NCBI GenBank assembly: GCA_017608295.1
Contig: JAFCGF010000011.1
Coordinates: 8,212 to 72,211 of the forward strand
DNA from: Candidatus Woesearchaeota archaeon
GTDB taxonomy: Archaea > Nanoarchaeota > Nanoarchaeia > Woesearchaeales > JAGVZT01
Direction of reading: 5' to 3'
Length of the DNA stretch: 64,000 nucleotides
Positions within the stretch are counted from its first letter, which is position 1, and every line of letters starts with the position of its first letter. Shown piece by piece: positions 1 to 64,000 of this stretch. The translations under genes and the position numbers were made by a program. The notes beneath the pieces were generated by a model. It had not been told where the DNA came from. It did no database searches and was given only the letters and a program-made list of their open reading frames with translations.

Positions 1-345
1 TCCATAATGGTTAGATCGGTTCATGTTAAGTATTGGAAATTGATTATCGTCCTTCTTTTCCAAATAAGAAAATAATAATGGAAAAGGAGTAAAGTGATTC
101 AGCCTCCCATTATATTCGAAATGCGTAATCTTAAATTGGTCATTTATGTATGAGGTATAAATTTACCAACGAATTGAATTCTTAAAGTAGAGGATCTCAC
201 TCACCGGATTTACTCCGAACATGTGTCTTGCCTGATGAACACCAATGCTTTTGAGATGGTATTACAGGTGGATTTGGGCAGTGTTTAAGCGGATTGGGAT
301 TCATGAACCCTGTCTCTCAGTTATAATACCTACAAGGAGAATTAC
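1..345. other. Intergenic region upstream of rluB
   Basis: No convincing gene is seen here. A TATAAT hexamer at 322-327 and a Shine-Dalgarno AAGGAGA at 334-340 sit just ahead of the rluB ATG at 346, but no good -35 box is visible. A 19-codon reading frame (GTG at 94, stop at 151-153) has a good ribosome-binding site (AAGGAGT, 85-91), but is too short to support as a gene. Confidence 0.4.
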
Positions 346-1071
346 ATGGAAGAACGATTGCAAAAAACTCTGGCAAGAGCTGGTTTGGGATCTCGCAGGT
401 CATGTGAAAAATTGATTGCCGACGGGCTGGTTATGGTTAACGGTCGGTTGGCAACGTTAGGGACGAAAGTTGATCCAAATAAAGATAAGATCGAAGTCAA
501 CGGGAAACTGGTATCAAAACCTGAACCAGTTAAATATATCGCGCTGTATAAACCCCGTAATGTCCTCTCAACAGTATCCACACAGGATGAGCGGAGGACC
601 GTTCGAGACCTGGTCGATGAACCCGGGACAATTTATCCAGTAGGTCGTTTGGATTTTGACAGCGAAGGATTGATCCTGCTGACTAATGATGGCGACCTGA
701 CAAATAAACTAACGCATCCAAGGTATGGGCATGAAAAAGAATATCAGGTTTTAGTGGCAAAACGACCCAATGAAGAACAGCTGGACTGTTGGCGAAGAGG
801 GATAGTACTCGAGGATGGGCATCTCACCTTACCTGCGAAAGTCCGGTTTACGAAGACTCATGGGAAAGGTGCATGGATAAACGTGATACTGCGTGAAGGT
901 AGAAAACGCCAAATCCGTGAAATGGGAAGCCACACCGGATTGTCCGTGGTCCGAATAATTAGGGTTCGAATTAGAACGCTTCACCTTGGTAAACTCAAAC
1001 CCAGTCAATGGCGTCACCTGACAGGCAAAGAAATCGAGGACCTTAAGGGGTATAACAAGAACTCACCATAA
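346..1071 (+). CDS. rluB: Pseudouridine synthase, RsuA/RluB family
   Basis: This enzyme isomerises a specific uridine in rRNA, most likely 23S. The 241-residue protein has an N-terminal S4 RNA-binding domain (about residues 1-60) and the family catalytic motif GRLDFDSEGLILLTNDG from about residue 100, with the nucleophilic Asp in GRLD. The RKRQIREM motif near residue 188 is also typical. The length matches the RluB/RsuA family. The ATG is preceded at a good distance by AAGGAGA. The choice between RluB, RluE and RsuA cannot be settled from sequence alone; the S4 domain excludes RluA-type enzymes. Confidence 0.9.
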   Translation: MEERLQKTLARAGLGSRRSCEKLIADGLVMVNGRLATLGTKVDPNKDKIEVNGKLVSKPEPVKYIALYKPRNVLSTVSTQDERRTVRDLVDEPGTIYPVGRLDFDSEGLILLTNDGDLTNKLTHPRYGHEKEYQVLVAKRPNEEQLDCWRRGIVLEDGHLTLPAKVRFTKTHGKGAWINVILREGRKRQIREMGSHTGLSVVRIIRVRIRTLHLGKLKPSQWRHLTGKEIEDLKGYNKNSP

Positions 1072-1160
1072 TTTCAATCACAAGAATTCATTGGTTACTG
1101 TCAGATTTCTTCAAATAGAACGTTTTGTATATCAGATGTTCACGCCTTCACCTGGAGGGT

Positions 1161-1730
1161 ATGAAAACTAATCCAATGCCCTCAGAACAAGACAATGCCA
1201 AAAGCGAAACATCTGAAATTCTTCTGAAAAATTCGGGCGAATTTCAAATCGTTTACGAACGATACCACCTCTCAGTATTTCGCTTCATCTTCGGCCTACA
1301 TGGCGGTCCTATTGAAGATGTTGAAGATTTAACAACCACGACATTCCTCCGGGCCTGGAAATCTCGCCATCGATTTCAAGGAAATATGGATTCTGTTCTC
1401 GGGTGGCTGTTGAAAATTGCAAGAAACCTGGTTATCGATCAGTTCAGATTAAGGAAGAACAGAGCAGAACCCATTTATATGGAGATGCACATTATCCCAG
1501 CCAATGAACTTACACCAGAAGAAAAAGTGTGTCAGAATGAGCAGGTTACTACTTTATGGCATGTGTTAGAAACGTTTTCCCGCCAGAAGAGAGAAATAAT
1601 TGTCCTGCGCTACATCCTCGGCTGGAGAGTGAAGGCGTTCGCTGAATATCTTGGCATAAATGAAAACAATGTTTCGGTTACGATGAGGCGCACCCTGAAA
1701 CGTATTCAAAATGAATGGCCAAAAGAATGA
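1161..1730 (+). CDS. ECF-type RNA polymerase sigma factor
   Basis: This is a sigma-70 family factor of the extracytoplasmic-function type, 189 residues from the chosen start. Region 2 lies at about residues 25-95, with EDLTTTTFLRAWKSR and a WLLKIARNLVIDQFR helix. Region 4 lies at about 125-180, a helix-turn-helix ending in NVSVTMRRTLKRI. GGAGGG lies immediately before the ATG at 1161, closer than usual; an in-frame TTG at 1125 and an ATG at 1176 are alternatives. Its stop overlaps the next ATG (ATGA), so it is co-translated with the membrane protein that follows, the usual sigma/anti-sigma arrangement. Confidence 0.85.
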   Translation: MKTNPMPSEQDNAKSETSEILLKNSGEFQIVYERYHLSVFRFIFGLHGGPIEDVEDLTTTTFLRAWKSRHRFQGNMDSVLGWLLKIARNLVIDQFRLRKNRAEPIYMEMHIIPANELTPEEKVCQNEQVTTLWHVLETFSRQKREIIVLRYILGWRVKAFAEYLGINENNVSVTMRRTLKRIQNEWPKE

Positions 1731-2137
1731 AGGAAAATTCCGGATACAGCTCAACTTCTAACGGATCGAACATCCCAAGCATGGAGCAATTAGAAAAGCT
1801 CCTGGGGCGCATTCAACCAGAACCCAGTCATCGGTTTCACGAACGAATGGAGAAGCAACCATGGAATCGTGATCCAGAAATCCCCCTGATGACCTGGTTT
1901 CTGGCGCGAAAACACCGTGCTATTATTCTGGTTTCAATTTTCATGGGATTCATCATCATCCTGGTGACACCGTCGCTGGACGTCGTAGCTAACAGGATCG
2001 CTCAGTTTTTCACCACTTCACCAACAGACCAGGTTTCAATCGAGATCCCAATAGATAATACCCAGCATCAAGTCATTGAACTTACAGACACTGTTCTCGA
2101 AGTATCCCAAAAGGCAGGCTTTTCGATTAATGAATGA
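1727..2137 (+). CDS. Anti-sigma-like membrane protein, N-terminal part (frameshifted)
   Basis: This is the probable regulator of the ECF sigma factor just upstream. The ATG at 1727 overlaps the sigma stop in an ATGA junction. About 63 cytoplasmic residues precede one membrane helix (about 64-85, IILVSIFMGFIIILV), followed by an external stretch. The frame ends with KAGFSINE and a stop at 2135-2137. The +1 frame continues with EPEYLPDGYSF, which looks like the direct continuation of the same domain (DUF4367-like 'AGF..PEYLPDGY'). The two parts are best read as one gene split by a frameshift at the tandem AATGAATG (2129-2136). A coupled two-protein arrangement cannot be excluded. Confidence 0.6.
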   Translation: MKENSGYSSTSNGSNIPSMEQLEKLLGRIQPEPSHRFHERMEKQPWNRDPEIPLMTWFLARKHRAIILVSIFMGFIIILVTPSLDVVANRIAQFFTTSPTDQVSIEIPIDNTQHQVIELTDTVLEVSQKAGFSINE

Positions 2138-2558
2138 GCCAGAATATCTACCTGACGGCTACAGCTTTCAGGGTGCAGGGTACAACGACGCCCGAAAGGT
2201 GGTGACGTTATCCTACGAATCGGATGATGGTTCAATAATCAGGATATCTCAACGTCCAAAAGGTGTTGAATATCAGAGTATCAGCGTAAACGCAAAGGTT
2301 GAACGTGTCAATATCGGACCATATTCTGGCGAATATGTTGAAGGCAGCTGGAAGGTTGTTGAACCAAACCCACTTCAACTTCAATCCACATTGACAGTGA
2401 CCCTGCAAGCGGATTGGAATCCTCAGGCAAGCACGAAGTTTCTACGTTGGCAGCAAATGGATATGCTGATTGAAATTGTTTATAATGGAAGTAGTGATGA
2501 CTCTTCAAAGATTCTAGAGAAATCCGATCTCATTACGATTGCAGAATCTTTTCGGTAG
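2130..2558 (+). CDS. DUF4367-like extracellular domain, C-terminal part of split anti-sigma-like gene
   Basis: This frame runs from an ATG at 2130 that overlaps the stop of the preceding frame. It encodes about 142 residues starting MNEPEYLPDGYSF, followed by a beta-rich domain (VVTLSYESDDGSIIRISQR, GPYSGEYVEG, LRWQQMDMLIEIV). This pattern fits the DUF4367/outer domain of membrane anti-sigma and lipoprotein-sensing proteins. Alone it has no signal peptide or membrane helix, so it would not reach the cell exterior. That supports its being the severed C-terminal half of the gene starting at 1727. Family assignment is by motif resemblance only. Confidence 0.5.
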   Translation: MNEPEYLPDGYSFQGAGYNDARKVVTLSYESDDGSIIRISQRPKGVEYQSISVNAKVERVNIGPYSGEYVEGSWKVVEPNPLQLQSTLTVTLQADWNPQASTKFLRWQQMDMLIEIVYNGSSDDSSKILEKSDLITIAESFR

Positions 2559-2595
2559 AATTACGTGAAGTGAAGTCAAGTTTACAAATAATAAT

Positions 2596-2607
2596 CATGT
2601 TAACATG
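2596..2607. repeat. Perfect 12-bp palindrome upstream of the Agl23-NHL gene
   Basis: CATGTTAACATG is a perfect inverted repeat ending 30 nt before the ATG at 2638. It may be an operator for a dimeric regulator, or chance. Confidence 0.25.
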
Positions 2608-2637
2608 TGATAAAACCCGTAGATTTCTGGAGTTTCA

Positions 2638-5600
2638 ATGCAAAATACTAAAGACAATCAAGTCCACTGGTTAGATAAGCCAATCCTGACGACGATTACT
2701 ATAAATTGGGAGACAGCATTTTTCGTTATCATTTTCATTATTGGAATCATAACGAGGTTCTACGACCTTGAATCAAGGGTAATGAGCCATGATGAAAACT
2801 CGCATGTTTACTACTCCTGGAGGTTGTCAAAAGGAGAAGGATACCAACACACACCGTTAACCCATGGTCCATTACTGTTTCACCTAACAGCGGTTTCTTA
2901 CTTCTTCTTTGGTGACAATGATTTTACGGCCAGAATCCCCTTTGCTCTTTTTAACATCGCAACGATAGGATTCCTATGGTTTTTCCGTAAATATTTAGGA
3001 AGAATAGGGACATTAATTGCAGCCGCATTGATGGTTATTTCACCATATATGCTGTACTATGCCCGCTATGTCAGGAACGAAGCCCTGGTAGGTTTATTTG
3101 GCTTGATCACGATCTGGTCAATCCTCAGATATTTAGAAACTGGAAAGGATAAGTATACATACTGGCTTGTAGCGGCGACAACATTGCATTTCACCACCAA
3201 AGAGACATCATTTATATACACTGCACAAGCCTTAATTTTTCTAGGGCTGGTTTTCATCTATCAGATTCTCAAGAATCAGAATTGGGTAATCGAGAGATAT
3301 AGAAAAGTATTTATTCTTACACTGATCATCGGATTTCTATTTTTGGCGATAAGCGGGGGAACAGGTCTTGTATTAGGAAATGCAGAACCAATTCCAACTG
3401 AAGGGACTGAACCAACAACAGGAAACATACCATACCTAACGTTAATTCCAATGGCATTATGCGGATTATCACTCCTTCTAAGTTTATATTTTGCCCTGCG
3501 AGGATTGACATGGGAAGTTTTAAAACAGAACCGCCCCTTCAGCTTGATGGTTTTATTGTTGACCCTGATATTACCCCATTTAGTCGCATTCCCAGTTCGC
3601 ATGGCAGGTTGGGATCCAATGGAATACGAAACATGGGAAGGAATCATGAGAGTTGCTGGCTTTTTGATCCCATTATTCCTGATTTCAATTGGTATTGGTT
3701 TAGCCTGGAATCGAAAGCTCTGGTTAATCAACGCGGCAATTTTTTACATCCCATTCACATTATTATTCACCACCTTTTTCATGAATGGCCAGGGATTTTT
3801 TACCGGGTTAGTTGGATCTCTAGGCTATTGGCTGGAACAACAAGGGGTAGAACGCGGGAGTCAACCCTGGTACTTTTATGCCTTTTTACAAATCCCAATT
3901 TATGAGTTCCTTCCAGCCCTAGGTTGTTTAATCGCGGGATACCTCGGTATCTTTAGACAGCGCTCAAAAAATAAAAACCTTCATGATACTGATAACCACG
4001 ATGAATTATATAACCATGACTCCGACTTCAACTTAGCGCCGATTCTCCTGGGATTTTGGACAATATCAAGCCTGATCGCTTATTCAATCGCCGGGGAAAA
4101 AATGCCCTGGTTGACATTCCATATTACCCTGCCGATGATCCTGCTAACGGGCTGGGCGGTTGGACAAATCATCCAGAATGTGAATTGGCATATGTTTAGA
4201 AAGAAGAGAGGTTTCCTGCTTATCATTGTTATGATCATACTGATTATCAGTATGACCTCTGTTTTTGGTTCATTATTTGGATCAAACCCACCATTCCAAG
4301 GGAGAGAGCTATCCCAACTCAACGCCACCAATACTTTCATGGCAGCGTTGATTGTGACAGCAGCCACAGGTTGGGGGACAATAAAACTACTGAACGAGTG
4401 GGAGATAGAACAGGTAGGGCGGATTGGTTTATTAACATTTCTGGTATTCCTTGGATTAATCACCGCTCGATCAGCGTTCCGGGCTGCATATATAAATTAT
4501 GACAATGCAACGGAGTATCTCGTCTATGCACATTCAGGGAGTGGACCCAAAAAAGCGCTCGAACAAATAGAGGAGCTTTCTGAAAGGACAACGGATGGAT
4601 TGGAAATTGTCGTAGCATATGACGATGAGACAACCTATCCATATTGGTGGTATTTAAGGAATTATCCCAACGCAAAATTCTATGGCGCAAATCCCACCCG
4701 GGAGCTGCGTGATGCTCCAGTAATTCTTGTGGGTGATAACAATTATTCAAAGATCGAACCTGTAGTCGGGCAAGCCTATCACCAGTTTGACTATATTAGA
4801 ATCTGGTGGCCTGATCAGGATTATTACAACATGACATGGGAAAGAATTAAAAATACATTGACAAATCCTGACATGAGAGAGGCGATTTTTCAAATTTGGT
4901 ACAACCGTGACTATACCAAATATGCTGAGGTAAAAGGGAAGGATATGAGCCTACCTGCCTGGGAGCCTTCAGATAAGATGCGCTTATACGTCAGAAAGGA
5001 CATCGCCTCGCAGGTTTGGAATTATGGACTATCCCCAATATATACGGAAGAACTGCTGGCTGATCCTTACGAAGGGAAAGGAATCACGTTCCCGGCATTG
5101 TCTGCTATTGGTAAAGAAGGAGATGATCCTGGCGAATTCAATATGCCACGGGATTTGGCAATTGCTCCTGACGGTTCAATATATGTAAGTGATACAGGAA
5201 ACCATCGAATTCAACACCTGGATAAATCAGGAAACGTCCTTCATATTTGGGGTGTATTTGCAGACAGCGCAAAAGGTAATGCACCTCCAGGAACATTTTA
5301 TGAGCCCTGGGGTATAGTAGTGGGTCCTGATGGTGCCGTTTATGTTGCGGATACATGGAATCATCGAATCCAGAAATTTTCCAAAGAAGGAAATTTCATC
5401 ACACAATGGGGTTACTTCGGGCAAGGAGAGAGTGGTGATGCTTTCTGGGGTCCGCGCGATCTCGCTTTTGATGCAGATGGCCATATCTATGTAACTGATA
5501 CTGGCAATAAGAGGGTGGCAATCTTTGACCAGGGCGGCAAGTTCATTGCTGAATTTGGAAGTGCAGGATTACTGGAAGGTCAGTTTGATGAACCTGTCGG

Positions 5601-6006
5601 ATTAACAATCGATAGTAACGGCAGAATAATCATCGCGGATACCTGGAACCAACGAGTACAGGTGTTTTCAATAGATTATGCAAATCTGGATTTTTCTCCG
5701 CTGCTTGAATGGGAAATTGTTGGATGGTATGGACAATCCCTGGAAAACAAACCTTATATCACAACTGATGCAACAGGAAATATCTATGTAAGTGATCCAG
5801 AAGGTTATCGAATACTCCAGTTCGATTCTCAAGGGGAATTTGTCCAATTCTGGGGAGATTATGGTACAGGTATGGATGGATTCAATCTTCCCACTGGATT
5901 AGTTTTCGATGAGGGCGGCTTTTTATGGGTAGTTGATTCTGGGAATCATAGAATTTTAACGTTCCCCCCTCCATCAGATATTCAATTAGAAGATGAGGAG
6001 GAATAA
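2638..6006 (+). CDS. TIGR03663 (Agl23-like) membrane protein fused to a six-bladed NHL propeller
   Basis: This is a 1122-residue protein. Residues 1 to about 620 are polytopic membrane protein of the TIGR03663/GT39-like class. Typical features are MSHDENSHVYYSW (acidic D-E pair after the first helix), THGPLLFHL and an ARYVRNEALVG segment. Residues about 620-815 form a soluble region. From about 820 to the end are six NHL repeats with the signature shape YVSDTGNHRIQ, YVADTWNHRIQ, YVTDTGNKRVA, IADTWNQRVQ, YVSDPEGYRIL and VVDSGNHRIL. Related archaeal Agl23 is associated with lipid-linked glycan handling, and GT39 enzymes transfer sugar from a polyprenyl carrier. A role in surface glycosylation is therefore inferred, with the propeller outside the cell. 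Confidence 0.75.
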   Translation: MQNTKDNQVHWLDKPILTTITINWETAFFVIIFIIGIITRFYDLESRVMSHDENSHVYYSWRLSKGEGYQHTPLTHGPLLFHLTAVSYFFFGDNDFTARIPFALFNIATIGFLWFFRKYLGRIGTLIAAALMVISPYMLYYARYVRNEALVGLFGLITIWSILRYLETGKDKYTYWLVAATTLHFTTKETSFIYTAQALIFLGLVFIYQILKNQNWVIERYRKVFILTLIIGFLFLAISGGTGLVLGNAEPIPTEGTEPTTGNIPYLTLIPMALCGLSLLLSLYFALRGLTWEVLKQNRPFSLMVLLLTLILPHLVAFPVRMAGWDPMEYETWEGIMRVAGFLIPLFLISIGIGLAWNRKLWLINAAIFYIPFTLLFTTFFMNGQGFFTGLVGSLGYWLEQQGVERGSQPWYFYAFLQIPIYEFLPALGCLIAGYLGIFRQRSKNKNLHDTDNHDELYNHDSDFNLAPILLGFWTISSLIAYSIAGEKMPWLTFHITLPMILLTGWAVGQIIQNVNWHMFRKKRGFLLIIVMIILIISMTSVFGSLFGSNPPFQGRELSQLNATNTFMAALIVTAATGWGTIKLLNEWEIEQVGRIGLLTFLVFLGLITARSAFRAAYINYDNATEYLVYAHSGSGPKKALEQIEELSERTTDGLEIVVAYDDETTYPYWWYLRNYPNAKFYGANPTRELRDAPVILVGDNNYSKIEPVVGQAYHQFDYIRIWWPDQDYYNMTWERIKNTLTNPDMREAIFQIWYNRDYTKYAEVKGKDMSLPAWEPSDKMRLYVRKDIASQVWNYGLSPIYTEELLADPYEGKGITFPALSAIGKEGDDPGEFNMPRDLAIAPDGSIYVSDTGNHRIQHLDKSGNVLHIWGVFADSAKGNAPPGTFYEPWGIVVGPDGAVYVADTWNHRIQKFSKEGNFITQWGYFGQGESGDAFWGPRDLAFDADGHIYVTDTGNKRVAIFDQGGKFIAEFGSAGLLEGQFDEPVGLTIDSNGRIIIADTWNQRVQVFSIDYANLDFSPLLEWEIVGWYGQSLENKPYITTDATGNIYVSDPEGYRILQFDSQGEFVQFWGDYGTGMDGFNLPTGLVFDEGGFLWVVDSGNHRILTFPPPSDIQLEDEEE

Positions 6007-6119
6007 ACCCCACATTTGTGCACCCAAATCGGAGAATTAACACTTTTTTTTGCAGGCAAAAACATTTTCCCGAACATTTTTCATGCATACTAAAATCTGC
6101 GTACTCTTGATAATTAATA

Positions 6120-6165
6120 GGTTGATCTCTAGATATAAGCCGAAAGAGATCAACCATAAATATTT
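6120..6165 (+). terminator. Hairpin downstream of Agl23-NHL gene
   Basis: An 11-bp perfect inverted repeat GGTTGATCTCT / AGAGATCAACC (6120-6130 and 6145-6155) encloses a 14-nt loop. A run of T begins about 7 nt after the stem. It probably terminates the upstream gene, although the T run is displaced. Confidence 0.45.
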
Positions 6166-6302
6166 TTTTAGAATTGATCGCAAAAGAGATAATGCTCAGG
6201 ATTCAGACACTGAAAACTAATTGTAAAATTCCATCTTGTATAATGGCTAATGGAGACAGAAATACCTATGAATTGTTTTTGCATCATAGGAGGTAATTTA
6301 TT

Positions 6303-6812
6303 ATGATAATCTTCTCAACGATTGTAGGACTTGCTGTCCTAGTTATCGGACGCCAATTATTTTGGGTGGCCGTATCCGGACTCGGATTCATTATCGGCTT
6401 GACTTACACAACACAATACCTTCAAGGCTCCCCCTATCTAATCGTACTCATAAGCCTGGGCGTTGGCCTAATTGGCGCAATCCTGGCATACACCTTAGAA
6501 AAAGCAGCTGCCGGACTGGTTGGATTCCTGGCAGGTTGGTACCTGATGATAATACTTTTTGATAATATATCGTGGAACCCCGGGCAAAGCCTGATAGTCT
6601 TTCAAATAATTGGGGGATTAATTGGTGTAGGATTGATAATGGTGATATTTGATTGGAGTTTGATCATTCTTTCTTCCCTTGCCGGCGCCACAATGATTGT
6701 TCAGTCCATGCAATTCAAACCATCTATTAATTTAACTGTGTTCCTGGTTTTACTTGCATTAGGTTTAACAATCCAGGGGATCATGTGGATGCAAGAACAA
6801 AATGATTTCTGA
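6303..6812 (+). CDS. Small polytopic membrane protein (DUF4203-like)
   Basis: This 169-residue protein is almost entirely hydrophobic, with about six to seven membrane helices separated by short loops. Glycine-rich helices (GLIGAILAYTLEKAAAGLVG) resemble the DUF4203/TM7S3 type. No catalytic motif is visible and the function is unknown. The start is secure: AGGAGG lies about 7 nt before the ATG. A TATAAT at 6239-6244 may be its -10 box. It is flanked by a terminator-like hairpin upstream and a long gap downstream, so it is probably a single transcript. Confidence 0.65.
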   Translation: MIIFSTIVGLAVLVIGRQLFWVAVSGLGFIIGLTYTTQYLQGSPYLIVLISLGVGLIGAILAYTLEKAAAGLVGFLAGWYLMIILFDNISWNPGQSLIVFQIIGGLIGVGLIMVIFDWSLIILSSLAGATMIVQSMQFKPSINLTVFLVLLALGLTIQGIMWMQEQNDF

Positions 6813-6871
6813 TCATTCTCAAACGATGCTTCTTGACCTTAAGCAATAACAATTCTCCCAGATGATGCCGA

Positions 6872-6880
6872 TGGTATAAT
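6872..6880 (+). promoter_or_regulatory. Extended -10 promoter element upstream of sucCD
   Basis: TGGTATAAT is a perfect extended -10, but no good -35 is seen. The only gene downstream on this strand is sucC at 7198, which implies a leader of about 310 nt. That 6813-7197 stretch otherwise holds only small inverted repeats (for example GAATATT-A-AATATTC at 7073-7087) and no recognisable RNA element. Confidence 0.4.
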
Positions 6881-7197
6881 AGTTTTACTGGAAGATTAGA
6901 CCCTGGAACCAATCGATTTACATTTCTTTTTCGATTATTCTACGCAGTTTTCCAACTTTCCATAGTCATTGAACGATCATTTCTTTCTAAAATGAAAGAT
7001 CACGGAATCAACCAGAATTGGAAAAATTCTACAGAGCTCCATTTCTTGAAAACACCAAATTCTCAGGTCTTAGAATATTAAATATTCATGTTTGAACAAT
7101 AAAGGCGCCTATTAATGCTGCCTACATTACCCGATTAGCGGTTTAACCCTGAGAACTAGAAACATACAATAAATAACCAAAAGGGAGATATCACTTC

Positions 7198-8337
7198 ATG
7201 AAACTTCATGAGTACCATTCGAAATTGATATTTGCTGAAAATGGAATCCCAATTCCTAAGGGGAAAATAGCAACTACTTCATCCGAGGCAAAGCAAATTG
7301 CTGTTGAATTAGGGGGCAGTGTGGTTGTAAAATCTCAAGTATTAGTTGGGGGACGCGGAAAAGCCGGAGGCATCCGTCTAGCCAAGAATCCAGATGAGGC
7401 GGAAGATTTAGCTACCAAAATCCTCAGCATTAAGATTAAAGGATTACCAGTCCGGAAAGTTCTCGTTGATGAAGCTGCAAATATTGAAGAAGAGATCTAT
7501 CTTGGAATTACAAATGATCGGGCTGCAAGAAAACCAGTCCTAATGGCATCAGCTGAAGGGGGCGTTGATATTGAAGAAATCGCCCGGACAAAGCCAGAAA
7601 AAATCATAAAAGTACACATTGATCCGTTATTAGGTTTGCGGGACTACCAATCAAGGGATATATCCGCAGGAATTGATCTGCCCCGTCAATATTGGAGAGA
7701 TTTCAGCCAAATCGCAAGAGGACTTTGGAAAGCCTATGAGAAGTGCGATGCAACATTAGCTGAAATAAACCCGCTCGTTATAACACAAGAGAAAATGCTA
7801 CTTGCAGTAGATGGGAAAATGGTTATTGATGATAACTCCCTTTTTCGCCATCCTGAGTTAGCAGGGAAAAGAGACCTTGACATCGAAGCTCAGGCGGAGA
7901 CTGAGGCTCGAAAATATGGTCTTTCCTATATAAAACTCGAAGGAGATATCGGCTGTCTGGTCAATGGCGCAGGTTTAGCAATGACGACAATGGATATTAT
8001 TAAGCTCTATGGAGGAGAACCGGCAAATTTCCTTGATATCGGGGGAGGTGCGAGTTCAGAGAAGGTTGCCGCGGCTTTTCAAATAATCTTATCAGATCCA
8101 AATATCAAAGCCATCCTAATAAATATTTTTGGCGGTATTACCCGAGGTGACATTGTTGCTCGGGGAATAATATCTGCCTTGGAAGAAATTGATACAACAG
8201 TACCCATCATTAACCGTCTCGTTGGAACGAACTCTAAAGAGGGGCTACAGATTCTCAACGATGCAAACATGATCACAGCTGAAACCCTTGTTGAAGGTGC
8301 TAAAAAAGCTGTCTCAGCAGCAAAGGGAGAACGTTAG
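7198..8337 (+). CDS. sucC: Succinyl-CoA synthetase (ADP-forming) beta subunit
   Basis: With SucD this catalyses succinyl-CoA + ADP/GDP + Pi to succinate + ATP/GTP + CoA in the citric acid cycle. The 379 residues match the family. An ATP-grasp domain fills residues 1 to about 235, starting [22 protein letters not shown] and including [16 protein letters not shown] and [15 protein letters not shown]-terminal CoA-ligase domain contains [13 protein letters not shown] and [21 protein letters not shown] precedes the ATG. sucD starts 1 nt after the stop, so the two are a translationally linked pair. Confidence 0.95.
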
Positions 8338-8338
8338 A

Positions 8339-9211
8339 ATGAGTATATTGATTGATAAGAATACCCGACTTCTCGGTCAAGGGATCACAGGACACCAAGG
8401 TCTTTTCCATGCTCAGAAAATGTTGGAATATGGCACAAATTTAACCGCTGGCGTTACACCTGGAAAAGGTGGGGAATGGATACTCGAAGGAAAGGTCCCG
8501 ATATTTGATTCGGTGAGAATTGCTCGAGAAGCAACAGGGGCAAATACAACTGTGATATTTGTGCCAGCTCGATTCGCTGCAGACGCAATGTTTGAAGCGG
8601 CGGATGCAGGGATTGAATTAATCGTATGTCTCACTGAAGGAATTCCTGTGAAGGACATGATGAAGGTCCGCTCCTACCTGGATCAGAAGAACTGCCGTCT
8701 GGTTGGACCAAATTGTCCGGGATTAATAACACCAGGAGAAGCCAAAGTTGGAATTATTCCTGGAGATATCGCGATTCCAGGAAATGTTGGTGTTGTTTCC
8801 CGATCAGGTACATTGACATATGAGGTTTTATTTACGTTGAAGGAACAGTATATGGGGGTGAGTACCTGTGTTGGGATTGGTGGTGATCCGATAAATGGAA
8901 CCAATTTCATTGACGTTCTCCACCTATTTGAAGAAGATTCCTTCACTGATCAAGTTGTAATTATCGGCGAAATTGGTGGTTCAGATGAAGAGAAGGCTGC
9001 TGAATTTATTGCTAATCAAATGACCAAACCTGTTGCTGGTTTCATCGCTGGACAGACCGCTCCCCCTGGAAAACGTATGGGACATGCTGGCGCCATTGTT
9101 GAAGGCGGTTCAGGTCTTGCAGCAGACAAAATTAAGGCACTAGAAAATGCAGGAGTCAAGGTGGCAAAACATCCAGAGGAAATCCCAGACCTTTTGAAAA
9201 CCCTTCAATAA
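8339..9211 (+). CDS. sucD: Succinyl-CoA synthetase alpha subunit
   Basis: This is the partner of SucC, carrying the phosphohistidine that shuttles phosphate. The 290 residues begin [21 protein letters not shown], the standard N-terminus. A CoA-binding Rossmann domain comes first ([17 protein letters not shown]). The ligase domain follows, with the active-site His in [14 protein letters not shown]. The start at 8339 is chosen over a longer frame because the family begins here and GGGAGA lies about 9 nt upstream. The frame is intact. Confidence 0.95.
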
Positions 9212-9450
9212 ATCGCTTATGATTAAGCATTACTAAAATATTCTTGCTGATAATCAGAAAAGTGATAAAAATTATAAATTGACCTTCATTTTCGGGGTGA
9301 ATTATTAAAATTGGTGGCTTTTTCTTTTAATTCGGACCTTGAAAAACACCGTTAATTCTTGAGATTGTAAGAATTTATCAGTTGAGGAAAGTTCCATCTG
9401 AACAAAGGTTTTTAGAAAGAACCCGTTAAAAAATAGAAATACAGGTATAA
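9212..9450. other. AT-rich gap between sucD and acpP
   Basis: About 240 nt of AT-rich sequence with no open frame or RNA motif that I can recognise. It leads into the shared terminator at 9451-9480. Confidence 0.5.
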
Positions 9451-9480
9451 AAAAACGGCTGGCAGTGTCCAGCCGTTTTT
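9451..9480. terminator. Bidirectional intrinsic terminator between sucD and acpP
   Basis: The 12-bp stem AAAAACGGCTGG / CCAGCCGTTTTT has a 6-nt loop and is A-rich before and T-rich after. It therefore works on both strands and serves the convergent sucCD (+) and acpP (-) transcripts. Confidence 0.85.
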
Positions 9481-9530
9481 TCGTATCCAGTCTTGATCAA
9501 TATCTTAGAGACTGATCTTTATTCGGATTA

Positions 9531-9770
9531 TTACTGCATTTTTGTTTTTAAGTATTCAACAGCCTCACCGACAGTTGTGATCTTTTGTGCATCTTCGTCA
9601 GAAATCTCACCACCAAATTTTTCTTCAAATTCCATAATCAATTCGACGAGATCCAAGGAATCTGCTTCAAGATCCTCGCGAAAACGGGCTTCCAAGGTTA
9701 TTTTCTCACCTTCGACGTCCAATAATTCAGTAATAATATCCTTTATTTTCCCAAATACTTCGTCTGACAT
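9531..9770 (-). CDS. acpP: Acyl carrier protein
   Basis: This small acidic protein of 79 residues carries growing fatty-acyl chains on a 4'-phosphopantetheine arm. The attachment serine lies in [18 protein letters not shown] at about residue 37. The helical ACP fold is complete, with [15 protein letters not shown] in the middle and VGEAVEYL at the end. The ATG follows an excellent AGGAGG. It is monocistronic here: a promoter lies directly upstream (9802-9831) and the terminator at 9451-9480 downstream. No other fatty-acid genes adjoin it. Confidence 0.95.
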
Positions 9771-9801
9771 ACCATCCTCCTGGCTGAAAATTAATTTTAG
9801 G

Positions 9802-9831
9802 ATTATCCCAACTGTGATTTTCCTTTTTCAA
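9802..9831 (-). promoter_or_regulatory. acpP promoter
   Basis: Reading the minus strand: TTGAAA (9826-9831), an 18-bp spacer, then GATAAT (9802-9807) preceded by TG plus one base. The acpP start lies about 30 nt beyond. Confidence 0.6.
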
Positions 9832-9900
9832 ATGATCTAAACAATTTTACTCAGGCTGTTCAATCTGTCAAGCGGGTTCGAGTCCAATACATCAAGCTCA

Positions 9901-9929
9901 TTGACAGTGCTGAATCAGACTGGTAAGAT
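9901..9929 (+). promoter_or_regulatory. fni promoter
   Basis: A consensus TTGACA (9901-9906), exactly 17 bp, then TAAGAT (9924-9929) with an extended TGG directly before it. Transcription would start near 9936, giving a 20-nt leader with AGGAA before the ATG at 9957. Confidence 0.75.
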
Positions 9930-9956
9930 AACTTCATCCCACAGGAACACTTATAA

Positions 9957-10994
9957 ATGAGAAAAGTTACGCAGACAAGCTCCAGAAAAACCGACCACCT
10001 TCGGATTAATCTTGAAGAAGACACAGGTTCCGGTATAACTACTGGCTTTGAACATTACCGGTTTATTCATCAAGCTCTTCCTGAAATCAATCTTGAAGAT
10101 ATAGATTTGAGGGTGAATCTTTTTGGAAAATTGCTACGAAAACCATTGTTAATTTCATCGATGACAGGGGGAACTGAAGATGCAGGTCAAATCAATGAAA
10201 ACCTGGCAATTGCCGCACAAGAAACCGGTGTGGCTTTAGGAGTAGGTTCTCAAAGGGCTGCCCTGGAAGATCCGTCACTTGCCCGGACATATCAGGTCCG
10301 TAATCAAGCACCAGACGTCCTAATTATGGCGAACTTAGGTGCCATTCAACTCAATAATGGATACACGATCGATCATTGTAAACGAGCCGTTGATATGATC
10401 ATGGCTGATGCCTTGATACTCCACTTAAATCCATTACAAGAAGCTGTTCAACTTGAGGGAGATACAAATTTTTCCAGTTTACTTCCCAAAATTGAAGAAG
10501 TGTGTAAGCATTTATCGGTCCCTGTGGTTGCAAAGGAAGTTGGCTGGGGGATATCCAAGAAGACAGCTCAACAGCTTTATGATGCGGGGATTTCGGCTAT
10601 AGACGTCGCAGGTGCCGGGGGGACGTCCTGGTCACAAGTTGAAATGCACAGAGCCGAAACAGAGAGTCAAGCAAATCTGGCAAAAATCTTCATAAATTGG
10701 GGTATTCCAACGGCAGAGAGTATCATCACCGTTTCTCAAACCTGTCCGAATATCCCCATAATCGCATCCGGAGGTATTCGATCTGGACTTGATGTCGCGA
10801 AAAGCATCGCTCTCGGTGCAAGGGTCGCGGGTGCTGCTGAACCTTTCCTAAAATCGGCAACCGAATCCCCTGAGGCGGTAATCAGAACCATCAACGCTTT
10901 TTCTTTAGAACTGCGTGTAACTATGTTCGCATCAAGCGCAACAAGGCCAACAGAACTTTCAGATAAACTCACCACCAAAATTTCAAGAGAATAA
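9957..10994 (+). CDS. fni: Isopentenyl-diphosphate delta-isomerase, type 2 (FMN-dependent)
   Basis: This enzyme interconverts isopentenyl and dimethylallyl diphosphate using FMN, NADPH and Mg2+, supplying both isoprenoid building blocks. The 345-residue TIM barrel shows family signatures: RKTDHLRI at the N-terminus, [61 protein letters not shown] and the phosphate-binding [14 protein letters not shown]. It is followed by a polyprenyl synthase on the same strand, so the two consecutive steps of isoprenoid chain building are neighbours. Confidence 0.93.
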
Positions 10995-11196
10995 ATTGGA
11001 TAAACCATCTAGAAGGTAAACTAAGACCTTGCGATAAAATGGATTTCAGCAAGATTCTCCCCATTCTTCAATCCTAATTCACCACCTTATCCAAAATACT
11101 ATTTTGGCGAAATTGAACCTATCGTGGCCAGTAAGCTCCAATTCTTGAGGTCATCCTTCAACTTAGATAAAAATTGTGCAGACATCTGAATAAATT

Positions 11197-12210
11197 ATGA
11201 GCCAAGAAATAACAAGAAAACAATATCAACAGGCAATCGAAAAAGAACTTAAAAACGCAGTTAATTCTCTTGGTGGCCCAGATTACAATGAATTAATTCA
11301 AATGATGGCATATCACATGGGGTGGGAGCATGCCAGTGCAAGGCCTGGGGCAAGTGGTAAAAGGATCCGACCAACAATTACCTTATTAACTGCTGCTGCT
11401 GCAGGAGGGAAGTGGGAAACAGCATTACCTGCCGCGACTTCCATTGAACTTATCCACAACTTTTCACTTCTCCACGATGATATTGAAGATAACAGTTTAC
11501 TTCGTCGAGGTCGACCGACAGTTTGGTCAAAATGGGGTGTTGCTCAAGCAATAAACACCGGGGACGCTATGCTTTCTTTAGCAAACCGCTGGATTTTTAG
11601 ACTTGCTGATGAAACCACATTATCAACAACTATAAAGGCGGCAACAATAGTCCAAAACACCTGTATCAAACTTACTCAAGGTCAGTTCCTGGACATCTCT
11701 TTCGAAGATCGAGATGATGTTACGACAATAGAATATTGGACGATGATAAAAGGAAAAACAGCTGCCTTAATCTCCTGTGCCAGTGAACTGGGTGCTGTTA
11801 TTGCAAAAGCAGATAATGATTGTGTCGAACAATTCCGGTTATTTGGTCAAAATCTCGGTTTAGCCTTCCAAGTACTTGATGATATTCTCGGCATATGGGG
11901 AGATTCAGAAAAAATTGGCAAATCCAATTTGAGCGACCTATCTACTGGAAAAAAATCATTACCTGTTCTCTTTGGTCTTGAACAAAAAAGCAAATTTGCG
12001 TCAATGTGGAAACCTGAGGGAACAGACCAAAAAGATATCCACCTATTGGCAAGGCAATTAGAAATTGAGGGAGGGCGTGAATACGCTCAAGAAATTGCTG
12101 ATCGATATACGAGGGAAGCCTTATCATCCCTACAAAAATCTAATCCACAAGGGGAAGCGGGGTCTGCATTGAAACTGCTGGCTACCAAACTACTTGGAAG
12201 AGACCTTTAA
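11197..12210 (+). CDS. Polyprenyl (geranylgeranyl/farnesyl) diphosphate synthase
   Basis: This enzyme condenses isopentenyl diphosphate onto allylic diphosphates to make prenyl chains. The 337-residue all-alpha protein has the first aspartate-rich motif DDIED after FSLLHD (about residue 90). The second region is DDILGIWGD (about residue 228), in which the usual second DDxxD is altered to DDILG. PGASGKRIRPT carries the substrate-binding Lys-Arg. Chain length cannot be fixed from this reading. The start is an ATG with a weak ribosome-binding site. Confidence 0.88.
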   Translation: MSQEITRKQYQQAIEKELKNAVNSLGGPDYNELIQMMAYHMGWEHASARPGASGKRIRPTITLLTAAAAGGKWETALPAATSIELIHNFSLLHDDIEDNSLLRRGRPTVWSKWGVAQAINTGDAMLSLANRWIFRLADETTLSTTIKAATIVQNTCIKLTQGQFLDISFEDRDDVTTIEYWTMIKGKTAALISCASELGAVIAKADNDCVEQFRLFGQNLGLAFQVLDDILGIWGDSEKIGKSNLSDLSTGKKSLPVLFGLEQKSKFASMWKPEGTDQKDIHLLARQLEIEGGREYAQEIADRYTREALSSLQKSNPQGEAGSALKLLATKLLGRDL

Positions 12211-12346
12211 GGCTTTGGAACCTAAAACCTTTTGGGTACTAACTTGAGCCATTATAACTTTATATTCGCTTGCAGATGTATGGAAACACTGTCAAAACAA
12301 AGCAATCGCGGCAAAAACAACGGATTCGCAGGCATTAGAAAAGGCT

Positions 12347-12354
12347 GGTATAAT
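12347..12354 (+). promoter_or_regulatory. Extended -10 promoter of the LysM gene
   Basis: TGGTATAAT occupies 12346-12354, about 40 nt before the ATG at 12396. The -35 region is poor, as expected for an extended -10 promoter. Confidence 0.45.
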
Positions 12355-12395
12355 CCCGCTGCATTTTCAACCTAGAGAGAAAAATAAATAACCTT

Positions 12396-13547
12396 ATGAC
12401 ATCTGAAATTCCATCCTCAACCACACTGTGTCCCACATGCGGGACACGTTTGAACGAGGGATCAACCCGGTGCCTGGTATGCGGCAGTGACATCAACACC
12501 AACGGTGAAGGTACTGCGAAGGCAAAAAATACAGTCCATGGAAGCCGTATGCCTGAAATTACTCTCAGTCTTCCTGTTGCTATTGGACTCTTAGCGTTAT
12601 TCCTGGCAATCGGAGCGGTAACGGTTTTCTTTGGATTGCAACAAAATGATCAAATTGTGATACCCACGGAAACACCCACACAGACAATAACTGTTACCCC
12701 GACCAATACACCAACACCAGTCACGCCAACTATCACACCAACCCCATTACCAACAGCGACACCATTCACATATGAGGTGAAAACCGGGGATACTTGTGGA
12801 GGTATTGCATTTGCCTTTGATGTCTCGGTCCAGACTATTGTGCGGCTCAACAACCTCCCTGCAGATTGCGCAACATTATTCCAGGGACAAGAATTATTAA
12901 TTCCCTACCCAACACCAACTGCTTCACCTTTCCCTACAGCAACCCTCAGTGGATTGGATGCGACACTGGCAGCCTGTGAGAAAATTAATTACACGGTCCA
13001 AGAGAATGATACCCTCAGCAGTATTGCTGAAAATTACAATGTCCCCATTGAAGCCTTGAAGGAATTCAATGGTATGGTAAATAATATCGTATTCTCAGGA
13101 TTAAACATCGTAATACCATTATGTGAAAGGTTTGCCACACCAGGACCATCGCCAACGCCAACGCCCCCCCCACCTTATCCATCTCCAAATCTACTTCTCC
13201 CAACAGATGGATCACATTTTGCAATTTTTGATGATGTAATCACTCTACAATGGGCTGCAGTAGGAACATTAAATTCCAATGAAGCTTATGCAGTCACGAT
13301 CGAAGACATCACTGATTCAACAGGCAGATCCCTGACTGGTTATGTCGAAGAGACAAAATTCATTCTACCTTCGTCCTTCCGCTCAACAGAGGATGTCCCG
13401 CATATTTATCGTTGGTGGGTTACGACTGTACGTCAGATTGGCACGGATGAATCAGGAAGTCCAATCTGGGATTCAGCTGGTGCATCCAGTGATTATCGAT
13501 CCTTCACCTGGATCGGAGAGGTTCAGGCATCAACGCCACAACCTTAG
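12396..13547 (+). CDS. Zinc-ribbon, single-pass membrane protein with two LysM domains
   Basis: This 383-residue protein probably binds peptidoglycan or other cell-wall glycan. A cytoplasmic zinc ribbon comes first (CPTCG and CLVCG pairs, residues about 12-33). One membrane helix follows (about 53-75), then a Thr/Pro-rich linker full of TPT repeats. LysM 1 is at about 126-172 (YEVKTGDTCGGIAFAFDVSV). A second short TP linker leads to LysM 2 at about 202-250 (YTVQENDTLSSIAENYNVPI). A C-terminal beta-rich domain at about 265-375 (LLLPTDGSHF, LQWAAVG) is of unknown role. The architecture is common in Anaerolineae. It has its own promoter and terminator. Confidence 0.75.
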   Translation: MTSEIPSSTTLCPTCGTRLNEGSTRCLVCGSDINTNGEGTAKAKNTVHGSRMPEITLSLPVAIGLLALFLAIGAVTVFFGLQQNDQIVIPTETPTQTITVTPTNTPTPVTPTITPTPLPTATPFTYEVKTGDTCGGIAFAFDVSVQTIVRLNNLPADCATLFQGQELLIPYPTPTASPFPTATLSGLDATLAACEKINYTVQENDTLSSIAENYNVPIEALKEFNGMVNNIVFSGLNIVIPLCERFATPGPSPTPTPPPPYPSPNLLLPTDGSHFAIFDDVITLQWAAVGTLNSNEAYAVTIEDITDSTGRSLTGYVEETKFILPSSFRSTEDVPHIYRWWVTTVRQIGTDESGSPIWDSAGASSDYRSFTWIGEVQASTPQP

Positions 13548-13556
13548 CCTGAAAAG

Positions 13557-13590
13557 CAAAAAGGGCTGCCCATTTGAGCCGCCCTTTTCC
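13557..13590 (+). terminator. Intrinsic terminator after LysM gene
   Basis: An AAAAAGGGC / GCCCTTTTC stem with a partly paired interior, followed by T-rich sequence. The convergent trxB begins its 3' end about 90 nt further on. Confidence 0.6.
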
Positions 13591-13678
13591 TAGTCTCATA
13601 TAATTTATTTTAATTATTACTAAGTAAAAATATATCGGATGAGGGGATTTTATCAGTCCAAAATGGCAGTAATATTAT

Positions 13679-14617
13679 TTATACTTCTTGTTCCTCAAGA
13701 AATCGAACAGCCTGCATACCCGCGGCTGCACCCATTCCTGCCGATGTAATGACCTGCCTAAAATGAGAATCAGCTGCTTCACCAGCGGCATACACACCTG
13801 GTATGTTTGTTTGCATATATTTATCTACCAGTAAGTACCCCTTATCATCCATTTCTAATTTGTCCTTATACAGCTCTGTATTTGGAAGGTGGCCGATAAA
13901 AATGAAGACACCTTCTGTTGTCATCTCTTCTTCATCTCCTGTTTTTACATTTCTCAGATGGACTCTATCCACGATGCCATCACCATCAATCCCGGTAACA
14001 ATCGAATCCCATTTGAAATTTATTTTAGGATTGTTAAAAGCGCGTTTTTGAAGGAGGGCTCCGCCTCGAAGTTCATCCCTTCGATGAATTATTGTGATTG
14101 ATTCAGCAAACCTGGTGAGGAATAAACCTTCTTCGAGAGCACTATCACCTCCACCAACCACAACAACATTTTTTCCCTGGAAAAAATGTCCGTCACAGGT
14201 CGCGCAGTAAGAAACACCCCGACCAGTGAATTCAGTTTCACCGGGTACATCGAGGTGCTGGGGTGTCGCACCTGTAGTGAGAATTAACGTGTCTGCAAGA
14301 AATTCCTCTCCATAGGTCTTTACAAGAAATGGCCGCTCAGAAAAATCAATTTCTGTAACGACATCAAAGGTAACTTGGGTACCAAAGCGTTCAGCCTGTT
14401 TCTGAAATGCTGCTACCAGTTCCTGACCAGAGATCCCATCTGGGAACCCTGGATAATTTTCAACTAGGTGGGTAAGTGAGACCTGACCACCTAACTGCAT
14501 TCCTGTCAGGACAACTGGTTCAAGGTTCGCTCTCGCGGTGTATAAAGCTGCAGCCAATCCAGCGGGGCCTGATCCAATTATCAGATTCTTTATATGCTTT
14601 TTATTATTATCTGTCAT
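13679..14617 (-). CDS. trxB: Thioredoxin-disulfide reductase
   Basis: This flavoenzyme reduces thioredoxin with NADPH. The 312 residues match the low-molecular-weight family. The FAD-binding motif is IIGSGPAGLAAALYTARA (about residue 14). The redox centre is CATCDG (about residues 138-143). The NADPH-binding motif is VVGGGDSALEEG. The C-terminal FAD contact is YAAGEAADSHFRQVITSAGMG. The gene is monocistronic, with a promoter candidate at 14662-14690. Confidence 0.95.
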   Translation of the reverse strand: MTDNNKKHIKNLIIGSGPAGLAAALYTARANLEPVVLTGMQLGGQVSLTHLVENYPGFPDGISGQELVAAFQKQAERFGTQVTFDVVTEIDFSERPFLVKTYGEEFLADTLILTTGATPQHLDVPGETEFTGRGVSYCATCDGHFFQGKNVVVVGGGDSALEEGLFLTRFAESITIIHRRDELRGGALLQKRAFNNPKINFKWDSIVTGIDGDGIVDRVHLRNVKTGDEEEMTTEGVFIFIGHLPNTELYKDKLEMDDKGYLLVDKYMQTNIPGVYAAGEAADSHFRQVITSAGMGAAAGMQAVRFLEEQEV

Positions 14618-14661
14618 ACTGATGTGCCTTTACTAAATGGATGAGTTGAAATACCAATAGA

Positions 14662-14690
14662 ATTTTACCAGTTTTGGTTTACTATCCGAA
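14662..14690 (-). promoter_or_regulatory. trxB promoter (extended -10)
   Basis: On the minus strand: TTCGGA (14685-14690), a 17-bp spacer and TGGTAAAAT (14662-14670). A TTGACA at 14693-14698 is too far away to pair with this -10. Confidence 0.45.
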
Positions 14691-14787
14691 ATTGTCAATG
14701 TCCATTCGAACATAAAAATAGGAATTGACCATGACATAACTATAGATGCACAATACCTATTCAATGTTACATAAAAATCATATTAAC

Positions 14788-14820
14788 AAAAAAAGCGCTG
14801 TGGTTAAGCAGCGCTTTTTT
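14788..14820 (-). terminator. Intrinsic terminator of pnp
   Basis: The stem AAAAAAGCGCTG / CAGCGCTTTTTT with a short loop is A-rich and T-rich on the two sides. It lies 24 nt past the pnp stop and may also act on the opposite strand. Confidence 0.8.
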
Positions 14821-14843
14821 CCTGTATTATTAGCCGTTGGCGT

Positions 14844-17039
14844 TTAATATTTCCGTCGATTATCTCGACCTTTACGGTTGGAGTTATTGCTCGGACGACG
14901 TCCTTTCTTTTGACCAGCACGATCTTGTTGAACTGCTTCTTCCGCTGACCAGCCTTCCAGGACTGCCCGTCTGGATAATCGGATTTTGCCATTCTTATCA
15001 ATCTCGGTGACCATAACTGTAATTTCGTCACCCATGTTGACAACATCTTCAACCTGATTTACACGCTGCGTATCCAACTGGGAAATATGAACCATGCCAT
15101 CCATTCCAGGCGATATCTCAACAAAAACTCCGAAATTTTTCATACCGACCACCTTACCAGTATAGATTCTACCTACTTCAGGTGATTCGGTTAACATTTC
15201 AATCTTCATTTTTGTCAATCTGGCACTTTCTCCATCCGCCGTAGCTATGAAGACTGTACCATCTTCCCCAATATCGATGGTGGCTCCGGTTTCCTCCTGG
15301 ATACTTCGAATTGTTTTGCCACCTGGACCAATAACTGCTCCGATTTTGTCTACCGGGATTTTAACAGTCGTAATCCTAGGAACATGGGGTTTCAATTCAT
15401 TTCGCGACTCAGAGATCGTCTCCAACATCTTGCTCATAATATGATCTCTCCCTACTTTTGCCTGTTTCAAAGCCTCGGACATAATTTCAGGGGAAACTCC
15501 CTTAATTTTGATATCCATCTGGAGAGCGGTGATACCTTTATCCGTACCAGCAACCTTAAAGTCCATATCGCCAATATGATCTTCCAAGCCTAGAATATCC
15601 GTCAATATGGCATATTGTTCACCTTCTTTGACCAAACCCATGGCAATACCTGCTACGGGTGCATGAATTGGCACCCCAGTGTCCATTAAAGCAAGCGTTG
15701 AACCACAAACAGACGCCATGGAAGAAGACCCATTTGATGATAAAACTTCAGACACTAACCTTAAGGTGTATGGGAACTCACTTGCTTCCGGGATCATTGG
15801 ACGTAAAGCACGTTCAGCTAAAGCACCGTGACCAATTTCTCGACGAGAAGAGCCTCGAAGAAATCGGGTCTCTCCAACTGAGAAAGGAGGAAAATTATAG
15901 TGGTGGATGTATCGTTTCTCATCAATTGGTGTAAGGTTATCTAAGGACTGCGCATCACGTGGCGTACCAAGGGTTGCCATAGTTAATACCTGGGTTTCCC
16001 CACGCGTGAACAATCCTGAACCGTGAGCTTGAGGGCTAACCTCAACTTCACACCAAATATCTCTGACTTCCTCAAGCCCTCTTCCGTCTGGTCGAACACT
16101 TTTACTTAGAATGCGCGTCCGTATTACGGATTTGTATGCGGAATCAAAAGCAGATTTCACTTCCTTTGTAAGGTCTTCATCATTGGGAGAGAATTCTTCC
16201 ACAAGCTCATCTTTTAATGCATCGATTGCACCATAATATTCAGACTTGATAAAAGGTTGATCAAGAAGCTGGTTCATCTGTTCTACAACACGTTCATAAA
16301 CCTTTTCTTCCAACCCCTTGTCAGCAGCGAAAGATTGGTAGTCTCGTTTAGGTTTACCCACTTCACCTGCCATACGCTCCTGTAACTCCACAATTGGTAA
16401 TATCTGTTCATGAGCGAATGCCAAAGCCTGAACCATGACTTCCTCTGAGATTTCATCTGCACCTGCTTCAACCATAAGGATGGCATCACGTGTCGCGGCG
16501 ACTCTTAAATCCAATTCAGATTCTTTAATTTCGAGAAAAGTTGGATTGACAATAAATTCGCTGTCAATACGACCAATACGAACCGCGCCGACTGGACCAC
16601 CCCAAGGTATATCAGAAATCATTACAGCTGCTGAAGCTGCATTGATCGCCAGGATATCGAGAGGATTGATCCCATCTGATGAGAAGGAATAAAGTATTAC
16701 CTGGACATCATTTCGTAAATCTTTTGGAAACAATGGTCTCAAGGGGCGATCGGTTAACCTATTGGTTAATATCGCTTCTTCTGTAGGTCTTCCTTCCCGT
16801 CTGAAAAACGAACCAGGGATGCGACCACCGGCATACATTCTTTCTTCATAATCCACGCTCAAAGGTAAAAAGTCTATTCCTTCTCGCGGATTCTTACTCA
16901 TTGTAACGACGCCAAACATCAAGGCATCATCAAGCCTAACTGTTACCGCTCCACCAGCCTGTCCTGCCAGCTTTCCGGTTTCGAAGATCAGCTTTTTACC
17001 GCCGATCTCCATTTCATAAGATTTTGATTCTGGTTTCAT
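14844..17039 (-). CDS. pnp: Polynucleotide phosphorylase
   Basis: This is a phosphorolytic 3'-5' exoribonuclease and a core RNA-decay enzyme. The 731 residues contain two RNase PH domains (FFRREGRPTEEAIL, RPLRPLFPKD; then RSVRPDGRGLEEVRDI-type sequence and GTDKGITALQMDIKIKG). A KH domain follows (IGPGGKTIRSIQEETGA, about residue 560), then an S1 domain (GKVVGMKNFGVFVEI, about 625) and a basic RGRDNRR-like tail. The start at MKPESKSYEME is chosen because GGAGG lies 8 nt upstream and the extra upstream in-frame codons belong to a leader hairpin. It lies downstream of rpsO, as in many bacteria. Confidence 0.95.
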   Translation of the reverse strand: MKPESKSYEMEIGGKKLIFETGKLAGQAGGAVTVRLDDALMFGVVTMSKNPREGIDFLPLSVDYEERMYAGGRIPGSFFRREGRPTEEAILTNRLTDRPLRPLFPKDLRNDVQVILYSFSSDGINPLDILAINAASAAVMISDIPWGGPVGAVRIGRIDSEFIVNPTFLEIKESELDLRVAATRDAILMVEAGADEISEEVMVQALAFAHEQILPIVELQERMAGEVGKPKRDYQSFAADKGLEEKVYERVVEQMNQLLDQPFIKSEYYGAIDALKDELVEEFSPNDEDLTKEVKSAFDSAYKSVIRTRILSKSVRPDGRGLEEVRDIWCEVEVSPQAHGSGLFTRGETQVLTMATLGTPRDAQSLDNLTPIDEKRYIHHYNFPPFSVGETRFLRGSSRREIGHGALAERALRPMIPEASEFPYTLRLVSEVLSSNGSSSMASVCGSTLALMDTGVPIHAPVAGIAMGLVKEGEQYAILTDILGLEDHIGDMDFKVAGTDKGITALQMDIKIKGVSPEIMSEALKQAKVGRDHIMSKMLETISESRNELKPHVPRITTVKIPVDKIGAVIGPGGKTIRSIQEETGATIDIGEDGTVFIATADGESARLTKMKIEMLTESPEVGRIYTGKVVGMKNFGVFVEISPGMDGMVHISQLDTQRVNQVEDVVNMGDEITVMVTEIDKNGKIRLSRRAVLEGWSAEEAVQQDRAGQKKGRRPSNNSNRKGRDNRRKY

Positions 17040-17062
17040 AATAACCTCCATAATTACCCGCC

Positions 17063-17125
17063 GGTTAGGGATTGGGAATTCAACAAGACAAATTTTGTTC
17101 CATGTGGAATTCCCAATGCCCAACC
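17063..17125 (-). promoter_or_regulatory. Long hairpin in the pnp 5' leader
   Basis: Arms at 17107-17125 and 17063-17081 pair. ATTGGGAATTC / GAATTCCCAAT is 11 bp perfect and extends outward through GGTT / AACC with two mismatches. An inner AACAA / TTGTT stem (17082-17086 with 17095-17099) continues it past a 7-nt bulge. It ends about 24 nt before the pnp ATG. In E. coli, pnp is autoregulated through an RNase III-cut leader hairpin; the same role here is inferred from position and structure. Confidence 0.6.
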
Positions 17126-17153
17126 AATAGGCGGCTTTGCCAAAAATTAACTA

Positions 17154-17181
17154 ATTATCAATAATTTTGCATTTAGATCAA
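17154..17181 (-). promoter_or_regulatory. Internal pnp promoter
   Basis: On the minus strand: TTGATC (17176-17181), a 16-bp spacer and GATAAT (17154-17159). It lies between the rpsO terminator and the pnp leader hairpin, so transcripts from it would begin with the hairpin. The remainder of the 369-nt rpsO-pnp gap (about 17182-17360) holds nothing else clear. Confidence 0.5.
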
Positions 17182-17356
17182 ATAAAAAATGACTGGAACC
17201 GATTGTTCCTGAACCCCCAATAAATCGCAAGAAGCATTTAGGAAATGAAGGTCTCATCCAATTCCTGTAGAAAGCCCACCCTTCTATAACTTCAATTGAT
17301 GTGATCAATCAGTTTACCGCGTTTACCCGAATTTGGATACACTCCCAACTTTGGAT

Positions 17357-17396
17357 AAAAAAAGAGTAGATGTTAAAAATGCCATGCCATCTACTC
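17357..17396 (-). terminator. Intrinsic terminator between rpsO and pnp
   Basis: On the minus strand GAGTAGATG pairs perfectly with CATCTACTC (17388-17396 with 17364-17372), followed at once by seven T. It begins 13 nt after the rpsO stop. This is the position of the attenuating terminator t1 in E. coli rpsO-pnp. Confidence 0.8.
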
Positions 17397-17408
17397 ATAC
17401 CTTCAATG

Positions 17409-17681
17409 TTACCTGTGGCGGATATTCAACTGCTCAATTATTGCTGAATACCGATGATAATCCTTCCGTCGTATGTATGTCAATAAACGACGACGACGAC
17501 CCACCATTTTCAATAAGCCTCGCCTCGATGACTCATCATGTTTGTGAGTTCTTAAGTGGTCTGTTAGATGTTCAATCCGTTTAGTTAGAATTGCGACCTG
17601 TACTTCAGGTGATCCAGTATCTTTCTCGTGACGGGAATATTCCTCCATCACCCTTGATTTGTAGTCTTTTTCTAATTTCAT
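17409..17681 (-). CDS. rpsO: 30S ribosomal protein S15
   Basis: This primary 16S rRNA-binding protein of the small subunit has 90 residues from the chosen ATG, matching the family length of 89. Hallmarks are the [19 protein letters not shown] helix, [16 protein letters not shown] and the basic [15 protein letters not shown] segment. A longer in-frame extension upstream is rejected because it adds 25 non-homologous residues; TAAGGAG lies upstream of the chosen ATG. The pnp gene lies downstream on the same strand. Confidence 0.95.
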
Positions 17682-17779
17682 GACGTATGCTATCTCCTTA
17701 TATTTTTTTCTGCCTAGCATGTCTCCAAGCCAGTAGCCATTATGCAACCAAGCCACCAGCTGGTCTAGTCAGCGCGGGG

Positions 17780-17808
17780 ATTATACCAAAGAGAAAGTCG
17801 AGCGACAA
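17780..17808 (-). promoter_or_regulatory. rpsO promoter
   Basis: On the minus strand: TTGTCG (17803-17808), exactly 17 bp, then TATAAT (17780-17785) with an extended TGG. The leader to the rpsO ATG is about 92 nt. Confidence 0.6.
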
Positions 17809-17896
17809 GGCTATAATTTCTAGTCTCAAGTCAAATATATTATCATCAGAAGATGAAATGCTTCCCGCAACAATCTAAAAATGGAGAAAAATCACC

Positions 17897-18697
17897 TCAA
17901 TTCTTATAGAGGTAAGCTCGCAACTCATTTCTAATAGTAGATGGAAACACATCGATGATCTGGCGAATTAAACCATTTATTAATTGGTTACCCGAAATCG
18001 CCTTGGTTCTTTGCAAAAAGTATGATGTCTCTTTTGGTGATCGTTTCGCCAACTCCCGAATTGAGATTAACAGATCAGGATTTGGGATTACACCTACCTG
18101 TTCTACAAAAGGGGTTAATAATCTGATGATCTTTGGTAAATTCTGGAAATCCTTATCTCGTACCAAAAAGGGAATTACACGTAATCCTAGTTTTTGATCT
18201 TTAATTTCAGAGGATTTTAGCCAGGTTTCAATTAAATCAAAGAAAATATCGGGTGTCTCTTTCCAAAGTCCAGCAAGACCCACTGCAAAAACACCGTCAA
18301 GAACGTGATCTTCCTCACGTTGTCCACCCCATAACACCAGTCGATCGAGGATTCTCTGGGGCGGATTTGGAGGGACCCACCCAAGAATCTGCAATGCCAA
18401 TATTCGACACTCAAGCCAATCCTCCTGCCATAAACAATCTGCCAGGGCAAGTGCAATTTCTGGTTCTTCAGGTAATGTATTAATTAACCTTGTTTCAATC
18501 TGACGGGTAACCTGCTTGGGGACCTGATATGAACGCATTAAAGAAGTCTTGGAGGGAAAACGGCCAGGTTTTCGAACGCGATCGGAATAATAATCAAACA
18601 TATCCTTTAACGCAATAATAAATTCTTCTGGTTTTGATACTTTTTTAACCAGTTGATCAACTTTTACTTTCAGACGGGCAGGAAGAATCGCAGGCAT
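17897..18697 (-). CDS. HEAT-like helical repeat protein (AlkD-like)
   Basis: This 266-residue, mainly helical protein has repeated amphipathic helices (ALALADCLWQEDWLECRILALQILGW, DHVLDGVFAVGLAGLW, QKLGLRVIPFLVRDKDF). It resembles the DNA-alkylation-repeat (AlkD/HEAT-like) fold. Whether the DNA glycosylase residues of AlkD are present cannot be judged here, so the function is open: base-excision repair or a structural HEAT protein. It starts 6 nt after the LOG-family stop upstream, so the two are likely co-transcribed. Confidence 0.55.
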   Translation of the reverse strand: MPAILPARLKVKVDQLVKKVSKPEEFIIALKDMFDYYSDRVRKPGRFPSKTSLMRSYQVPKQVTRQIETRLINTLPEEPEIALALADCLWQEDWLECRILALQILGWVPPNPPQRILDRLVLWGGQREEDHVLDGVFAVGLAGLWKETPDIFFDLIETWLKSSEIKDQKLGLRVIPFLVRDKDFQNLPKIIRLLTPFVEQVGVIPNPDLLISIRELAKRSPKETSYFLQRTKAISGNQLINGLIRQIIDVFPSTIRNELRAYLYKN

Positions 18698-18703
18698 CTG
18701 TTT

Positions 18704-19294
18704 TCAGTCTGTTGGGAAAAATTCTTGAAGCAATCTAAATGCTTCATCAATATCCGTTACTGAATTCACCCACTGCCTGTCTTTATCTGCAATATATTTC
18801 CCCAGGATATCAAAAAATGAATCAATAACTCTTTTCCATTCATTCCCAATTAGTATCAAAGGACGATGGTCAATCGCACCAACCTGCATCTGAGCCCACA
18901 TAACAACAATTTCTTCCAAAGTTCCAATTCCACCGGGTAAAGCGAAAGCCACATCACATTTTTCTATCAGGGCGAACAACCTCTCTCTCAAAGTAGAATA
19001 CCTCAATTCTTCCATAACCCATGAATTTGGTTGAACAGGTCTCCAAGCTTCAATTTCATCACAGGTCACTCCGATCACATGTCCACCTGCTAACGCAGTA
19101 CCTTGTGAAACGGCTTCCATTGTGCCTATATAACCACCGGTAAGCACCGCACAACCAGATGTGCCCAATAATTTCCCCAACTTCATTGCTTCATTGTACG
19201 GTTTGTCCCCTCTCTGAGGTAGTGAGCCTCCAAAAACAGTTACTCTCAGCGGTTTTGAATCCTTCGATAATAAAAATTTACGATTCTCAGTCAT
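18704..19294 (-). CDS. LOG-family (TIGR00730) nucleotide-binding protein
   Basis: This is a Rossmann-like protein of the LOG / lysine-decarboxylase-like family, 196 residues. The defining motif PGGIGTLEEI is present, with GGYIGTMEAVSQG and a typical VTVFGGSLPQRGD start. Family members such as the plant LOG enzymes release cytokinin bases from nucleotide monophosphates, and several bacterial members are nucleotide 5'-monophosphate phosphoribohydrolases. The substrate here is unknown. The ATG at 19294 is preferred to an in-frame TTG at 19309. Confidence 0.8.
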   Translation of the reverse strand: MTENRKFLLSKDSKPLRVTVFGGSLPQRGDKPYNEAMKLGKLLGTSGCAVLTGGYIGTMEAVSQGTALAGGHVIGVTCDEIEAWRPVQPNSWVMEELRYSTLRERLFALIEKCDVAFALPGGIGTLEEIVVMWAQMQVGAIDHRPLILIGNEWKRVIDSFFDILGKYIADKDRQWVNSVTDIDEAFRLLQEFFPTD

Positions 19295-19352
19295 AGCAAT
19301 ATATCTCAATTAATCAATCCATGATCACAGCTGGCTCAGGATACTCATTCAT

Positions 19353-19664
19353 TCACTCGTTCCGATTAGTCCAGCTTCGTCCATGGTTATCTTTAAGTTT
19401 TTTCAAAATTGCACCCTCGAGATCAATACCAGCAACATTGGCAATTTGGAAAAGGTATAGGGCAACATCTGCCAGTTCCGCATCCAAATCCTCGGAGTTA
19501 CCGGGTGTTTCTTTCCATTGAAAAATCTCCAAAACCTCTGAAGCCTCAAGATTCAGAGAGATAGCTAAATTTCTCAAAGTTTGGGGATGAATAGATTTCT
19601 CCTGATACCAACCTTTGGAATGGACAAAATTATGCATTTGTTCAGAGAGTGTTTTGATATCCAT
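19353..19664 (-). CDS. MazG-like nucleotide pyrophosphohydrolase
   Basis: This is a small all-alpha NTP pyrophosphatase of 103 residues, probably removing non-canonical or excess nucleotides. The metal-binding pattern is visible: EASEVLEIFQW carries the first ExxE pair and DAELADVALYL the second ExxD pair. The RNLAISLNLEASE lead-in is typical. The start at MDIKTLSEQMH fits family length; a TTG 25 codons upstream is the alternative. TATAAT on the minus strand about 8 nt before the ATG hints at a nearly leaderless transcript. Confidence 0.8.
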   Translation of the reverse strand: MDIKTLSEQMHNFVHSKGWYQEKSIHPQTLRNLAISLNLEASEVLEIFQWKETPGNSEDLDAELADVALYLFQIANVAGIDLEGAILKKLKDNHGRSWTNRNE

Positions 19665-19778
19665 AAGATCATGATTATAACCGCGACAAAGGTCTTGAGG
19701 TAGATGATGGCTAAACGTGAGTTGTTTTTTGTTGTACAATTAGCTTAATTGAATTTATCGCTTAAACAAGAGTATTCT

Positions 19779-22457
19779 ATGCGCATTATCTTAACCCACG
19801 AACAAACGGATTTTGATGGTATCGCCTCATTACTTGGCGTACATCTTATTGATGAGAGTGCCATTCCTGTTCTTCCTCGTAAGATGAACAGAAATGTACG
19901 CGCGTTTGTTAGTTTGTATGGGAACGATTTGTCTTTTGTTGATCCCCGAGATATTGGAGATCAACCCATCGAGTTTATTTATCTCGTAGATACTCAATCA
20001 TTAACCAGCCTTAAAGGGATGAGTGATACAACAAAAATTTACGTTGTAGACCATCATACACTTCGCACGGATATCCCTTCAAATTGGGAAGTAAGAATTT
20101 CCAACACAGGGGCAAACGTTACTCCGTTGGTTAAAGAAATATGCGAACGCGATATCCGGTTAAGTGTTGTGGAAGCTACTTTACTTCTCATTGGTATCTA
20201 TGAAGATACAGGTTCATTGACTTACTCTCGAACGACCTCTCAAGACATTAGAGCTGCAGCTGATTTACTGGATTATGGGGCAAATTTAGCCATCGTCAAC
20301 GAATATATAAACCATCCGTTATCGATACAGCAACAACAAGTCTATGATGAACTACGATCATCGGCGACAAGCCATATCGTTCATGGACACAACATCCTCG
20401 TCGCTCCAGGAGACGCAAGAGGGATGGAGGAAGAATTATCAACCATCGCACATAAACTCCGAGACCTGATAGATTCGGATGCAATCATAATGTTAATAAT
20501 AACCCGAGGGGGCGTTCAAATGATTGCCAGATCCACCAATGACGATATTGATGTTTCAGAAATCGCGGATCATTTTGGGGGTGGTGGTCATCCAAGAGCT
20601 GCGGCTGCTCTTATTAAGACAGAAGATTTGGAATCCACATACAACGATCTAATTCAACTTCTACCCGACATCGTACGTTCTGCAATTACTGTTAATGAGA
20701 TCATGTCAGGGACTCCCCTTTTATTATCCCGAGAGACAACGATAAAGGATGTCGCCAATCAAATGCAAAAGTATGGATATGAGGGATATCCGGTTGTTGA
20801 AGGAAACGAAATTCTCGGTCTTGTCACACGACGATCAGTTGACCGCGCCTTATCTCACAAACTGAACCTAACTGCAGAAAGTTTGATGGAAGCTGGCAAA
20901 GTGAGTATTACGCCAGATGCCTCAATTGAGGAACTTCAAAACCTGATGACAACCACCGGGTGGGGGCAAATCCCTGTTATGGATTTGGATAATAAAAATA
21001 TCATCGGTATTGTCACAAGGACGGACCTCTTAGAAATCCTTTCCCCTTCTAAGTCGCAAAACAAGAATGTAAACCTGGCTTCCAAATTAGAAAAGGCTTT
21101 ACCTGAGGAACGCCTAAAAATCCTCAAAGAAATCGCTTTAATTTCCCAAGAACAACGGGTTGCACTATATATCGTCGGAGGTTTCGTGCGGGACCTCTTG
21201 TTGGGCTTCCCCAGTTTGGATTTCGATCTGGTCGTGGAAGGCGATGCTATAGCGCTTGCTAAAGAGATAGAGTTGAAATTCGGAGGACGGGTAACGACTC
21301 ATAAGCAATTTGGAACCGCAAAATGGTTCCTGAAACAGGCAAAAGATGAGATTGAACGGAAAATCCTATCTGAGGCTGGAGAAAAGAAAAATGCTGCGGA
21401 TTCAACAAGGATTGAGAATAATCAACTTCCAGAAACGCTGGATTTTATCACTGCACGCAGGGAATTCTATTCCCATCCTTCTGCCCTACCCACAATTGAA
21501 CGAGGCAGCATTAAATTAGACCTTCACCGCCGAGATTTCACAATAAATACCTTAGCCATACGCCTTGATGGGAACCATTTTGGTAATCTTCATGATCACT
21601 GGGGCGGTTACAATGATATTCGCCAAGGGGTGGTACGGGTTCTACATTCAATCTCATTTGTTGATGATCCCACGCGAATGCTTCGAGCTGTGCGATACGA
21701 ACAAAGATATGGATTCCATATTGGGAAAAGAACCCACGATTTGCTATTAGAAGCCCGACCATTACTGGACAGGGTTTCCGGCGACCGAATCCGGCATGAG
21801 ATAGACAATATTTTCAAGGAAGACCGGGCTGTAAAGATGATGGATCGTTTAAACACTCTCGGCTTATTAAAAGCAATCCACCAAGGATTGAATTGGGATG
21901 GTTGGATACGAAATAAAATTGAATATCTCATTCTCCCAGATGACAAATGGGATATATTAACTCAATATAAAGGGATTCCAACACAACGGATTTTGTATTA
22001 TTCCTTATGGCTCATTCGAATCCCACTATCACAGGCAGAAGAAGTAATATCAAGACTTCGGTTACCACGCATAATTAAAAAGATTGTGAAGGACTCCTGC
22101 CAACTTTGGCTTTCTTTTCCTGAACTAGCAAATTCGAAAGAAAGTGAACGAGCAATAGCGCTGGGAAAAAACCATCCTATTGCCATCTATACACTTTATG
22201 CTGCATTGGAAGAAGATGTAATTAGAGGATCAATTAATAATTACATCCAGAAATGGCATGGTCTCAAACCATATATCTCTGGTCTTGACCTAAAAAAAAG
22301 AGGGCTTCCCCCAGGAGCTCATTACAAAGAAATCTTAAACCGGGTAAAAGCAGCCTGGATTGATGGGGAAATTGATACTCCAAATCAAGAAAGAGAGTTA
22401 GTAGATAAACTAATAAACGATTATTTGGAACAAGATAATAAAAAACTAACTACCTGA
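19779..22457 (+). CDS. DHH phosphoesterase / CBS / tRNA nucleotidyltransferase-like fusion
   Basis: This is an 892-residue multidomain enzyme. Residues 1 to about 300 form a DHH/DHHA1 phosphoesterase domain: HEQTDFDGIASL, VVDHHTLR near residue 90 and GGGGHPRAAAAL near 267. About 305-420 is a CBS pair (VNEIMSGTPLLLSRE and a second copy). From about 455 is a class II nucleotidyltransferase/poly(A) polymerase head: VGGFVRDLLLG, the catalytic pair in DFDLVVEGD, and DLHRRDFTINTLA. An RNA-binding helical tail with DPTRMLRAVRYEQRYGF follows. Such fusions are known as CCA- or A-adding enzymes; which of the two cannot be told. AAGAG precedes the ATG; the longer TTG frame is not used. Confidence 0.85.
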   Translation: MRIILTHEQTDFDGIASLLGVHLIDESAIPVLPRKMNRNVRAFVSLYGNDLSFVDPRDIGDQPIEFIYLVDTQSLTSLKGMSDTTKIYVVDHHTLRTDIPSNWEVRISNTGANVTPLVKEICERDIRLSVVEATLLLIGIYEDTGSLTYSRTTSQDIRAAADLLDYGANLAIVNEYINHPLSIQQQQVYDELRSSATSHIVHGHNILVAPGDARGMEEELSTIAHKLRDLIDSDAIIMLIITRGGVQMIARSTNDDIDVSEIADHFGGGGHPRAAAALIKTEDLESTYNDLIQLLPDIVRSAITVNEIMSGTPLLLSRETTIKDVANQMQKYGYEGYPVVEGNEILGLVTRRSVDRALSHKLNLTAESLMEAGKVSITPDASIEELQNLMTTTGWGQIPVMDLDNKNIIGIVTRTDLLEILSPSKSQNKNVNLASKLEKALPEERLKILKEIALISQEQRVALYIVGGFVRDLLLGFPSLDFDLVVEGDAIALAKEIELKFGGRVTTHKQFGTAKWFLKQAKDEIERKILSEAGEKKNAADSTRIENNQLPETLDFITARREFYSHPSALPTIERGSIKLDLHRRDFTINTLAIRLDGNHFGNLHDHWGGYNDIRQGVVRVLHSISFVDDPTRMLRAVRYEQRYGFHIGKRTHDLLLEARPLLDRVSGDRIRHEIDNIFKEDRAVKMMDRLNTLGLLKAIHQGLNWDGWIRNKIEYLILPDDKWDILTQYKGIPTQRILYYSLWLIRIPLSQAEEVISRLRLPRIIKKIVKDSCQLWLSFPELANSKESERAIALGKNHPIAIYTLYAALEEDVIRGSINNYIQKWHGLKPYISGLDLKKRGLPPGAHYKEILNRVKAAWIDGEIDTPNQERELVDKLINDYLEQDNKKLTT

Positions 22458-22729
22458 CATTTTTGAAATTTTCCATAAATAGATAGCTAATGAGTGAAAA
22501 TCAAGGTAGTTATACATTATTAGAACAACATAAATCAATGTTTATACTTGAAAATCACTAGAAACGATGGCGAATCTAATAAAATACTGGTGTTTATTTT
22601 TCTTTATAATTTCAAATTAGTAAAATTCGTGAAATTCGTGGCTAAATTAGTCCTTTGTGAGGAAACTGTCGGGTGGCTAGATAAAAAACTAATTTAATCA
22701 TTTATACCTATCCTGATCTAGTCAAAACC
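22458..22729. other. AT-rich gap before the nusA promoter
   Basis: No gene is seen. A tandem 9-bp repeat AAATTCGTG AAATTCGTG lies at 22623-22640, followed by GCTAAATT. Otherwise the stretch is featureless until the promoter at 22730. Confidence 0.4.
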
Positions 22730-22758
22730 TTGCCATGGTCATGTTTCCATGCTAAAAT
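22730..22758 (+). promoter_or_regulatory. Promoter of the nusA-infB operon
   Basis: TTGCCA (22730-22735), exactly 17 bp, then TAAAAT (22753-22758) with an extended TGC just before. The structured leader at 22770-22846 follows. Confidence 0.65.
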
Positions 22759-22769
22759 TTCATTTGCTT

Positions 22770-22846
22770 AGGGTGGGAGCAATCTCGTTTACGTCGGAAA
22801 AGTGGGCAACCCCCACTTTTCTTTACGTATAGCACCCAACCACCCT
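22770..22846 (+). promoter_or_regulatory. Structured leader of nusA, attenuator-like
   Basis: A strong hairpin AAAAGTGGG / CCCACTTTT (22798-22806 with 22812-22820, 5-nt loop) is followed by CTTT, resembling a weak intrinsic terminator. Flanking AGGGTGG (22770-22776) can pair with CCACCCT (22840-22846) to enclose it. Since NusA itself acts on hairpin-dependent pausing and termination, autoregulation at this site is a plausible inference, not shown. Confidence 0.5.
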
Positions 22847-22875
22847 TCTGTAAGAAATGTATGGAGAAATTTGTA

Positions 22876-24777
22876 ATGAAGAATGATTTTGCCTTAGCTC
22901 TTAACGAAATCTTAGAAGATAGAGGATTACCAAAAAATATCATCGTGGAAGCAATTGAGGCTGCGATGGTATCAGCATATCGACGTTCTGTGAACGCTTC
23001 AAACGCGCAACACGTTGAAGCGAAGATTAATCCTGAAAACGGTGATATTGTAATATTTGCAGAGAAGGAAGTTGTCGATTCTGTCCAAGACGATCGAACA
23101 GAAGTCACGTTGGAAGAAGCGAAAACGGTCGACCCACAAGTCGAACTTGGGGATATGGCTATCATGGAGAGCACCCCAAAAAACTTCGGCCGGGTAGCTG
23201 CCCAAACTGCGAGACAGGTTATCCAACAGCGAATTCGAGAAGCAGAGCGAGAAGCACAATTTGCTTATTATGAGAAACAGGTCGGAGAAATTGTTAATGG
23301 CGTTGTCCAGGCGATAAATGCCAAAGGAATCAACCTGGGATTGGAACTAAAGGCTGAAGGTATAATGCCTCGAAACCAACAAATTCCAAGGGAGTTTGCC
23401 AGAGTCCATGATCGAATCCGCGCGCTGTTATTAGAAGTCAAGAAAACCAATCGTGGTCCTCAGATAATATTATCGAGGGCTCACCGGGATTTTCTCAGGC
23501 GTCTGCTGGAAAATGAAGTGCCAGAAATTTACCATGGGTTGGTTGAAATAAGATCAATTTCACGAGAACCCGGATACAGGTCTAAAGTCGCAGTTGCAGC
23601 TCTCCAACCTGGCGTAGATCCAGTGGGAGCATGTGTGGGTATCAGGGGAGTCAGGATCCAAACAATCGTCCGTGAGTTAAATGATGAAAAAATTGATGTC
23701 ATTGAGTGGAATCCGGATCCTGCGATTTACATTGCCAAGGGGATCAGCCCCGCTCGCGTGATAGGGGTTTACCTCAATGAAACTATTTCCGGACCAAAAA
23801 CAGCTACCGTTGTTGTCCCAGAGGACCAACTCAGCTTAGCAATCGGTCGGAATGGTCAAAATGCCAGATTGGCAGCTAAACTCACGGGCTGGCGTATTGA
23901 TATTAAAAGCCTACCTGAAGCAACCTCTGAATTGTTATTCAAACTCGAGAACAATCCAGAATATACAATTTTCAGGAAGCAAGAAGAAGAGATCATCCCA
24001 CAGATCGAAGCCATTAAGTTGAAGAAGGAAGAAGGAAGACCAATTCCTCCCGAAGAATATCATCTGATGGGAAGTTTTTTAGATCGTGTTGAACTAGGCG
24101 TGATCCAGCGTAGACAAGCGATAAGAAAAGAACACGAATCTCGACTTGAGGCAGCTCAGGATTCGGTTCACGAAGCATTATTTGAGCTTCCTGTGTTTGC
24201 ACTTGGTCTATCAGAAGAGGTAACAGAAGCAATTCAAGAGGCAGAATATGAGAATATTGGCGATCTTATGGTTCAATACTTCTTCGATTCTACAAACCTC
24301 TCCGAAATTGATGGCATCACTGAAGAAGTACTAGCAGAATTAAACAGTGCATTTGAAGCACTCACCAGTACATTACCTGAACCAGAACCGAAGGTAGAAG
24401 AAATTGAACAGGAAGATGAAGGTATTATCGATGAGGCTGATGTCGATGAGGAAGCCGTAAGCGAAACAATCGATCAAGAACCTGTGACAACAGAAGAAGT
24501 AGATGAAATAAAAATTGAAGAGTCTATAGCTGAAGAAGAACCAGTGGAAGAAGAAATTACCGAAGAGGAACTTCCAGAGTCATTAGAAGAGATTTTTAAA
24601 CTTAAACCTGAAATGCTTGAACTCCCTCAAGAGAGTACCGAAGAAGAACTGTTAGAAAAGAAGAAGAAACGAAAGAAATATGTGGATATCGAGTATGATC
24701 CCGAAAAAGACGTAACGATATTTCGGAAGAAACGCAAACGTGAAGCTGATGATTGGGATGGATGGAAAGAAGATTAG
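22876..24777 (+). CDS. nusA: Transcription termination/antitermination factor NusA
   Basis: NusA binds RNA polymerase and RNA and modulates pausing, termination and antitermination. The 633 residues contain the N-terminal polymerase-binding domain (FALALNEILEDRGLPKNII), an S1 domain at about 136-200 (GEIVNGVVQAINAKG) and two KH domains. The KH signatures are CVGIRGVRIQTIVRELNDEKIDV-type sequence and AIGRNGQNARLAAKL near 322. From about 500 a long Glu-rich tail replaces or extends the usual C-terminus and ends in a basic KKRKRE stretch. GGAG lies 9 nt before the ATG at 22876, so this start is preferred to the ATG at 22861. No rimP lies upstream. Confidence 0.93.
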   Translation: MKNDFALALNEILEDRGLPKNIIVEAIEAAMVSAYRRSVNASNAQHVEAKINPENGDIVIFAEKEVVDSVQDDRTEVTLEEAKTVDPQVELGDMAIMESTPKNFGRVAAQTARQVIQQRIREAEREAQFAYYEKQVGEIVNGVVQAINAKGINLGLELKAEGIMPRNQQIPREFARVHDRIRALLLEVKKTNRGPQIILSRAHRDFLRRLLENEVPEIYHGLVEIRSISREPGYRSKVAVAALQPGVDPVGACVGIRGVRIQTIVRELNDEKIDVIEWNPDPAIYIAKGISPARVIGVYLNETISGPKTATVVVPEDQLSLAIGRNGQNARLAAKLTGWRIDIKSLPEATSELLFKLENNPEYTIFRKQEEEIIPQIEAIKLKKEEGRPIPPEEYHLMGSFLDRVELGVIQRRQAIRKEHESRLEAAQDSVHEALFELPVFALGLSEEVTEAIQEAEYENIGDLMVQYFFDSTNLSEIDGITEEVLAELNSAFEALTSTLPEPEPKVEEIEQEDEGIIDEADVDEEAVSETIDQEPVTTEEVDEIKIEESIAEEEPVEEEITEEELPESLEEIFKLKPEMLELPQESTEEELLEKKKKRKKYVDIEYDPEKDVTIFRKKRKREADDWDGWKED

Positions 24778-24888
24778 TCCCTTGAATTTATATTTGTTCG
24801 GGAAAGTTGAGCAGATAAATCGAATAGTTCAGCGCTATTCGTGTATATGAATTTTATAATTTGATTTACTAAGTTCCTAAAAAAAAAG

Positions 24889-25203
24889 GTGTCTAAAAAT
24901 AGAACAAGAAAACCTAAACACATTCCACACCGCACCTGTGTCGGCTGTACCAAGGTGCAGGCTAAACGGGAATTAATACGAATCGTTAGAACCGATGAGG
25001 GTGTCAAAATCGATCCAAGTGGAAAACTTCCCGGTCGCGGTGCATATTTACATGAAATGCGATCCTGTTGGGCTAATGGAATAAGAGCCTCAATTGCTCG
25101 TTCATTGAGAACAAAATTAACACCTGATGATATTGACCACCTTTCATCTTTCATGGAAGGATTACCAGACGAAAATCAATCACAAGATTCGGATGAAAAA
25201 TGA
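24889..25203 (+). CDS. ylxR: YlxR/RnpM-family RNA-binding protein
   Basis: This small basic protein of 104 residues belongs to the DUF448 family. Signatures are CVGCTKVQAKRELIRIVR, then GKLPGRGAYLH and a CWANGIR segment. Members bind RNA; the Bacillus homologue RnpM is reported to bind RNase P RNA. A GTG start at 24889 fits, with an AAGG immediately upstream. It sits between nusA and infB, its standard place. The L7Ae-like ylxQ that often follows is absent. Confidence 0.85.
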   Translation: MSKNRTRKPKHIPHRTCVGCTKVQAKRELIRIVRTDEGVKIDPSGKLPGRGAYLHEMRSCWANGIRASIARSLRTKLTPDDIDHLSSFMEGLPDENQSQDSDEK

Positions 25204-25327
25204 TTCTTTTCGGAGGTAAGCGGGTGTATTCTCAGAGTTAGAAGGATATGAGCTGATGTAATCTTTGAACGGTCTGGCTCGCCAAATCATCAGGATTTAC
25301 TAAGAAATGAGCCAGGAGTTAATAAAA

Positions 25328-27127
25328 ATGAGTGATACCAGCGAAAACAAAATAATTGAGCTCACTGGAAGCTTAACAGTCAGGGAACTATCTGAGCGAA
25401 TAAACGCGAGTCCCATTGAAGTCATCAAGAATCTGATGGCAAATGGTGTAATGGCTAATATTAACCAATTAATCGACTTTGATACGGCTGCCATTGTATC
25501 TGCAGAATTTGGTTATGAAGTAACCCAGAAAACATATGAAATTGATCCAGAAGAAGATGCTGGTGAAATCCCCTTTTGGCGAAGGGCAATTGCATCTGAA
25601 GACCCAAAGCACTTATCTGGTCGGTCACCTGTCGTAACCATCCTGGGTCATGTTGATCATGGAAAAACGACTCTGTTAGACGCAATGCGGAAAACACATG
25701 TCGCTGAAGGTGAAGCTGGTGGGATTACTCAACATATTGGAGCATACCAGGCAATACACAATGATCGGAATATCACATTCCTGGATACACCTGGCCATGA
25801 AGCCTTCAGTGCTATGCGCGCTCGTGGAGCTCAAGGTGCCGATATTGTTGTTCTAGTCATTGCGGCGGATGATGGGATCATGCCTCAGACAAAAGAGGCT
25901 ATTGCACACTCAAAAGCAGCCAATGTTCCAATGATCGTAGCGATGAACAAAATGGACCGGTCAAATGCTGATCCTGAAAGGGTAAAACAGCAGCTTGCAG
26001 AAAATGAGATGGTCCCTGATGAATGGGATGGGGATACGATTGTTGTTCCCTTATCCGCAATCAAGCAAGAGGGATTGGATGACCTCATGGAAGCAATCCT
26101 TTTGGTTGCTGACAATATGGATATACTAGCCAATCCTGATGGAGAACTGATAGGGACAGTTATTGAGGCAAAAATTGATCGAGGTCGAGGGGTAATGGCA
26201 ACCCTATTGGTGCAAAATGGTACTTTGAAGGAAGGTGACATTATCCTAGCGGGGACTTCATACGGCAGAATTAGAGCAATGTTCAATTATCAAGGACGAA
26301 AAATAAAGAAAGCTGCCCCATCCACCCCAGTATCCGTTATGGGATTAAATGAAGTACCTGTTGCCGGAGATCTTTTTCAAGTCGTCAATAATGAAAAAGA
26401 AGCACGAGAAATTATCAAAGAAAGGGAAATAGCTGCGGAGGAAAAAGCACAGTCCCCAATTGGTGATATTACACTGGAGCAGTTCTTTGAGCAATTCCAA
26501 GCCGGGGAAACAAAAGAACTAAGACTAGTTATCAAAGCCGATGTACAAGGTTCCCTTGAACCCATTATTAATTCAGTTAGTGATCTTGGAATCGGAGAGA
26601 TAGGCGTTAATATCCTTCATTCTGGCACCGGCAATATCAGTGAAAGTGATGTCATGCTGGCATCAGCATCCCAAGCAGTCATTATTGGTTTCAATGTAGA
26701 AGCCGATTCAGCAGCCCAGCGTATGGCAGAAACAACGAAAATTGCTATCAGAACTTACAATATTATTTATAGACTGATTGAGGATATCGAAAAGGCGTTG
26801 AAAGGTCTTCTTGAACCTGAAATCAGACAGGTAGTCATTGGGAAGGCTCAGGTATTAGCAGTTTTCAAAGCCTCCCGTCATGGCCGGGTTGCAGGATGTC
26901 GAGTCCTAGATGGAGAGCTGCGCCGCAATGGAAAAATACGCGTTCTCAGAGAAGGCAACGAGGAAGAAATATTCAACGGCGAGGTAGCTTCCCTCAGACG
27001 ACATCAAGAGGATGTTCGTGAAGTCCGCCAAGGTTTTGAGTGCGGGATAGGTTTAAAAGGATATAACGACTTCCAGGAAGGGGATATACTAGAGTGCTTT
27101 GTTCTCGAATCAGTTGCACCAATTTAG
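25328..27127 (+). CDS. infB: Translation initiation factor IF-2
   Basis: This GTPase delivers initiator tRNA to the 30S subunit and promotes subunit joining. The 599 residues make a short form: one IF2N domain (about residues 10-60) precedes the G domain, without the long charged N-terminal region of many IF-2 proteins. G motifs are GHVDHGKTT (about residue 107), the switch DTPGHEAF and the NKMD base-recognition motif. Domains II-IV follow, ending QGFECGIGLKGYNDFQEGD. AGGAG lies 9 nt before the ATG at 25328; the ATG at 25307 lacks such a site. Confidence 0.95.
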   Translation: MSDTSENKIIELTGSLTVRELSERINASPIEVIKNLMANGVMANINQLIDFDTAAIVSAEFGYEVTQKTYEIDPEEDAGEIPFWRRAIASEDPKHLSGRSPVVTILGHVDHGKTTLLDAMRKTHVAEGEAGGITQHIGAYQAIHNDRNITFLDTPGHEAFSAMRARGAQGADIVVLVIAADDGIMPQTKEAIAHSKAANVPMIVAMNKMDRSNADPERVKQQLAENEMVPDEWDGDTIVVPLSAIKQEGLDDLMEAILLVADNMDILANPDGELIGTVIEAKIDRGRGVMATLLVQNGTLKEGDIILAGTSYGRIRAMFNYQGRKIKKAAPSTPVSVMGLNEVPVAGDLFQVVNNEKEAREIIKEREIAAEEKAQSPIGDITLEQFFEQFQAGETKELRLVIKADVQGSLEPIINSVSDLGIGEIGVNILHSGTGNISESDVMLASASQAVIIGFNVEADSAAQRMAETTKIAIRTYNIIYRLIEDIEKALKGLLEPEIRQVVIGKAQVLAVFKASRHGRVAGCRVLDGELRRNGKIRVLREGNEEEIFNGEVASLRRHQEDVREVRQGFECGIGLKGYNDFQEGDILECFVLESVAPI

Positions 27128-27152
27128 GGAATATCGGAGCAAAAAATAACTA

Positions 27153-27545
27153 ATGGTATCAACAATTCGAGCACAAAAGATTGCAGATAGGATTTTTCGA
27201 GAATTATCAACTTTGTTGATCCACGAAGTATCTGATCCAAGGTTGAGCACGGTTTCTGTTACAAATGTTTCAGTTGACCGTGAATTAGCCTATGCTAATA
27301 TCTACATCTCATCGTATGAAGGAAGTGATGCATCAAACCAGATAATGGATGGATTAGCTCATGCACGCGGATATCTCCGTAGAGAGTTATCCCAACGAAT
27401 ACTACTGCGTTCCTTCCCTCAAATCAGGTTCTACTGGGACCCAAATCCAGAGAGAGCTGACCGTATAGATAAACTACTAGATTCAATTTCAGAAGGAAAA
27501 CATTCAAATCCGGATGAAGAAGAGGGAACCCATCTTGATGGATGA
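27153..27545 (+). CDS. rbfA: Ribosome-binding factor A
   Basis: This is a 30S maturation factor with a single KH-type fold, 130 residues. Features include RAQKIADRIFRELSTLL, EVSDPRLSTVSVTNVSVDRELAYANIYIS and LRSFPQIRFYWDPNPERADRIDKLL. It lies 25 nt after infB. Its last codons overlap the start of the DHH phosphoesterase gene, the usual infB-rbfA-nrnA order. Confidence 0.93.
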   Translation: MVSTIRAQKIADRIFRELSTLLIHEVSDPRLSTVSVTNVSVDRELAYANIYISSYEGSDASNQIMDGLAHARGYLRRELSQRILLRSFPQIRFYWDPNPERADRIDKLLDSISEGKHSNPDEEEGTHLDG

Positions 27546-28497
27546 AAAGATAGATCTCATTAAGGAAAAAATTAATTCTGCACACAGTATCCTAATTACA
27601 TCACACAAACGTCCGGATGGTGATGCAGTGGGTTCTGTACTAGGATTAGGTCTGGCTTTACAGGATTCAGGCAAAAACGTGCAAATGGTCCTGGTTGATG
27701 GCATACCGAATAATTTTTCCCACCTTATTGGAAGCGATAAAATATCCAAAAAAGTTAAATATGATTATGATATCAGCATCATTCTTGATTGTTCTGAATT
27801 AAAACGAATTGGTTTTATGATCGAAGAAGATATTATTCCTACCATCAATATTGATCATCACATAACAAACAACAATTACGCTGAGGTAAATTTAGTTGAA
27901 GTAAGTTCTCCTGCAACGGCGGAAATACTTTCAAATCTAATTACAAAAATTGGGTTAAACATAACAGCTCCAGTTGCCGAAGCACTTCTTACGGGACTAA
28001 TAACTGATACCTTAGGATTCCGAACCTGCAATATGCATGCAAAAACTTTAAGAATCGCAGCAGATTTGATGGAGAAAGGCAGCGATTTACCAACACTGTA
28101 CCGGCATGCACTCCTTAACCGGTCATATAAAGCTGCTCAATATTGGGGTGCTGGGCTTTCTACTCTCAAACTGGAAGACGGGGTTCTATGGGCAACTTTA
28201 TCCCTTGAAGATAGGAAAAGAATCGGTTATCCGGGACGAGACGACGCCGATTTGATAAACGTTCTGTCAACAGTAAATGAGGGTGATGTCGCAATCATAT
28301 TTGTTGAGCAACCCAAAGGCGCAGTTAAGGTCAGCTGGAGAGCGAAGAAAGGGATTGATGTTTCAAAAATTGCGACGATATTTGGCGGTGGAGGCCATAA
28401 ACCTGCAGCGGGAGCAGAAATCGAAGGGGAACTTGAATTTATTAAATCTGAAGTAATAACAGCAACAAGAAAGTACCTAAATAGAGATCAGTATTAA
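27538..28497 (+). CDS. nrnA: DHH/DHHA1 phosphoesterase, NrnA-like (oligoribonuclease / pAp phosphatase)
   Basis: This enzyme is probably a nanoRNase and 3'-phosphoadenosine 5'-phosphate phosphatase. The 319 residues carry the metal-binding motifs HKRPDGDAVGS, a DCSE near residue 88, the DHH motif NIDHHITN and the DHHA1 end GIDVSKIATIFGGGGHKPAAGA. The chosen ATG overlaps the rbfA stop by 8 nt. An ATG eight codons earlier is possible. The operon appears to pause here: 550 nt separate it from truB. Confidence 0.87.
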   Translation: MDEKIDLIKEKINSAHSILITSHKRPDGDAVGSVLGLGLALQDSGKNVQMVLVDGIPNNFSHLIGSDKISKKVKYDYDISIILDCSELKRIGFMIEEDIIPTINIDHHITNNNYAEVNLVEVSSPATAEILSNLITKIGLNITAPVAEALLTGLITDTLGFRTCNMHAKTLRIAADLMEKGSDLPTLYRHALLNRSYKAAQYWGAGLSTLKLEDGVLWATLSLEDRKRIGYPGRDDADLINVLSTVNEGDVAIIFVEQPKGAVKVSWRAKKGIDVSKIATIFGGGGHKPAAGAEIEGELEFIKSEVITATRKYLNRDQY

Positions 28498-29047
28498 GAA
28501 AGCATTTATTCGGGAAATAAAAGGAAACCGATAATAATATTCCATTATGTCATCTTGTGACATAATCCTTATTAATAGATCGGTTAATTTCATGAGTATC
28601 AACATCGTAATTGAAAATTCGTAATATCCAACTAATAAATTATCAGTAAGTAAGCTTAACGCAAAAATTTCATCAGAATATAAAGGGATCTGATATAAAA
28701 ATTCCTGAATACGACTGAAAAAATTTTTCCATGCAATAGTGATTGGAATGGAAATTTATTATAGATATGAACTTGAAAACACGAGAGTACAGTTTTGTGA
28801 CAAAAATTCAAATGGCGTACGTAATCTCTCATAGATTGATCCTATTATTAATAACTCAATAATTAGAAAGCTTTCTTTTAATACGCGCAATATTTCAACG
28901 TAAAGTAAGTAATAGCTGCATTGAATACCTTGAAAATGCAAATTAAATGCACTTTTTATCAACCATTTAGTAAATTAAGGTAAAATTAGGACAAATACCA
29001 AATTCTTAAGGCTAAAGATAGCCAAACCTAAACCGGGGAGAAAAATT
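28498..29047. other. 550-nt AT-rich gap between nrnA and truB
   Basis: This interrupts an otherwise tight operon. No credible gene is seen on either strand. It holds a 9-bp perfect inverted repeat at 28544-28566 and, near truB, a possible -10 TAAAAT at 28981-28986 without a clear -35. CCGGGGAGAA before the truB ATG supplies its ribosome-binding site. Confidence 0.45.
28544..28566. repeat. 9-bp perfect inverted repeat ATTATGTCA-N5-TGACATAAT
   Basis: Both arms match perfectly around TCTTG, 47 nt after the nrnA stop. There is no T-run, so it is not a classic intrinsic terminator. It may be an operator or an RNA hairpin. Confidence 0.4.
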
Positions 29048-30004
29048 ATGGATAATAACCACATTAAAAGTGTCGTATCGGGAGTCCTGGTCGTGGATAA
29101 ACCTGTTGGATTGACATCTCATGATGTCGTGCAAATCATCCGCCGAGGGACTGGAATCCGTCGAGCCGGTCACACAGGAACATTGGACCCACGAGCATCC
29201 GGTGTCCTTGTTGTCCTCATAGGACCTGCCGTAAGACTGAGTGAATTTGTATCAGCAGCTGATAAGCGATATCAAGCGACATTGCGACTGGGCACATCAA
29301 CTGATACTTATGACGCCGAAGGGCAGGTCATGCAATCTACCCCAGTAGATGACCTTTCAGAAGAGCAATTTGAAGAAACAATCAAAAAATATGAAGGTGA
29401 AATTGAACAGATTCCACCTCCTTATTCTGCTGTAAAGGTCAAAGGCCGGAAAGCGTACGAGCATGCGCGAAAAGGTGAGGAAGTAGAGTTAAAACCTCGA
29501 AAAATTAATGTTTACCATCTTGAAATTTTAGAATGGGCACCCCCAGAGACAGTCATTGATGTTTACTGCTCTTCAGGGACATATGTGCGTTCCCTGGCAA
29601 ATGACCTCGGAGATGACCTAGGTACAGGCGCATATTTAATTGGTTTACGAAGAACAAAAAGTGGCCGTTTCACGCTCAGGGACGCAGTGCCCTTAAGACA
29701 GCTTCAAGATGCCTTTCTAACCAGCGAATGGTACCGCTATTTAATTCCTGCAGCTGAAGCCCTTGGAGATTGGCCTGGTATTGAACTCGATGAAGAGCAA
29801 GTTGAAAAAGTAAGACATGGTCACAGGATATCCGCCAGCGAGGATGCAACAGAACTAATAAACCCTGAAAATCATCCATATGCTGAAGAAGGCACCGAAG
29901 GTATGATCCGAGCGATTACAGAACAGGGTGATCTCGTCGCCATTTTAAAGTATGTTGAAGAAGATCAGGAATGGCAACCGAAGAAAGTATTCTTCCAATC
30001 ATAA
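29048..30004 (+). CDS. truB: tRNA pseudouridine(55) synthase
   Basis: This enzyme makes pseudouridine 55 in the T-loop of tRNAs. The 318 residues contain VVDKPVGLTSHDVV, the catalytic motif GHTGTLDPRASGVLVV (Asp nucleophile, about residue 46), PPPYSAVKVKGRKAYEHAR, and CSSGTYVRSLANDLG. A C-terminal PUA-like region completes it. GGGGAGAA lies upstream. ribF follows after 22 nt, the usual truB-ribF pair. Confidence 0.94.
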   Translation: MDNNHIKSVVSGVLVVDKPVGLTSHDVVQIIRRGTGIRRAGHTGTLDPRASGVLVVLIGPAVRLSEFVSAADKRYQATLRLGTSTDTYDAEGQVMQSTPVDDLSEEQFEETIKKYEGEIEQIPPPYSAVKVKGRKAYEHARKGEEVELKPRKINVYHLEILEWAPPETVIDVYCSSGTYVRSLANDLGDDLGTGAYLIGLRRTKSGRFTLRDAVPLRQLQDAFLTSEWYRYLIPAAEALGDWPGIELDEEQVEKVRHGHRISASEDATELINPENHPYAEEGTEGMIRAITEQGDLVAILKYVEEDQEWQPKKVFFQS

Positions 30005-30026
30005 TAATCACAGAAATTCTTATCTA

Positions 30027-30950
30027 ATGCAGCATTTTAAGTCCTTAGATGACGTCAAATTGGACGACGTCTGGCTTACCATTGGTTCTTTTGATGGAGT
30101 ACATGAGGGGCACCAATCTATCATCCGAGATTTAACTGAAGGGGCTAAGGATGCTGGACTGCCCTCAGTCGTGATTACTTTTTTCCCTCATCCAGCGGCA
30201 ATTTTACGCGGAAAGAATTATCCATATTACCTCAGCACCCCTGAAGAAAAAGCTGATCTTTTAGAAGAACTAGGTATTGATACCTTAATTACCCACCCAT
30301 TCAACAGGAAAATCGCCAATAAGAGCGCAAACGATTTCATTCTCGATATTAAAAAATATATGAATATCCGCCACCTTCAGGTTGGATACGATTTTGCGAT
30401 GGGGAAAGACAGAGATGGGGATTTTTCCACACTACAAAATTTGGGGAAGCAAGGTGGATTCAGCGTAGAAAAAAGTCCTCCTTTAGAAGAAAGTGGTGGG
30501 TTAATTTCATCCAGTCGAATCAGGTTCTTATTAGGTGTAGGTCAAGTAGAAGAAACAGCACAACTATTAGGCAGACAATACTCGATTAATGGTCTTGTTG
30601 AAATGGGCGATCAACGAGGACGGACTCTGGGTTTCCCAACAGCGAACCTATCAGTATGGACTGAGAAGATCATACCTACTGCAGGAGTTTATGCATGTTG
30701 GGCGTATACACGCGGGAAGAGATGGGGTGCAGTAACAAATATCGGTGTTAGGCCCACATTCGAATCGTCTCCTGTACCCCCAAGAGTGGAATCCCATCTG
30801 TTTGATTTTGATGAAGATATTTATGGGGAAAGGATAATGCTCGAGTTCGCCGCACGTATCAGGGACGAGCAACGGTTTTCTTCCATTGAAGATTTGATAG
30901 CACAGATCAGGAAGGATTCAGAGACAGCCAGAAACCTCCTGTCAACTTGA
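30027..30950 (+). CDS. ribF: Bifunctional riboflavin kinase / FAD synthetase
   Basis: This enzyme converts riboflavin to FMN and then FAD. The 307 residues begin with a nucleotidyltransferase domain (TIGSFDGVHEGHQSII, with HEGH-type motif; FFPHPAAIL; ISSSRIRFLLGVG). The C-terminal kinase domain contains GRTLGFPTANLS, GVYACWAY, TNIGVRPTF and EIMLEF-like FAARIRDEQRF. The start at MQHFKSLDDV is preferred because the longer frame reads through truB. Its stop codon lies inside the -35 box of the thiamine operon promoter. Confidence 0.93.
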   Translation: MQHFKSLDDVKLDDVWLTIGSFDGVHEGHQSIIRDLTEGAKDAGLPSVVITFFPHPAAILRGKNYPYYLSTPEEKADLLEELGIDTLITHPFNRKIANKSANDFILDIKKYMNIRHLQVGYDFAMGKDRDGDFSTLQNLGKQGGFSVEKSPPLEESGGLISSSRIRFLLGVGQVEETAQLLGRQYSINGLVEMGDQRGRTLGFPTANLSVWTEKIIPTAGVYACWAYTRGKRWGAVTNIGVRPTFESSPVPPRVESHLFDFDEDIYGERIMLEFAARIRDEQRFSSIEDLIAQIRKDSETARNLLST

Positions 30951-30975
30951 CAGGTAAGACTGTAATCATTATACT
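30947..30975 (+). promoter_or_regulatory. Promoter of the thiamine operon
   Basis: A consensus TTGACA (30947-30952), exactly 17 bp, then TATACT (30970-30975). The -35 overlaps the ribF stop codon. Transcription would start near 30982, about 20 nt before the riboswitch. Confidence 0.75.
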
Positions 30976-31000
30976 TCAAGAAAATAATAACAATTTTCAG

Positions 31001-31091
31001 CACGGGGAGCCAGGAAAACTGGCTGAGAGGAGTGCGTTACGACCACTCGACCCGCGAACCTGATCCGGATAATGCCGGCGGAGGAATCGCA
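31001..31091 (+). promoter_or_regulatory. TPP riboswitch (THI element)
   Basis: The conserved core segments are present in order: GGGGAGCC, then GGCTGAGA, GACCCGCGAACCTGATC and GGATAATGCC, then GCGGAGGAA. This matches the thiamine pyrophosphate aptamer, with an ordinary variable P3 arm (GAGTGCG...CGACCACTC). It is followed by an intrinsic terminator and the thiN-thiBPQ genes. TPP is therefore expected to switch off thiamine uptake and activation. Confidence 0.93.
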
Positions 31092-31103
31092 TCATAGTCA
31101 TTC

Positions 31104-31136
31104 AAAAATCCCTCCACCTGCGGAGGGATTTTTTTT
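31104..31136 (+). terminator. Riboswitch-controlled intrinsic terminator
   Basis: AATCCCTCC / GGAGGGATT with a 6-nt loop and eight T. The 5' arm CCTCCACC (31111-31118) can instead pair with GGCGGAGG (31077-31084) inside the aptamer 3' end, 7 of 8 positions. That gives a clear antiterminator when TPP is absent. Confidence 0.85.
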
Positions 31137-31268
31137 GAGATCAAGTTGGCTGATTAATTTTTCCTGATTTAGACAAGTACAGAAGTAAAACTCAAATACA
31201 AAATTCAATATTAATGGTTCAGAAATCACTGGTCACACTCCTATGATACAAACCAAACTGACAAACTC

Positions 31269-31949
31269 ATGCATGTAACAATATTTGCTAATGGAGAATT
31301 TGCCCTGAATAAGATCAATCTCCATCCTGACACCACGATAATCGCAGCAGATGGAGGGGCTCATCACTGTTTGTGCCTTGGTCTCACTCCTGACATAATA
31401 ATTGGAGATTTTGATTCTTTATCGGAAGAAGAGATTTTGACTTTTGAAAGTAAAGGCACTACATTCTACCGATATCCATCATCCAAGGATGAGACTGATC
31501 TGGAATTAGCACTAATTTATGCCGATAAGATTGGCACAACGGAAGCAACCATATATGGTTTACTCGGCGGCCGCTGGGATATGAGTTTTTCAAACCTTAC
31601 TCTTCTCTCCTCGTCCCGTTTCGATCATATTAATTTCTTTGTTGAGACATCAAATAGCACAATCCGGTTATTACGAAATGGGATAAGGTTGACTATCCAT
31701 GGGAACCAGGATGATCGAGTATCGATTATCCCGCTCTGCCCCCACGCGTGCGGGATAACAACCATTGGTTTTGAATGGTCTCTAGAAAATGAAAATCTAG
31801 AATTTGGATCACAGCGTGGTCTAAGCAATCGTATGATTAATTCAGAAGCCCAAATCTCAATTAATTCAGGGAAACTACTCATCATCATCGATAAGGAAAA
31901 TAATTTTCAAAGTGGATATTTATCAGCAGAGTATTCAACTCAAGAATAG
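31269..31949 (+). CDS. thiN: Thiamine pyrophosphokinase
   Basis: This enzyme transfers pyrophosphate from ATP to thiamine, giving TPP. The 226 residues show IIAADGGAHHCLCLGLTPDIIIGDFDSLS, the KDETDLELAL motif and LLGGRWDMSF, where the usual 'GGxGxRxDH' is slightly altered (R-W-D-M). The C-terminal beta domain is present (LSNRMINSEAQISI). It is the first gene after the TPP riboswitch, so the assignment is well supported by context. It activates thiamine imported by the transporter encoded next. Confidence 0.9.
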   Translation: MHVTIFANGEFALNKINLHPDTTIIAADGGAHHCLCLGLTPDIIIGDFDSLSEEEILTFESKGTTFYRYPSSKDETDLELALIYADKIGTTEATIYGLLGGRWDMSFSNLTLLSSSRFDHINFFVETSNSTIRLLRNGIRLTIHGNQDDRVSIIPLCPHACGITTIGFEWSLENENLEFGSQRGLSNRMINSEAQISINSGKLLIIIDKENNFQSGYLSAEYSTQE

Positions 31950-31975
31950 GTTATCGTTTTGGAAAGGGAAACTTT

Positions 31976-33013
31976 ATGAAAAAGAAAGGACTGTTGTTAT
32001 TTTTATTCATATTTATATTATCAGCCTGTAAACCTGATATTCAAAAATCCAGGATTTTGACTGTCATGACCCATGACTCTTTTTCAGTTTCCGAAGATTT
32101 AATCAGGGCCTTCGAAGAAGAAAATAACCTTGAGGTAAAGTTTCTTAAAGCCGGTGACACAGGTACAGCACTTAATAAAGCAATACTTTCGAAAAATTCC
32201 CCACTAGCGGATGTTTTCTACGGCGTTGATAATACATTTCTAAGTCGAGCGTTAGAGGAAAACATATTCGAACCCTATAAATCCGAATTCATATCCGAAA
32301 TTCCGGAAAAGTTCATTCTTGATCCTGAATATCATGCCTTACCGGTTGATTACGGGGATATTTGTTTTAATTATGATGTGGTTTTCTTCAAAGAAAATGA
32401 TATTCCACAAATCAATTCGCTTGATGACTTACTTAAACCAGAATATAAAGATTTAATTGTGCTGCAAAACCCGGCAACTTCGTCTCCAGGTTTAGGATTT
32501 CTTTTTTTGACGATCAGCCAATATGGAGACCCTGGATATCTTGAATTCTGGGAAGGTTTGATCAAGAATAATGTCAAGGTGGTAAATGATTGGGAATCAG
32601 CTTATTATTCGGAATTCAGCCGCTGGGGGGGAACCCGTCCTATTGTCCTATCTTACAGTTCAAGCCCGCCTTTTGAAGTAATCTTCGCTGAGGAACCGAT
32701 CGATAAACCCCCGACCAAAGCCATTACCAGTGCTGGTACCTGCTACCGCCAGATTGAATTCGTAGGGATACTCAAGGGAACAAAGAACCGAGATCTCGCG
32801 GAGAATTTTGTTGATTTCATGCTCTCAACAAAATTCCAGGAAGACATCCCTTTACAGATGTATGTATTTCCTGTAAATCAAACCGCAATTCTTGACGAAA
32901 CTTTCGTAAAATATTTGGAAGTACCTGAATCCCCTGCAATGCTCGATTCAGCTGAGATTGCTGCCCATAGAGAAGATTGGATTAGAACCTGGACTGATTC
33001 AGTACTCAGGTAA
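31976..33013 (+). CDS. thiB: Thiamine ABC transporter substrate-binding lipoprotein
   Basis: This 345-residue extracellular binding protein has a lipoprotein signal peptide (LLLFLFIFILSAC, lipid-anchored Cys near residue 18). The mature domain is of the TbpA/ThiB type: LTVMTHDSFSVSEDLIRAFEEE, then VFYGVDNTFLSRAL, LPVDYGDICFNYD, and VLSYSSSPPFEV. It captures thiamine or its phosphates for ThiP/ThiQ. AAAGGGAAAC precedes the ATG. Confidence 0.9.
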   Translation: MKKKGLLLFLFIFILSACKPDIQKSRILTVMTHDSFSVSEDLIRAFEEENNLEVKFLKAGDTGTALNKAILSKNSPLADVFYGVDNTFLSRALEENIFEPYKSEFISEIPEKFILDPEYHALPVDYGDICFNYDVVFFKENDIPQINSLDDLLKPEYKDLIVLQNPATSSPGLGFLFLTISQYGDPGYLEFWEGLIKNNVKVVNDWESAYYSEFSRWGGTRPIVLSYSSSPPFEVIFAEEPIDKPPTKAITSAGTCYRQIEFVGILKGTKNRDLAENFVDFMLSTKFQEDIPLQMYVFPVNQTAILDETFVKYLEVPESPAMLDSAEIAAHREDWIRTWTDSVLR

Positions 33014-33107
33014 TAATACCCTTGCCAGAACGCCACATGAAGGTCCTAAAACATGTGAACTTGTAACTAAGAGACATTTTAATAAAGCCTGGACTTCATA
33101 TTTTCTT

Positions 33108-34811
33108 ATGAAAAAAAACTGCACCTCGCTCGCCTTGTGGATTATTCCGATTGGTTTTCTTTCAATCTTCTTATTCTTCCCTCTCCTCAGCATATTGAAG
33201 TTAAGTTTCACAAGGGGTGGCGATGGCATTCTACCAATTTTCCAAGAAATATTCGAATCGCAATCCCTACGAAGGGTGCTGCTATTTACAATTTGGCAAG
33301 CGACGTTATCCACAATCCTCACCCTATTGCTCGGTTTACCAGGAGCTTATTTAATCGCCAGATTCAAATTTCCTGGGAAATCATTGATTCGAGCAATGAC
33401 AGGGGTTCCATTTGTCCTGCCAACGCTTGTGGTTGCCGCTAGCTTCAATGCACTTCTAGGTCAGAATGGGTTGATCAACCAATTATTAATGGCATTGTTC
33501 GATTTACCTAATCCGCCCATCGAATTCATCCATACATTCTCCGCCATTATATTAGCTCACATTTTCTACAACACAACTATTGTCCTGCGAATGGTAGGGG
33601 ATTTTTGGTCAAATCTTGATCCTAAACTTGGAAAAGCTGCCCAAAGCCTGGGTGCAAACCGCTGGCAGACATTGAAGACAATTACTTTACCTTTATTGGC
33701 TCCGGTAATTACAGCAGCTGCGCTACTGGTGTTCATATTTGATTTTACGTCTTTTGGAGTTATCCTGATACTCGGGGGTCCACGGTTCTCAACCCTTGAA
33801 GTTGAAATCTATTATCAAACAATAAGCCTATTCAACCTCCCATTAGCCGCAGGGCTTTCAATTATCCAAATTGGATGCAGCCTGGCAATGACCTGGGTAT
33901 ACACAAGATTATCCAACCGGATCAACAGACCACTGACAAAGCGCGCCCGACTACATACCCAAAAACCATTAAACACCTGGAGGAATCGAATCCTAGCGAT
34001 TGTAATTCTCGGAATACTTATAATTACCCTACTATCACCACTCGTGGCATTGGCATCCCAATCAATTTATTCTCTTGAAAATCGGCGAGATCGGGAGGGT
34101 GTGGTTACACGTGGTTTTACCCTAGCGTACTATAAAGAATTATTCCGGAATAGACAGACATCATTGTTCTATGTCAAACCCGCAACATCAATAGGGATTT
34201 CAATGGGGAATGCTGCTATAACCGTTGTCTTTTCATTAATCGTGGCTACCCCAGCAGCATGGGCTCTTGCTATGGACAGTGAATCTTTAATTAGCAAGTT
34301 ATTAGATCCTATTATAATGCTGCCTCTTGGGACATCCGCAGTCACGTTAGGGTTAGGTTTTATCATTGCGTTCGCCAAACCACCCCTCGACCTGAGATCC
34401 TCCCCAATTTTGCTTCCAATTGCTCATACCCTGGTGGCTTTTCCATTTGTTGTCCGAAGTCTAACACCTGCCCTGCGGAGTATAAACCCCCGGCTTAGGC
34501 AGGCAGCAGCCGTTTTAGGTGCATCTCCAAGGGAGGTCCTCCTTGAAATTGATCTGCCATTAATTGGAAGAGCATTATTAGTTGCAGCAAGTTTTGCATT
34601 TACTATTTCACTCGGAGAGTTTGGGGCCACTGCTCTAATTTCCAGACCGGAATATCCTACGATTCCGATTGTAATCTACCGGCTTCTAGGTCGTCCAGGG
34701 GGTTTGAATTATGGCCAGGCACTCGCGTTATCGACAATAATGATGGGTATAACAATTTCAGGAATGCTGGCGATTGAACGGTTTCGAATTGGCGAAATTG
34801 GAGAATTTTAA
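33108..34811 (+). CDS. thiP: Thiamine ABC transporter permease (fused two-domain)
   Basis: This integral membrane protein of 567 residues has two homologous permease halves and about 12 helices. Each half has an EAA loop that docks the ATPase: AAQSLGANRWQTLKTITLPLL and AAAVLGASPREVLLEIDLPLI. The start at MKKNCTSLALW is the first ATG before a membrane helix. A longer frame from 32958 overlaps thiB and adds a hydrophilic stretch, so it is not preferred. No strong ribosome-binding site is visible, so the start is uncertain. Confidence 0.85.
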   Translation: MKKNCTSLALWIIPIGFLSIFLFFPLLSILKLSFTRGGDGILPIFQEIFESQSLRRVLLFTIWQATLSTILTLLLGLPGAYLIARFKFPGKSLIRAMTGVPFVLPTLVVAASFNALLGQNGLINQLLMALFDLPNPPIEFIHTFSAIILAHIFYNTTIVLRMVGDFWSNLDPKLGKAAQSLGANRWQTLKTITLPLLAPVITAAALLVFIFDFTSFGVILILGGPRFSTLEVEIYYQTISLFNLPLAAGLSIIQIGCSLAMTWVYTRLSNRINRPLTKRARLHTQKPLNTWRNRILAIVILGILIITLLSPLVALASQSIYSLENRRDREGVVTRGFTLAYYKELFRNRQTSLFYVKPATSIGISMGNAAITVVFSLIVATPAAWALAMDSESLISKLLDPIIMLPLGTSAVTLGLGFIIAFAKPPLDLRSSPILLPIAHTLVAFPFVVRSLTPALRSINPRLRQAAAVLGASPREVLLEIDLPLIGRALLVAASFAFTISLGEFGATALISRPEYPTIPIVIYRLLGRPGGLNYGQALALSTIMMGITISGMLAIERFRIGEIGEF

Positions 34812-34831
34812 TCCTGAACTAGCATTGAAGA

Positions 34832-35908
34832 ATGGATAACCTTATGAAGGGTCTACAGGTAGCAAACGTTTCAAAATCCTACCAGACAACACAAGCTCTG
34901 CGTGATGTCTCATTTGATGTGCAAGTTGGTGATATTGTTGCGGTGCTAGGTCCTAGCGGATGTGGGAAATCAACGCTGTTATCAATCATTGCAGGATTGG
35001 AAATTCCAGATCGCGGAGAAATTCTTTGGAATGGAAAGTCCCAAAACAATATTCCTCCACATGAGCGGAATTTTGGATTAATGTTCCAAGACTATATGCT
35101 TTTCCCCCATAAGAATGTATCCAATAATGTGGCTTTTGGATTAGAAATGCGAGGATGGGAGAAGGAAAAGGTAAATGAACGGGTCAGTGAAGTTCTAGAA
35201 TTTGTCGGTATACCTAATTATGGATTTCGAAGGATATCCACTCTGTCAGGTGGAGAACAACAAAGAACTGCATTGGCTCGATCTCTTGCTCCCAGCCCCC
35301 GGTTATTATTACTCGATGAACCAATCAGTTCCCTCGATCGAACTCTGCGAGAACGCCTATTGAGAGATTTATCTGAAATTTTAAAAAGCATGAACCAGAC
35401 TGCCTTATATGTAACCCATGATCAAGAGGAAGCATTCGCCCTGGCTGATGAAATCGTGGTTATGAATGAGGGGCAAATTGTTCAGGTTGGAACTCCCGAG
35501 GAAATTTATATCAAACCAAAAACCGAGTTTATTGCACAATTCCTTGGTTTCAGGAATATCTTCACGGTTGAAATTAATGAAAATCAAATTCAATCTCCTA
35601 TCGGATTTATTCCAATAGGAGATATTGATAAGATTGACCTTAATACTATTGATCAAATTGATGGAAACAAATACCGGATATTAATCCGTCCTGATGTTAT
35701 GAGCGAATATAAAACTCGTAGAAAAATCTACACGATGGATTGCAATATTCTGGAGCGTTCGTTTCGCGGAAGCCTTTGCCAATTAAGTGTTATGGTTGAA
35801 AATTATCAACTCAGGTTTGATATCCAATCGAGTTCAACAATTCCAAAACCTGGAGAGCGTATGAAATTATTTTACTCACCTGAAGAAGCTATCCACATCT
35901 TCGAGTAA
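34832..35908 (+). CDS. thiQ: Thiamine ABC transporter ATP-binding protein
   Basis: This is the nucleotide-binding subunit powering ThiP. The 358 residues carry Walker A GPSGCGKST (about residue 44), the Q-loop MFQDYMLFPH, signature LSGGEQQR, Walker B LLLLDEP and the switch His in VTHDQEEAF. A C-terminal TOBE-like domain (about 240-358) makes it longer than the classic E. coli ThiQ and closer to the PotA/FbpC type. Substrate assignment rests on the operon. Confidence 0.88.
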   Translation: MDNLMKGLQVANVSKSYQTTQALRDVSFDVQVGDIVAVLGPSGCGKSTLLSIIAGLEIPDRGEILWNGKSQNNIPPHERNFGLMFQDYMLFPHKNVSNNVAFGLEMRGWEKEKVNERVSEVLEFVGIPNYGFRRISTLSGGEQQRTALARSLAPSPRLLLLDEPISSLDRTLRERLLRDLSEILKSMNQTALYVTHDQEEAFALADEIVVMNEGQIVQVGTPEEIYIKPKTEFIAQFLGFRNIFTVEINENQIQSPIGFIPIGDIDKIDLNTIDQIDGNKYRILIRPDVMSEYKTRRKIYTMDCNILERSFRGSLCQLSVMVENYQLRFDIQSSSTIPKPGERMKLFYSPEEAIHIFE

Positions 35909-36040
35909 TGATAACTCGACAGAACTCAAATCTATCGGATCAGATTAATCTCCATAAATGCTTATAAATTAAACCCCAAAATATAGGACCCCCCAATCCT
36001 TTAATCCTCAAATCAAGTGATTGACTTCAATATAGAAAAA

Positions 36041-36268
36041 TCAAACCTGGCCAATTGATGATAATAATGACCAGCCAAGGTCTTCTAAAATTAGGTCACC
36101 ACCTGTGTTCCACAACCAGACTAATCCTAGAATTGTGATGATACAGCAACATAGCAGGACAACGGCTACAACTGCCACGATTATCCATACCGTATTGTTG
36201 CGTTTCTTCTCAACTGGTTCCTCAAATCCTTCATCTACCTGTCCTGTTTCACCAAAATCTTCAGCCAT
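36041..36268 (-). CDS. Small single-pass membrane protein with a CCC-containing helix
   Basis: This 75-residue protein has an acidic N-terminus (EDFGETGQVDEGFEEPVEKK) and one membrane helix (about residues 26-51) containing three consecutive cysteines (LLCCCII). A short C-terminal tail follows. The start is well supported by GAGGAGA upstream; a TATAAT at 36356-36361 on the same strand may be its -10. I do not recognise a family. It stands alone between convergent and divergent neighbours. Confidence 0.6.
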   Translation of the reverse strand: MAEDFGETGQVDEGFEEPVEKKRNNTVWIIVAVVAVVLLCCCIITILGLVWLWNTGGDLILEDLGWSLLSSIGQV

Positions 36269-36635
36269 GATGTATCTCCTCTATTAGACAATTTCATGTT
36301 TAATGAATGTTTGGTTTGGATAAATCGGTTTCCATTAAATAATGAATTGTGACCTATTATAGAATATAACTTGAAAATAATTAACGCCTATCTTTATAAA
36401 TAATCAATAAAAGAGAAAAGTGGTCTGTCAAGAGTGATTAGATAATTTGTGATTTTGGATGAGGGAATAAGTTCTAGTAAAGACAAGGTAGAGATCCTTC
36501 ATTCCGCTCCCGAAAAAGATAGGGATGATATGCGCTCCATTCAGGATGACGTTTTTAAGAATGATGTATGACAGGCCAATAGTTTGTTTTTATTTGTACT
36601 CAAATGGACATATAATCAATTTATTATTCTCAAGA
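36269..36635. other. Gap with a repeat-like segment
   Basis: No gene is seen. Around 36491-36550 the phrases GAGATCCTTCATTCCGCTCC and TGCGCTCCATTCAGGATGAC resemble the dispersed 'GAGATCCTTCGC...CTCAGGATGAC' intergenic repeat I recall from several bacterial genomes. A remnant copy is suspected. Confidence 0.3.
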
Positions 36636-37193
36636 TTACTGTTGTTCGCGGTCTCGGTTTGAACGCCTCCAGACCCACCAAATGATCAGAGAGACCAATA
36701 AAATCACAACTGCAGCAACAAATATAGGTATGGTCACTGATGCGATTGATAAAATGGTGGATACAACATCTTCGAGAATACTAACAGGAATATTTCCAGC
36801 TCCACCAGTTGTTGCCGTTACGGCTGGTCTTATTGCAATAGATTTTGCTGCATGAACCGTTCCCGCAATTAAGAGACCAGCGATCATCGCTAAAACCGGA
36901 TGGATATCAGCAACTTGAGAACTCGCAGCAAAAACGATAGCGCCTGCTGTTGGCCGAATGAAAGTATTAATCAGGTCATTGATATGATTCACTGCTGGAA
37001 CTTTGTCAGCGAAGAACTCCACTAATGCGAGTAATAAAAGAGCCCCAATAACCCACCAATTTTCGAGAGAAGACCATGGGGAATCCAATTCAATCCAATC
37101 GGTAAAACGTGCAATCAAAGATACAACCAGCAGCGGAATATAGGCGTTCAGTCCTGCACTCGCTGATAAACCAAAGGCAGTAAAAATATCCAT
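36636..37193 (-). CDS. DUF4126 membrane protein
   Basis: This 185-residue, mostly hydrophobic protein has about five helices. The N-terminus GLSASAGLNAYIPLLVVSLIAR and the central FFADKVPAVNHINDLINTFIRPTAGA-type segment match DUF4126. The function is unknown. It ends in a basic RRSNRDREQQ tail. It lies 13 nt after the DUF2085 gene upstream on the same strand, so they form a two-gene operon. Confidence 0.75.
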   Translation of the reverse strand: MDIFTAFGLSASAGLNAYIPLLVVSLIARFTDWIELDSPWSSLENWWVIGALLLLALVEFFADKVPAVNHINDLINTFIRPTAGAIVFAASSQVADIHPVLAMIAGLLIAGTVHAAKSIAIRPAVTATTGGAGNIPVSILEDVVSTILSIASVTIPIFVAAVVILLVSLIIWWVWRRSNRDREQQ

Positions 37194-37206
37194 CTAGGTT
37201 CTCCTT

Positions 37207-38049
37207 CTACCCAAGGATAAAACCACTCCAGGAACCTGTTAATAAGAAACGCAGATAGTCGAGTATAAACACCTGAGTCAACGCTAGTAGAAATCCTGAT
37301 ATTACCGGGATTAATAACTGTTGAATATTATCAAAGCGGTTTTCTAACCGAAAAACCATAATTAACACCATTGTATAAACCATAGTTAATAATAAGAATA
37401 CTCCACCAGCGCTGATGAGGGATAAGGGATAGAGAAGCAGCGGGTTCTCCGTTAGTACAAGAATATCAACGATAATGCCTATTAAAACGAGCTGACAAAA
37501 ATCCTTAACACCTTCTACGATTGGTGCTGGACTTCGTTTCTTCCAAATAATTTCATTAAATGCAGGGAAAAGAAGAACACTCATCCCCAACCCTAATCCG
37601 GTTCCGGTGAATAATCTAAGGAGATTATTTGGTTCATAGAGGTAATATTGAGATAATGCGGGGATTAAATGCAGGTAGGAATTGAGGCCATCAACAGCAA
37701 ACAATAAAACGAAGAGAATCAAGGGAATTATGATCTTCCAAGGTGGTCTACCGACACGCTTCGGTCTTTTGATACTGAGGAAAAGTAAACCTGAGACCGC
37801 ACCAAGATACTGCCCAGTACAACGAGCACATAGCGGAATTTGCCGGTCACCAAAATGGAATGAGCGCGCTTTAATACGATGGCAAACGGCGTATCCAACA
37901 GCATCTGCTTTTCCCATTAATCCACCTGGTGTGAAGGTCAACCAAAATACAAAAACAGATACAGCTACAATCGGTATGATATAGCGCCAAGGGAGAAGAT
38001 TTCTTATTCTTAAGAAGAAACCCTTTATACGATCTGCAAAAGAAGTCAT
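37207..38049 (-). CDS. DUF2085 membrane protein
   Basis: This 280-residue protein has about seven membrane helices. The DUF2085 signature is clear: AVCHRIKARSF followed by PLCARCTGQYLGAVSG, with a conserved His and three Cys that look suited to metal or redox binding. No enzymatic activity is established for the family. It is co-transcribed with the DUF4126 gene. It diverges from the DUF3048 pair, sharing an upstream region of about 100 nt. Confidence 0.75.
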   Translation of the reverse strand: MTSFADRIKGFFLRIRNLLPWRYIIPIVAVSVFVFWLTFTPGGLMGKADAVGYAVCHRIKARSFHFGDRQIPLCARCTGQYLGAVSGLLFLSIKRPKRVGRPPWKIIIPLILFVLLFAVDGLNSYLHLIPALSQYYLYEPNNLLRLFTGTGLGLGMSVLLFPAFNEIIWKKRSPAPIVEGVKDFCQLVLIGIIVDILVLTENPLLLYPLSLISAGGVFLLLTMVYTMVLIMVFRLENRFDNIQQLLIPVISGFLLALTQVFILDYLRFLLTGSWSGFILG

Positions 38050-38098
38050 TTAAGTGATTATACCCTTTGATACTGTTATAGATGGTGTATAAATCTAT

Positions 38099-38127
38099 TT
38101 GGCAACCTGAATCATATGAGGTATGAT
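38099..38127 (+). promoter_or_regulatory. Promoter of the first DUF3048 gene
   Basis: TTGGCA (38099-38104), exactly 17 bp, then TATGAT (38122-38127). It overlaps an in-frame upstream start at 38116, which supports translation from 38149. Confidence 0.6.
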
Positions 38128-38148
38128 ACCGCCTTGGATACAATATCA

Positions 38149-39459
38149 ATGAGAATTAAGTTCCTCTTTTTCACCATAATACTATCCATATTTTCCACAG
38201 GTTGTTCTCAAGTTGAAAATATCCTTACCTCTCCAACTGACCAGTGGTATATTCCACCAACTGCAGGAGAAGTTTCAACAATAACACCCCTTCCATCGGA
38301 AACAGCAGCACAGAACCCGTCTAGTCCTACACCCAGTCACACACCAGGGCCAACCAACACATTGAGACCCTCAAGAACTGCTTATAATACTGCCACCGCA
38401 ACAGCAATAACGAATCCTGTCATCCGTATTGGTCCAAATAACTTCCCAGATTACATCAACCCACTAACTGGCCTTATCGCAATAAATCCCCTATTATTAG
38501 ATAGACGCCCAATTGCAGTTAAAATCCCTAACTATCCTCATTATGTATATCCGCAATCCGGACTCTCACAAGCAGACCAAGTTTTCGAATACCATTTAGA
38601 GCAGGGATTAACTCGATTCATCGCAATATTCTATGGGAAGGATGCCTTGAAGGTTGGACCAATTAGATCCGGCAGGAATTTCGATGCTCATATCGTTCAG
38701 ATGTATAATTCCGCCTTTGTTTTTAACCTCGCTTATGAAGAAGAAGGTAATGACCCGTTGGATGTTTACGGATTCTTAAAGAGAACTTTGGACAACCGAC
38801 TCATGATTATTGAACCCGGATATGCCACACCCTGGATGTGGAGAGATGAAACGATTAAGAGCTATAACAACCTCTTCGGTAATACATACAACCTATCAGA
38901 ACTAGTTACCCAACGCGGCGTGGATAACGTTCGTCAAGATTTAGGTACAAATTCCTTCTATTCACTAGGGGGAAACAGCAAAGACAAGGTATCTGTAGTC
39001 AATATTAATTATTCATACGCGAACTATGCTTATTGGGAGTTTGATAAAGAATCTAACAGATACTACAGGTATCAAGGCAATGTAGATCTAATTGATGATG
39101 TTGAACCAGAATATATTTTGTTAACTGATGCGTCTTACAACAACCAGCCAATTGCTGCTGATAATGTGATTATCCTACTGGTACCTCATGAATTTATTTA
39201 CAAGTCTGGGCGTTCAGAGGTATTCGATATTCATTTGGAGGGTAAGGGGAAGGCATATGTCTTTAGAAATGGCCATGCCTTTGAAGCCAAATGGGAACGC
39301 AAAGAAAGAGATAAACCCCTATACATCTTAAAGAAAAATGGATCAAATTTCCCATTAAAACCTGGTATAACATTTTTCCAGGTTATCACAACAGAATCAG
39401 AAATGAAATTTGAAGGTTCAGAATGGACCTTTAAATTCATCAGACCTGAAGATCCTTAA
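38149..39459 (+). CDS. DUF3048 lipoprotein, copy 1
   Basis: This 436-residue exported protein has a lipoprotein signal peptide (IILSIFSTGC, lipid-anchored Cys near residue 19). A low-complexity Pro/Thr/Ser linker follows, then the DUF3048 core: INPLTGLIAINPLLLDRRPI, PQSGLSQADQVFEYHLE, and KVGPIRSGRNFDAHI. The C-terminal part contains DGSxWTF-like GSEWTFKFIRP. The Bacillus homologue is YerB; its function is not established. The second copy follows in tandem at 39546. Confidence 0.8.
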   Translation: MRIKFLFFTIILSIFSTGCSQVENILTSPTDQWYIPPTAGEVSTITPLPSETAAQNPSSPTPSHTPGPTNTLRPSRTAYNTATATAITNPVIRIGPNNFPDYINPLTGLIAINPLLLDRRPIAVKIPNYPHYVYPQSGLSQADQVFEYHLEQGLTRFIAIFYGKDALKVGPIRSGRNFDAHIVQMYNSAFVFNLAYEEEGNDPLDVYGFLKRTLDNRLMIIEPGYATPWMWRDETIKSYNNLFGNTYNLSELVTQRGVDNVRQDLGTNSFYSLGGNSKDKVSVVNINYSYANYAYWEFDKESNRYYRYQGNVDLIDDVEPEYILLTDASYNNQPIAADNVIILLVPHEFIYKSGRSEVFDIHLEGKGKAYVFRNGHAFEAKWERKERDKPLYILKKNGSNFPLKPGITFFQVITTESEMKFEGSEWTFKFIRPEDP

Positions 39460-39545
39460 ATTGGTGGGTTGAAAATTTCCAAATCTACCAGTAAATTAAA
39501 CACAAAAGAAATTAATTCCTTACAACCAGTGACTGGAAGTCTTAA

Positions 39546-40820
39546 ATGCGAAATCGATCGTGTTGGATCATTCTAATATTATTCCTGCTTGTTTCATGTG
39601 CTCCTACCAATTCAAAAGCTGAAGAGGAAGCATTAGTAAAAACTATCGTTTCTCAGATTAGCCAAGAATTAAAATCCACAACCCAAGCGGATAAGCCAAT
39701 AGAAATCTATAAAACAGCAACGACCAAACCCGCCAATATTCAACCTACAAAAACCCTGCCATCACCTCAGGAATCCACTCAAACGCCAACCGAAATTGTC
39801 GCCATCCAAATTAAAAGCTCCGGACCAAGAAATTTCCCTGCCAATATCAATCCACTCACAGGTCTTCAGGTTCCCGATCCAAGGAAACTCGATAGAAGAC
39901 CGATCTCGGTTAAAGTCTCCAACTACCCACGTGGAATCCGGCCTCAGTGGGGTTTATCGATGGCAGATCATGTTTTCGAGTATTACCACGAAGCTGGCTT
40001 GTCACGATTCAATGCAATCTTTTACAGCAATGATGTAAACAAAATTGGTCCAATCAGATCAGGGCGTTTATCGGATGAAGATATCGTCAATATGTATGAT
40101 GCTTTTTTTGCATACGCAAGTGCTGATTCTCGAGTCTTGGAGGTCTTCTACAAATCCGGTTTTTATAATCGGACGGCCTCATTAAGCGATTACCCCTGCC
40201 CACCGACACCAAATTACCCATTATGTCGAATTGAAACAGATTCCTGGAACCACCTAATCACAGATTCTGTCATACTGCATAAACATTTTGAAAATGAAGG
40301 GGTTCCTAACGAACGACAAAACCTGGATGGATTTAGTTTCAACCCAGAAATTCCAGAAAACGGCACCCCTGTTGATAAAATAATTGTCAGATATTCTAGG
40401 GGAAGTTATCACAAATGGTCTTATGATCAAAACCATGATACATTCTTCAGGTATCAAGATGTCTCTGACGCAGATACCGGGCAAGAAGTATTCTCACCAA
40501 CCCAGGACCGCCTCACAGGAGACGTTATTTCTGCCAACAATGTCATTATTCTTCTGGCCAAATACCGGTATTTCAGTAAAAACCCAGAAATGGTTGAAAT
40601 TGAATTTAATGGAAATGGTACTGCTTTTGCTTTCCGGGATGGGTTGGTTTTCCCGATTTTTTGGAAAAGATCACCTGATTTGAATTTGATCGAATTTACA
40701 AATGAAGATGGGGCCCCTTATACCCTGAAACCTGGTAATACCTGGATAGGTGTTATCGGATCATCTTCTGACGTATATACTGATGGGTCAGACTGGCGGT
40801 TTCAATTTAGAATTCCATAA
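39546..40820 (+). CDS. DUF3048 lipoprotein, copy 2
   Basis: This 424-residue paralogue of the preceding gene has a signal peptide with lipobox LLVSC (Cys near residue 18). A coil-like charged segment and a Pro/Thr linker follow, then the DUF3048 domain with NINPLTGLQVPDPRKLDRRP, ADHVFEYYHEAGLSRF, KIGPIRSGRLSDEDI and a C-terminal GSDWRFQFRIP. The two copies have diverged considerably outside the motifs, so the duplication is old. Their role is unknown, and may concern the cell surface. Confidence 0.8.
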   Translation: MRNRSCWIILILFLLVSCAPTNSKAEEEALVKTIVSQISQELKSTTQADKPIEIYKTATTKPANIQPTKTLPSPQESTQTPTEIVAIQIKSSGPRNFPANINPLTGLQVPDPRKLDRRPISVKVSNYPRGIRPQWGLSMADHVFEYYHEAGLSRFNAIFYSNDVNKIGPIRSGRLSDEDIVNMYDAFFAYASADSRVLEVFYKSGFYNRTASLSDYPCPPTPNYPLCRIETDSWNHLITDSVILHKHFENEGVPNERQNLDGFSFNPEIPENGTPVDKIIVRYSRGSYHKWSYDQNHDTFFRYQDVSDADTGQEVFSPTQDRLTGDVISANNVIILLAKYRYFSKNPEMVEIEFNGNGTAFAFRDGLVFPIFWKRSPDLNLIEFTNEDGAPYTLKPGNTWIGVIGSSSDVYTDGSDWRFQFRIP

Positions 40821-40840
40821 TTATTCATAAGGATGTGGAA

Positions 40841-41380
40841 ATGAAGAAATCAAATAAGTTTGAACCATCAATTGTGATTTTAACTATCACAGTGTTTATC
40901 CTAGTTTTCATCGCCTGGCAACGTGGCGGGATTACAATGATTCTTGATGGTTTCCTTTCAGGAGGAAATTCACTTATACGCATCATTCCATTACTAATTG
41001 CTGCATTCATCACTGCCGGGTTGATTCAGGTTACGATAAAGAAAGATGTTATTGAAAGATGGCTTGGATCAAAATCGGGTATACGAGGTCTTTTATTAGC
41101 ATGTATTGGAGGCGCCTTAATCCCAGGTGGACCATATGCCTACTACCCAATCGCTGGAGCATTGATGAAGACAGGTGCTGGTATAGGTGTGATGATCGCC
41201 TTCATCACCGCAAAAAACCTCTGGGCTTTATCACGACTACCCATGGAAATTGCCCTACTCGGGACAGAATTGACAACCATTCGAATTCTAACAACATTTA
41301 TTTTTCCCATCATCCTAGGATTCCTCGCTGAAATTCTCTTTGGTCGATATATAAATAAAATTCGTGAAGGGGTTCAGTAA
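40841..41380 (+). CDS. Half-size permease, subunit A (ArsP/DUF318-like)
   Basis: This 179-residue protein has about five helices and a core SKSGIRGLLLACIGGALIPG followed by GPYAYYPIAGALMKTGAG. This glycine/proline motif resembles the repeated half of the DUF318 permease family (ArsP-like). AAGGA lies 7 nt before the ATG at 40841. The stop overlaps the start of the next gene by one base (TAATG). The two proteins are homologous to each other and probably pair to make one full permease. The substrate is unknown. Confidence 0.65.
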   Translation: MKKSNKFEPSIVILTITVFILVFIAWQRGGITMILDGFLSGGNSLIRIIPLLIAAFITAGLIQVTIKKDVIERWLGSKSGIRGLLLACIGGALIPGGPYAYYPIAGALMKTGAGIGVMIAFITAKNLWALSRLPMEIALLGTELTTIRILTTFIFPIILGFLAEILFGRYINKIREGVQ

Positions 41381-41865
41381 TGACAACCGCGACGATCATG
41401 CTGTGGATCCTGACGGTTGTACTTGCCATATTTGCCTGGCGCAGGAACGATGGTAGTCTCAAAAATGGTTTAACCTTGGGCTGGCAAACATTAAAAAGAA
41501 ACCTCCTATTATTACTGATTGGCTTCACGCTTGTTGGTTTTGTCAATATCCTCTCCCCAACTCAACTTATTCAAGATTTAATCGGTCCCGAGTCTGGTTT
41601 TCGCGGGTTATTACTAGCTGAGGTCATCGGTATGCTTCTGCCTGGTGGACCCTATGCCGTGTTCCCGATCATAGCAATACTATACAGTGAAGGTGCTGGG
41701 TTAGCACCAGCGATTACGATCATAACCAGTTGGGCAACATTAGCATTAATCACGGTCCCATTTGAACTCCCCTTTATGGGTTGGCGGTTTTCGGCTATTC
41801 GCTGGGGTTTAGGATTAGTAGTACCATTCCTGGCAGGGGCAGCAGCACAGTTCTTTTTTGCCTAA
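41380..41865 (+). CDS. Half-size permease, subunit B (ArsP/DUF318-like)
   Basis: This 161-residue membrane protein with about five helices is translationally coupled to the preceding gene. Its core PESGFRGLLLAEVIGMLLPG, then GPYAVFPIIAILYSEGAG, lines up with subunit A (SKSGIRGLLLACIGGALIPG, GPYAYYPIAGALMKTGAG). Both end with an ...TIR / SAIR motif before the last helix. It is inferred to be the second half of a heterodimeric permease. Confidence 0.65.
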   Translation: MTTATIMLWILTVVLAIFAWRRNDGSLKNGLTLGWQTLKRNLLLLLIGFTLVGFVNILSPTQLIQDLIGPESGFRGLLLAEVIGMLLPGGPYAVFPIIAILYSEGAGLAPAITIITSWATLALITVPFELPFMGWRFSAIRWGLGLVVPFLAGAAAQFFFA

Positions 41866-41875
41866 TTCAACAGGA

Positions 41876-42883
41876 TTACAGATATTTATTAATTCTGCGG
41901 ACCAACCCCGGACCGGCATATATCAACCCGGTATAAACCTGGATTAGAGATGCGCCAGCATCAAGCATTGCCTTGGCATCATCTGGTGTCATAATTCCCC
42001 CTACCCCGATTATGGGTAAAACACCTCCGGTTTCCTTTTGGATATTCGCAACAATCCGCCGACTAATTCCGGTTAATGGCGATCCTGAAAGACCTCCGGC
42101 TTCTTCTCTTTTTAAAGATTGGATATTTTCACGGTTAACGGTTGTATTGCCGATAATAATTCCATCCATATCCACACCAAGGATGGTCTCAACAATATCA
42201 AATAATTCTTTTTCTGATAAATCCGGAGAAACCTTTAATAATATTGGAGTATTAGTTCTTAACCTCTCCCTCGCGTTTTTAAGCTGTAATAGTAAACGCT
42301 CAAGCAAATCCCGAGCCTGAAGACGCCGTAACCCTATTGTATTCGGGGAACTTACATTAACTGCTAAATAATCAGCTATATCAAATAAATTCTCAAACAG
42401 GTAAACATAATCCTGAGCAGCATCCTCAATTGGCGTATCTTTATTCTTCCCGATGTTCACCCCGAGAATCGTGTTGAAATTTTTAACTCCTGATCTTGAT
42501 AACCTACGACGGACGACCTCCACCCCGTCTCCTGGAAATCCCATCCTATTGATCAATGCATGTTCTTCGGGGATACGAAATATGCGAGGCTTTGGATTAC
42601 CCACCTGCGGGTATGGTGTCACTGTGCCAATTTCTATATGACCAAACCCCAAGCTTGCTAAACCACGCCATGCAAGGCCATCTTTATCATAACCAGCAGC
42701 TAAACCAACAGGATTTGGGAATCGCAAACCAAAGATATCTACCGGAAGACCTGTTCCGTTTGAAGCATCGAAGGATTTATTAATAATATATCTAAGGGGT
42801 TCAATCTCGCTTGAGATTGATAATGCCTTTAATGTCAGGGTGTGGATAAATTCAGGATCAATCCGAAATAATAAGTTCTCCAT
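41876..42883 (-). CDS. pyrD: Dihydroorotate dehydrogenase (quinone), class 2
   Basis: This membrane-associated FMN enzyme oxidises dihydroorotate to orotate using quinone. The 335-residue protein has the class 2 N-terminal helices (LLFRIDPEFIHTLTLKAL) and then NPVGLAAGYDKDG, MGFPGDGVEVV, NVSSPNTIGLR (Ser catalytic base, class 2 type), DGIIIGNTTVNRE, GGLSGSPL and IGVGGIMTPDDA. The ATG at 42883 is used rather than an in-frame TTG. It is the last gene of the pyr cluster and is intact. Confidence 0.93.
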   Translation of the reverse strand: MENLLFRIDPEFIHTLTLKALSISSEIEPLRYIINKSFDASNGTGLPVDIFGLRFPNPVGLAAGYDKDGLAWRGLASLGFGHIEIGTVTPYPQVGNPKPRIFRIPEEHALINRMGFPGDGVEVVRRRLSRSGVKNFNTILGVNIGKNKDTPIEDAAQDYVYLFENLFDIADYLAVNVSSPNTIGLRRLQARDLLERLLLQLKNARERLRTNTPILLKVSPDLSEKELFDIVETILGVDMDGIIIGNTTVNRENIQSLKREEAGGLSGSPLTGISRRIVANIQKETGGVLPIIGVGGIMTPDDAKAMLDAGASLIQVYTGLIYAGPGLVRRINKYL

Positions 42884-42916
42884 CAATATAACAGAGTATA
42901 AATGATTGTAAGAAGT

Positions 42917-43165
42917 CTAGAGATTTTCATTTAATAAATTTTTGTTTCTTTGATCTTCAAGAAAATCATAAATATCGGAGAGCATCTCACCTGATATTTT
43001 CCCATCACGTGCATAATATTCCAAAATTCGGGGTAGGTGAATTACAGCGTGAACCTTCAGTCCACGCTCCTTCAATGCAGGACAACCATCTGCACTTCGA
43101 TCGATGAGAACAACCACATCATGGGCACCCAATCCCTTTGATTCCAATTTTTCAATCCCTTCATT
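42917..43165 (-). pseudogene. pyrE: C-terminal remnant of the orotate phosphoribosyltransferase domain
   Basis: In the frame shifted from the pyrF-pyrE gene upstream, NEGIEKLESKGLGAHDVVVLIDR is read directly after YGTK-stop, then VHAVIHLPRILEYYARDG and ISGEMLSDIYDFLED. This is the normal end of PyrE. The segment that should lie between (normally about 25-30 residues with the VVVIDDxxTTGGS PRPP loop) is absent from the DNA. So a deletion of about 80 nt, not a multiple of three, joins the two parts. The remnant has no start of its own and cannot be functional alone. Confidence 0.75.
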
Positions 43166-44303
43166 TTGTCCCGTATGTTTTTGATTCTTTGCGAGGGTAA
43201 ACCATCGACCAATCAGCCAATAAAGAAATTGCAGATGCAATTGGCAGGGCGGCATAAGGGAGAGCAGCAAGATGATCAAACTCAAGCCCGTTCAATATCC
43301 TGATGTATTCTTTTGCAATCAAAGATATTAAGGTCGGGAAACCTGCTAACCGCCGTAGATCGATATAAAATGGGGATTTTGTCCCAGATTTCAAGGTAAA
43401 ATCTCCGAATTTTATACACCCCGCATCCAATAATCCATCAGCAACCTTTATTAAAGATTCTGACAATATCGGTTTTTCTATCGTTAACGCCTTTTTAGGA
43501 TGAGAAACACGTTCCCTGTTGATTAAATCTCGAAATTCTAAAGCAGCATCCCTGGGATTCTGAGATCTGGAAATGCTGCGTGAAATCGGTATTAGAATTC
43601 CCAATCCATCCGACCTTTGGCCACTCTGTAAAGCTAACCTTAGATCCCCACCTTGAGCACCAATACCCGGAGAAAGGATCCATGAACCCGGGGCTGCCTC
43701 CCTCACGGCTGCAAGAGATTCGGGTTTCGTCGCGCCAACCACCAGACCGAGATTATCGTTCTTATTCCAGGTATTTACAAGGTGAGCAATATGGATATAG
43801 AGCGGAATATCCAAAATTTCTCCCTGATACTCTTTAACCCGAATATCTTGAATGTCTTTTGCGCCCGGATTCGATGTTTTACAAAGAAGAAAGGCACCTC
43901 TATCAGGATCCTCAATAAAAGGATGAATAGAATCATATCCAAGGTAAGGGTTCAGGGTGATTGCATCGACACCGAGAATATCAAAAGCAGCCTGTGCGTA
44001 AGCTTTTGCGGTCGAAGAAATATCCCCGCGCTTAGCATCCAGGATTACCGGGATATCATCAGGTATTACACCCAAGACATCCTGCAAAACAGAGATTCCA
44101 TCCGGACCAAGTGCTTCGAAAAATGCAATATTGGGTTTGAAGGCGGCTGCTAAATCACTGGTTGCTTCGACAAGCCTAAAACAAAATTCTCGGACTCCTT
44201 TGTCTGGGGATGAAGCTACATCTTGAGGATGAGGATCAAGACCCACACAAAGCAAGGAATTTATGTCAATTATCCTATTCGTTAACCGTGAAAAAAAAGT
44301 CAT
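43161..44303 (-). CDS. pyrF: OMP decarboxylase fused to a truncated orotate phosphoribosyltransferase
   Basis: Residues 1 to about 270 are a complete type 2 orotidine-5'-phosphate decarboxylase: LCVGLDPHP, KPNIAFFEALGP, the catalytic DAKRGDISSTAKAYA and LSPGIGAQGGD. From about 280 a PyrE domain begins: FGDFTLKSGTKSPFYIDLRRL, LAALPYAALPIASAIS, SMVYPRKESKTYGTK. It then stops at 43161-43163, before the PRPP-binding loop. In related Chloroflexota the fusion runs on to about 480 residues; this one ends at 380. OMP decarboxylase activity should be intact; the phosphoribosyltransferase should be dead unless the sequence is wrong. Confidence 0.85.
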   Translation of the reverse strand: MTFFSRLTNRIIDINSLLCVGLDPHPQDVASSPDKGVREFCFRLVEATSDLAAAFKPNIAFFEALGPDGISVLQDVLGVIPDDIPVILDAKRGDISSTAKAYAQAAFDILGVDAITLNPYLGYDSIHPFIEDPDRGAFLLCKTSNPGAKDIQDIRVKEYQGEILDIPLYIHIAHLVNTWNKNDNLGLVVGATKPESLAAVREAAPGSWILSPGIGAQGGDLRLALQSGQRSDGLGILIPISRSISRSQNPRDAALEFRDLINRERVSHPKKALTIEKPILSESLIKVADGLLDAGCIKFGDFTLKSGTKSPFYIDLRRLAGFPTLISLIAKEYIRILNGLEFDHLAALPYAALPIASAISLLADWSMVYPRKESKTYGTK

Positions 44304-44350
44304 CCCATCCTCCGATAAATAAGGTGAGGAAAAAAGAATATCATGAAGAA

Positions 44351-45328
44351 TTACGCTTTACCGAGGACCATCGCCAATAATGCCATCCTGACATAAAGCC
44401 CATATTCCATTTGTCGAAAATATGAAGCTCTTGGGTCATCATCAAAATCCATGCTAATCTCAGTAACCCGCGGCAGGGGATGCATTACGATCATACGCTC
44501 TTTAGCTTTTTTCATCATTTCAGGGTCAATAACATATGCTCCTGCAACTTTTTCATATTCCTCTAAAGCAGAGAACCTTTCCTTTTGAACCCGGGTGACA
44601 TAAAGTACATCGGTATCAGGCAAGACCTGATCGACCTCAGTGTATTCTTTTTGTTCAATTCCGAGCGCTTCCAGTTCAGCAATAATCTCTGCTGGCATTC
44701 GCAGCACCTCTGGGGATATATAATTTAGTTTCACCTTGTAAAGGGAAAGTAGACGAGCCAAAGAATGAACTGTCCGGCCAAATTTCAAATCACCCAACAT
44801 AGTGATGGTCAATCCATCGATATAACCAAGTTCTTCTTTTATGGTTAAGCTGTCGAGGAGGGCTTGAGTGGGATGTTCTCCAATTCCATCGCCGGCGTTT
44901 ATTACAGGCTTTTTAGCAAATTTCGCCGCGAGAGATGCTGATCCAACCTCCGGATGTCGGATAACAATAACATCTGCATAGCATTCCAATGTCCGGATGG
45001 TATCAGGCAAACTTTCGCCTTTAGAAACGGATGAGTATTTAACTTCATTAATTGGTATAACCGATCCGCCCAACCTCTCCATCGCAGCAGTAAAACTGGA
45101 TGATGTTCTCGTGGATGGCTCATAAAATAGATTTGCTAATATTTTTCCTTTTAGCAGATCAAATGTACCAATCCTTTCCACCATAACGCGCATTTCATGC
45201 GCAACTGCAAATATATACTCCAAATCTTGCCGATTGAACTGCCTCACAGAAACGATGTCCATCCCGTACCAAGGCGACATACGCTGATCGCCAAAGGGAA
45301 GGTGAGGGTTGCTGGGTTGGATATTCAT
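44351..45328 (-). CDS. pyrB: Aspartate carbamoyltransferase catalytic subunit
   Basis: This enzyme joins carbamoyl phosphate and aspartate, the first committed step to UMP. The 325 residues contain the carbamoyl-phosphate loop [11 protein letters not shown], the [11 protein letters not shown] loop with its Lys, [25 protein letters not shown] and [17 protein letters not shown] lies before the ATG. No regulatory pyrI adjoins. The frame is intact, in contrast to its neighbours. Confidence 0.95.
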
Positions 45329-45364
45329 AATATTTCTCCTTTAACCTTTTTTTTACAAATTCAT

Positions 45365-45436
45365 TTATCTTATATTTCTACCAAATCCTGGTTCAGCCAA
45401 TACCTGACCATCTTGAAACGCGATTCTTCCACGCAG
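45365..45436 (-). pseudogene. pyrC: Out-of-frame C-terminal end of pyrC
   Basis: This is the DNA for LRGRIAFQDGQVLAEPGFGR and NIR, in the frame shifted from the pyrC frame and lacking its own start. It is the conserved closing segment of CAD-like dihydroorotases. Confidence 0.65.
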
Positions 45437-46418
45437 GAAACCGCCCTCTTACCTTGACCCCTTCAAAAGGGGTCCATCCACATTTTGAGTATTGGTCCTC
45501 TGCACGTATGGTGAATTCTTCATTGGGATCGACCTCAATCCAAGTATCTTTCTGGTCTGCCAACTTGAAAATGCGTTTGGGATTGGTATACATGCGTTCT
45601 ACCAGATCGTCCACTGTCATTTTCCCGCGGTGAACTGCAGTGAGTAAGAGAGGCAAGGCAGTCTCCAAACCGGGAAAGCCAGGAGGCGGTGTATCACTGT
45701 CCTTCTCATCTAACGTATGCGGCGCATGGTCTGTGGCAAAACAATCAATTACCTTCAAGTTACTCCACAGGGCTTCTCGATCTTCAGGAGATGCAATTCG
45801 AGGTCGAACTTCGGTACGGCCAGGATACATGCCACCATGACTTAACCTGGAATCATCATTTGAGGATAAAAATAAATGATGCGGTGCTACCTCACAAGTG
45901 ACCTTAATTCCACTTTCCTTAGCCTTTCTGATCGTTATGATCTCTTCCCTAGAGGAGATATGAGCAATATGTACAGGACGATCATACATGGCTGCAAAAA
46001 GGATTGCTGCAGCCATGGTCCTGCCCTCCGAATGGACAACAATTGGAAAATCTTTTGGCCAATTTTGGAAATGATCATGCCAATGGGTCATAGAATCTAA
46101 CCGTAATTTGCCATAGGTCATATCCAAGTACATTTTAAGACCGGCAACTTTCCGGGCAACCTTAGCGATCGATGGGGCATTCTCAGGGCCTGCACCTACA
46201 AAATGAGCATAATCACAACGCGCCTTTGCTCTGGCAATATTCAGCGTGCTCTGCAATGCGGAGGGAGTAACTACAGGTGGATTTGTGTTTGGCATTGCCA
46301 ACAGCAAGGTTATACCCCCAGCTAGAGCGGCTGCGGTGCCAGAGTCCCAATCTTCTTTATGAGACGCTCCTGGTTCACGTAAATGAACATGAACATCAAT
46401 CAATCCAGGAAGTTTCAT
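45393..46418 (-). CDS. pyrC: Dihydroorotase (CAD-like), C-terminus frameshifted
   Basis: This zinc enzyme cyclises carbamoyl aspartate. The 341 residues show the metal motif DVHVHLREPG, GGITLLLAMPNTNPP, MYLDMTYGK, HIAHIS, CEVAPHHLFLS and FATDHAPHT, all intact. The reading frame leaves the family after GVKVRGR. In the next frame the DNA encodes LRGRIAFQDGQVLAEPGFGR and then NIR-stop, the standard C-terminal strand, ending at 45365. A one-base deletion or two-base insertion at about 45436-45442 would restore it. Catalysis might survive, because the active site precedes the shift, but folding may suffer. Confidence 0.85.
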   Translation of the reverse strand: MKLPGLIDVHVHLREPGASHKEDWDSGTAAALAGGITLLLAMPNTNPPVVTPSALQSTLNIARAKARCDYAHFVGAGPENAPSIAKVARKVAGLKMYLDMTYGKLRLDSMTHWHDHFQNWPKDFPIVVHSEGRTMAAAILFAAMYDRPVHIAHISSREEIITIRKAKESGIKVTCEVAPHHLFLSSNDDSRLSHGGMYPGRTEVRPRIASPEDREALWSNLKVIDCFATDHAPHTLDEKDSDTPPPGFPGLETALPLLLTAVHRGKMTVDDLVERMYTNPKRIFKLADQKDTWIEVDPNEEFTIRAEDQYSKCGWTPFEGVKVRGRFPAWKNRVSRWSGIG

Positions 46419-46480
46419 CCAATATTTCGCTCCATAATGGTTTTATCAATATTCTCTTTTGCCATCAACTATTGGTTAAT

Positions 46481-46506
46481 AAAAAAATAGAGCCACTACG
46501 GGCTCT
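46481..46506 (-). terminator. Intrinsic terminator after the 2-hydroxyacid dehydrogenase
   Basis: On the minus strand AGAGCC-CGTAGT-GGCTCT is followed by ATTTTTTT. It separates the surE/dehydrogenase transcript from the pyr cluster, so the pyr genes need their own promoter; no clear one is visible in the 60 nt before pyrC. Confidence 0.75.
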
Positions 46507-46689
46507 TTAAGAAATCAGAAGGTTTGATGTTTATATCCCAGATGGTTTTGATCCTCTGGGAGTTTGATTTCTGATACAGAATTAGAACAGTTTCTCATAC
46601 TTATCGGAATTTAATAGATTTTCATAAATCTGTCAAGGATTATCATCAACTTTCTAATCAGATTTTATTTGTTCAGGCATCGGATGTCT

Positions 46690-47658
46690 CTATACAAGAT
46701 TATTAACCGGATAAGGCAGTGATTTTCCACCCACTCCGGCAATAAGGTTCCTCACCGCCATGAGGGTCATCTGGGTCCGAGATGAGACAGTCGCACTGGC
46801 AATGTGAGGGACAACTATGATATTCGATAATGATAATAGCTTGTGATCAGATGGAAGAGGTTCAGGATCAGTGACATCAAGGGCTGCGTAGGCAATTTGA
46901 CCATCTTTGAGGGCATGGTACAAGGCATCACTGTCTATAACGGGACCTCGAGAAGTGTTTATCAGACAGGCTGAATCTTTCATCATCTCAAATTCTTTGC
47001 ACCCAATCATATGGTTTGTTTCTGAAGAAAGATTAACATGCAAGGAAATAAAATCTGATAACTTAAGAAGTTCTTCCAGCGGTCTGTATTCCAAATTAAA
47101 TTCTGCCTCCGCCTGTGGGTGCCTGATCGTATCATGATACAGGATTCGCATATTGAAACCTGAGGCACGTTTGGCAACCGCTTTGCCGATTCGCCCCAGA
47201 CCAACAATACCCAGAGTTGCGCCATAAATATCCTGACCTAGAAGGAGAGTCAAACCCCAGGTTTTCCAATTCCCATCATGGACGTATTGAATGGCTTCAC
47301 CAACCCTCCGTGCAGCTGCCATGATGAGCGTAAAAGTAAAATCTGCTGTCGCATCCGTCAATACACCTGGGGTATTCCCTATGCGGATCCCTCGGCTTGT
47401 CGCGGCAGGAACATCGATATTGTCATATCCGACGGCACATTGACTGATGACTTTAAGTTTTGGGGCGGAATCCATGAGATTTTCATCTATCTTATCCGTT
47501 AGTAAACAGAGAATCCCTTCTACATTGGCAATTCGTTTCAGGATTTCTTCATACGAAGGTGGGAATTCCTCATCCCAAATATCCACATCGCAGCTTTGAG
47601 TAAGCTCCTGCATCGTATTTGCAGGTAGATGTCTAGTAACGAATACCTTTGGTTTCAT
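46690..47658 (-). CDS. D-isomer 2-hydroxyacid dehydrogenase (glyoxylate/hydroxypyruvate reductase type)
   Basis: This NAD(P)-dependent enzyme of 322 residues reduces a 2-keto acid. The nucleotide-binding motif is GIVGLGRIGKAVAKR (about residue 150). The catalytic set is Arg in INTSRGPVID, Glu in DVTDPEPLP and His in VVPHIASAT. The KVFVTRHLPANTMQEL start and the tight GRHPR-like sequence favour glyoxylate/hydroxypyruvate reductase, but substrate is not proven. The ATG directly abuts the surE stop (TAAATG), so it is co-translated with surE. Confidence 0.87.
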   Translation of the reverse strand: MKPKVFVTRHLPANTMQELTQSCDVDIWDEEFPPSYEEILKRIANVEGILCLLTDKIDENLMDSAPKLKVISQCAVGYDNIDVPAATSRGIRIGNTPGVLTDATADFTFTLIMAAARRVGEAIQYVHDGNWKTWGLTLLLGQDIYGATLGIVGLGRIGKAVAKRASGFNMRILYHDTIRHPQAEAEFNLEYRPLEELLKLSDFISLHVNLSSETNHMIGCKEFEMMKDSACLINTSRGPVIDSDALYHALKDGQIAYAALDVTDPEPLPSDHKLLSLSNIIVVPHIASATVSSRTQMTLMAVRNLIAGVGGKSLPYPVNNLV

Positions 47659-48447
47659 TTAGCCCTCCGCTCCACCTAATTCCCATTCGATCTTCTGCAA
47701 GGATTCAAATTCTTTATACGCTGTAAGATCAAGTTTTAATGGCGTAATAGAAACATAACCGTCTTTGATGGCTCCATAATCAGTACCTTCTTTGATTATT
47801 CCAGTTGGTGTTTCTCCACCGATCCAATAGTAAGGTTGATTGCGAGGGTCTTTTCTTCGAAGCAATTGCTCTCTATAGATTCGCTGTCCTTGACGGGTAA
47901 TCCGAATCCCTTTAATTTGATCACCTGGTAGATATGGAACATTGATATTGATTACTGTCTTCTCTGGAAATCCACCGGTGAGCAACAGTTCGGACACCTT
48001 CCTTGAAACCTTTGCCGCAGGTTGATAATCCAAGGTTCCGAGATGGTTATCGGGTGAATCTAAGGATACAGCAATTCCCGGAATCCCGTGGATGACAGCT
48101 TCCATGGCTGCGGTTACTGTACCTGAATAAGTAACATCATGTCCAATGTTCGCATTAGGATTTATCCCTGAAATGACGAGATCAATCGATTGAGGAATAA
48201 AGCCTAATAGAGCCAACGCAACGCAATCTGACGGTGCTCCATCTGTGGCATGAGCGGATATTCCATCTAACATTTGAACCTGATTAACGCGAAGCGGTCG
48301 ATGCATTGTTTTTACATGGCCGGAAGCGGACCAGTTACGATCTGGTGCAAGAATTGAAATTTCCCCAACCTTTCGCATCTCCTGAACCAAAGCAAGCAGT
48401 CCTGGGGAAGTGATACCATCATCATTGGTTATTAAAATATGAGTCAT
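47659..48447 (-). CDS. surE: 5'/3'-nucleotidase SurE
   Basis: This metal-dependent nucleoside monophosphate phosphatase has 262 residues. The N-terminal ILITNDDGITSPG carries the paired Asp ligands. Other motifs are ILAPDRNWSASGHVKT, SDCVALAL, VISGINPNANIGHDVTYSGTVTAAMEA and NINVPYLP. It is the first gene of a two-gene operon with the 2-hydroxyacid dehydrogenase. It may link nucleotide turnover with the damaged pyr cluster nearby, but that is speculation. Confidence 0.93.
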   Translation of the reverse strand: MTHILITNDDGITSPGLLALVQEMRKVGEISILAPDRNWSASGHVKTMHRPLRVNQVQMLDGISAHATDGAPSDCVALALLGFIPQSIDLVISGINPNANIGHDVTYSGTVTAAMEAVIHGIPGIAVSLDSPDNHLGTLDYQPAAKVSRKVSELLLTGGFPEKTVININVPYLPGDQIKGIRITRQGQRIYREQLLRRKDPRNQPYYWIGGETPTGIIKEGTDYGAIKDGYVSITPLKLDLTAYKEFESLQKIEWELGGAEG

Positions 48448-48802
48448 ATAATTTTTTTTATCAAAAATCCTTGTTATTTATTTTATGGTTTTTCCAATCT
48501 GTTTTTTTTTCAAACTAATTTGAAGATTATATTGCATATTCATGATTTTGAGGTCTTAGATCAATGGAATATCACACCCATTTTGTCATCCAAGTCAATT
48601 TGACCAATTCATAACCCAGGTAAGATTTTTAATATCAAGATAGAATTTGAAGAAAGAACCACGATTCTCCCACTGCTTCAAAAATTGATCTCAAGGAATG
48701 AGAGAATGGTAAAATTGGGAAACTTTAGTCATGTGCAAAATCTTATGGAAACCCTGGAGCACATACACAACCAGAACATGCTCATGATTTCAGGAGGAAT
48801 AA
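48448..48802. other. Divergent intergenic region, surE / coiled-coil gene
   Basis: No gene is seen. TGGTAAAAT at 48707-48715 (extended -10) with TTGATC at 48685-48690 (19-bp spacing) may serve the + strand gene at 48803. A short inverted repeat TTCAAA-CTAA-TTTGAA lies near 48510. Confidence 0.35.
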
Positions 48803-49471
48803 ATGAATTTAATTAGCAAACGATTTCTTGGGGTCAGCTTTATCATTTTTGCTGTCCTCGGGATGATCATCAGTGTTGTTGGGATAATTGGTGTCTGGAG
48901 AGTGCGAACCTCTTTGCTAGAGAAAATTGTTGAGACCAGTGAAATCCTGGATGCAACGCTTTCAACGACTTATGACGGTATGAGCGTTCTTCATGACACG
49001 CTTGATGAGACAATGGAAACCCTCGACTCTACGGAGAAAGTATTATTTGCCATGGCCAGGACAGTGGGGGACATCAATGAGCTATCCAACAATTTCTTAG
49101 GTCTACTTCCCATTAAGCTGCCAGGTCTTGGACAACCAGATGGGACTGCTGAAAGTGGCGAAAATACCAACCAAATTGAAATCATTGAGTCTGAGATGGA
49201 AAACATCGCAGAGAATTTCAGAGGTATCAATTTCGCGATGACCAACGCCCAGGATGTTGTTCTCGATTACCAAGAAATTATTGATCTATCCAGAGAACAG
49301 CTGGATTCTTTTCGAAATAACTTTCCACGATGGATTTCTACTACAACATGGATTCTTACAATACTCCTAATTTGGTTTGCAATCACCCAGATTGGATTTA
49401 TCCTACAGGGGGTAACTTTTCTTCGATCAGCAGAAGAAATATCAACCATTGTTGATAAACAGCACCAATAA
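48803..49471 (+). CDS. Two-helix membrane protein with extracytoplasmic coiled coil
   Basis: This 222-residue protein has membrane helices at about 8-30 (FLGVSFIIFAVLGMIISVV) and 178-203 (WILTILLIWFAITQIGFIL). Between them lies a long helical, heptad-rich domain (LDATLSTTYDGMSVLHDTLDE, IIESEMENIAENFRG). The topology recalls the sensor part of methyl-accepting proteins without any signalling domain. I do not recognise a family. The start is firm: AGGAGG lies 7 nt before the ATG. The following MFS gene is 163 nt away and probably separate. Confidence 0.6.
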   Translation: MNLISKRFLGVSFIIFAVLGMIISVVGIIGVWRVRTSLLEKIVETSEILDATLSTTYDGMSVLHDTLDETMETLDSTEKVLFAMARTVGDINELSNNFLGLLPIKLPGLGQPDGTAESGENTNQIEIIESEMENIAENFRGINFAMTNAQDVVLDYQEIIDLSREQLDSFRNNFPRWISTTTWILTILLIWFAITQIGFILQGVTFLRSAEEISTIVDKQHQ

Positions 49472-49634
49472 TATACATTTCTCTCTGAACTTTATTGACA
49501 ACCTTACCTGCCCATTACGTGATCTGACGTATTGTGAGATGCACCCTGAAATCTCACCTTCAGTCTCTAAATTAGTAGGGTAATGTCCAAACTATCCCCT
49601 TTTTATAAGTAATAATAAACAGAATTAGCATAAA

Positions 49635-50828
49635 GTGAATACTCTGTCTATAAAATATTTTATCCAAAATCAAGGAAAAGACTACCCTCCTCAGTTTTGG
49701 CTACTATTCTGGGGGATGCTGATCAGCACGGCTGGTGCAAGTATGATCTGGCCATTTTTAATGATCTATGTGAGTGAAAAGTTAGATTTGCCAATGACTG
49801 CTGTTGCCAGTTTAATGACTATGAACGCTGGAGCAGGTTTTCTCTCATCTTTTGTGATCGAACCTATCACTGATCGGGTGGGACGAAAAATAACAATGGT
49901 CATTGGATTAGCTGCAACAGGATTATCCTATTTGGCCATGATCCCAGCAGAAACGATTCTCACTTTTGCGATTTTGATGATCCTTCGCGGTTTGTTCAAC
50001 CCTTTCTATCGGGTTGGCGCAGATGCATATGCCCTCACACGACTTGGAAAGAATGTTGGGGTTGCACTAGGTCCTGCAGTGGGAGAGTTCGTGGCAACCA
50101 CATCCTATAGTATTGCCTTCTGGGCAGCTGCTATTGGATTAATAACATTCAGCCTGTTAATTTTATTTCGAGCCAAGGAGACATTGCCAAAAACCAACGC
50201 ATCATCTACAAATCCAATTGGGATCAAGAGCTATAAACTAATATTTGAGAATAGAGTTTTCAGGCCCTTCGTCTTAGCCTTCACTTTAGCACAAATAGGC
50301 TCCACTATGGTTTGGGTGTTGATGGCAGTCTATGCGAAAGGGAATTATGGAATCCTTGAAAAACAGTATGGACTGATCCCGATGACGAATGCTTTAATGG
50401 TGGTTATCCTTCAGGTGTGGGTAACCCGAAGGACGAAGAAGATCAGACCACATTTCATGCTCGGTCTGGGCGCTTTTCTTTACGCATGTGGTGTGACCAG
50501 TGTTGCGTTTGCAGAAGGATTCTGGGGTTTTTGGATGAGTATTGTGATAATCACCGCTGGTGAATTGATCCTCGTTCCTACGGCAACGACGTTCGTGGCA
50601 GATATATCCCCTCAAGATATGCGGGGACGGTATATGAGTATTTTCTCTCTGAGTTGGGGAACAGCAGCAGGAATTGGGCCCCTAATTGGAGGATACTTGA
50701 ACGACAATATCAGTCCAAAGTCTATCTGGTATGGAGGAGGACTAATTGGCCTGGTCGGAGCAGTATGGTTCCTAATCCAATCCAGATATGAAAAAGCTTC
50801 GGAAATTTTGGAATCTTCCGAAGCTTGA
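49635..50828 (+). CDS. Major facilitator superfamily transporter
   Basis: This 397-residue protein has about 12 helices. The loop 2-3 signature is present as DRVGRKITMVIG (about residues 80-91). A central cytoplasmic loop separates the two six-helix halves. The substrate is unknown; drug or sugar efflux-type MFS are both possible. It starts at GTG (49635), with no strong ribosome-binding site. Its last codons (KASEILESSEA) contain a perfect 11-bp inverted repeat that acts as the terminator of the convergent htpG. Confidence 0.8.
   Translation: MNTLSIKYFIQNQGKDYPPQFWLLFWGMLISTAGASMIWPFLMIYVSEKLDLPMTAVASLMTMNAGAGFLSSFVIEPITDRVGRKITMVIGLAATGLSYLAMIPAETILTFAILMILRGLFNPFYRVGADAYALTRLGKNVGVALGPAVGEFVATTSYSIAFWAAAIGLITFSLLILFRAKETLPKTNASSTNPIGIKSYKLIFENRVFRPFVLAFTLAQIGSTMVWVLMAVYAKGNYGILEKQYGLIPMTNALMVVILQVWVTRRTKKIRPHFMLGLGAFLYACGVTSVAFAEGFWGFWMSIVIITAGELILVPTATTFVADISPQDMRGRYMSIFSLSWGTAAGIGPLIGGYLNDNISPKSIWYGGGLIGLVGAVWFLIQSRYEKASEILESSEA
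50794..50826 (-). terminator. htpG terminator embedded in the MFS coding end
   Basis: AAGCTTCGGAA / TTCCGAAGCTT (50794-50804 with 50816-50826) is a perfect 11-bp stem with an 11-nt loop. On the minus strand it is followed by TTTC, 25 nt past the htpG stop. Confidence 0.6.
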
Positions 50829-50850
50829 AAATGATCGATAAGCTGGGGGA

Positions 50851-52707
50851 TTATAGATTCAATGCTTTCTCCATCAATACCTGAATCCGAGGCAACATCG
50901 ATGCCGGATCTGGATGAAGACCTTCAATGAGCAGCGCGCTTTCATAGATCTGTTCAATGATAACTTCCCCCAATTCGTCTTTCTTCGATAAATCATTCAG
51001 CTGGGTGATCAATGGATGGCGTGGATTGATTTCAAGGACTTTCTTAGGGACTTCATAATCCTGATCTACCAAACGATAAACTCGCTGCATCTCCTGACCA
51101 ATGACTCCCTCCGGGTCAACCAACCGGGCAATAGAATCACGTAGACGATCAGTCGCGCGAACCTCTGTGACCCTATCTCCCAATTGTTTCGAAAAACGTT
51201 TCACCAGTTTTTTCAATTCATCTGAAGGGAGTTCCTCGGTTTCTGATTCCGTTTCTTTTTCCTTACCAGTTTCAGGAAGCTCTAAATCCGGTGCTGCAAC
51301 ATTCTGCAATTCATAATCACCATATTTGCGCAATCCCATCAACATGAAGGAATCAACTGGATCAGCAAGCGTAATCACTTCAAATCCGTTTTCTCTGAAG
51401 GAATCAAGGTGAGGACTACGAGCAACTGACCTTTCGTCATCGCCAAGAATGTAGTAAATCTTCTCCTGTTCCGGTTTCATTCGTTCAATATATTCATCAA
51501 AGGAAACCCAAGACTCGTTATACGCTGTAGTATGAAATCTAACGAGTGGGGAAAGGTTCTCACTCTCAAGAGGTTCTGTCGAAATTCCTTCTTTAATGAA
51601 AATCCCATATTTCACCCAGAATTTTGAATACTCTTCGGTCTCTTTTGACGCCAGATCCTTCAGCTTTTGTGTCACTTGATTTGTGAGTATTTTCTTCAAC
51701 TTGGCAATAATAGGACTGGTTTGGATGGCTTCTCGAGAGACATTCAATGGTAAATCTTCGGTATCGACAACACCCTGGATGAACCGGTAATAGGTTGGCA
51801 AAAGGTCTTTTGTATATTCTTGAATGAGAACCTTACGAACATAAAGCTTGAGTCCATCTTCTTTACGCAATGAAAACATATTCCGTTCAGCTTTATCGGG
51901 GATATATAACAAAGAATAAACCTGTAAAGGTGCGTCAGCACTGAAATGGATTTTATGAAGGGGATCATCGAAATCCATTGTCAGATGTTTGTAAAACTCA
52001 TTGTATTCATCCTCTTTTACATCCGATTTTGACTGACGCCAGATTGCTGTTTGCCTGTTTGTTTGATCCTCGGATTCCCCGATAAAAATTGGGAATGGGA
52101 TGTAATCTGAGTATCTTTTTACGATTTCTCGCACCTTGTATTCGCTGACAAACTCAGCTGTGTCTTCATTAAGTTTGATTTCGATTGAGGTACCGCGTGA
52201 CTCTTTCTCGGCTGGACCAACAGTAAATGTATCTTCTCCGGTCGCGTACCAAGTTGCGGCATCCGCATCAGCTTGATAGGATCGTGATGTCACCCGAACC
52301 CATTCCGCCACCATGAATACTGAATAGAAACCAACTCCAAATTGACCGATAATATCAGCGAGGTTTGTGTTTCCCTCTTCGCTGGCTTCAATAAATGCAC
52401 GGGCTCCGGATTGAGCGATTGTCCCCAAATTCTGGACAAGTTCATCCTGAGTCATACCAATTCCAGTGTCTTCTATCCTAATCGTCTTCTCATCATCATC
52501 AACAGTAATTTTTATGTTTAACTCTGCATCCGGATCATGAACATCTCGATCAGTGAGGGCGGCAAACTGCATCTGGGTTAGCGCGTCAGATGCATTAGAT
52601 ATCAATTCTCTAAGAAATATTTCGCGTTCCGTGTACAGGGAGTGGATCAAAATATTTAATAGCTGCTTAATTTCCGCTTTGAATGCAATAGGTTGGTTTT
52701 CAGACAT
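50851..52707 (-). CDS. htpG: Molecular chaperone HtpG (Hsp90)
   Basis: This ATP-dependent dimeric chaperone has 618 residues from MSENQPIAFKAEIKQLL. The GHKL ATPase domain shows ELISNASDAL, IEDTGIGMT and GQFGVGFYSVFMVAE. The middle domain contains LPLNVSREAIQ. The C-terminal dimerisation domain has RLVDPEG and NPRHPLI. A Glu-rich linker (ETESETEELP) lies before the C-terminal domain. The start is chosen because GGAGGAAAA precedes it; a longer frame adds 19 non-homologous residues. Confidence 0.95.
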   Translation of the reverse strand: MSENQPIAFKAEIKQLLNILIHSLYTEREIFLRELISNASDALTQMQFAALTDRDVHDPDAELNIKITVDDDEKTIRIEDTGIGMTQDELVQNLGTIAQSGARAFIEASEEGNTNLADIIGQFGVGFYSVFMVAEWVRVTSRSYQADADAATWYATGEDTFTVGPAEKESRGTSIEIKLNEDTAEFVSEYKVREIVKRYSDYIPFPIFIGESEDQTNRQTAIWRQSKSDVKEDEYNEFYKHLTMDFDDPLHKIHFSADAPLQVYSLLYIPDKAERNMFSLRKEDGLKLYVRKVLIQEYTKDLLPTYYRFIQGVVDTEDLPLNVSREAIQTSPIIAKLKKILTNQVTQKLKDLASKETEEYSKFWVKYGIFIKEGISTEPLESENLSPLVRFHTTAYNESWVSFDEYIERMKPEQEKIYYILGDDERSVARSPHLDSFRENGFEVITLADPVDSFMLMGLRKYGDYELQNVAAPDLELPETGKEKETESETEELPSDELKKLVKRFSKQLGDRVTEVRATDRLRDSIARLVDPEGVIGQEMQRVYRLVDQDYEVPKKVLEINPRHPLITQLNDLSKKDELGEVIIEQIYESALLIEGLHPDPASMLPRIQVLMEKALNL

Positions 52708-52843
52708 TTTTCCTCCAAGGATAATGGTGATCATTTCAATGCAGAAAATATTGGAATGACTCACCAGTATTTATTATTCCTGTATATTTTTACACGATTA
52801 ATGTTAATAACACGTAAGAGGAACAATATTCCGGAAGAGAATC

Positions 52844-54283
52844 TTAGATCAAATCTGCTCCCGGTAGGCGGTATATAAAGTCCCCCATGCCTTTTCTTCC
52901 ATGCCAATCAGGACCATCGACAATCAATTTCCCTCGTAAAAATACTTTCTCGGGAAAACCGATAAGATCCCACCCTTCATAAAGGTTATAGTCCGTTCTT
53001 TGCTGTGAAAAATTCACCCCGTAATTTACAACTTTTTCAGGGTCCCAGATTACAATATCAGCATCCGACCCAGGCATAAGGCACCCTTTCCTGGGATAAA
53101 GACCAAATATCTTTGCCGGATTAGTACTCATCAACGCGACAAATTGGTTAGGTGTAATCCGCCCTTTACTCACACCTTCAGACCAGAGAACGGGCATACG
53201 GTCACCAACGCCTGGCAGACCATTTGGTATCTTTGTAAAATCGTCTACACCAAGTTCTTTTCCGGGAATCGCGATTTCCTCGTTTTCATAAATTACTGGT
53301 TTAGTTCCATCAAAAAAGAAGGGACAATGGTCTGTTGCCATAACCTGGATTGTTCCACCAATCACCCCATCCCAAAGTCGCTGGTTATCAACCATTTTTC
53401 GCATGGGGGGCGAACATATCCATTTAGCTCCATCCGACCGTTTTAAGTGTTCTTGAGTAAAAAATAAGTATTGAGGACAGGTCTCCCCCATAACTGGAAG
53501 ACCCTGATCTCTGGCGTATTCAAGCATATCTACTTCACCCGCAACATTCATATGAACAAGGTAAAGTGGTGCTCCTGTCTCCGCTGCCAATGAAAATCCT
53601 CTCATAGCGGCCTCCACAGCCCCCCAGGAAGGTCTTGTCCTGGCATGCCAAATTGGAGACGTATGACCAGCAGCAACCGCTTCAGAAACGAGGACATCGA
53701 TTACATCCCCGTTTTCTGCGTGGAGGAGTGTGAGCATACCATTTTCCTTTGCTATGCGCATGGTTTTGAATATATCACCATCCTGGATACGCAGGCGATT
53801 GTTATATGCAGTAAAAACTTTTAATGTTGTGATCCCTTCATCCAGCAATGATGGGATATCTCGTCCGACACTCTCATTAAAATGCGTGATGTTCATATGG
53901 AACCCAAAGTCAACTGCGGCCTTTGGATCAGCTTTCTTTCGCCAGGTCTCAACAGACCTTCTAAGCATGCTATCTTTTTTTATTGAACCAGCGGGAATAT
54001 GAGGCACAAAATCGATTACTGTCGTTGTCCCTCCAAATGCGGCTGCTTTATGACCAGAATAATGATCATCAGATGACACCGTACCAAACATTGGTAAATC
54101 AAAATGGGTATGTGGATCGACCCCACCAGGCATAATTACTTTTCCGCTACAATCATATACATCCGCAGTAGAAGAAGTGAGCCCCTTAGTGATAGATTTG
54201 ATTTTTTCATCTTCAACCAGGATATCTGCAATGAAGGTCTCTGAGGCGGTAATAACCGTTCCATTCTTTAACAATACTGACAT
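52844..54283 (-). CDS. hydA: Dihydropyrimidinase (hydantoinase)
   Basis: This zinc amidohydrolase opens dihydrouracil, dihydrothymine or hydantoins in reductive pyrimidine breakdown. The 479 residues have GGVDPHTHFDLP, the carboxylated Lys in TTLKVFTAYNN, HAENGDVID, LYLVHMNVAGE, ATDHCPF and NGLPGVGDRMPVL. The substrate-binding end GRKGMGDFIYR is typical. D-hydantoinase activity is the main alternative. No other pyrimidine-catabolic gene adjoins, although a nucleoside-type transporter lies 8 kb away. Confidence 0.9.
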   Translation of the reverse strand: MSVLLKNGTVITASETFIADILVEDEKIKSITKGLTSSTADVYDCSGKVIMPGGVDPHTHFDLPMFGTVSSDDHYSGHKAAAFGGTTTVIDFVPHIPAGSIKKDSMLRRSVETWRKKADPKAAVDFGFHMNITHFNESVGRDIPSLLDEGITTLKVFTAYNNRLRIQDGDIFKTMRIAKENGMLTLLHAENGDVIDVLVSEAVAAGHTSPIWHARTRPSWGAVEAAMRGFSLAAETGAPLYLVHMNVAGEVDMLEYARDQGLPVMGETCPQYLFFTQEHLKRSDGAKWICSPPMRKMVDNQRLWDGVIGGTIQVMATDHCPFFFDGTKPVIYENEEIAIPGKELGVDDFTKIPNGLPGVGDRMPVLWSEGVSKGRITPNQFVALMSTNPAKIFGLYPRKGCLMPGSDADIVIWDPEKVVNYGVNFSQQRTDYNLYEGWDLIGFPEKVFLRGKLIVDGPDWHGRKGMGDFIYRLPGADLI

Positions 54284-54356
54284 TAATTTCCTCCAACCTC
54301 TCTGATGGCTTCTAATTGTGTGTGTTACAAGTTAATTTACAAAAAAATAATATTCC

Positions 54357-54929
54357 TTATGGTTCATAATCATCGATCATGTCCTTTATGCCCAACAGTA
54401 AAGCAACAACGGATGGGTCAAGATCAATTTCCGGTATCCTCTGACTGCTGTAGGTCTGAAATTTATTTGTCCTTTCCCTAAGAGCTCTCCAAAGGAGAGT
54501 TCGGTCCTCTGATTGGACAATCAGATCAGATATCGTCTTCGCTTTAAGAAGATATTCCCCTGTAGTATAGAAAAAAGTAATCCGCTTCCATTTTTCTGCA
54601 ATTATGGCGTTTGGCAACTGTGTTACAGGACCAAGTTGAATTTTGAAATATTCTTCATGAGCTTTTGGATGATCAACTTGATCCCGGAACAATTCCGCAC
54701 GAGTTACCAATTCGTGACCGTTGACAGGAGCAACCATTTCGACGCGCCATTTTTTCTGGTTGAACGTAGACGGTTGATAGAATGCGAGATAGTCAACGGC
54801 GATAACCTTTGGTGCAGTTCGTAGGGGAATACGATACCATCCAAGCAGTCTCGCAATTTCGAGATCACGTGGACCAGGCAAATATGAAACCAATATCAAA
54901 TCTGAAGGGTTTGGGAATATGTTAGGCAT
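54357..54929 (-). CDS. Conserved-looking protein of unknown function
   Basis: This 190-residue soluble protein starts MPNIFPNPSDLILVSYLPG. It has no signal peptide or membrane helix. Visible features are an ARLLGWYRIPLRTAPKVIAVDYLAFYQP segment, a central WRVEMVAPV strand and a C-terminal helix ending in LLLGIKDMIDDYEP. I do not recognise the family. An upstream in-frame TTG at 54944 is an alternative start. TTGTCA-17-TAGTCT (54976-54981, 54953-54958, minus strand) may be its promoter, giving a very short leader without a clear ribosome-binding site. Confidence 0.6.
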   Translation of the reverse strand: MPNIFPNPSDLILVSYLPGPRDLEIARLLGWYRIPLRTAPKVIAVDYLAFYQPSTFNQKKWRVEMVAPVNGHELVTRAELFRDQVDHPKAHEEYFKIQLGPVTQLPNAIIAEKWKRITFFYTTGEYLLKAKTISDLIVQSEDRTLLWRALRERTNKFQTYSSQRIPEIDLDPSVVALLLGIKDMIDDYEP

Positions 54930-55376
54930 TGTAGGAGTTAGCAAGAATAATCAGACTATGAAATGGCATGGTGAATGACAATAATGAGAATTAGTTTATG
55001 TCCCTTTATTTTAATCGAATATATATGCCATCACCAGATCAAACAACGAATATCTGGCATACTGATCTGCAGCGAGCAAAACGATCCAAACTATTTGCAC
55101 TTTCCTGATGATTAATAGCGAGTTGACTGTCAAGCGTGAAAAATTAACCTGATCCAAATAACAACATATAAGGGAATTAAATTATCAGATCTGGGTGAGA
55201 GTCAAGGAAATATGGTAGGTGAAGTTAGAGTTTCTTTTTCAGAGACCGAATCTATCTCGACCCTACCAGAATGATAATATGATTCCCCATAATTATATAT
55301 ATGGCGACTTGCTAAGGCACGAATTTCTTTATCGGTCAGGAGGTCTAATAAGGACAAAGTCAAATTGTTGTTGCAT
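54930..55376. other. Intergenic region with a possible gene remnant
   Basis: Most of this holds nothing clear. On the minus strand 55202-55357 there is a 51-codon open frame without an ATG (see separate entry). Confidence 0.35.
55202..55357 (-). pseudogene. Possible remnant of a SWIM-domain-like protein N-terminus
   Basis: This short frame from a TTG reads LLDLLTDKEIRALASRHIYN, then YGESYYHSGRVEIDSVSEKE, then stops. The 'ALAS...YGESYYHSGRV..VS' pattern resembles the N-terminus of bacterial SWIM zinc-finger proteins. Its CxCx(n)CxH finger is absent. It could be a degraded fragment or a chance open frame. The call is low confidence. Confidence 0.2.
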
Positions 55377-55379
55377 ATA

Positions 55380-55415
55380 AAAAGGCATCCTGAAATATCT
55401 CATTACAGGATGCCT
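55380..55415 (-). terminator. Intrinsic terminator of the PLP enzyme gene
   Basis: AGGCATCCTG / CAGGATGCCT (55383-55392 with 55406-55415) is a 10-bp perfect stem. On the minus strand it is followed by TTTTTATA. It lies 23 nt after the stop. Confidence 0.8.
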
Positions 55416-55437
55416 CTTAACATACATATATTTATAT

Positions 55438-56904
55438 TCAAATTAGTCCGACTTTTTGGTTGAATTCATTAATCAGTTCATCAATATCATCAACCTGAGA
55501 TCGAATACTTGTCCAATAATCGGTATCATACCACTGGGCTTGAATTTCATCATATGTCCGACCCTGCTGTTCCACCCATGTGAAGTATTTAAGCTGGTGA
55601 ACACGACGTCGATCTGTGTACCTCAGTTCAAGGAGATTATCGGTAGTTGCTCCTAACAACCACCGACCGAAGTCGACGGCTGCATTTGTCTGATTATATT
55701 CACCAATTTCTTCATGCATCTCTTTCAATCTAGATTTATATAAATCCATTGAATCCGTCAGCACAGTTAGGACAATGTCGTTCTCACCCATTTCGTAGTA
55801 TCTGGCAGTTTTTATCGCGGTAAGGACATTAGAGATGCCGGAAAATCCAAGCAATGAAAGTTGTGAGATGATATTTTCTGGTACCCCCTGCGCAGCGAGA
55901 TACTGTTGACCAGCCGGTTCGTTAAATAACCTGGAGATGTTGACAACAGCGTTGTCATCAATCGCAACCAGCATGTCTGTGTTTTTTGCATTGTGAATCC
56001 AAGGAACATGCTTATCACCGATCCCTTCTATACGATGGGCACCATAACCATTCTCTAACAATGTTGGACACTGCAGTGCTTCACTGGCTACAACGACACT
56101 ACCAGGGAAAAGTGTTTTCATATAATCCCCGCTAGCTATCGTTCCTGCTGAACCCGTTGCTGAGGTTAACCCTCTGTAGCGATCTTTTGGACCCATAACT
56201 CGTTTGAGCACTTCCTCCATTGCATTGCCGGTAATTTCGTAATGCCAGAGGTAATTCCCAAACTCTTCGAATTGATTGAAGATCATTAGATCTTCGCCTG
56301 ACTCACGTAGTTCCCAGCACTTATCAAATATCTCTTTGACATTGGATTCCGAGCCAGGCGTCTTTATGGTTTCGCCCGCGATATTTGCAAGCCAATCAAA
56401 CCGTTCCTGACTCATTTCTTCTGGCAGGATTGCTATTGAATCACAAGCTAATAAGGCAGAATCATAAGCCCCACCACGACAATAATTCCCGGTTGATGGC
56501 CAGACTGCTTTCTGAAGAGTAGGGTCAAATTGTCCAGTAATCAACCTGGGGACGAGGCACCCGAATGCTGCACCTACCTTATGAGACCCGGTCGGGAACC
56601 ATTTTCCGACCAGCGCGATAATCCTGGCTGGTACACCAGTCAATGATGGTGGTAATTCCAAATAATTGACATCTCCAAAGCTACCGCCTGAAGAAACCGG
56701 ATCATTATGCCAGGATATACGAAACAAATTGCGGGGATGAACGTCCCAAAGTCCTATTGCGGATAAATCCGCTTTAATCGTGTTGGGGATTAATGAAGGA
56801 TCTTTCATCTGGGTAAAGGTTGGGATGATGATGTTGCGTTCGCGGGCTCGCTTTAAAACTCTTTCTAAGCGATCTGCGTGCATTTCTAAATCAATGGTAT
56901 ACAT
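55438..56904 (-). CDS. Fold-type II PLP-dependent enzyme, substrate unknown
   Basis: This 488-residue protein is of the tryptophan-synthase-beta/cysteine-synthase fold. The PLP lysine is probably that in TGSHKVGAAFGCLVPRLITG (about residue 108). A substrate loop WPSTGNYCRGGAYDSALLACD and a Gly-rich phosphate-binding TSATGSAGTIASGDY follow. The long N-terminus and C-terminal helical extension do not match ordinary cysteine synthase (about 310 residues) or TrpB. The family probably includes lyases or racemases, but I cannot name the reaction. It is monocistronic, with a terminator just downstream. Confidence 0.75.
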   Translation of the reverse strand: MYTIDLEMHADRLERVLKRARERNIIIPTFTQMKDPSLIPNTIKADLSAIGLWDVHPRNLFRISWHNDPVSSGGSFGDVNYLELPPSLTGVPARIIALVGKWFPTGSHKVGAAFGCLVPRLITGQFDPTLQKAVWPSTGNYCRGGAYDSALLACDSIAILPEEMSQERFDWLANIAGETIKTPGSESNVKEIFDKCWELRESGEDLMIFNQFEEFGNYLWHYEITGNAMEEVLKRVMGPKDRYRGLTSATGSAGTIASGDYMKTLFPGSVVVASEALQCPTLLENGYGAHRIEGIGDKHVPWIHNAKNTDMLVAIDDNAVVNISRLFNEPAGQQYLAAQGVPENIISQLSLLGFSGISNVLTAIKTARYYEMGENDIVLTVLTDSMDLYKSRLKEMHEEIGEYNQTNAAVDFGRWLLGATTDNLLELRYTDRRRVHQLKYFTWVEQQGRTYDEIQAQWYDTDYWTSIRSQVDDIDELINEFNQKVGLI

Positions 56905-57129
56905 GTCTTCTTTTAATCCTTAATTCTCTAATCTATTGTGCAAAATTTGATTTTTTTATGGAGGTTTATCAAGACCTAGTCATTTACAAAGAAGCCATTT
57001 AATTGTCAGACAACTTGATTATAACCCGTTGGGAATTTAATGGGAAATGGATCATAGATTTTATCTAAACCCGGGAAAGCAGAAAAATTGGTATCAAGGA
57101 AATCGGAAAAAAGGTTTGTAATATCCTCG

Positions 57130-58068
57130 TCATTCGTCAAGATCAGGTCCCGGGTCATCACGGACAATATATAACGGACGGCCTTTAGCTTCATCATAGA
57201 GACGACCGATATATTCTCCCAAAATCCCCAAGGATATTAACTGAACACCACCCAGGAATAAGACTGCAAGAAGCGTCGTAGCCTGTCCAAAGAAGGCTTG
57301 TGAACCTGAAGCTCTGAGGATGATGACCACGGGAATTGCTAAAATACTAACCCCAGCTGCAGCAAATCCCATATACATGGCTACCTGAAGAGGGAAGTAT
57401 GAAAAACTAGTGATCGCATCTGTAGCGAACTTGAGCATCTTCTTGAAGGGGTATTTGGTCTCTCCGGCATGTCTCGCAGCCCTTTTATATTCCACACCTG
57501 TTTGATTGAATCCAACCCATACTGACATACCACGCAGAAACCGATGGCGCTCCCTCATCTCCCCCATCACTTCAACTACTTTCCGATCAATGAGCCTAAA
57601 ATCTCCGGTGTTACGCGGAATATCAACATCTGTTATCCGATAAATCAAATGATAGAAAATGGAAGCAGTAAATTCTTTGAACCATGTTTCTCCCTCTCTC
57701 TCAGAGCGTACTGCATACACAACTTCAAAGCCGGATCTCCATTTATCAATTAAATCGAGAATTACTTCAGGAGGGTCCTGTAAATCAGAGTCAATAATTA
57801 CAACTGCTTTTCCCTGGCTGTAATCCAAACCTGCAGTTACTGCGATCTGATGACCAAAATTGCGGGCGAATATGACAGGCTTAACCCTTGGATCTTTTGT
57901 GTTCAATTCCCGAATGAGGTTTGTGGATCCGTCCTGGGACCCATCATCAACCATTATGATTTCCCAGGTTTCTCCCGTGGAATCCATAACCTCCCGAATT
58001 CGTTCATATAACTCTGGGATATTATTCAGCTCATTGTAAATTGGAGCAATAATTGAGAATGTAACCAT
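57130..58068 (-). CDS. Family 2 glycosyltransferase, DPM/GtrB type
   Basis: This enzyme probably transfers a sugar from a nucleotide donor to polyprenyl phosphate on the cytoplasmic face. The 312 residues have a GT-A domain (APIYNELNNIPELYERI, MVDDGSQDGS, VIIDSDLQDPPE, RNTGDFRLIDRKV) and two C-terminal membrane helices (about 230-290), the layout of GtrB/ArnC-like proteins. It could supply lipid-linked sugars to a GT39-type enzyme such as the Agl23-NHL protein in this window; this is inferred. The 60 nt before the next gene upstream have no special feature. Confidence 0.85.
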   Translation of the reverse strand: MVTFSIIAPIYNELNNIPELYERIREVMDSTGETWEIIMVDDGSQDGSTNLIRELNTKDPRVKPVIFARNFGHQIAVTAGLDYSQGKAVVIIDSDLQDPPEVILDLIDKWRSGFEVVYAVRSEREGETWFKEFTASIFYHLIYRITDVDIPRNTGDFRLIDRKVVEVMGEMRERHRFLRGMSVWVGFNQTGVEYKRAARHAGETKYPFKKMLKFATDAITSFSYFPLQVAMYMGFAAAGVSILAIPVVIILRASGSQAFFGQATTLLAVLFLGGVQLISLGILGEYIGRLYDEAKGRPLYIVRDDPGPDLDE

Positions 58069-58126
58069 AATAACTCTCGGTTAATCAAACATTTGTCTAG
58101 TTTAGATGATTATTAACAACAGGTAA

Positions 58127-59260
58127 TTATTTTTCTGGTACCTGGGACTTTGGTTTACTGATAGAAAAATACTGCGATGGATCCTGATCTTCTGGAAATG
58201 GGGGCAACCCAAAAATTCTTCGACGCAAATATCGACCAATGACGAAGATCGATATAAGAACAGGAACTACCAAGAAGGCTGCTAAAGCACCATGAAAAAC
58301 CAATGCCGCGATTACGACGACAAAAACAATCCCAGCATGAAGATGTACATGCCGTCCAATGATTACTGGTCGAAGCCAAATGTTCTTGATTGCAGTAAGC
58401 ACTAAATATAAAACCAAGACCAAAACAGCAAACCAGAAATTCGACATCTGAAGATATGAAGAACCACCAATTAAGGCTGCTAAAACCGATAGGACTCCAG
58501 AAACAATAGCCCCAATTTCATGGACAAAACTTGTGATTCCAGTGAGGATTCCGAGTATTATCGCACCAGGCAAACCGATGATCAACCAAACGATTGAATC
58601 AACCAACCCAACAACAAACATAAAAACTAATTGACTCCTGAGATAATCTGCCCAAACATGTTGAAGCTGTTCAAAAAGGTGGTTGAAGTCCTCTTGATAT
58701 TCTTCCGGTGCCACCCTAACGAGCCATTTCTGAATGTTATGACCATCCTGGAGGAAATAATAGATGCTAACAATTATTATGAGAATCCAAAGAAAATTCT
58801 TGGTCACCACTTCGAAAATGGTGAAGAAATTACTCATCAATGGTGTCAACAAATCAGTCGATATTTCAGGCAATGGCGGTAAGAATTGACCCGGGAAAAC
58901 GGTCCGCCTGAAAAAATTTATCGGCGTAACCTTTAAATCTTCATAATAAGACAATACACTTTCAAGATCTAATTCAATAGCTTGAACCTGGTTTACGAGA
59001 ACCGGTGTTATCAATCCTATAATCGTAATAAGCAAGAGAATACTAATGATGTAAACTATTAAAACCGAAAGGGTATAAGACAATCGAGTCCGTGAGGCAA
59101 GAAAATCCACAGCCGGGTGAAGGATATAGGCAATAATGGCAGCAATGATTAACGGACTGAGAATCCCATGGAAATACCATAATATAAAAATACATCCAGC
59201 GAATAGGATAATCAAAGCCAGGTAACGAGCTTCTTTTGGCCAAGTTTTGGTAATGCTCAT
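58127..59260 (-). CDS. AI-2E family transporter (TqsA/PerM-like)
   Basis: This 377-residue integral membrane protein has about seven helices. The N-terminal pair is followed by ...PLIIAAIIAYILHPAVDFL-like sequence. The family core is IILGILTGITSFVHEIGAIVSG, then NIWLRPVIIGRHVHLHAG. Members export small molecules or act as ion antiporters; AI-2 transport itself is not implied. It starts 10 nt after thrC on the same strand. Confidence 0.8.
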   Translation of the reverse strand: MSITKTWPKEARYLALIILFAGCIFILWYFHGILSPLIIAAIIAYILHPAVDFLASRTRLSYTLSVLIVYIISILLLITIIGLITPVLVNQVQAIELDLESVLSYYEDLKVTPINFFRRTVFPGQFLPPLPEISTDLLTPLMSNFFTIFEVVTKNFLWILIIIVSIYYFLQDGHNIQKWLVRVAPEEYQEDFNHLFEQLQHVWADYLRSQLVFMFVVGLVDSIVWLIIGLPGAIILGILTGITSFVHEIGAIVSGVLSVLAALIGGSSYLQMSNFWFAVLVLVLYLVLTAIKNIWLRPVIIGRHVHLHAGIVFVVVIAALVFHGALAAFLVVPVLISIFVIGRYLRRRIFGLPPFPEDQDPSQYFSISKPKSQVPEK

Positions 59261-59270
59261 TTTATTTAAT

Positions 59271-60572
59271 TTAACGTTGTCTGACTATTTTTCTGACAGC
59301 ATCCATTGTAGGTTCAATAATCGGCGCAATACCCGCAGATTGGGCTGCTGCTTTGATATCCTTTAACCCACTTCCAGTATTAATAACAACCACAGGGTCT
59401 TCAGGTCCAATATACCCATCCCGGATAGACGCTTTGAGACCTGCGTAAGCAGCAGAACCAGCTGGTTCTGCAAAAATGCCTACATTTCCAAGGTCAACGA
59501 TGGACTCAAGGATTTCATCATCGGATACAGTAATATATGCTCCTCCAGTTTGGGTAGCAGCACGGAGAGCACGCAAACCATCCCTGGGCATATTGACAGA
59601 GATACTATCTGCTCTGGTTGTGGCCTGGACGGGTTTTATTTCTTCAGTACCTGCGTTGAACGCGTTTGCTATAGCTGAGGAATTTTCAGATTGGATTCCA
59701 AATATCCTGGGTATCTTCGAAATTAGACCAATTTCGCGAAGATCCTTAAACCCTTTATGGAGACCTGAAATAATATTGCCATCGCCAACCGAGACGAAAA
59801 CTGATAATTTTCCATCTTGAAGCTGCTTGAGTGTTTGATTATCCAAAGGAGAACTCTCTCGGGAATTTTTATCCAGGTTGGGTTGTAAAACCTCGAATAT
59901 TTCAAATGCTGCCGTTTTCTTCCCTTCCGCAGTGAAAGGGTTATAGCCTGTATTTCGACAATACCAGCCAAACTCTTCCGATGCCTTGATAGACAGGTCA
60001 AAAGCATCATCATAATTCCCATCAACGAGAAGGACTTCAGATCCATAAACCAGGAGTTGAGCGATCTTGGCAGGAGGCGCATCTTTTGGTGCAAAAATTA
60101 CCGTCTTATGATTTACTGCGGCTCCCATTCCAGCTAAGGCAGCACCAGCATTTCCTGTAGAGGCAGTGACGATCACATCTGCGCCGATCTCCCTGGCACG
60201 CGCTACCAAAACTGATGAAGCTCTATCTTTAAAGGATGCTGTAGGATTCCGGCTTTCATCCTTTATCCAAAGGTTTTTGAGTCCGAGTGATTTGGCTAAA
60301 AGACTGGGGGTATACATCGGTGTCCAACCCACCATACGTAGAGGTGTCCCCCAACATCCAGGATCTGACACCGGCAGGAGGGGCAAGTACCGCCATAAGG
60401 ATGGCTCATCTTTAATAATATATCTTCCCTCAAATTTTTCTCTAATTTGGTCAAAATTGAGGATAACATCCAGATTACCACCATCCCTATCACATGTGTA
60501 CATCACATCTTTCGGTCCGTATGTGTACCCACATATCGAACACCTGTATATGAAGTGGCGCTCTGATCTCAT
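59271..60572 (-). CDS. thrC: Threonine synthase
   Basis: This PLP enzyme converts O-phosphohomoserine to threonine. The 433 residues start with a small zinc-ribbon-like segment (CSICGYTYG, then a Cys further on), followed by the PLP lysine in NPTASFKDRASS (about residue 115), TASTGNAGAALAGMGA, FVSVGDGNIISGLHKG and a C-terminal VVINTGSGLKD. This is the longer, type with N-terminal ribbon common in archaea and Chloroflexota. The ATG overlaps the EEP stop by one base (TAATG). Confidence 0.92.
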   Translation of the reverse strand: MRSERHFIYRCSICGYTYGPKDVMYTCDRDGGNLDVILNFDQIREKFEGRYIIKDEPSLWRYLPLLPVSDPGCWGTPLRMVGWTPMYTPSLLAKSLGLKNLWIKDESRNPTASFKDRASSVLVARAREIGADVIVTASTGNAGAALAGMGAAVNHKTVIFAPKDAPPAKIAQLLVYGSEVLLVDGNYDDAFDLSIKASEEFGWYCRNTGYNPFTAEGKKTAAFEIFEVLQPNLDKNSRESSPLDNQTLKQLQDGKLSVFVSVGDGNIISGLHKGFKDLREIGLISKIPRIFGIQSENSSAIANAFNAGTEEIKPVQATTRADSISVNMPRDGLRALRAATQTGGAYITVSDDEILESIVDLGNVGIFAEPAGSAAYAGLKASIRDGYIGPEDPVVVINTGSGLKDIKAAAQSAGIAPIIEPTMDAVRKIVRQR

Positions 60573-61318
60573 TAATTCACCTTAATAGTGGCAAGTAGTC
60601 CGAAATGATCGGAAGGATAGATATTATCTGTATTTTCGGTTGGAATATCAAGAACGACCCGGCAATCTTCGGTGTGAAGACGGGGATCAACAAAAATATA
60701 ATCCAGGGTTCCTCGCCAATTTGGATCAGGCTTAGGACGTCTGCCTAACTTCCAGTTGATTATGCTGCGAATAACCAATTTTTTTGAATGAGGTAGAGGG
60801 GTTGGGCTTGTAAATTCTGGCTCTTCCCCATGAACTTGTCGATGAGCAGAATCAAAATATTTCCTCATCAATTCGATGGAAGAACTCTCTGGTAATCCGT
60901 TGAAATCTCCCGCCACGATAACTGAGATCTCCGCCGGTTGAGTATCCAACCAATCCAGGAGCAATTCTATCTGCGCTTTTCTTTCTGGAGATTCTCCATG
61001 TTTCCAAAAGAAATGACCATTTACAATCATCAATTTATCGCCGTTGATCCGAAATTCCAGGAGTTGAGCCACTCGATTTTGTGTCAGAAGATCAATCCGA
61101 TCATGTCTTTTTACAGGAAAACGACAAAGTGTGGCAATCCCTTCAACCTCTTCTTTACTACCTGTTTTTGGGCAAAGATAAATGTTATAGAGATCCTCAT
61201 CTTCCGATTTCAACGCATTAAGTTCCTGGGCAACCCAGTGTGCATTGCTTGAATTCCCCTTCAGGGAAACTTCCTGCATCGTTATGATATCTGGATTGAG
61301 CTGTGCTAATTGATTCAC
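60572..61318 (-). CDS. Endonuclease/exonuclease/phosphatase-family protein, N-terminus out of frame
   Basis: This metal-dependent phosphodiesterase or phosphatase has 248 residues in the annotated frame. Motifs are ITMQEVSL (metal Glu), VNGHFFWKHG, VAGDFNGLPESS and YPSDHFGLLATI (catalytic His). A GTG at 61318 is the first start codon in frame. However, the same frame continues upstream as LVTINILNDLSHWKKRRHALV, the usual first strand with the conserved Asn, and no start codon lies there. A GTG at 61386-61388 in another frame would give MPSLVTINIL if one C were missing from CCC near 61378-61380. The N-terminus is therefore probably frameshifted. Confidence 0.75.
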   Translation of the reverse strand: MNQLAQLNPDIITMQEVSLKGNSSNAHWVAQELNALKSEDEDLYNIYLCPKTGSKEEVEGIATLCRFPVKRHDRIDLLTQNRVAQLLEFRINGDKLMIVNGHFFWKHGESPERKAQIELLLDWLDTQPAEISVIVAGDFNGLPESSSIELMRKYFDSAHRQVHGEEPEFTSPTPLPHSKKLVIRSIINWKLGRRPKPDPNWRGTLDYIFVDPRLHTEDCRVVLDIPTENTDNIYPSDHFGLLATIKVN

Positions 61319-61391
61319 TAATGCATGTCTTCGTTTTTTCCAATGAGACAGATCATTTAAGATATTGATAGTAACTAAGGGAGGGCACGTT

Positions 61392-62360
61392 TTATAAGCC
61401 TCGCTCTCCGCGAATATACGGCAAACCTAGAGCAGCCGGGGCACCTAATCGTTTTCTAATTGCCTCACGAGAGCCAATTACAAGAACAATAATTGTAAAC
61501 GCGTATGGGAGCATCTGCAGGAAGAAACCCCAATATGGATTGTAATAAAAAGGATTTCTAAACCCAAGGATCATTAATGGACCCTGGATATCCAAGATCA
61601 GCCGTCGGAGCGCACCAAATGCATACGATCCAAAAGCTGCACGAACAGGGTCCCATTGTGCAAATATTACCAAACCCACTGCTATCCAGCCCTGTCCAGC
61701 TGTGGTTAATTCACTGAACCACCCAGGTGAAATTGCCAAACTGATTGTAGCACCAGCCAACCCAGCAAATACGCCTCCAACAAATACGTAAATATAGCGA
61801 AGACGGTAAACACTGATCCCTAAGGTGTCCGCTGCTGCTGGATATTCTCCAACTGCTCGTAAGTGCATTCCTGGTCTTGTGCGGTAAATGTAATACCAGG
61901 TCAGAGGTACGATCAAGAAACCAATATAAACCATTATGCTGTGATTTGTAAACAAGATAGGTCCAAGGAAAGGAATATCCTTAATCAATGGAATCGAAAA
62001 TCTTGGCAAGAGAGAAACAGTTCCAGCTTTACTCAATCCTTCTCCCAACACTAAACTTATTCCTGTACCTAAAAATGTCAAGGAAAGACCGCTAACAACC
62101 TGATCCGCTTGAAGATGAATCGTGATGAATGCGTGAACCTGGCTTATTAGACCAGCTGCAACCATTGCAACCAGGAGGCCCAACCAGGGATTTCCTGAGG
62201 CAACAGCAGTACTGAAGGCACTCATCGCACCGATCAGCATCATACCCTCTACTCCCAGGTTCATGATACCAGATCGTTCAGCAAATATCTCACCAATTGT
62301 GGCAAACAGTAATACTGTCCCGGATGCGATTCCAGCCTGCAGGATGATCAAAATACTCAT
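61392..62360 (-). CDS. BMP-type ABC transporter permease (nucleoside import), second permease
   Basis: This 322-residue permease has about nine helices and family motifs FAERSGIMNLGVEGMML and GASLALAISPGWFSELTTAGQGWIAVGLVIF-type sequence. It belongs to the branched-chain/ribose-type permease group found in purine/pyrimidine nucleoside importers such as NupC-YufQ. It is the downstream partner of the permease at 62373. Nucleoside specificity is inferred from the group; no binding-protein gene is in view. Confidence 0.82.
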   Translation of the reverse strand: MSILIILQAGIASGTVLLFATIGEIFAERSGIMNLGVEGMMLIGAMSAFSTAVASGNPWLGLLVAMVAAGLISQVHAFITIHLQADQVVSGLSLTFLGTGISLVLGEGLSKAGTVSLLPRFSIPLIKDIPFLGPILFTNHSIMVYIGFLIVPLTWYYIYRTRPGMHLRAVGEYPAAADTLGISVYRLRYIYVFVGGVFAGLAGATISLAISPGWFSELTTAGQGWIAVGLVIFAQWDPVRAAFGSYAFGALRRLILDIQGPLMILGFRNPFYYNPYWGFFLQMLPYAFTIIVLVIGSREAIRKRLGAPAALGLPYIRGERGL

Positions 62361-62372
62361 ATAGGTTCTCCT

Positions 62373-63515
62373 CTATGCCTCAGCCTCAATGCGCTCAATC
62401 CGAACACGATACCTCAAAAAGAAGTCACTGGCGATCAGAGATACCAGAATAATACCTTGAATCATCTTTGGGATACCTGACGGTTGAATTTCTCTCCCGG
62501 CGAGGATCAAGGCACCAAACAGAACAGAGACCAATATAACGGCTAATGGGTTGAGCTTAGCAAGCCAGGCGATAATAATACCTGTGAACCCATAACCTGG
62601 TGAAATTGCGCCCTGCAAACGATGTACTACACCAGTAATTTCAGACATACCAGCTAACCCAGCTAAAGCTCCAGAAACTGCCATAACCAGGATTGTATTC
62701 CTTTTAATATTGATACCTGCGTATTCAGCTGCTTGAGGGTTATCGCCAATCAATCTAATTTCATATCCCCATCGACTTCTATATAGGATAAACCAAACAA
62801 CCACAGCAGCAATAATTCCCAGCACCAATCCAAAATGTGTCGTTAATCCACGAAATATTGGCACTTGCTCTGCAAAGTCGGATAATCTCGGAAGCCAGGC
62901 GTTTCTTTCAAACATCTTGCTCATTTGAAAACCGCCATCACTCCAAATTGCAAAAATAAAATAATTGTTCCAAGCCACCGCTATATAATTCAACATCAAG
63001 GTTGATATGACTTCATTAACATTGAACCCTGCTTTTAAATATCCGGGGATGAAGCCCCAGGCTGCACCAGCAAGCATACCCATCATTATCATAGCGGGTA
63101 TGAATAACCATATAGAGGTCCCTTCCGGAAATATCGGCAATAGGACCACGATACTGGCGCCAAAAGCTCCAAGGTAAAACTGCCCTTCTGCTCCAATGTT
63201 CCATAAGCGCATTCGAAAGGCTATTGAACATGCCAAACCAACCAGAATCAGAGGGGTTGCTTTGACCAGGGTATCAGAAAAAACGCCCAAGCTGCCAAAG
63301 GAAGCTCGACCAATATGAGCATATGATTTTATTGGGTTCCCCCCTGACCACGCGATGACGATTCCTCCAATTATCAATGCAAAAACCACGGCGCCGAGTG
63401 AAACTACAAGAGGGTACCATTTGGCAGGTTCTTCTAGCCTAGGTTCAAACCTGATTCTGTAGGGGAATTTCTTGCGGCCAGGTTCTAATAAATCTGATTT
63501 TGATGTTTCAGCCAT
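62373..63515 (-). CDS. BMP-type ABC transporter permease (nucleoside import), first permease
   Basis: This 380-residue permease has a cytoplasmic N-terminal stretch and about nine helices. Typical elements are RMRLWNIGAEGQFYLGAFGAS, PGYLKAGFNVNEVISTLMLNYIA and GINIKRNTILVMAVSGALAGLAG. It pairs with the permease at 61392 (12 nt downstream) and the ATPase at 63522 (6 nt upstream), so all three are one transcript. Confidence 0.82.
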   Translation of the reverse strand: MAETSKSDLLEPGRKKFPYRIRFEPRLEEPAKWYPLVVSLGAVVFALIIGGIVIAWSGGNPIKSYAHIGRASFGSLGVFSDTLVKATPLILVGLACSIAFRMRLWNIGAEGQFYLGAFGASIVVLLPIFPEGTSIWLFIPAMIMMGMLAGAAWGFIPGYLKAGFNVNEVISTLMLNYIAVAWNNYFIFAIWSDGGFQMSKMFERNAWLPRLSDFAEQVPIFRGLTTHFGLVLGIIAAVVVWFILYRSRWGYEIRLIGDNPQAAEYAGINIKRNTILVMAVSGALAGLAGMSEITGVVHRLQGAISPGYGFTGIIIAWLAKLNPLAVILVSVLFGALILAGREIQPSGIPKMIQGIILVSLIASDFFLRYRVRIERIEAEA

Positions 63516-63521
63516 ACCGGG

Positions 63522-64000
63522 CTACTCCAAATCCTGAATTTGTTCCAACTTAGTACCAGTCATCATCTGACCAATCATATCAATATTTCCATCCTTCACC
63601 TCCCCCATGATCTTGCCCTCATAGATTACATAAACACGGTCGCTGAGCGCCATCAGTTCATCTAATTCTTCAGAAACGAGGAGGATTGCAGCACCTGCCT
63701 CTCGCTGCGATAATAATAACCTCTGAACACCTTCTATGGCACCAACGTCTAAACCACGGGTAGGCTGCATGGCCAGCAGGAACGCAGGTTCACCTGAAAT
63801 CTCACGGGCGAGAATGACCCTTTGCAAGTTACCCCCCGATAGTAAACGAACAGGTGTCTCAACCGTCGGGACCATTATTTCATAACTGCCTTTTAAGTCT
63901 TCAGCGAAACCCCTTGCAGTTTTCATATCTACAACCCACCCATGTGCTATTGGTGGGTGGCGATATTTCTTCATGATGACATTATCTGTTACGCTAAGAT
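63522..64000 (-). CDS. Nucleoside ABC transporter ATP-binding protein (partial, cut by window edge)
   Basis: This is the C-terminal half of a two-domain (ribose/nucleoside-type) ATPase. The second nucleotide-binding domain shows the signature RLLSGGNLQRVILAREIS, a Walker B region FLLAMQPTRGLDVG (where LLAMQP has Gln-Pro in place of the more usual Asp-Glu-Pro, as is common in this group's domain) and VSEELDELMALSDRV. The open frame continues upstream of the ATG at 63974 as LSVTDNVIMKKY, so the gene runs off the window. Confidence 0.85.
   Translation of the reverse strand, partial: LSVTDNVIMKKYRHPPIAHGWVVDMKTARGFAEDLKGSYEIMVPTVETPVRLLSGGNLQRVILAREISGEPAFLLAMQPTRGLDVGAIEGVQRLLLSQREAGAAILLVSEELDELMALSDRVYVIYEGKIMGEVKDGNIDMIGQMMTGTKLEQIQDLE

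Follow-up and report, generated by a model that had tools for sequence, protein, structure and literature searches.

Whether the pyrF-pyrE fusion gene of this operon can still supply orotate phosphoribosyltransferase (OPRT) is the question raised by the locus. The window, i.e. the whole stretch of 64,000 nucleotides that was analysed, carries the following pyr genes and parts.

45393..46418, (-) strand: pyrC, dihydroorotase, open; best match TIGR00857 at 266 bits, slightly below the cut-off of 279
44351..45328, (-) strand: pyrB, aspartate carbamoyltransferase, open; TIGR00670 at 370 bits, cut-off 237
43161..44303, (-) strand: pyrF-pyrE fusion, truncated; 380 aa, stop codon TGA at 43163-43161
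43163..43164, (-) strand: deletion junction; 1 nt in place of the 27-residue PRPP-loop segment
42917..43162, (-) strand: orphaned PyrE tail (EGIEKLESKGLGAHDVVVLIDR...), in the other frame and open to its own stop
41876..42886, (-) strand: pyrD, quinone-dependent dihydroorotate dehydrogenase, open; NF003652 at 429 bits, cut-off 267

The same gene order, pyrC-pyrB-pyrFE-pyrD, was found at the loci L074, L083, L001 and L003, and no decay was visible in the window's pyrB, pyrC, pyrD or pyrF. The best four named records were from Anaerolineales, Chloroflexi and Anaerolinea MAGs, with 52-55% identity, and the host is on this basis most likely an uncultured bacterium of the Anaerolineae.

The deletion is present in the assembly. 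The truncated fusion contained the whole PyrF (ODCase) domain and PyrE as far as YPRKESKTYGTK, where the initial annotation had placed the break; the ORF (44303..43161, minus strand) encoded the C terminus ...SMVYPRKESKTYGTK followed directly by the stop, i.e. it ended in GTK. The rest of PyrE lay, as had also been stated, in the shifted frame at 43162..42917, with the tail GIEKLESKGLGAHDVVVLIDR... running from 43159 to its stop at 42917 and preceded by an E codon at 43162-43160. In the alignment, this stop fell 6 residues beyond the end of P0002, the nearest relative (83% identical), which was intact. Identity to P0002 was 220/262 in the PyrF half, 90/105 in the PyrE head and 55/74 (74%) in the PyrE tail; the regions flanking the loss are both conserved, as had been described, and on these alignments the match of head and tail to P0002 is not one of chance.

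The homologues contained a segment of the form AQxEG...VVIDDLxxTGxSKx between head and tail in 16 of 17 aligned sequences, the other, P0003, ending earlier. A larger set comprised the best 120 of 7999 scored sequences minus the window's own (n=119). A strict loop motif with a gap of exactly 27 residues was found in 114/119 of these, and four more (P0085, P0087, P0112 and P0117), counted by eye, had a loop of variant sequence that is also spaced at 27 residues, so that 27 residues (81 nt) including the PRPP loop separated head and tail in 118/119; P0003 ends before the segment and was not judgeable for loop spacing. A single nt in the window stands against 81 nt in the homologues, which makes the net change -80 nt, in agreement with the internal deletion of about 80 nt first proposed. 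The PRPP-binding loop of the OPRT family is of the type VVVIDDxxTTGGS, also seen in the homologues, and a six-frame scan of the whole window gave no match to the PRPP-loop motif, as expected if the loop is missing from the DNA. The missing stretch aligned with the PRPP-loop part of the Leishmania UMP synthase 3qw4. Such a deletion would have taken out the PRPP-binding loop and put the remainder of PyrE out of frame.

Family scores were consistent with this structure. The ODCase model (TIGR02127) scored 252.8 bits (cut-off 110.6) and covered positions 1-257 of 261, while the OPRT model (TIGR00336) reached 67.7 bits against a cut-off of 106.8, over positions 3-98 of 173. The region YPRKExKxYGTK, which has the role of catalytic loop in OPRT, was present as YPRKESKTYGTK, and the PRPP-binding loop was absent from the gene. 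The domain order, ODCase followed by OPRT, was that of the bifunctional PyrF-PyrE family (NF004034) and of 3qw4, to which the intact P0002 aligned over residues 1-475 of 482 (E 2.2e-129). Unlike either, the window's gene had no 27-residue PRPP-loop segment and was out of frame, and as a full-length fusion it scored 289.8 bits against the NF004034 cut-off of 656. Pfam returned OMPdecase alone for the window's protein; this is a weak test for PyrE here because the intact P0002 was also under the Pribosyltran cut-off (21.7 vs 26.3). Judged by established knowledge of the family, the locus would still code for a complete ODCase (PyrF) domain and could not encode OPRT, as had been predicted initially.

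Conserved and adjacent head and tail sequences are what would be seen if recoding or bypassing at translation restored a working PyrE. The chance of this is vanishingly small, since the PRPP loop is missing from the DNA and no change of frame restores it; moreover, the ATG overlapping the stop opens the third frame and not that of the tail. The idea that the tail is translated on its own into a functional enzyme was also considered and rejected, as the product would be without the loop and the N-terminal half. The tail-frame ORF starts with TTG at position 43285 and contains an ATG near 43255; these two codons precede the junction, in sequence that is PyrE in another frame, and further TTG or GTG codons lie inside the tail.

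A real and recent 80-nt deletion in the pyrE half of the fusion, abolishing OPRT from this locus, is the likely explanation. The nearest relatives are intact, and the broken form was represented by one sequence on one contig among the best 120 of 7999 scored. That the event was recent, as originally suggested, holds as a statement on the sequence: the intact P0002, the open tail and its 74% identity fit a young lesion and do not date it. Among 41 intact pairs with heads 82-90% identical, which share sequences and are not independent, tail identity averaged 81.9% (sd 7.9), and tails as low as 74.3% occurred in 14.6% of the pairs. The window's tail (74%) lies within the range of these pairs. It is less similar to P0002 than the head is (86%), and slight drift may already have begun.

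The initial annotation had also suggested a search for short direct repeats at the ends of the deletion. Of 16 loci of intact but less closely related genomes, 13 matched the pattern, and in some of them the edges of the loop segment looked similar by eye, as in L065 with CAAATT at both edges. Such edges hint at slippage without fixing the breakpoints, and could also favour misjoining. The latter would apply if the assembly had followed a rare deletion path or a chimeric join, with most cells carrying an intact pyrE, an artefact or minority variant that we regard as unlikely. It would suit the presence of the deletion on one contig only and the open state of the other pyr genes. The shared edge words of about 6 bases are, however, far shorter than the k-mers usual in assembly, and an NCBIfam scan of 40 further ORFs of the window showed no second split gene, 12 of these ORFs being without a match at E 1e-25 and hence not judged for splitting. 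A loss of 80 nt is unusual for a base-calling error. The deletion is probably real in the cell.

Relatives were compared in a context sample of 101 genomes around G052. In a set of 61 genomes around G003, 42 had a match to P0002, and that of G052 was the best (61%). PyrE (TIGR00336) was matched at E 0.001 in 100/101 of these genomes and was over the cut-off in 61/101, with one copy in each; the cut-off is strict, being passed by 10 of 14 control genomes although all 14 had a match. The best PyrE match below it (55 bits) was a fragment at a contig end. These counts bear on the possibility that the deletion is real but harmless, OPRT being made from a second, unlinked pyrE. PyrE is unfused and adjoins PyrF in some relatives (the genomes of L013 and L050), and therefore need not be fused. 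Against this, none of the 61 PyrE-bearing relatives had a second PyrE over the cut-off, and no PRPP-loop motif occurred elsewhere in the window. A compensating second copy is thus very unlikely, and pyrE is presumably absent from the remainder of the genome.

PyrB (TIGR00670) was over its curated cut-off in 82/101 genomes, with scores split between at least 341 bits, in 63 genomes, and at most 262 bits. In the analyst's judgement only the upper group was counted as PyrB, because lower-scoring proteins also occurred as a further copy beside a high-scoring one. Both PyrE and an upper-group PyrB were found in 58/101 genomes; 36/101 had no match to P0002, and in 35/101 an upper-group PyrB, a PyrE over the cut-off and a P0002 match were all missing. 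The latter were labelled as lacking the pathway on these three criteria. The pathway is thus often absent in the genomes examined, about a third of which appear to be without it. The control gene pyrH was over its cut-off in 92/101 genomes (9 below) and in 32 of the 35 lacking the pathway; the corresponding counts were 56/101 and 4/35 for class-2 pyrD, and 84/101 and 26/35 for upp. Two of the pathway-lacking genomes, G115 and G135 (about 2.2 Mb), each had one contig of about 2.24 Mb, and because of this a binning gap is an unlikely cause of the absence in them.

The distribution of the label was followed on a PNPase tree of 91 genomes and the window, built by a quick method (LG+G4); the other 10 of the 101 genomes, with weak or short PNPase matches, were omitted, and long-branch warnings applied to G099 and to the G054-G066 meeting point. 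The window was placed beside G074, which has PyrE and whose row is partial (SH-aLRT 98). Both belonged to a group of 19 rows, 18 of them besides the window: 10 without the pathway (G064, G069, G070, G072, G077, G080, G081, G084, G085 and G086) and 8 with PyrE. In the parsimony count, which used 87 rows (31 lacking and 56 having the pathway) after 4 partial rows were dropped, the label required at least 20 changes, against a mean of 25.5 and a minimum of 19 in 100 label shuffles. The controls on this tree gave 7 changes for 7 absences of pyrH and 10 for 12 of upp. Absence of the pathway was far commoner than that of pyrH, yet barely clustered, and for this reason part of it may reflect draft gaps and 20 losses are not claimed. 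The clade of G065, G094, G105, G115 and G135, all lacking the pathway, is the most secure case of one loss. In the group as a whole, loss looks common, though patchy and perhaps in part an effect of draft gaps.

Five genomes with PyrB and without PyrE over the cut-off were checked for parallel lesions. G051, G093 and G096 were rejected as such, their loci running into contig ends. G090 had PyrB and PyrF and no PyrE in mid-contig; its pyrH was also not over the cut-off, and the genome may be incomplete. G125 had pyrC, pyrB and pyrF, with neither PyrE nor class-2 PyrD over the cut-off, at a locus that reaches the contig end; it could be a second, later stage of pathway loss. As further cases of loss beginning with OPRT, G125 and G090 are weak. 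At the G125 locus (L078, 5132-6721), PyrF continued in frame into unrelated sequence where PyrE is expected. In the converse class, PyrE without a high-scoring PyrB, were G073, G074 and G120; a run of 1036 N occupied the pyrB site in G073, and a contig end cut the locus in G074. Separately, P0003 (332 aa, from a 3091-bp contig) ranked second among the best 120 of 7999 homologues, with 81% identity across 86% of the query; it left the family after FTLKSG and ended soon afterwards. Either a further broken pyrE or a chimeric contig may account for this.

The kind of event proposed is ordinary gene loss. With pyrB, pyrC, pyrD and pyrF still open, de novo UMP synthesis would be blocked between orotate and OMP, the pyr operon would be at an early stage of decay, and the organism would most likely depend on salvaged uracil or uridine, which should compensate for the lost OPRT. 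The most likely reading is that of a recent pyrE deletion in a group whose members frequently lack pyrimidine synthesis and as a rule salvage uracil. A broader proposal, that the de novo pathway was lost repeatedly in this Anaerolineae-like group and that the window captures the first step, with OPRT going first while PyrB, PyrC, PyrD and PyrF are intact, is tentative and perhaps somewhat doubtful. If real, the locus would be a snapshot of a bacterial lineage turning dependent on external pyrimidines, and media for its cultivation should include uracil or uridine.

Defects of pyrE in bacteria are exemplified by rph-pyrE of E. coli K-12. As in that strain, OPRT would be reduced or lost in the window while the rest of the pathway is present; the two differ in that the lesion in the window is a deletion of coding sequence, the bacterium is uncultured and the operon has a fused pyrFE. 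Among the titles and abstract openings listed from open-licence literature, none dealt with pyrimidine auxotrophy in Anaerolineae, and PMC8129789 had no bearing on the subject.

Two other loci of the window were recorded. A dihydropyrimidinase/hydantoinase gene at 52844-54283 (-) scored 508 bits with TIGR02033, over the cut-off of 393, and a link to the use of outside pyrimidines is possible. An ABC transporter at 61392-63974 (-) comprised two BPD_transp_2 permeases and, near the window end, an ATP-binding piece, the latter named by eye with no Pfam family match. The transporter's best NCBIfam names, under their cut-offs, were putative B6 transporters, and nucleosides are a possible substrate.
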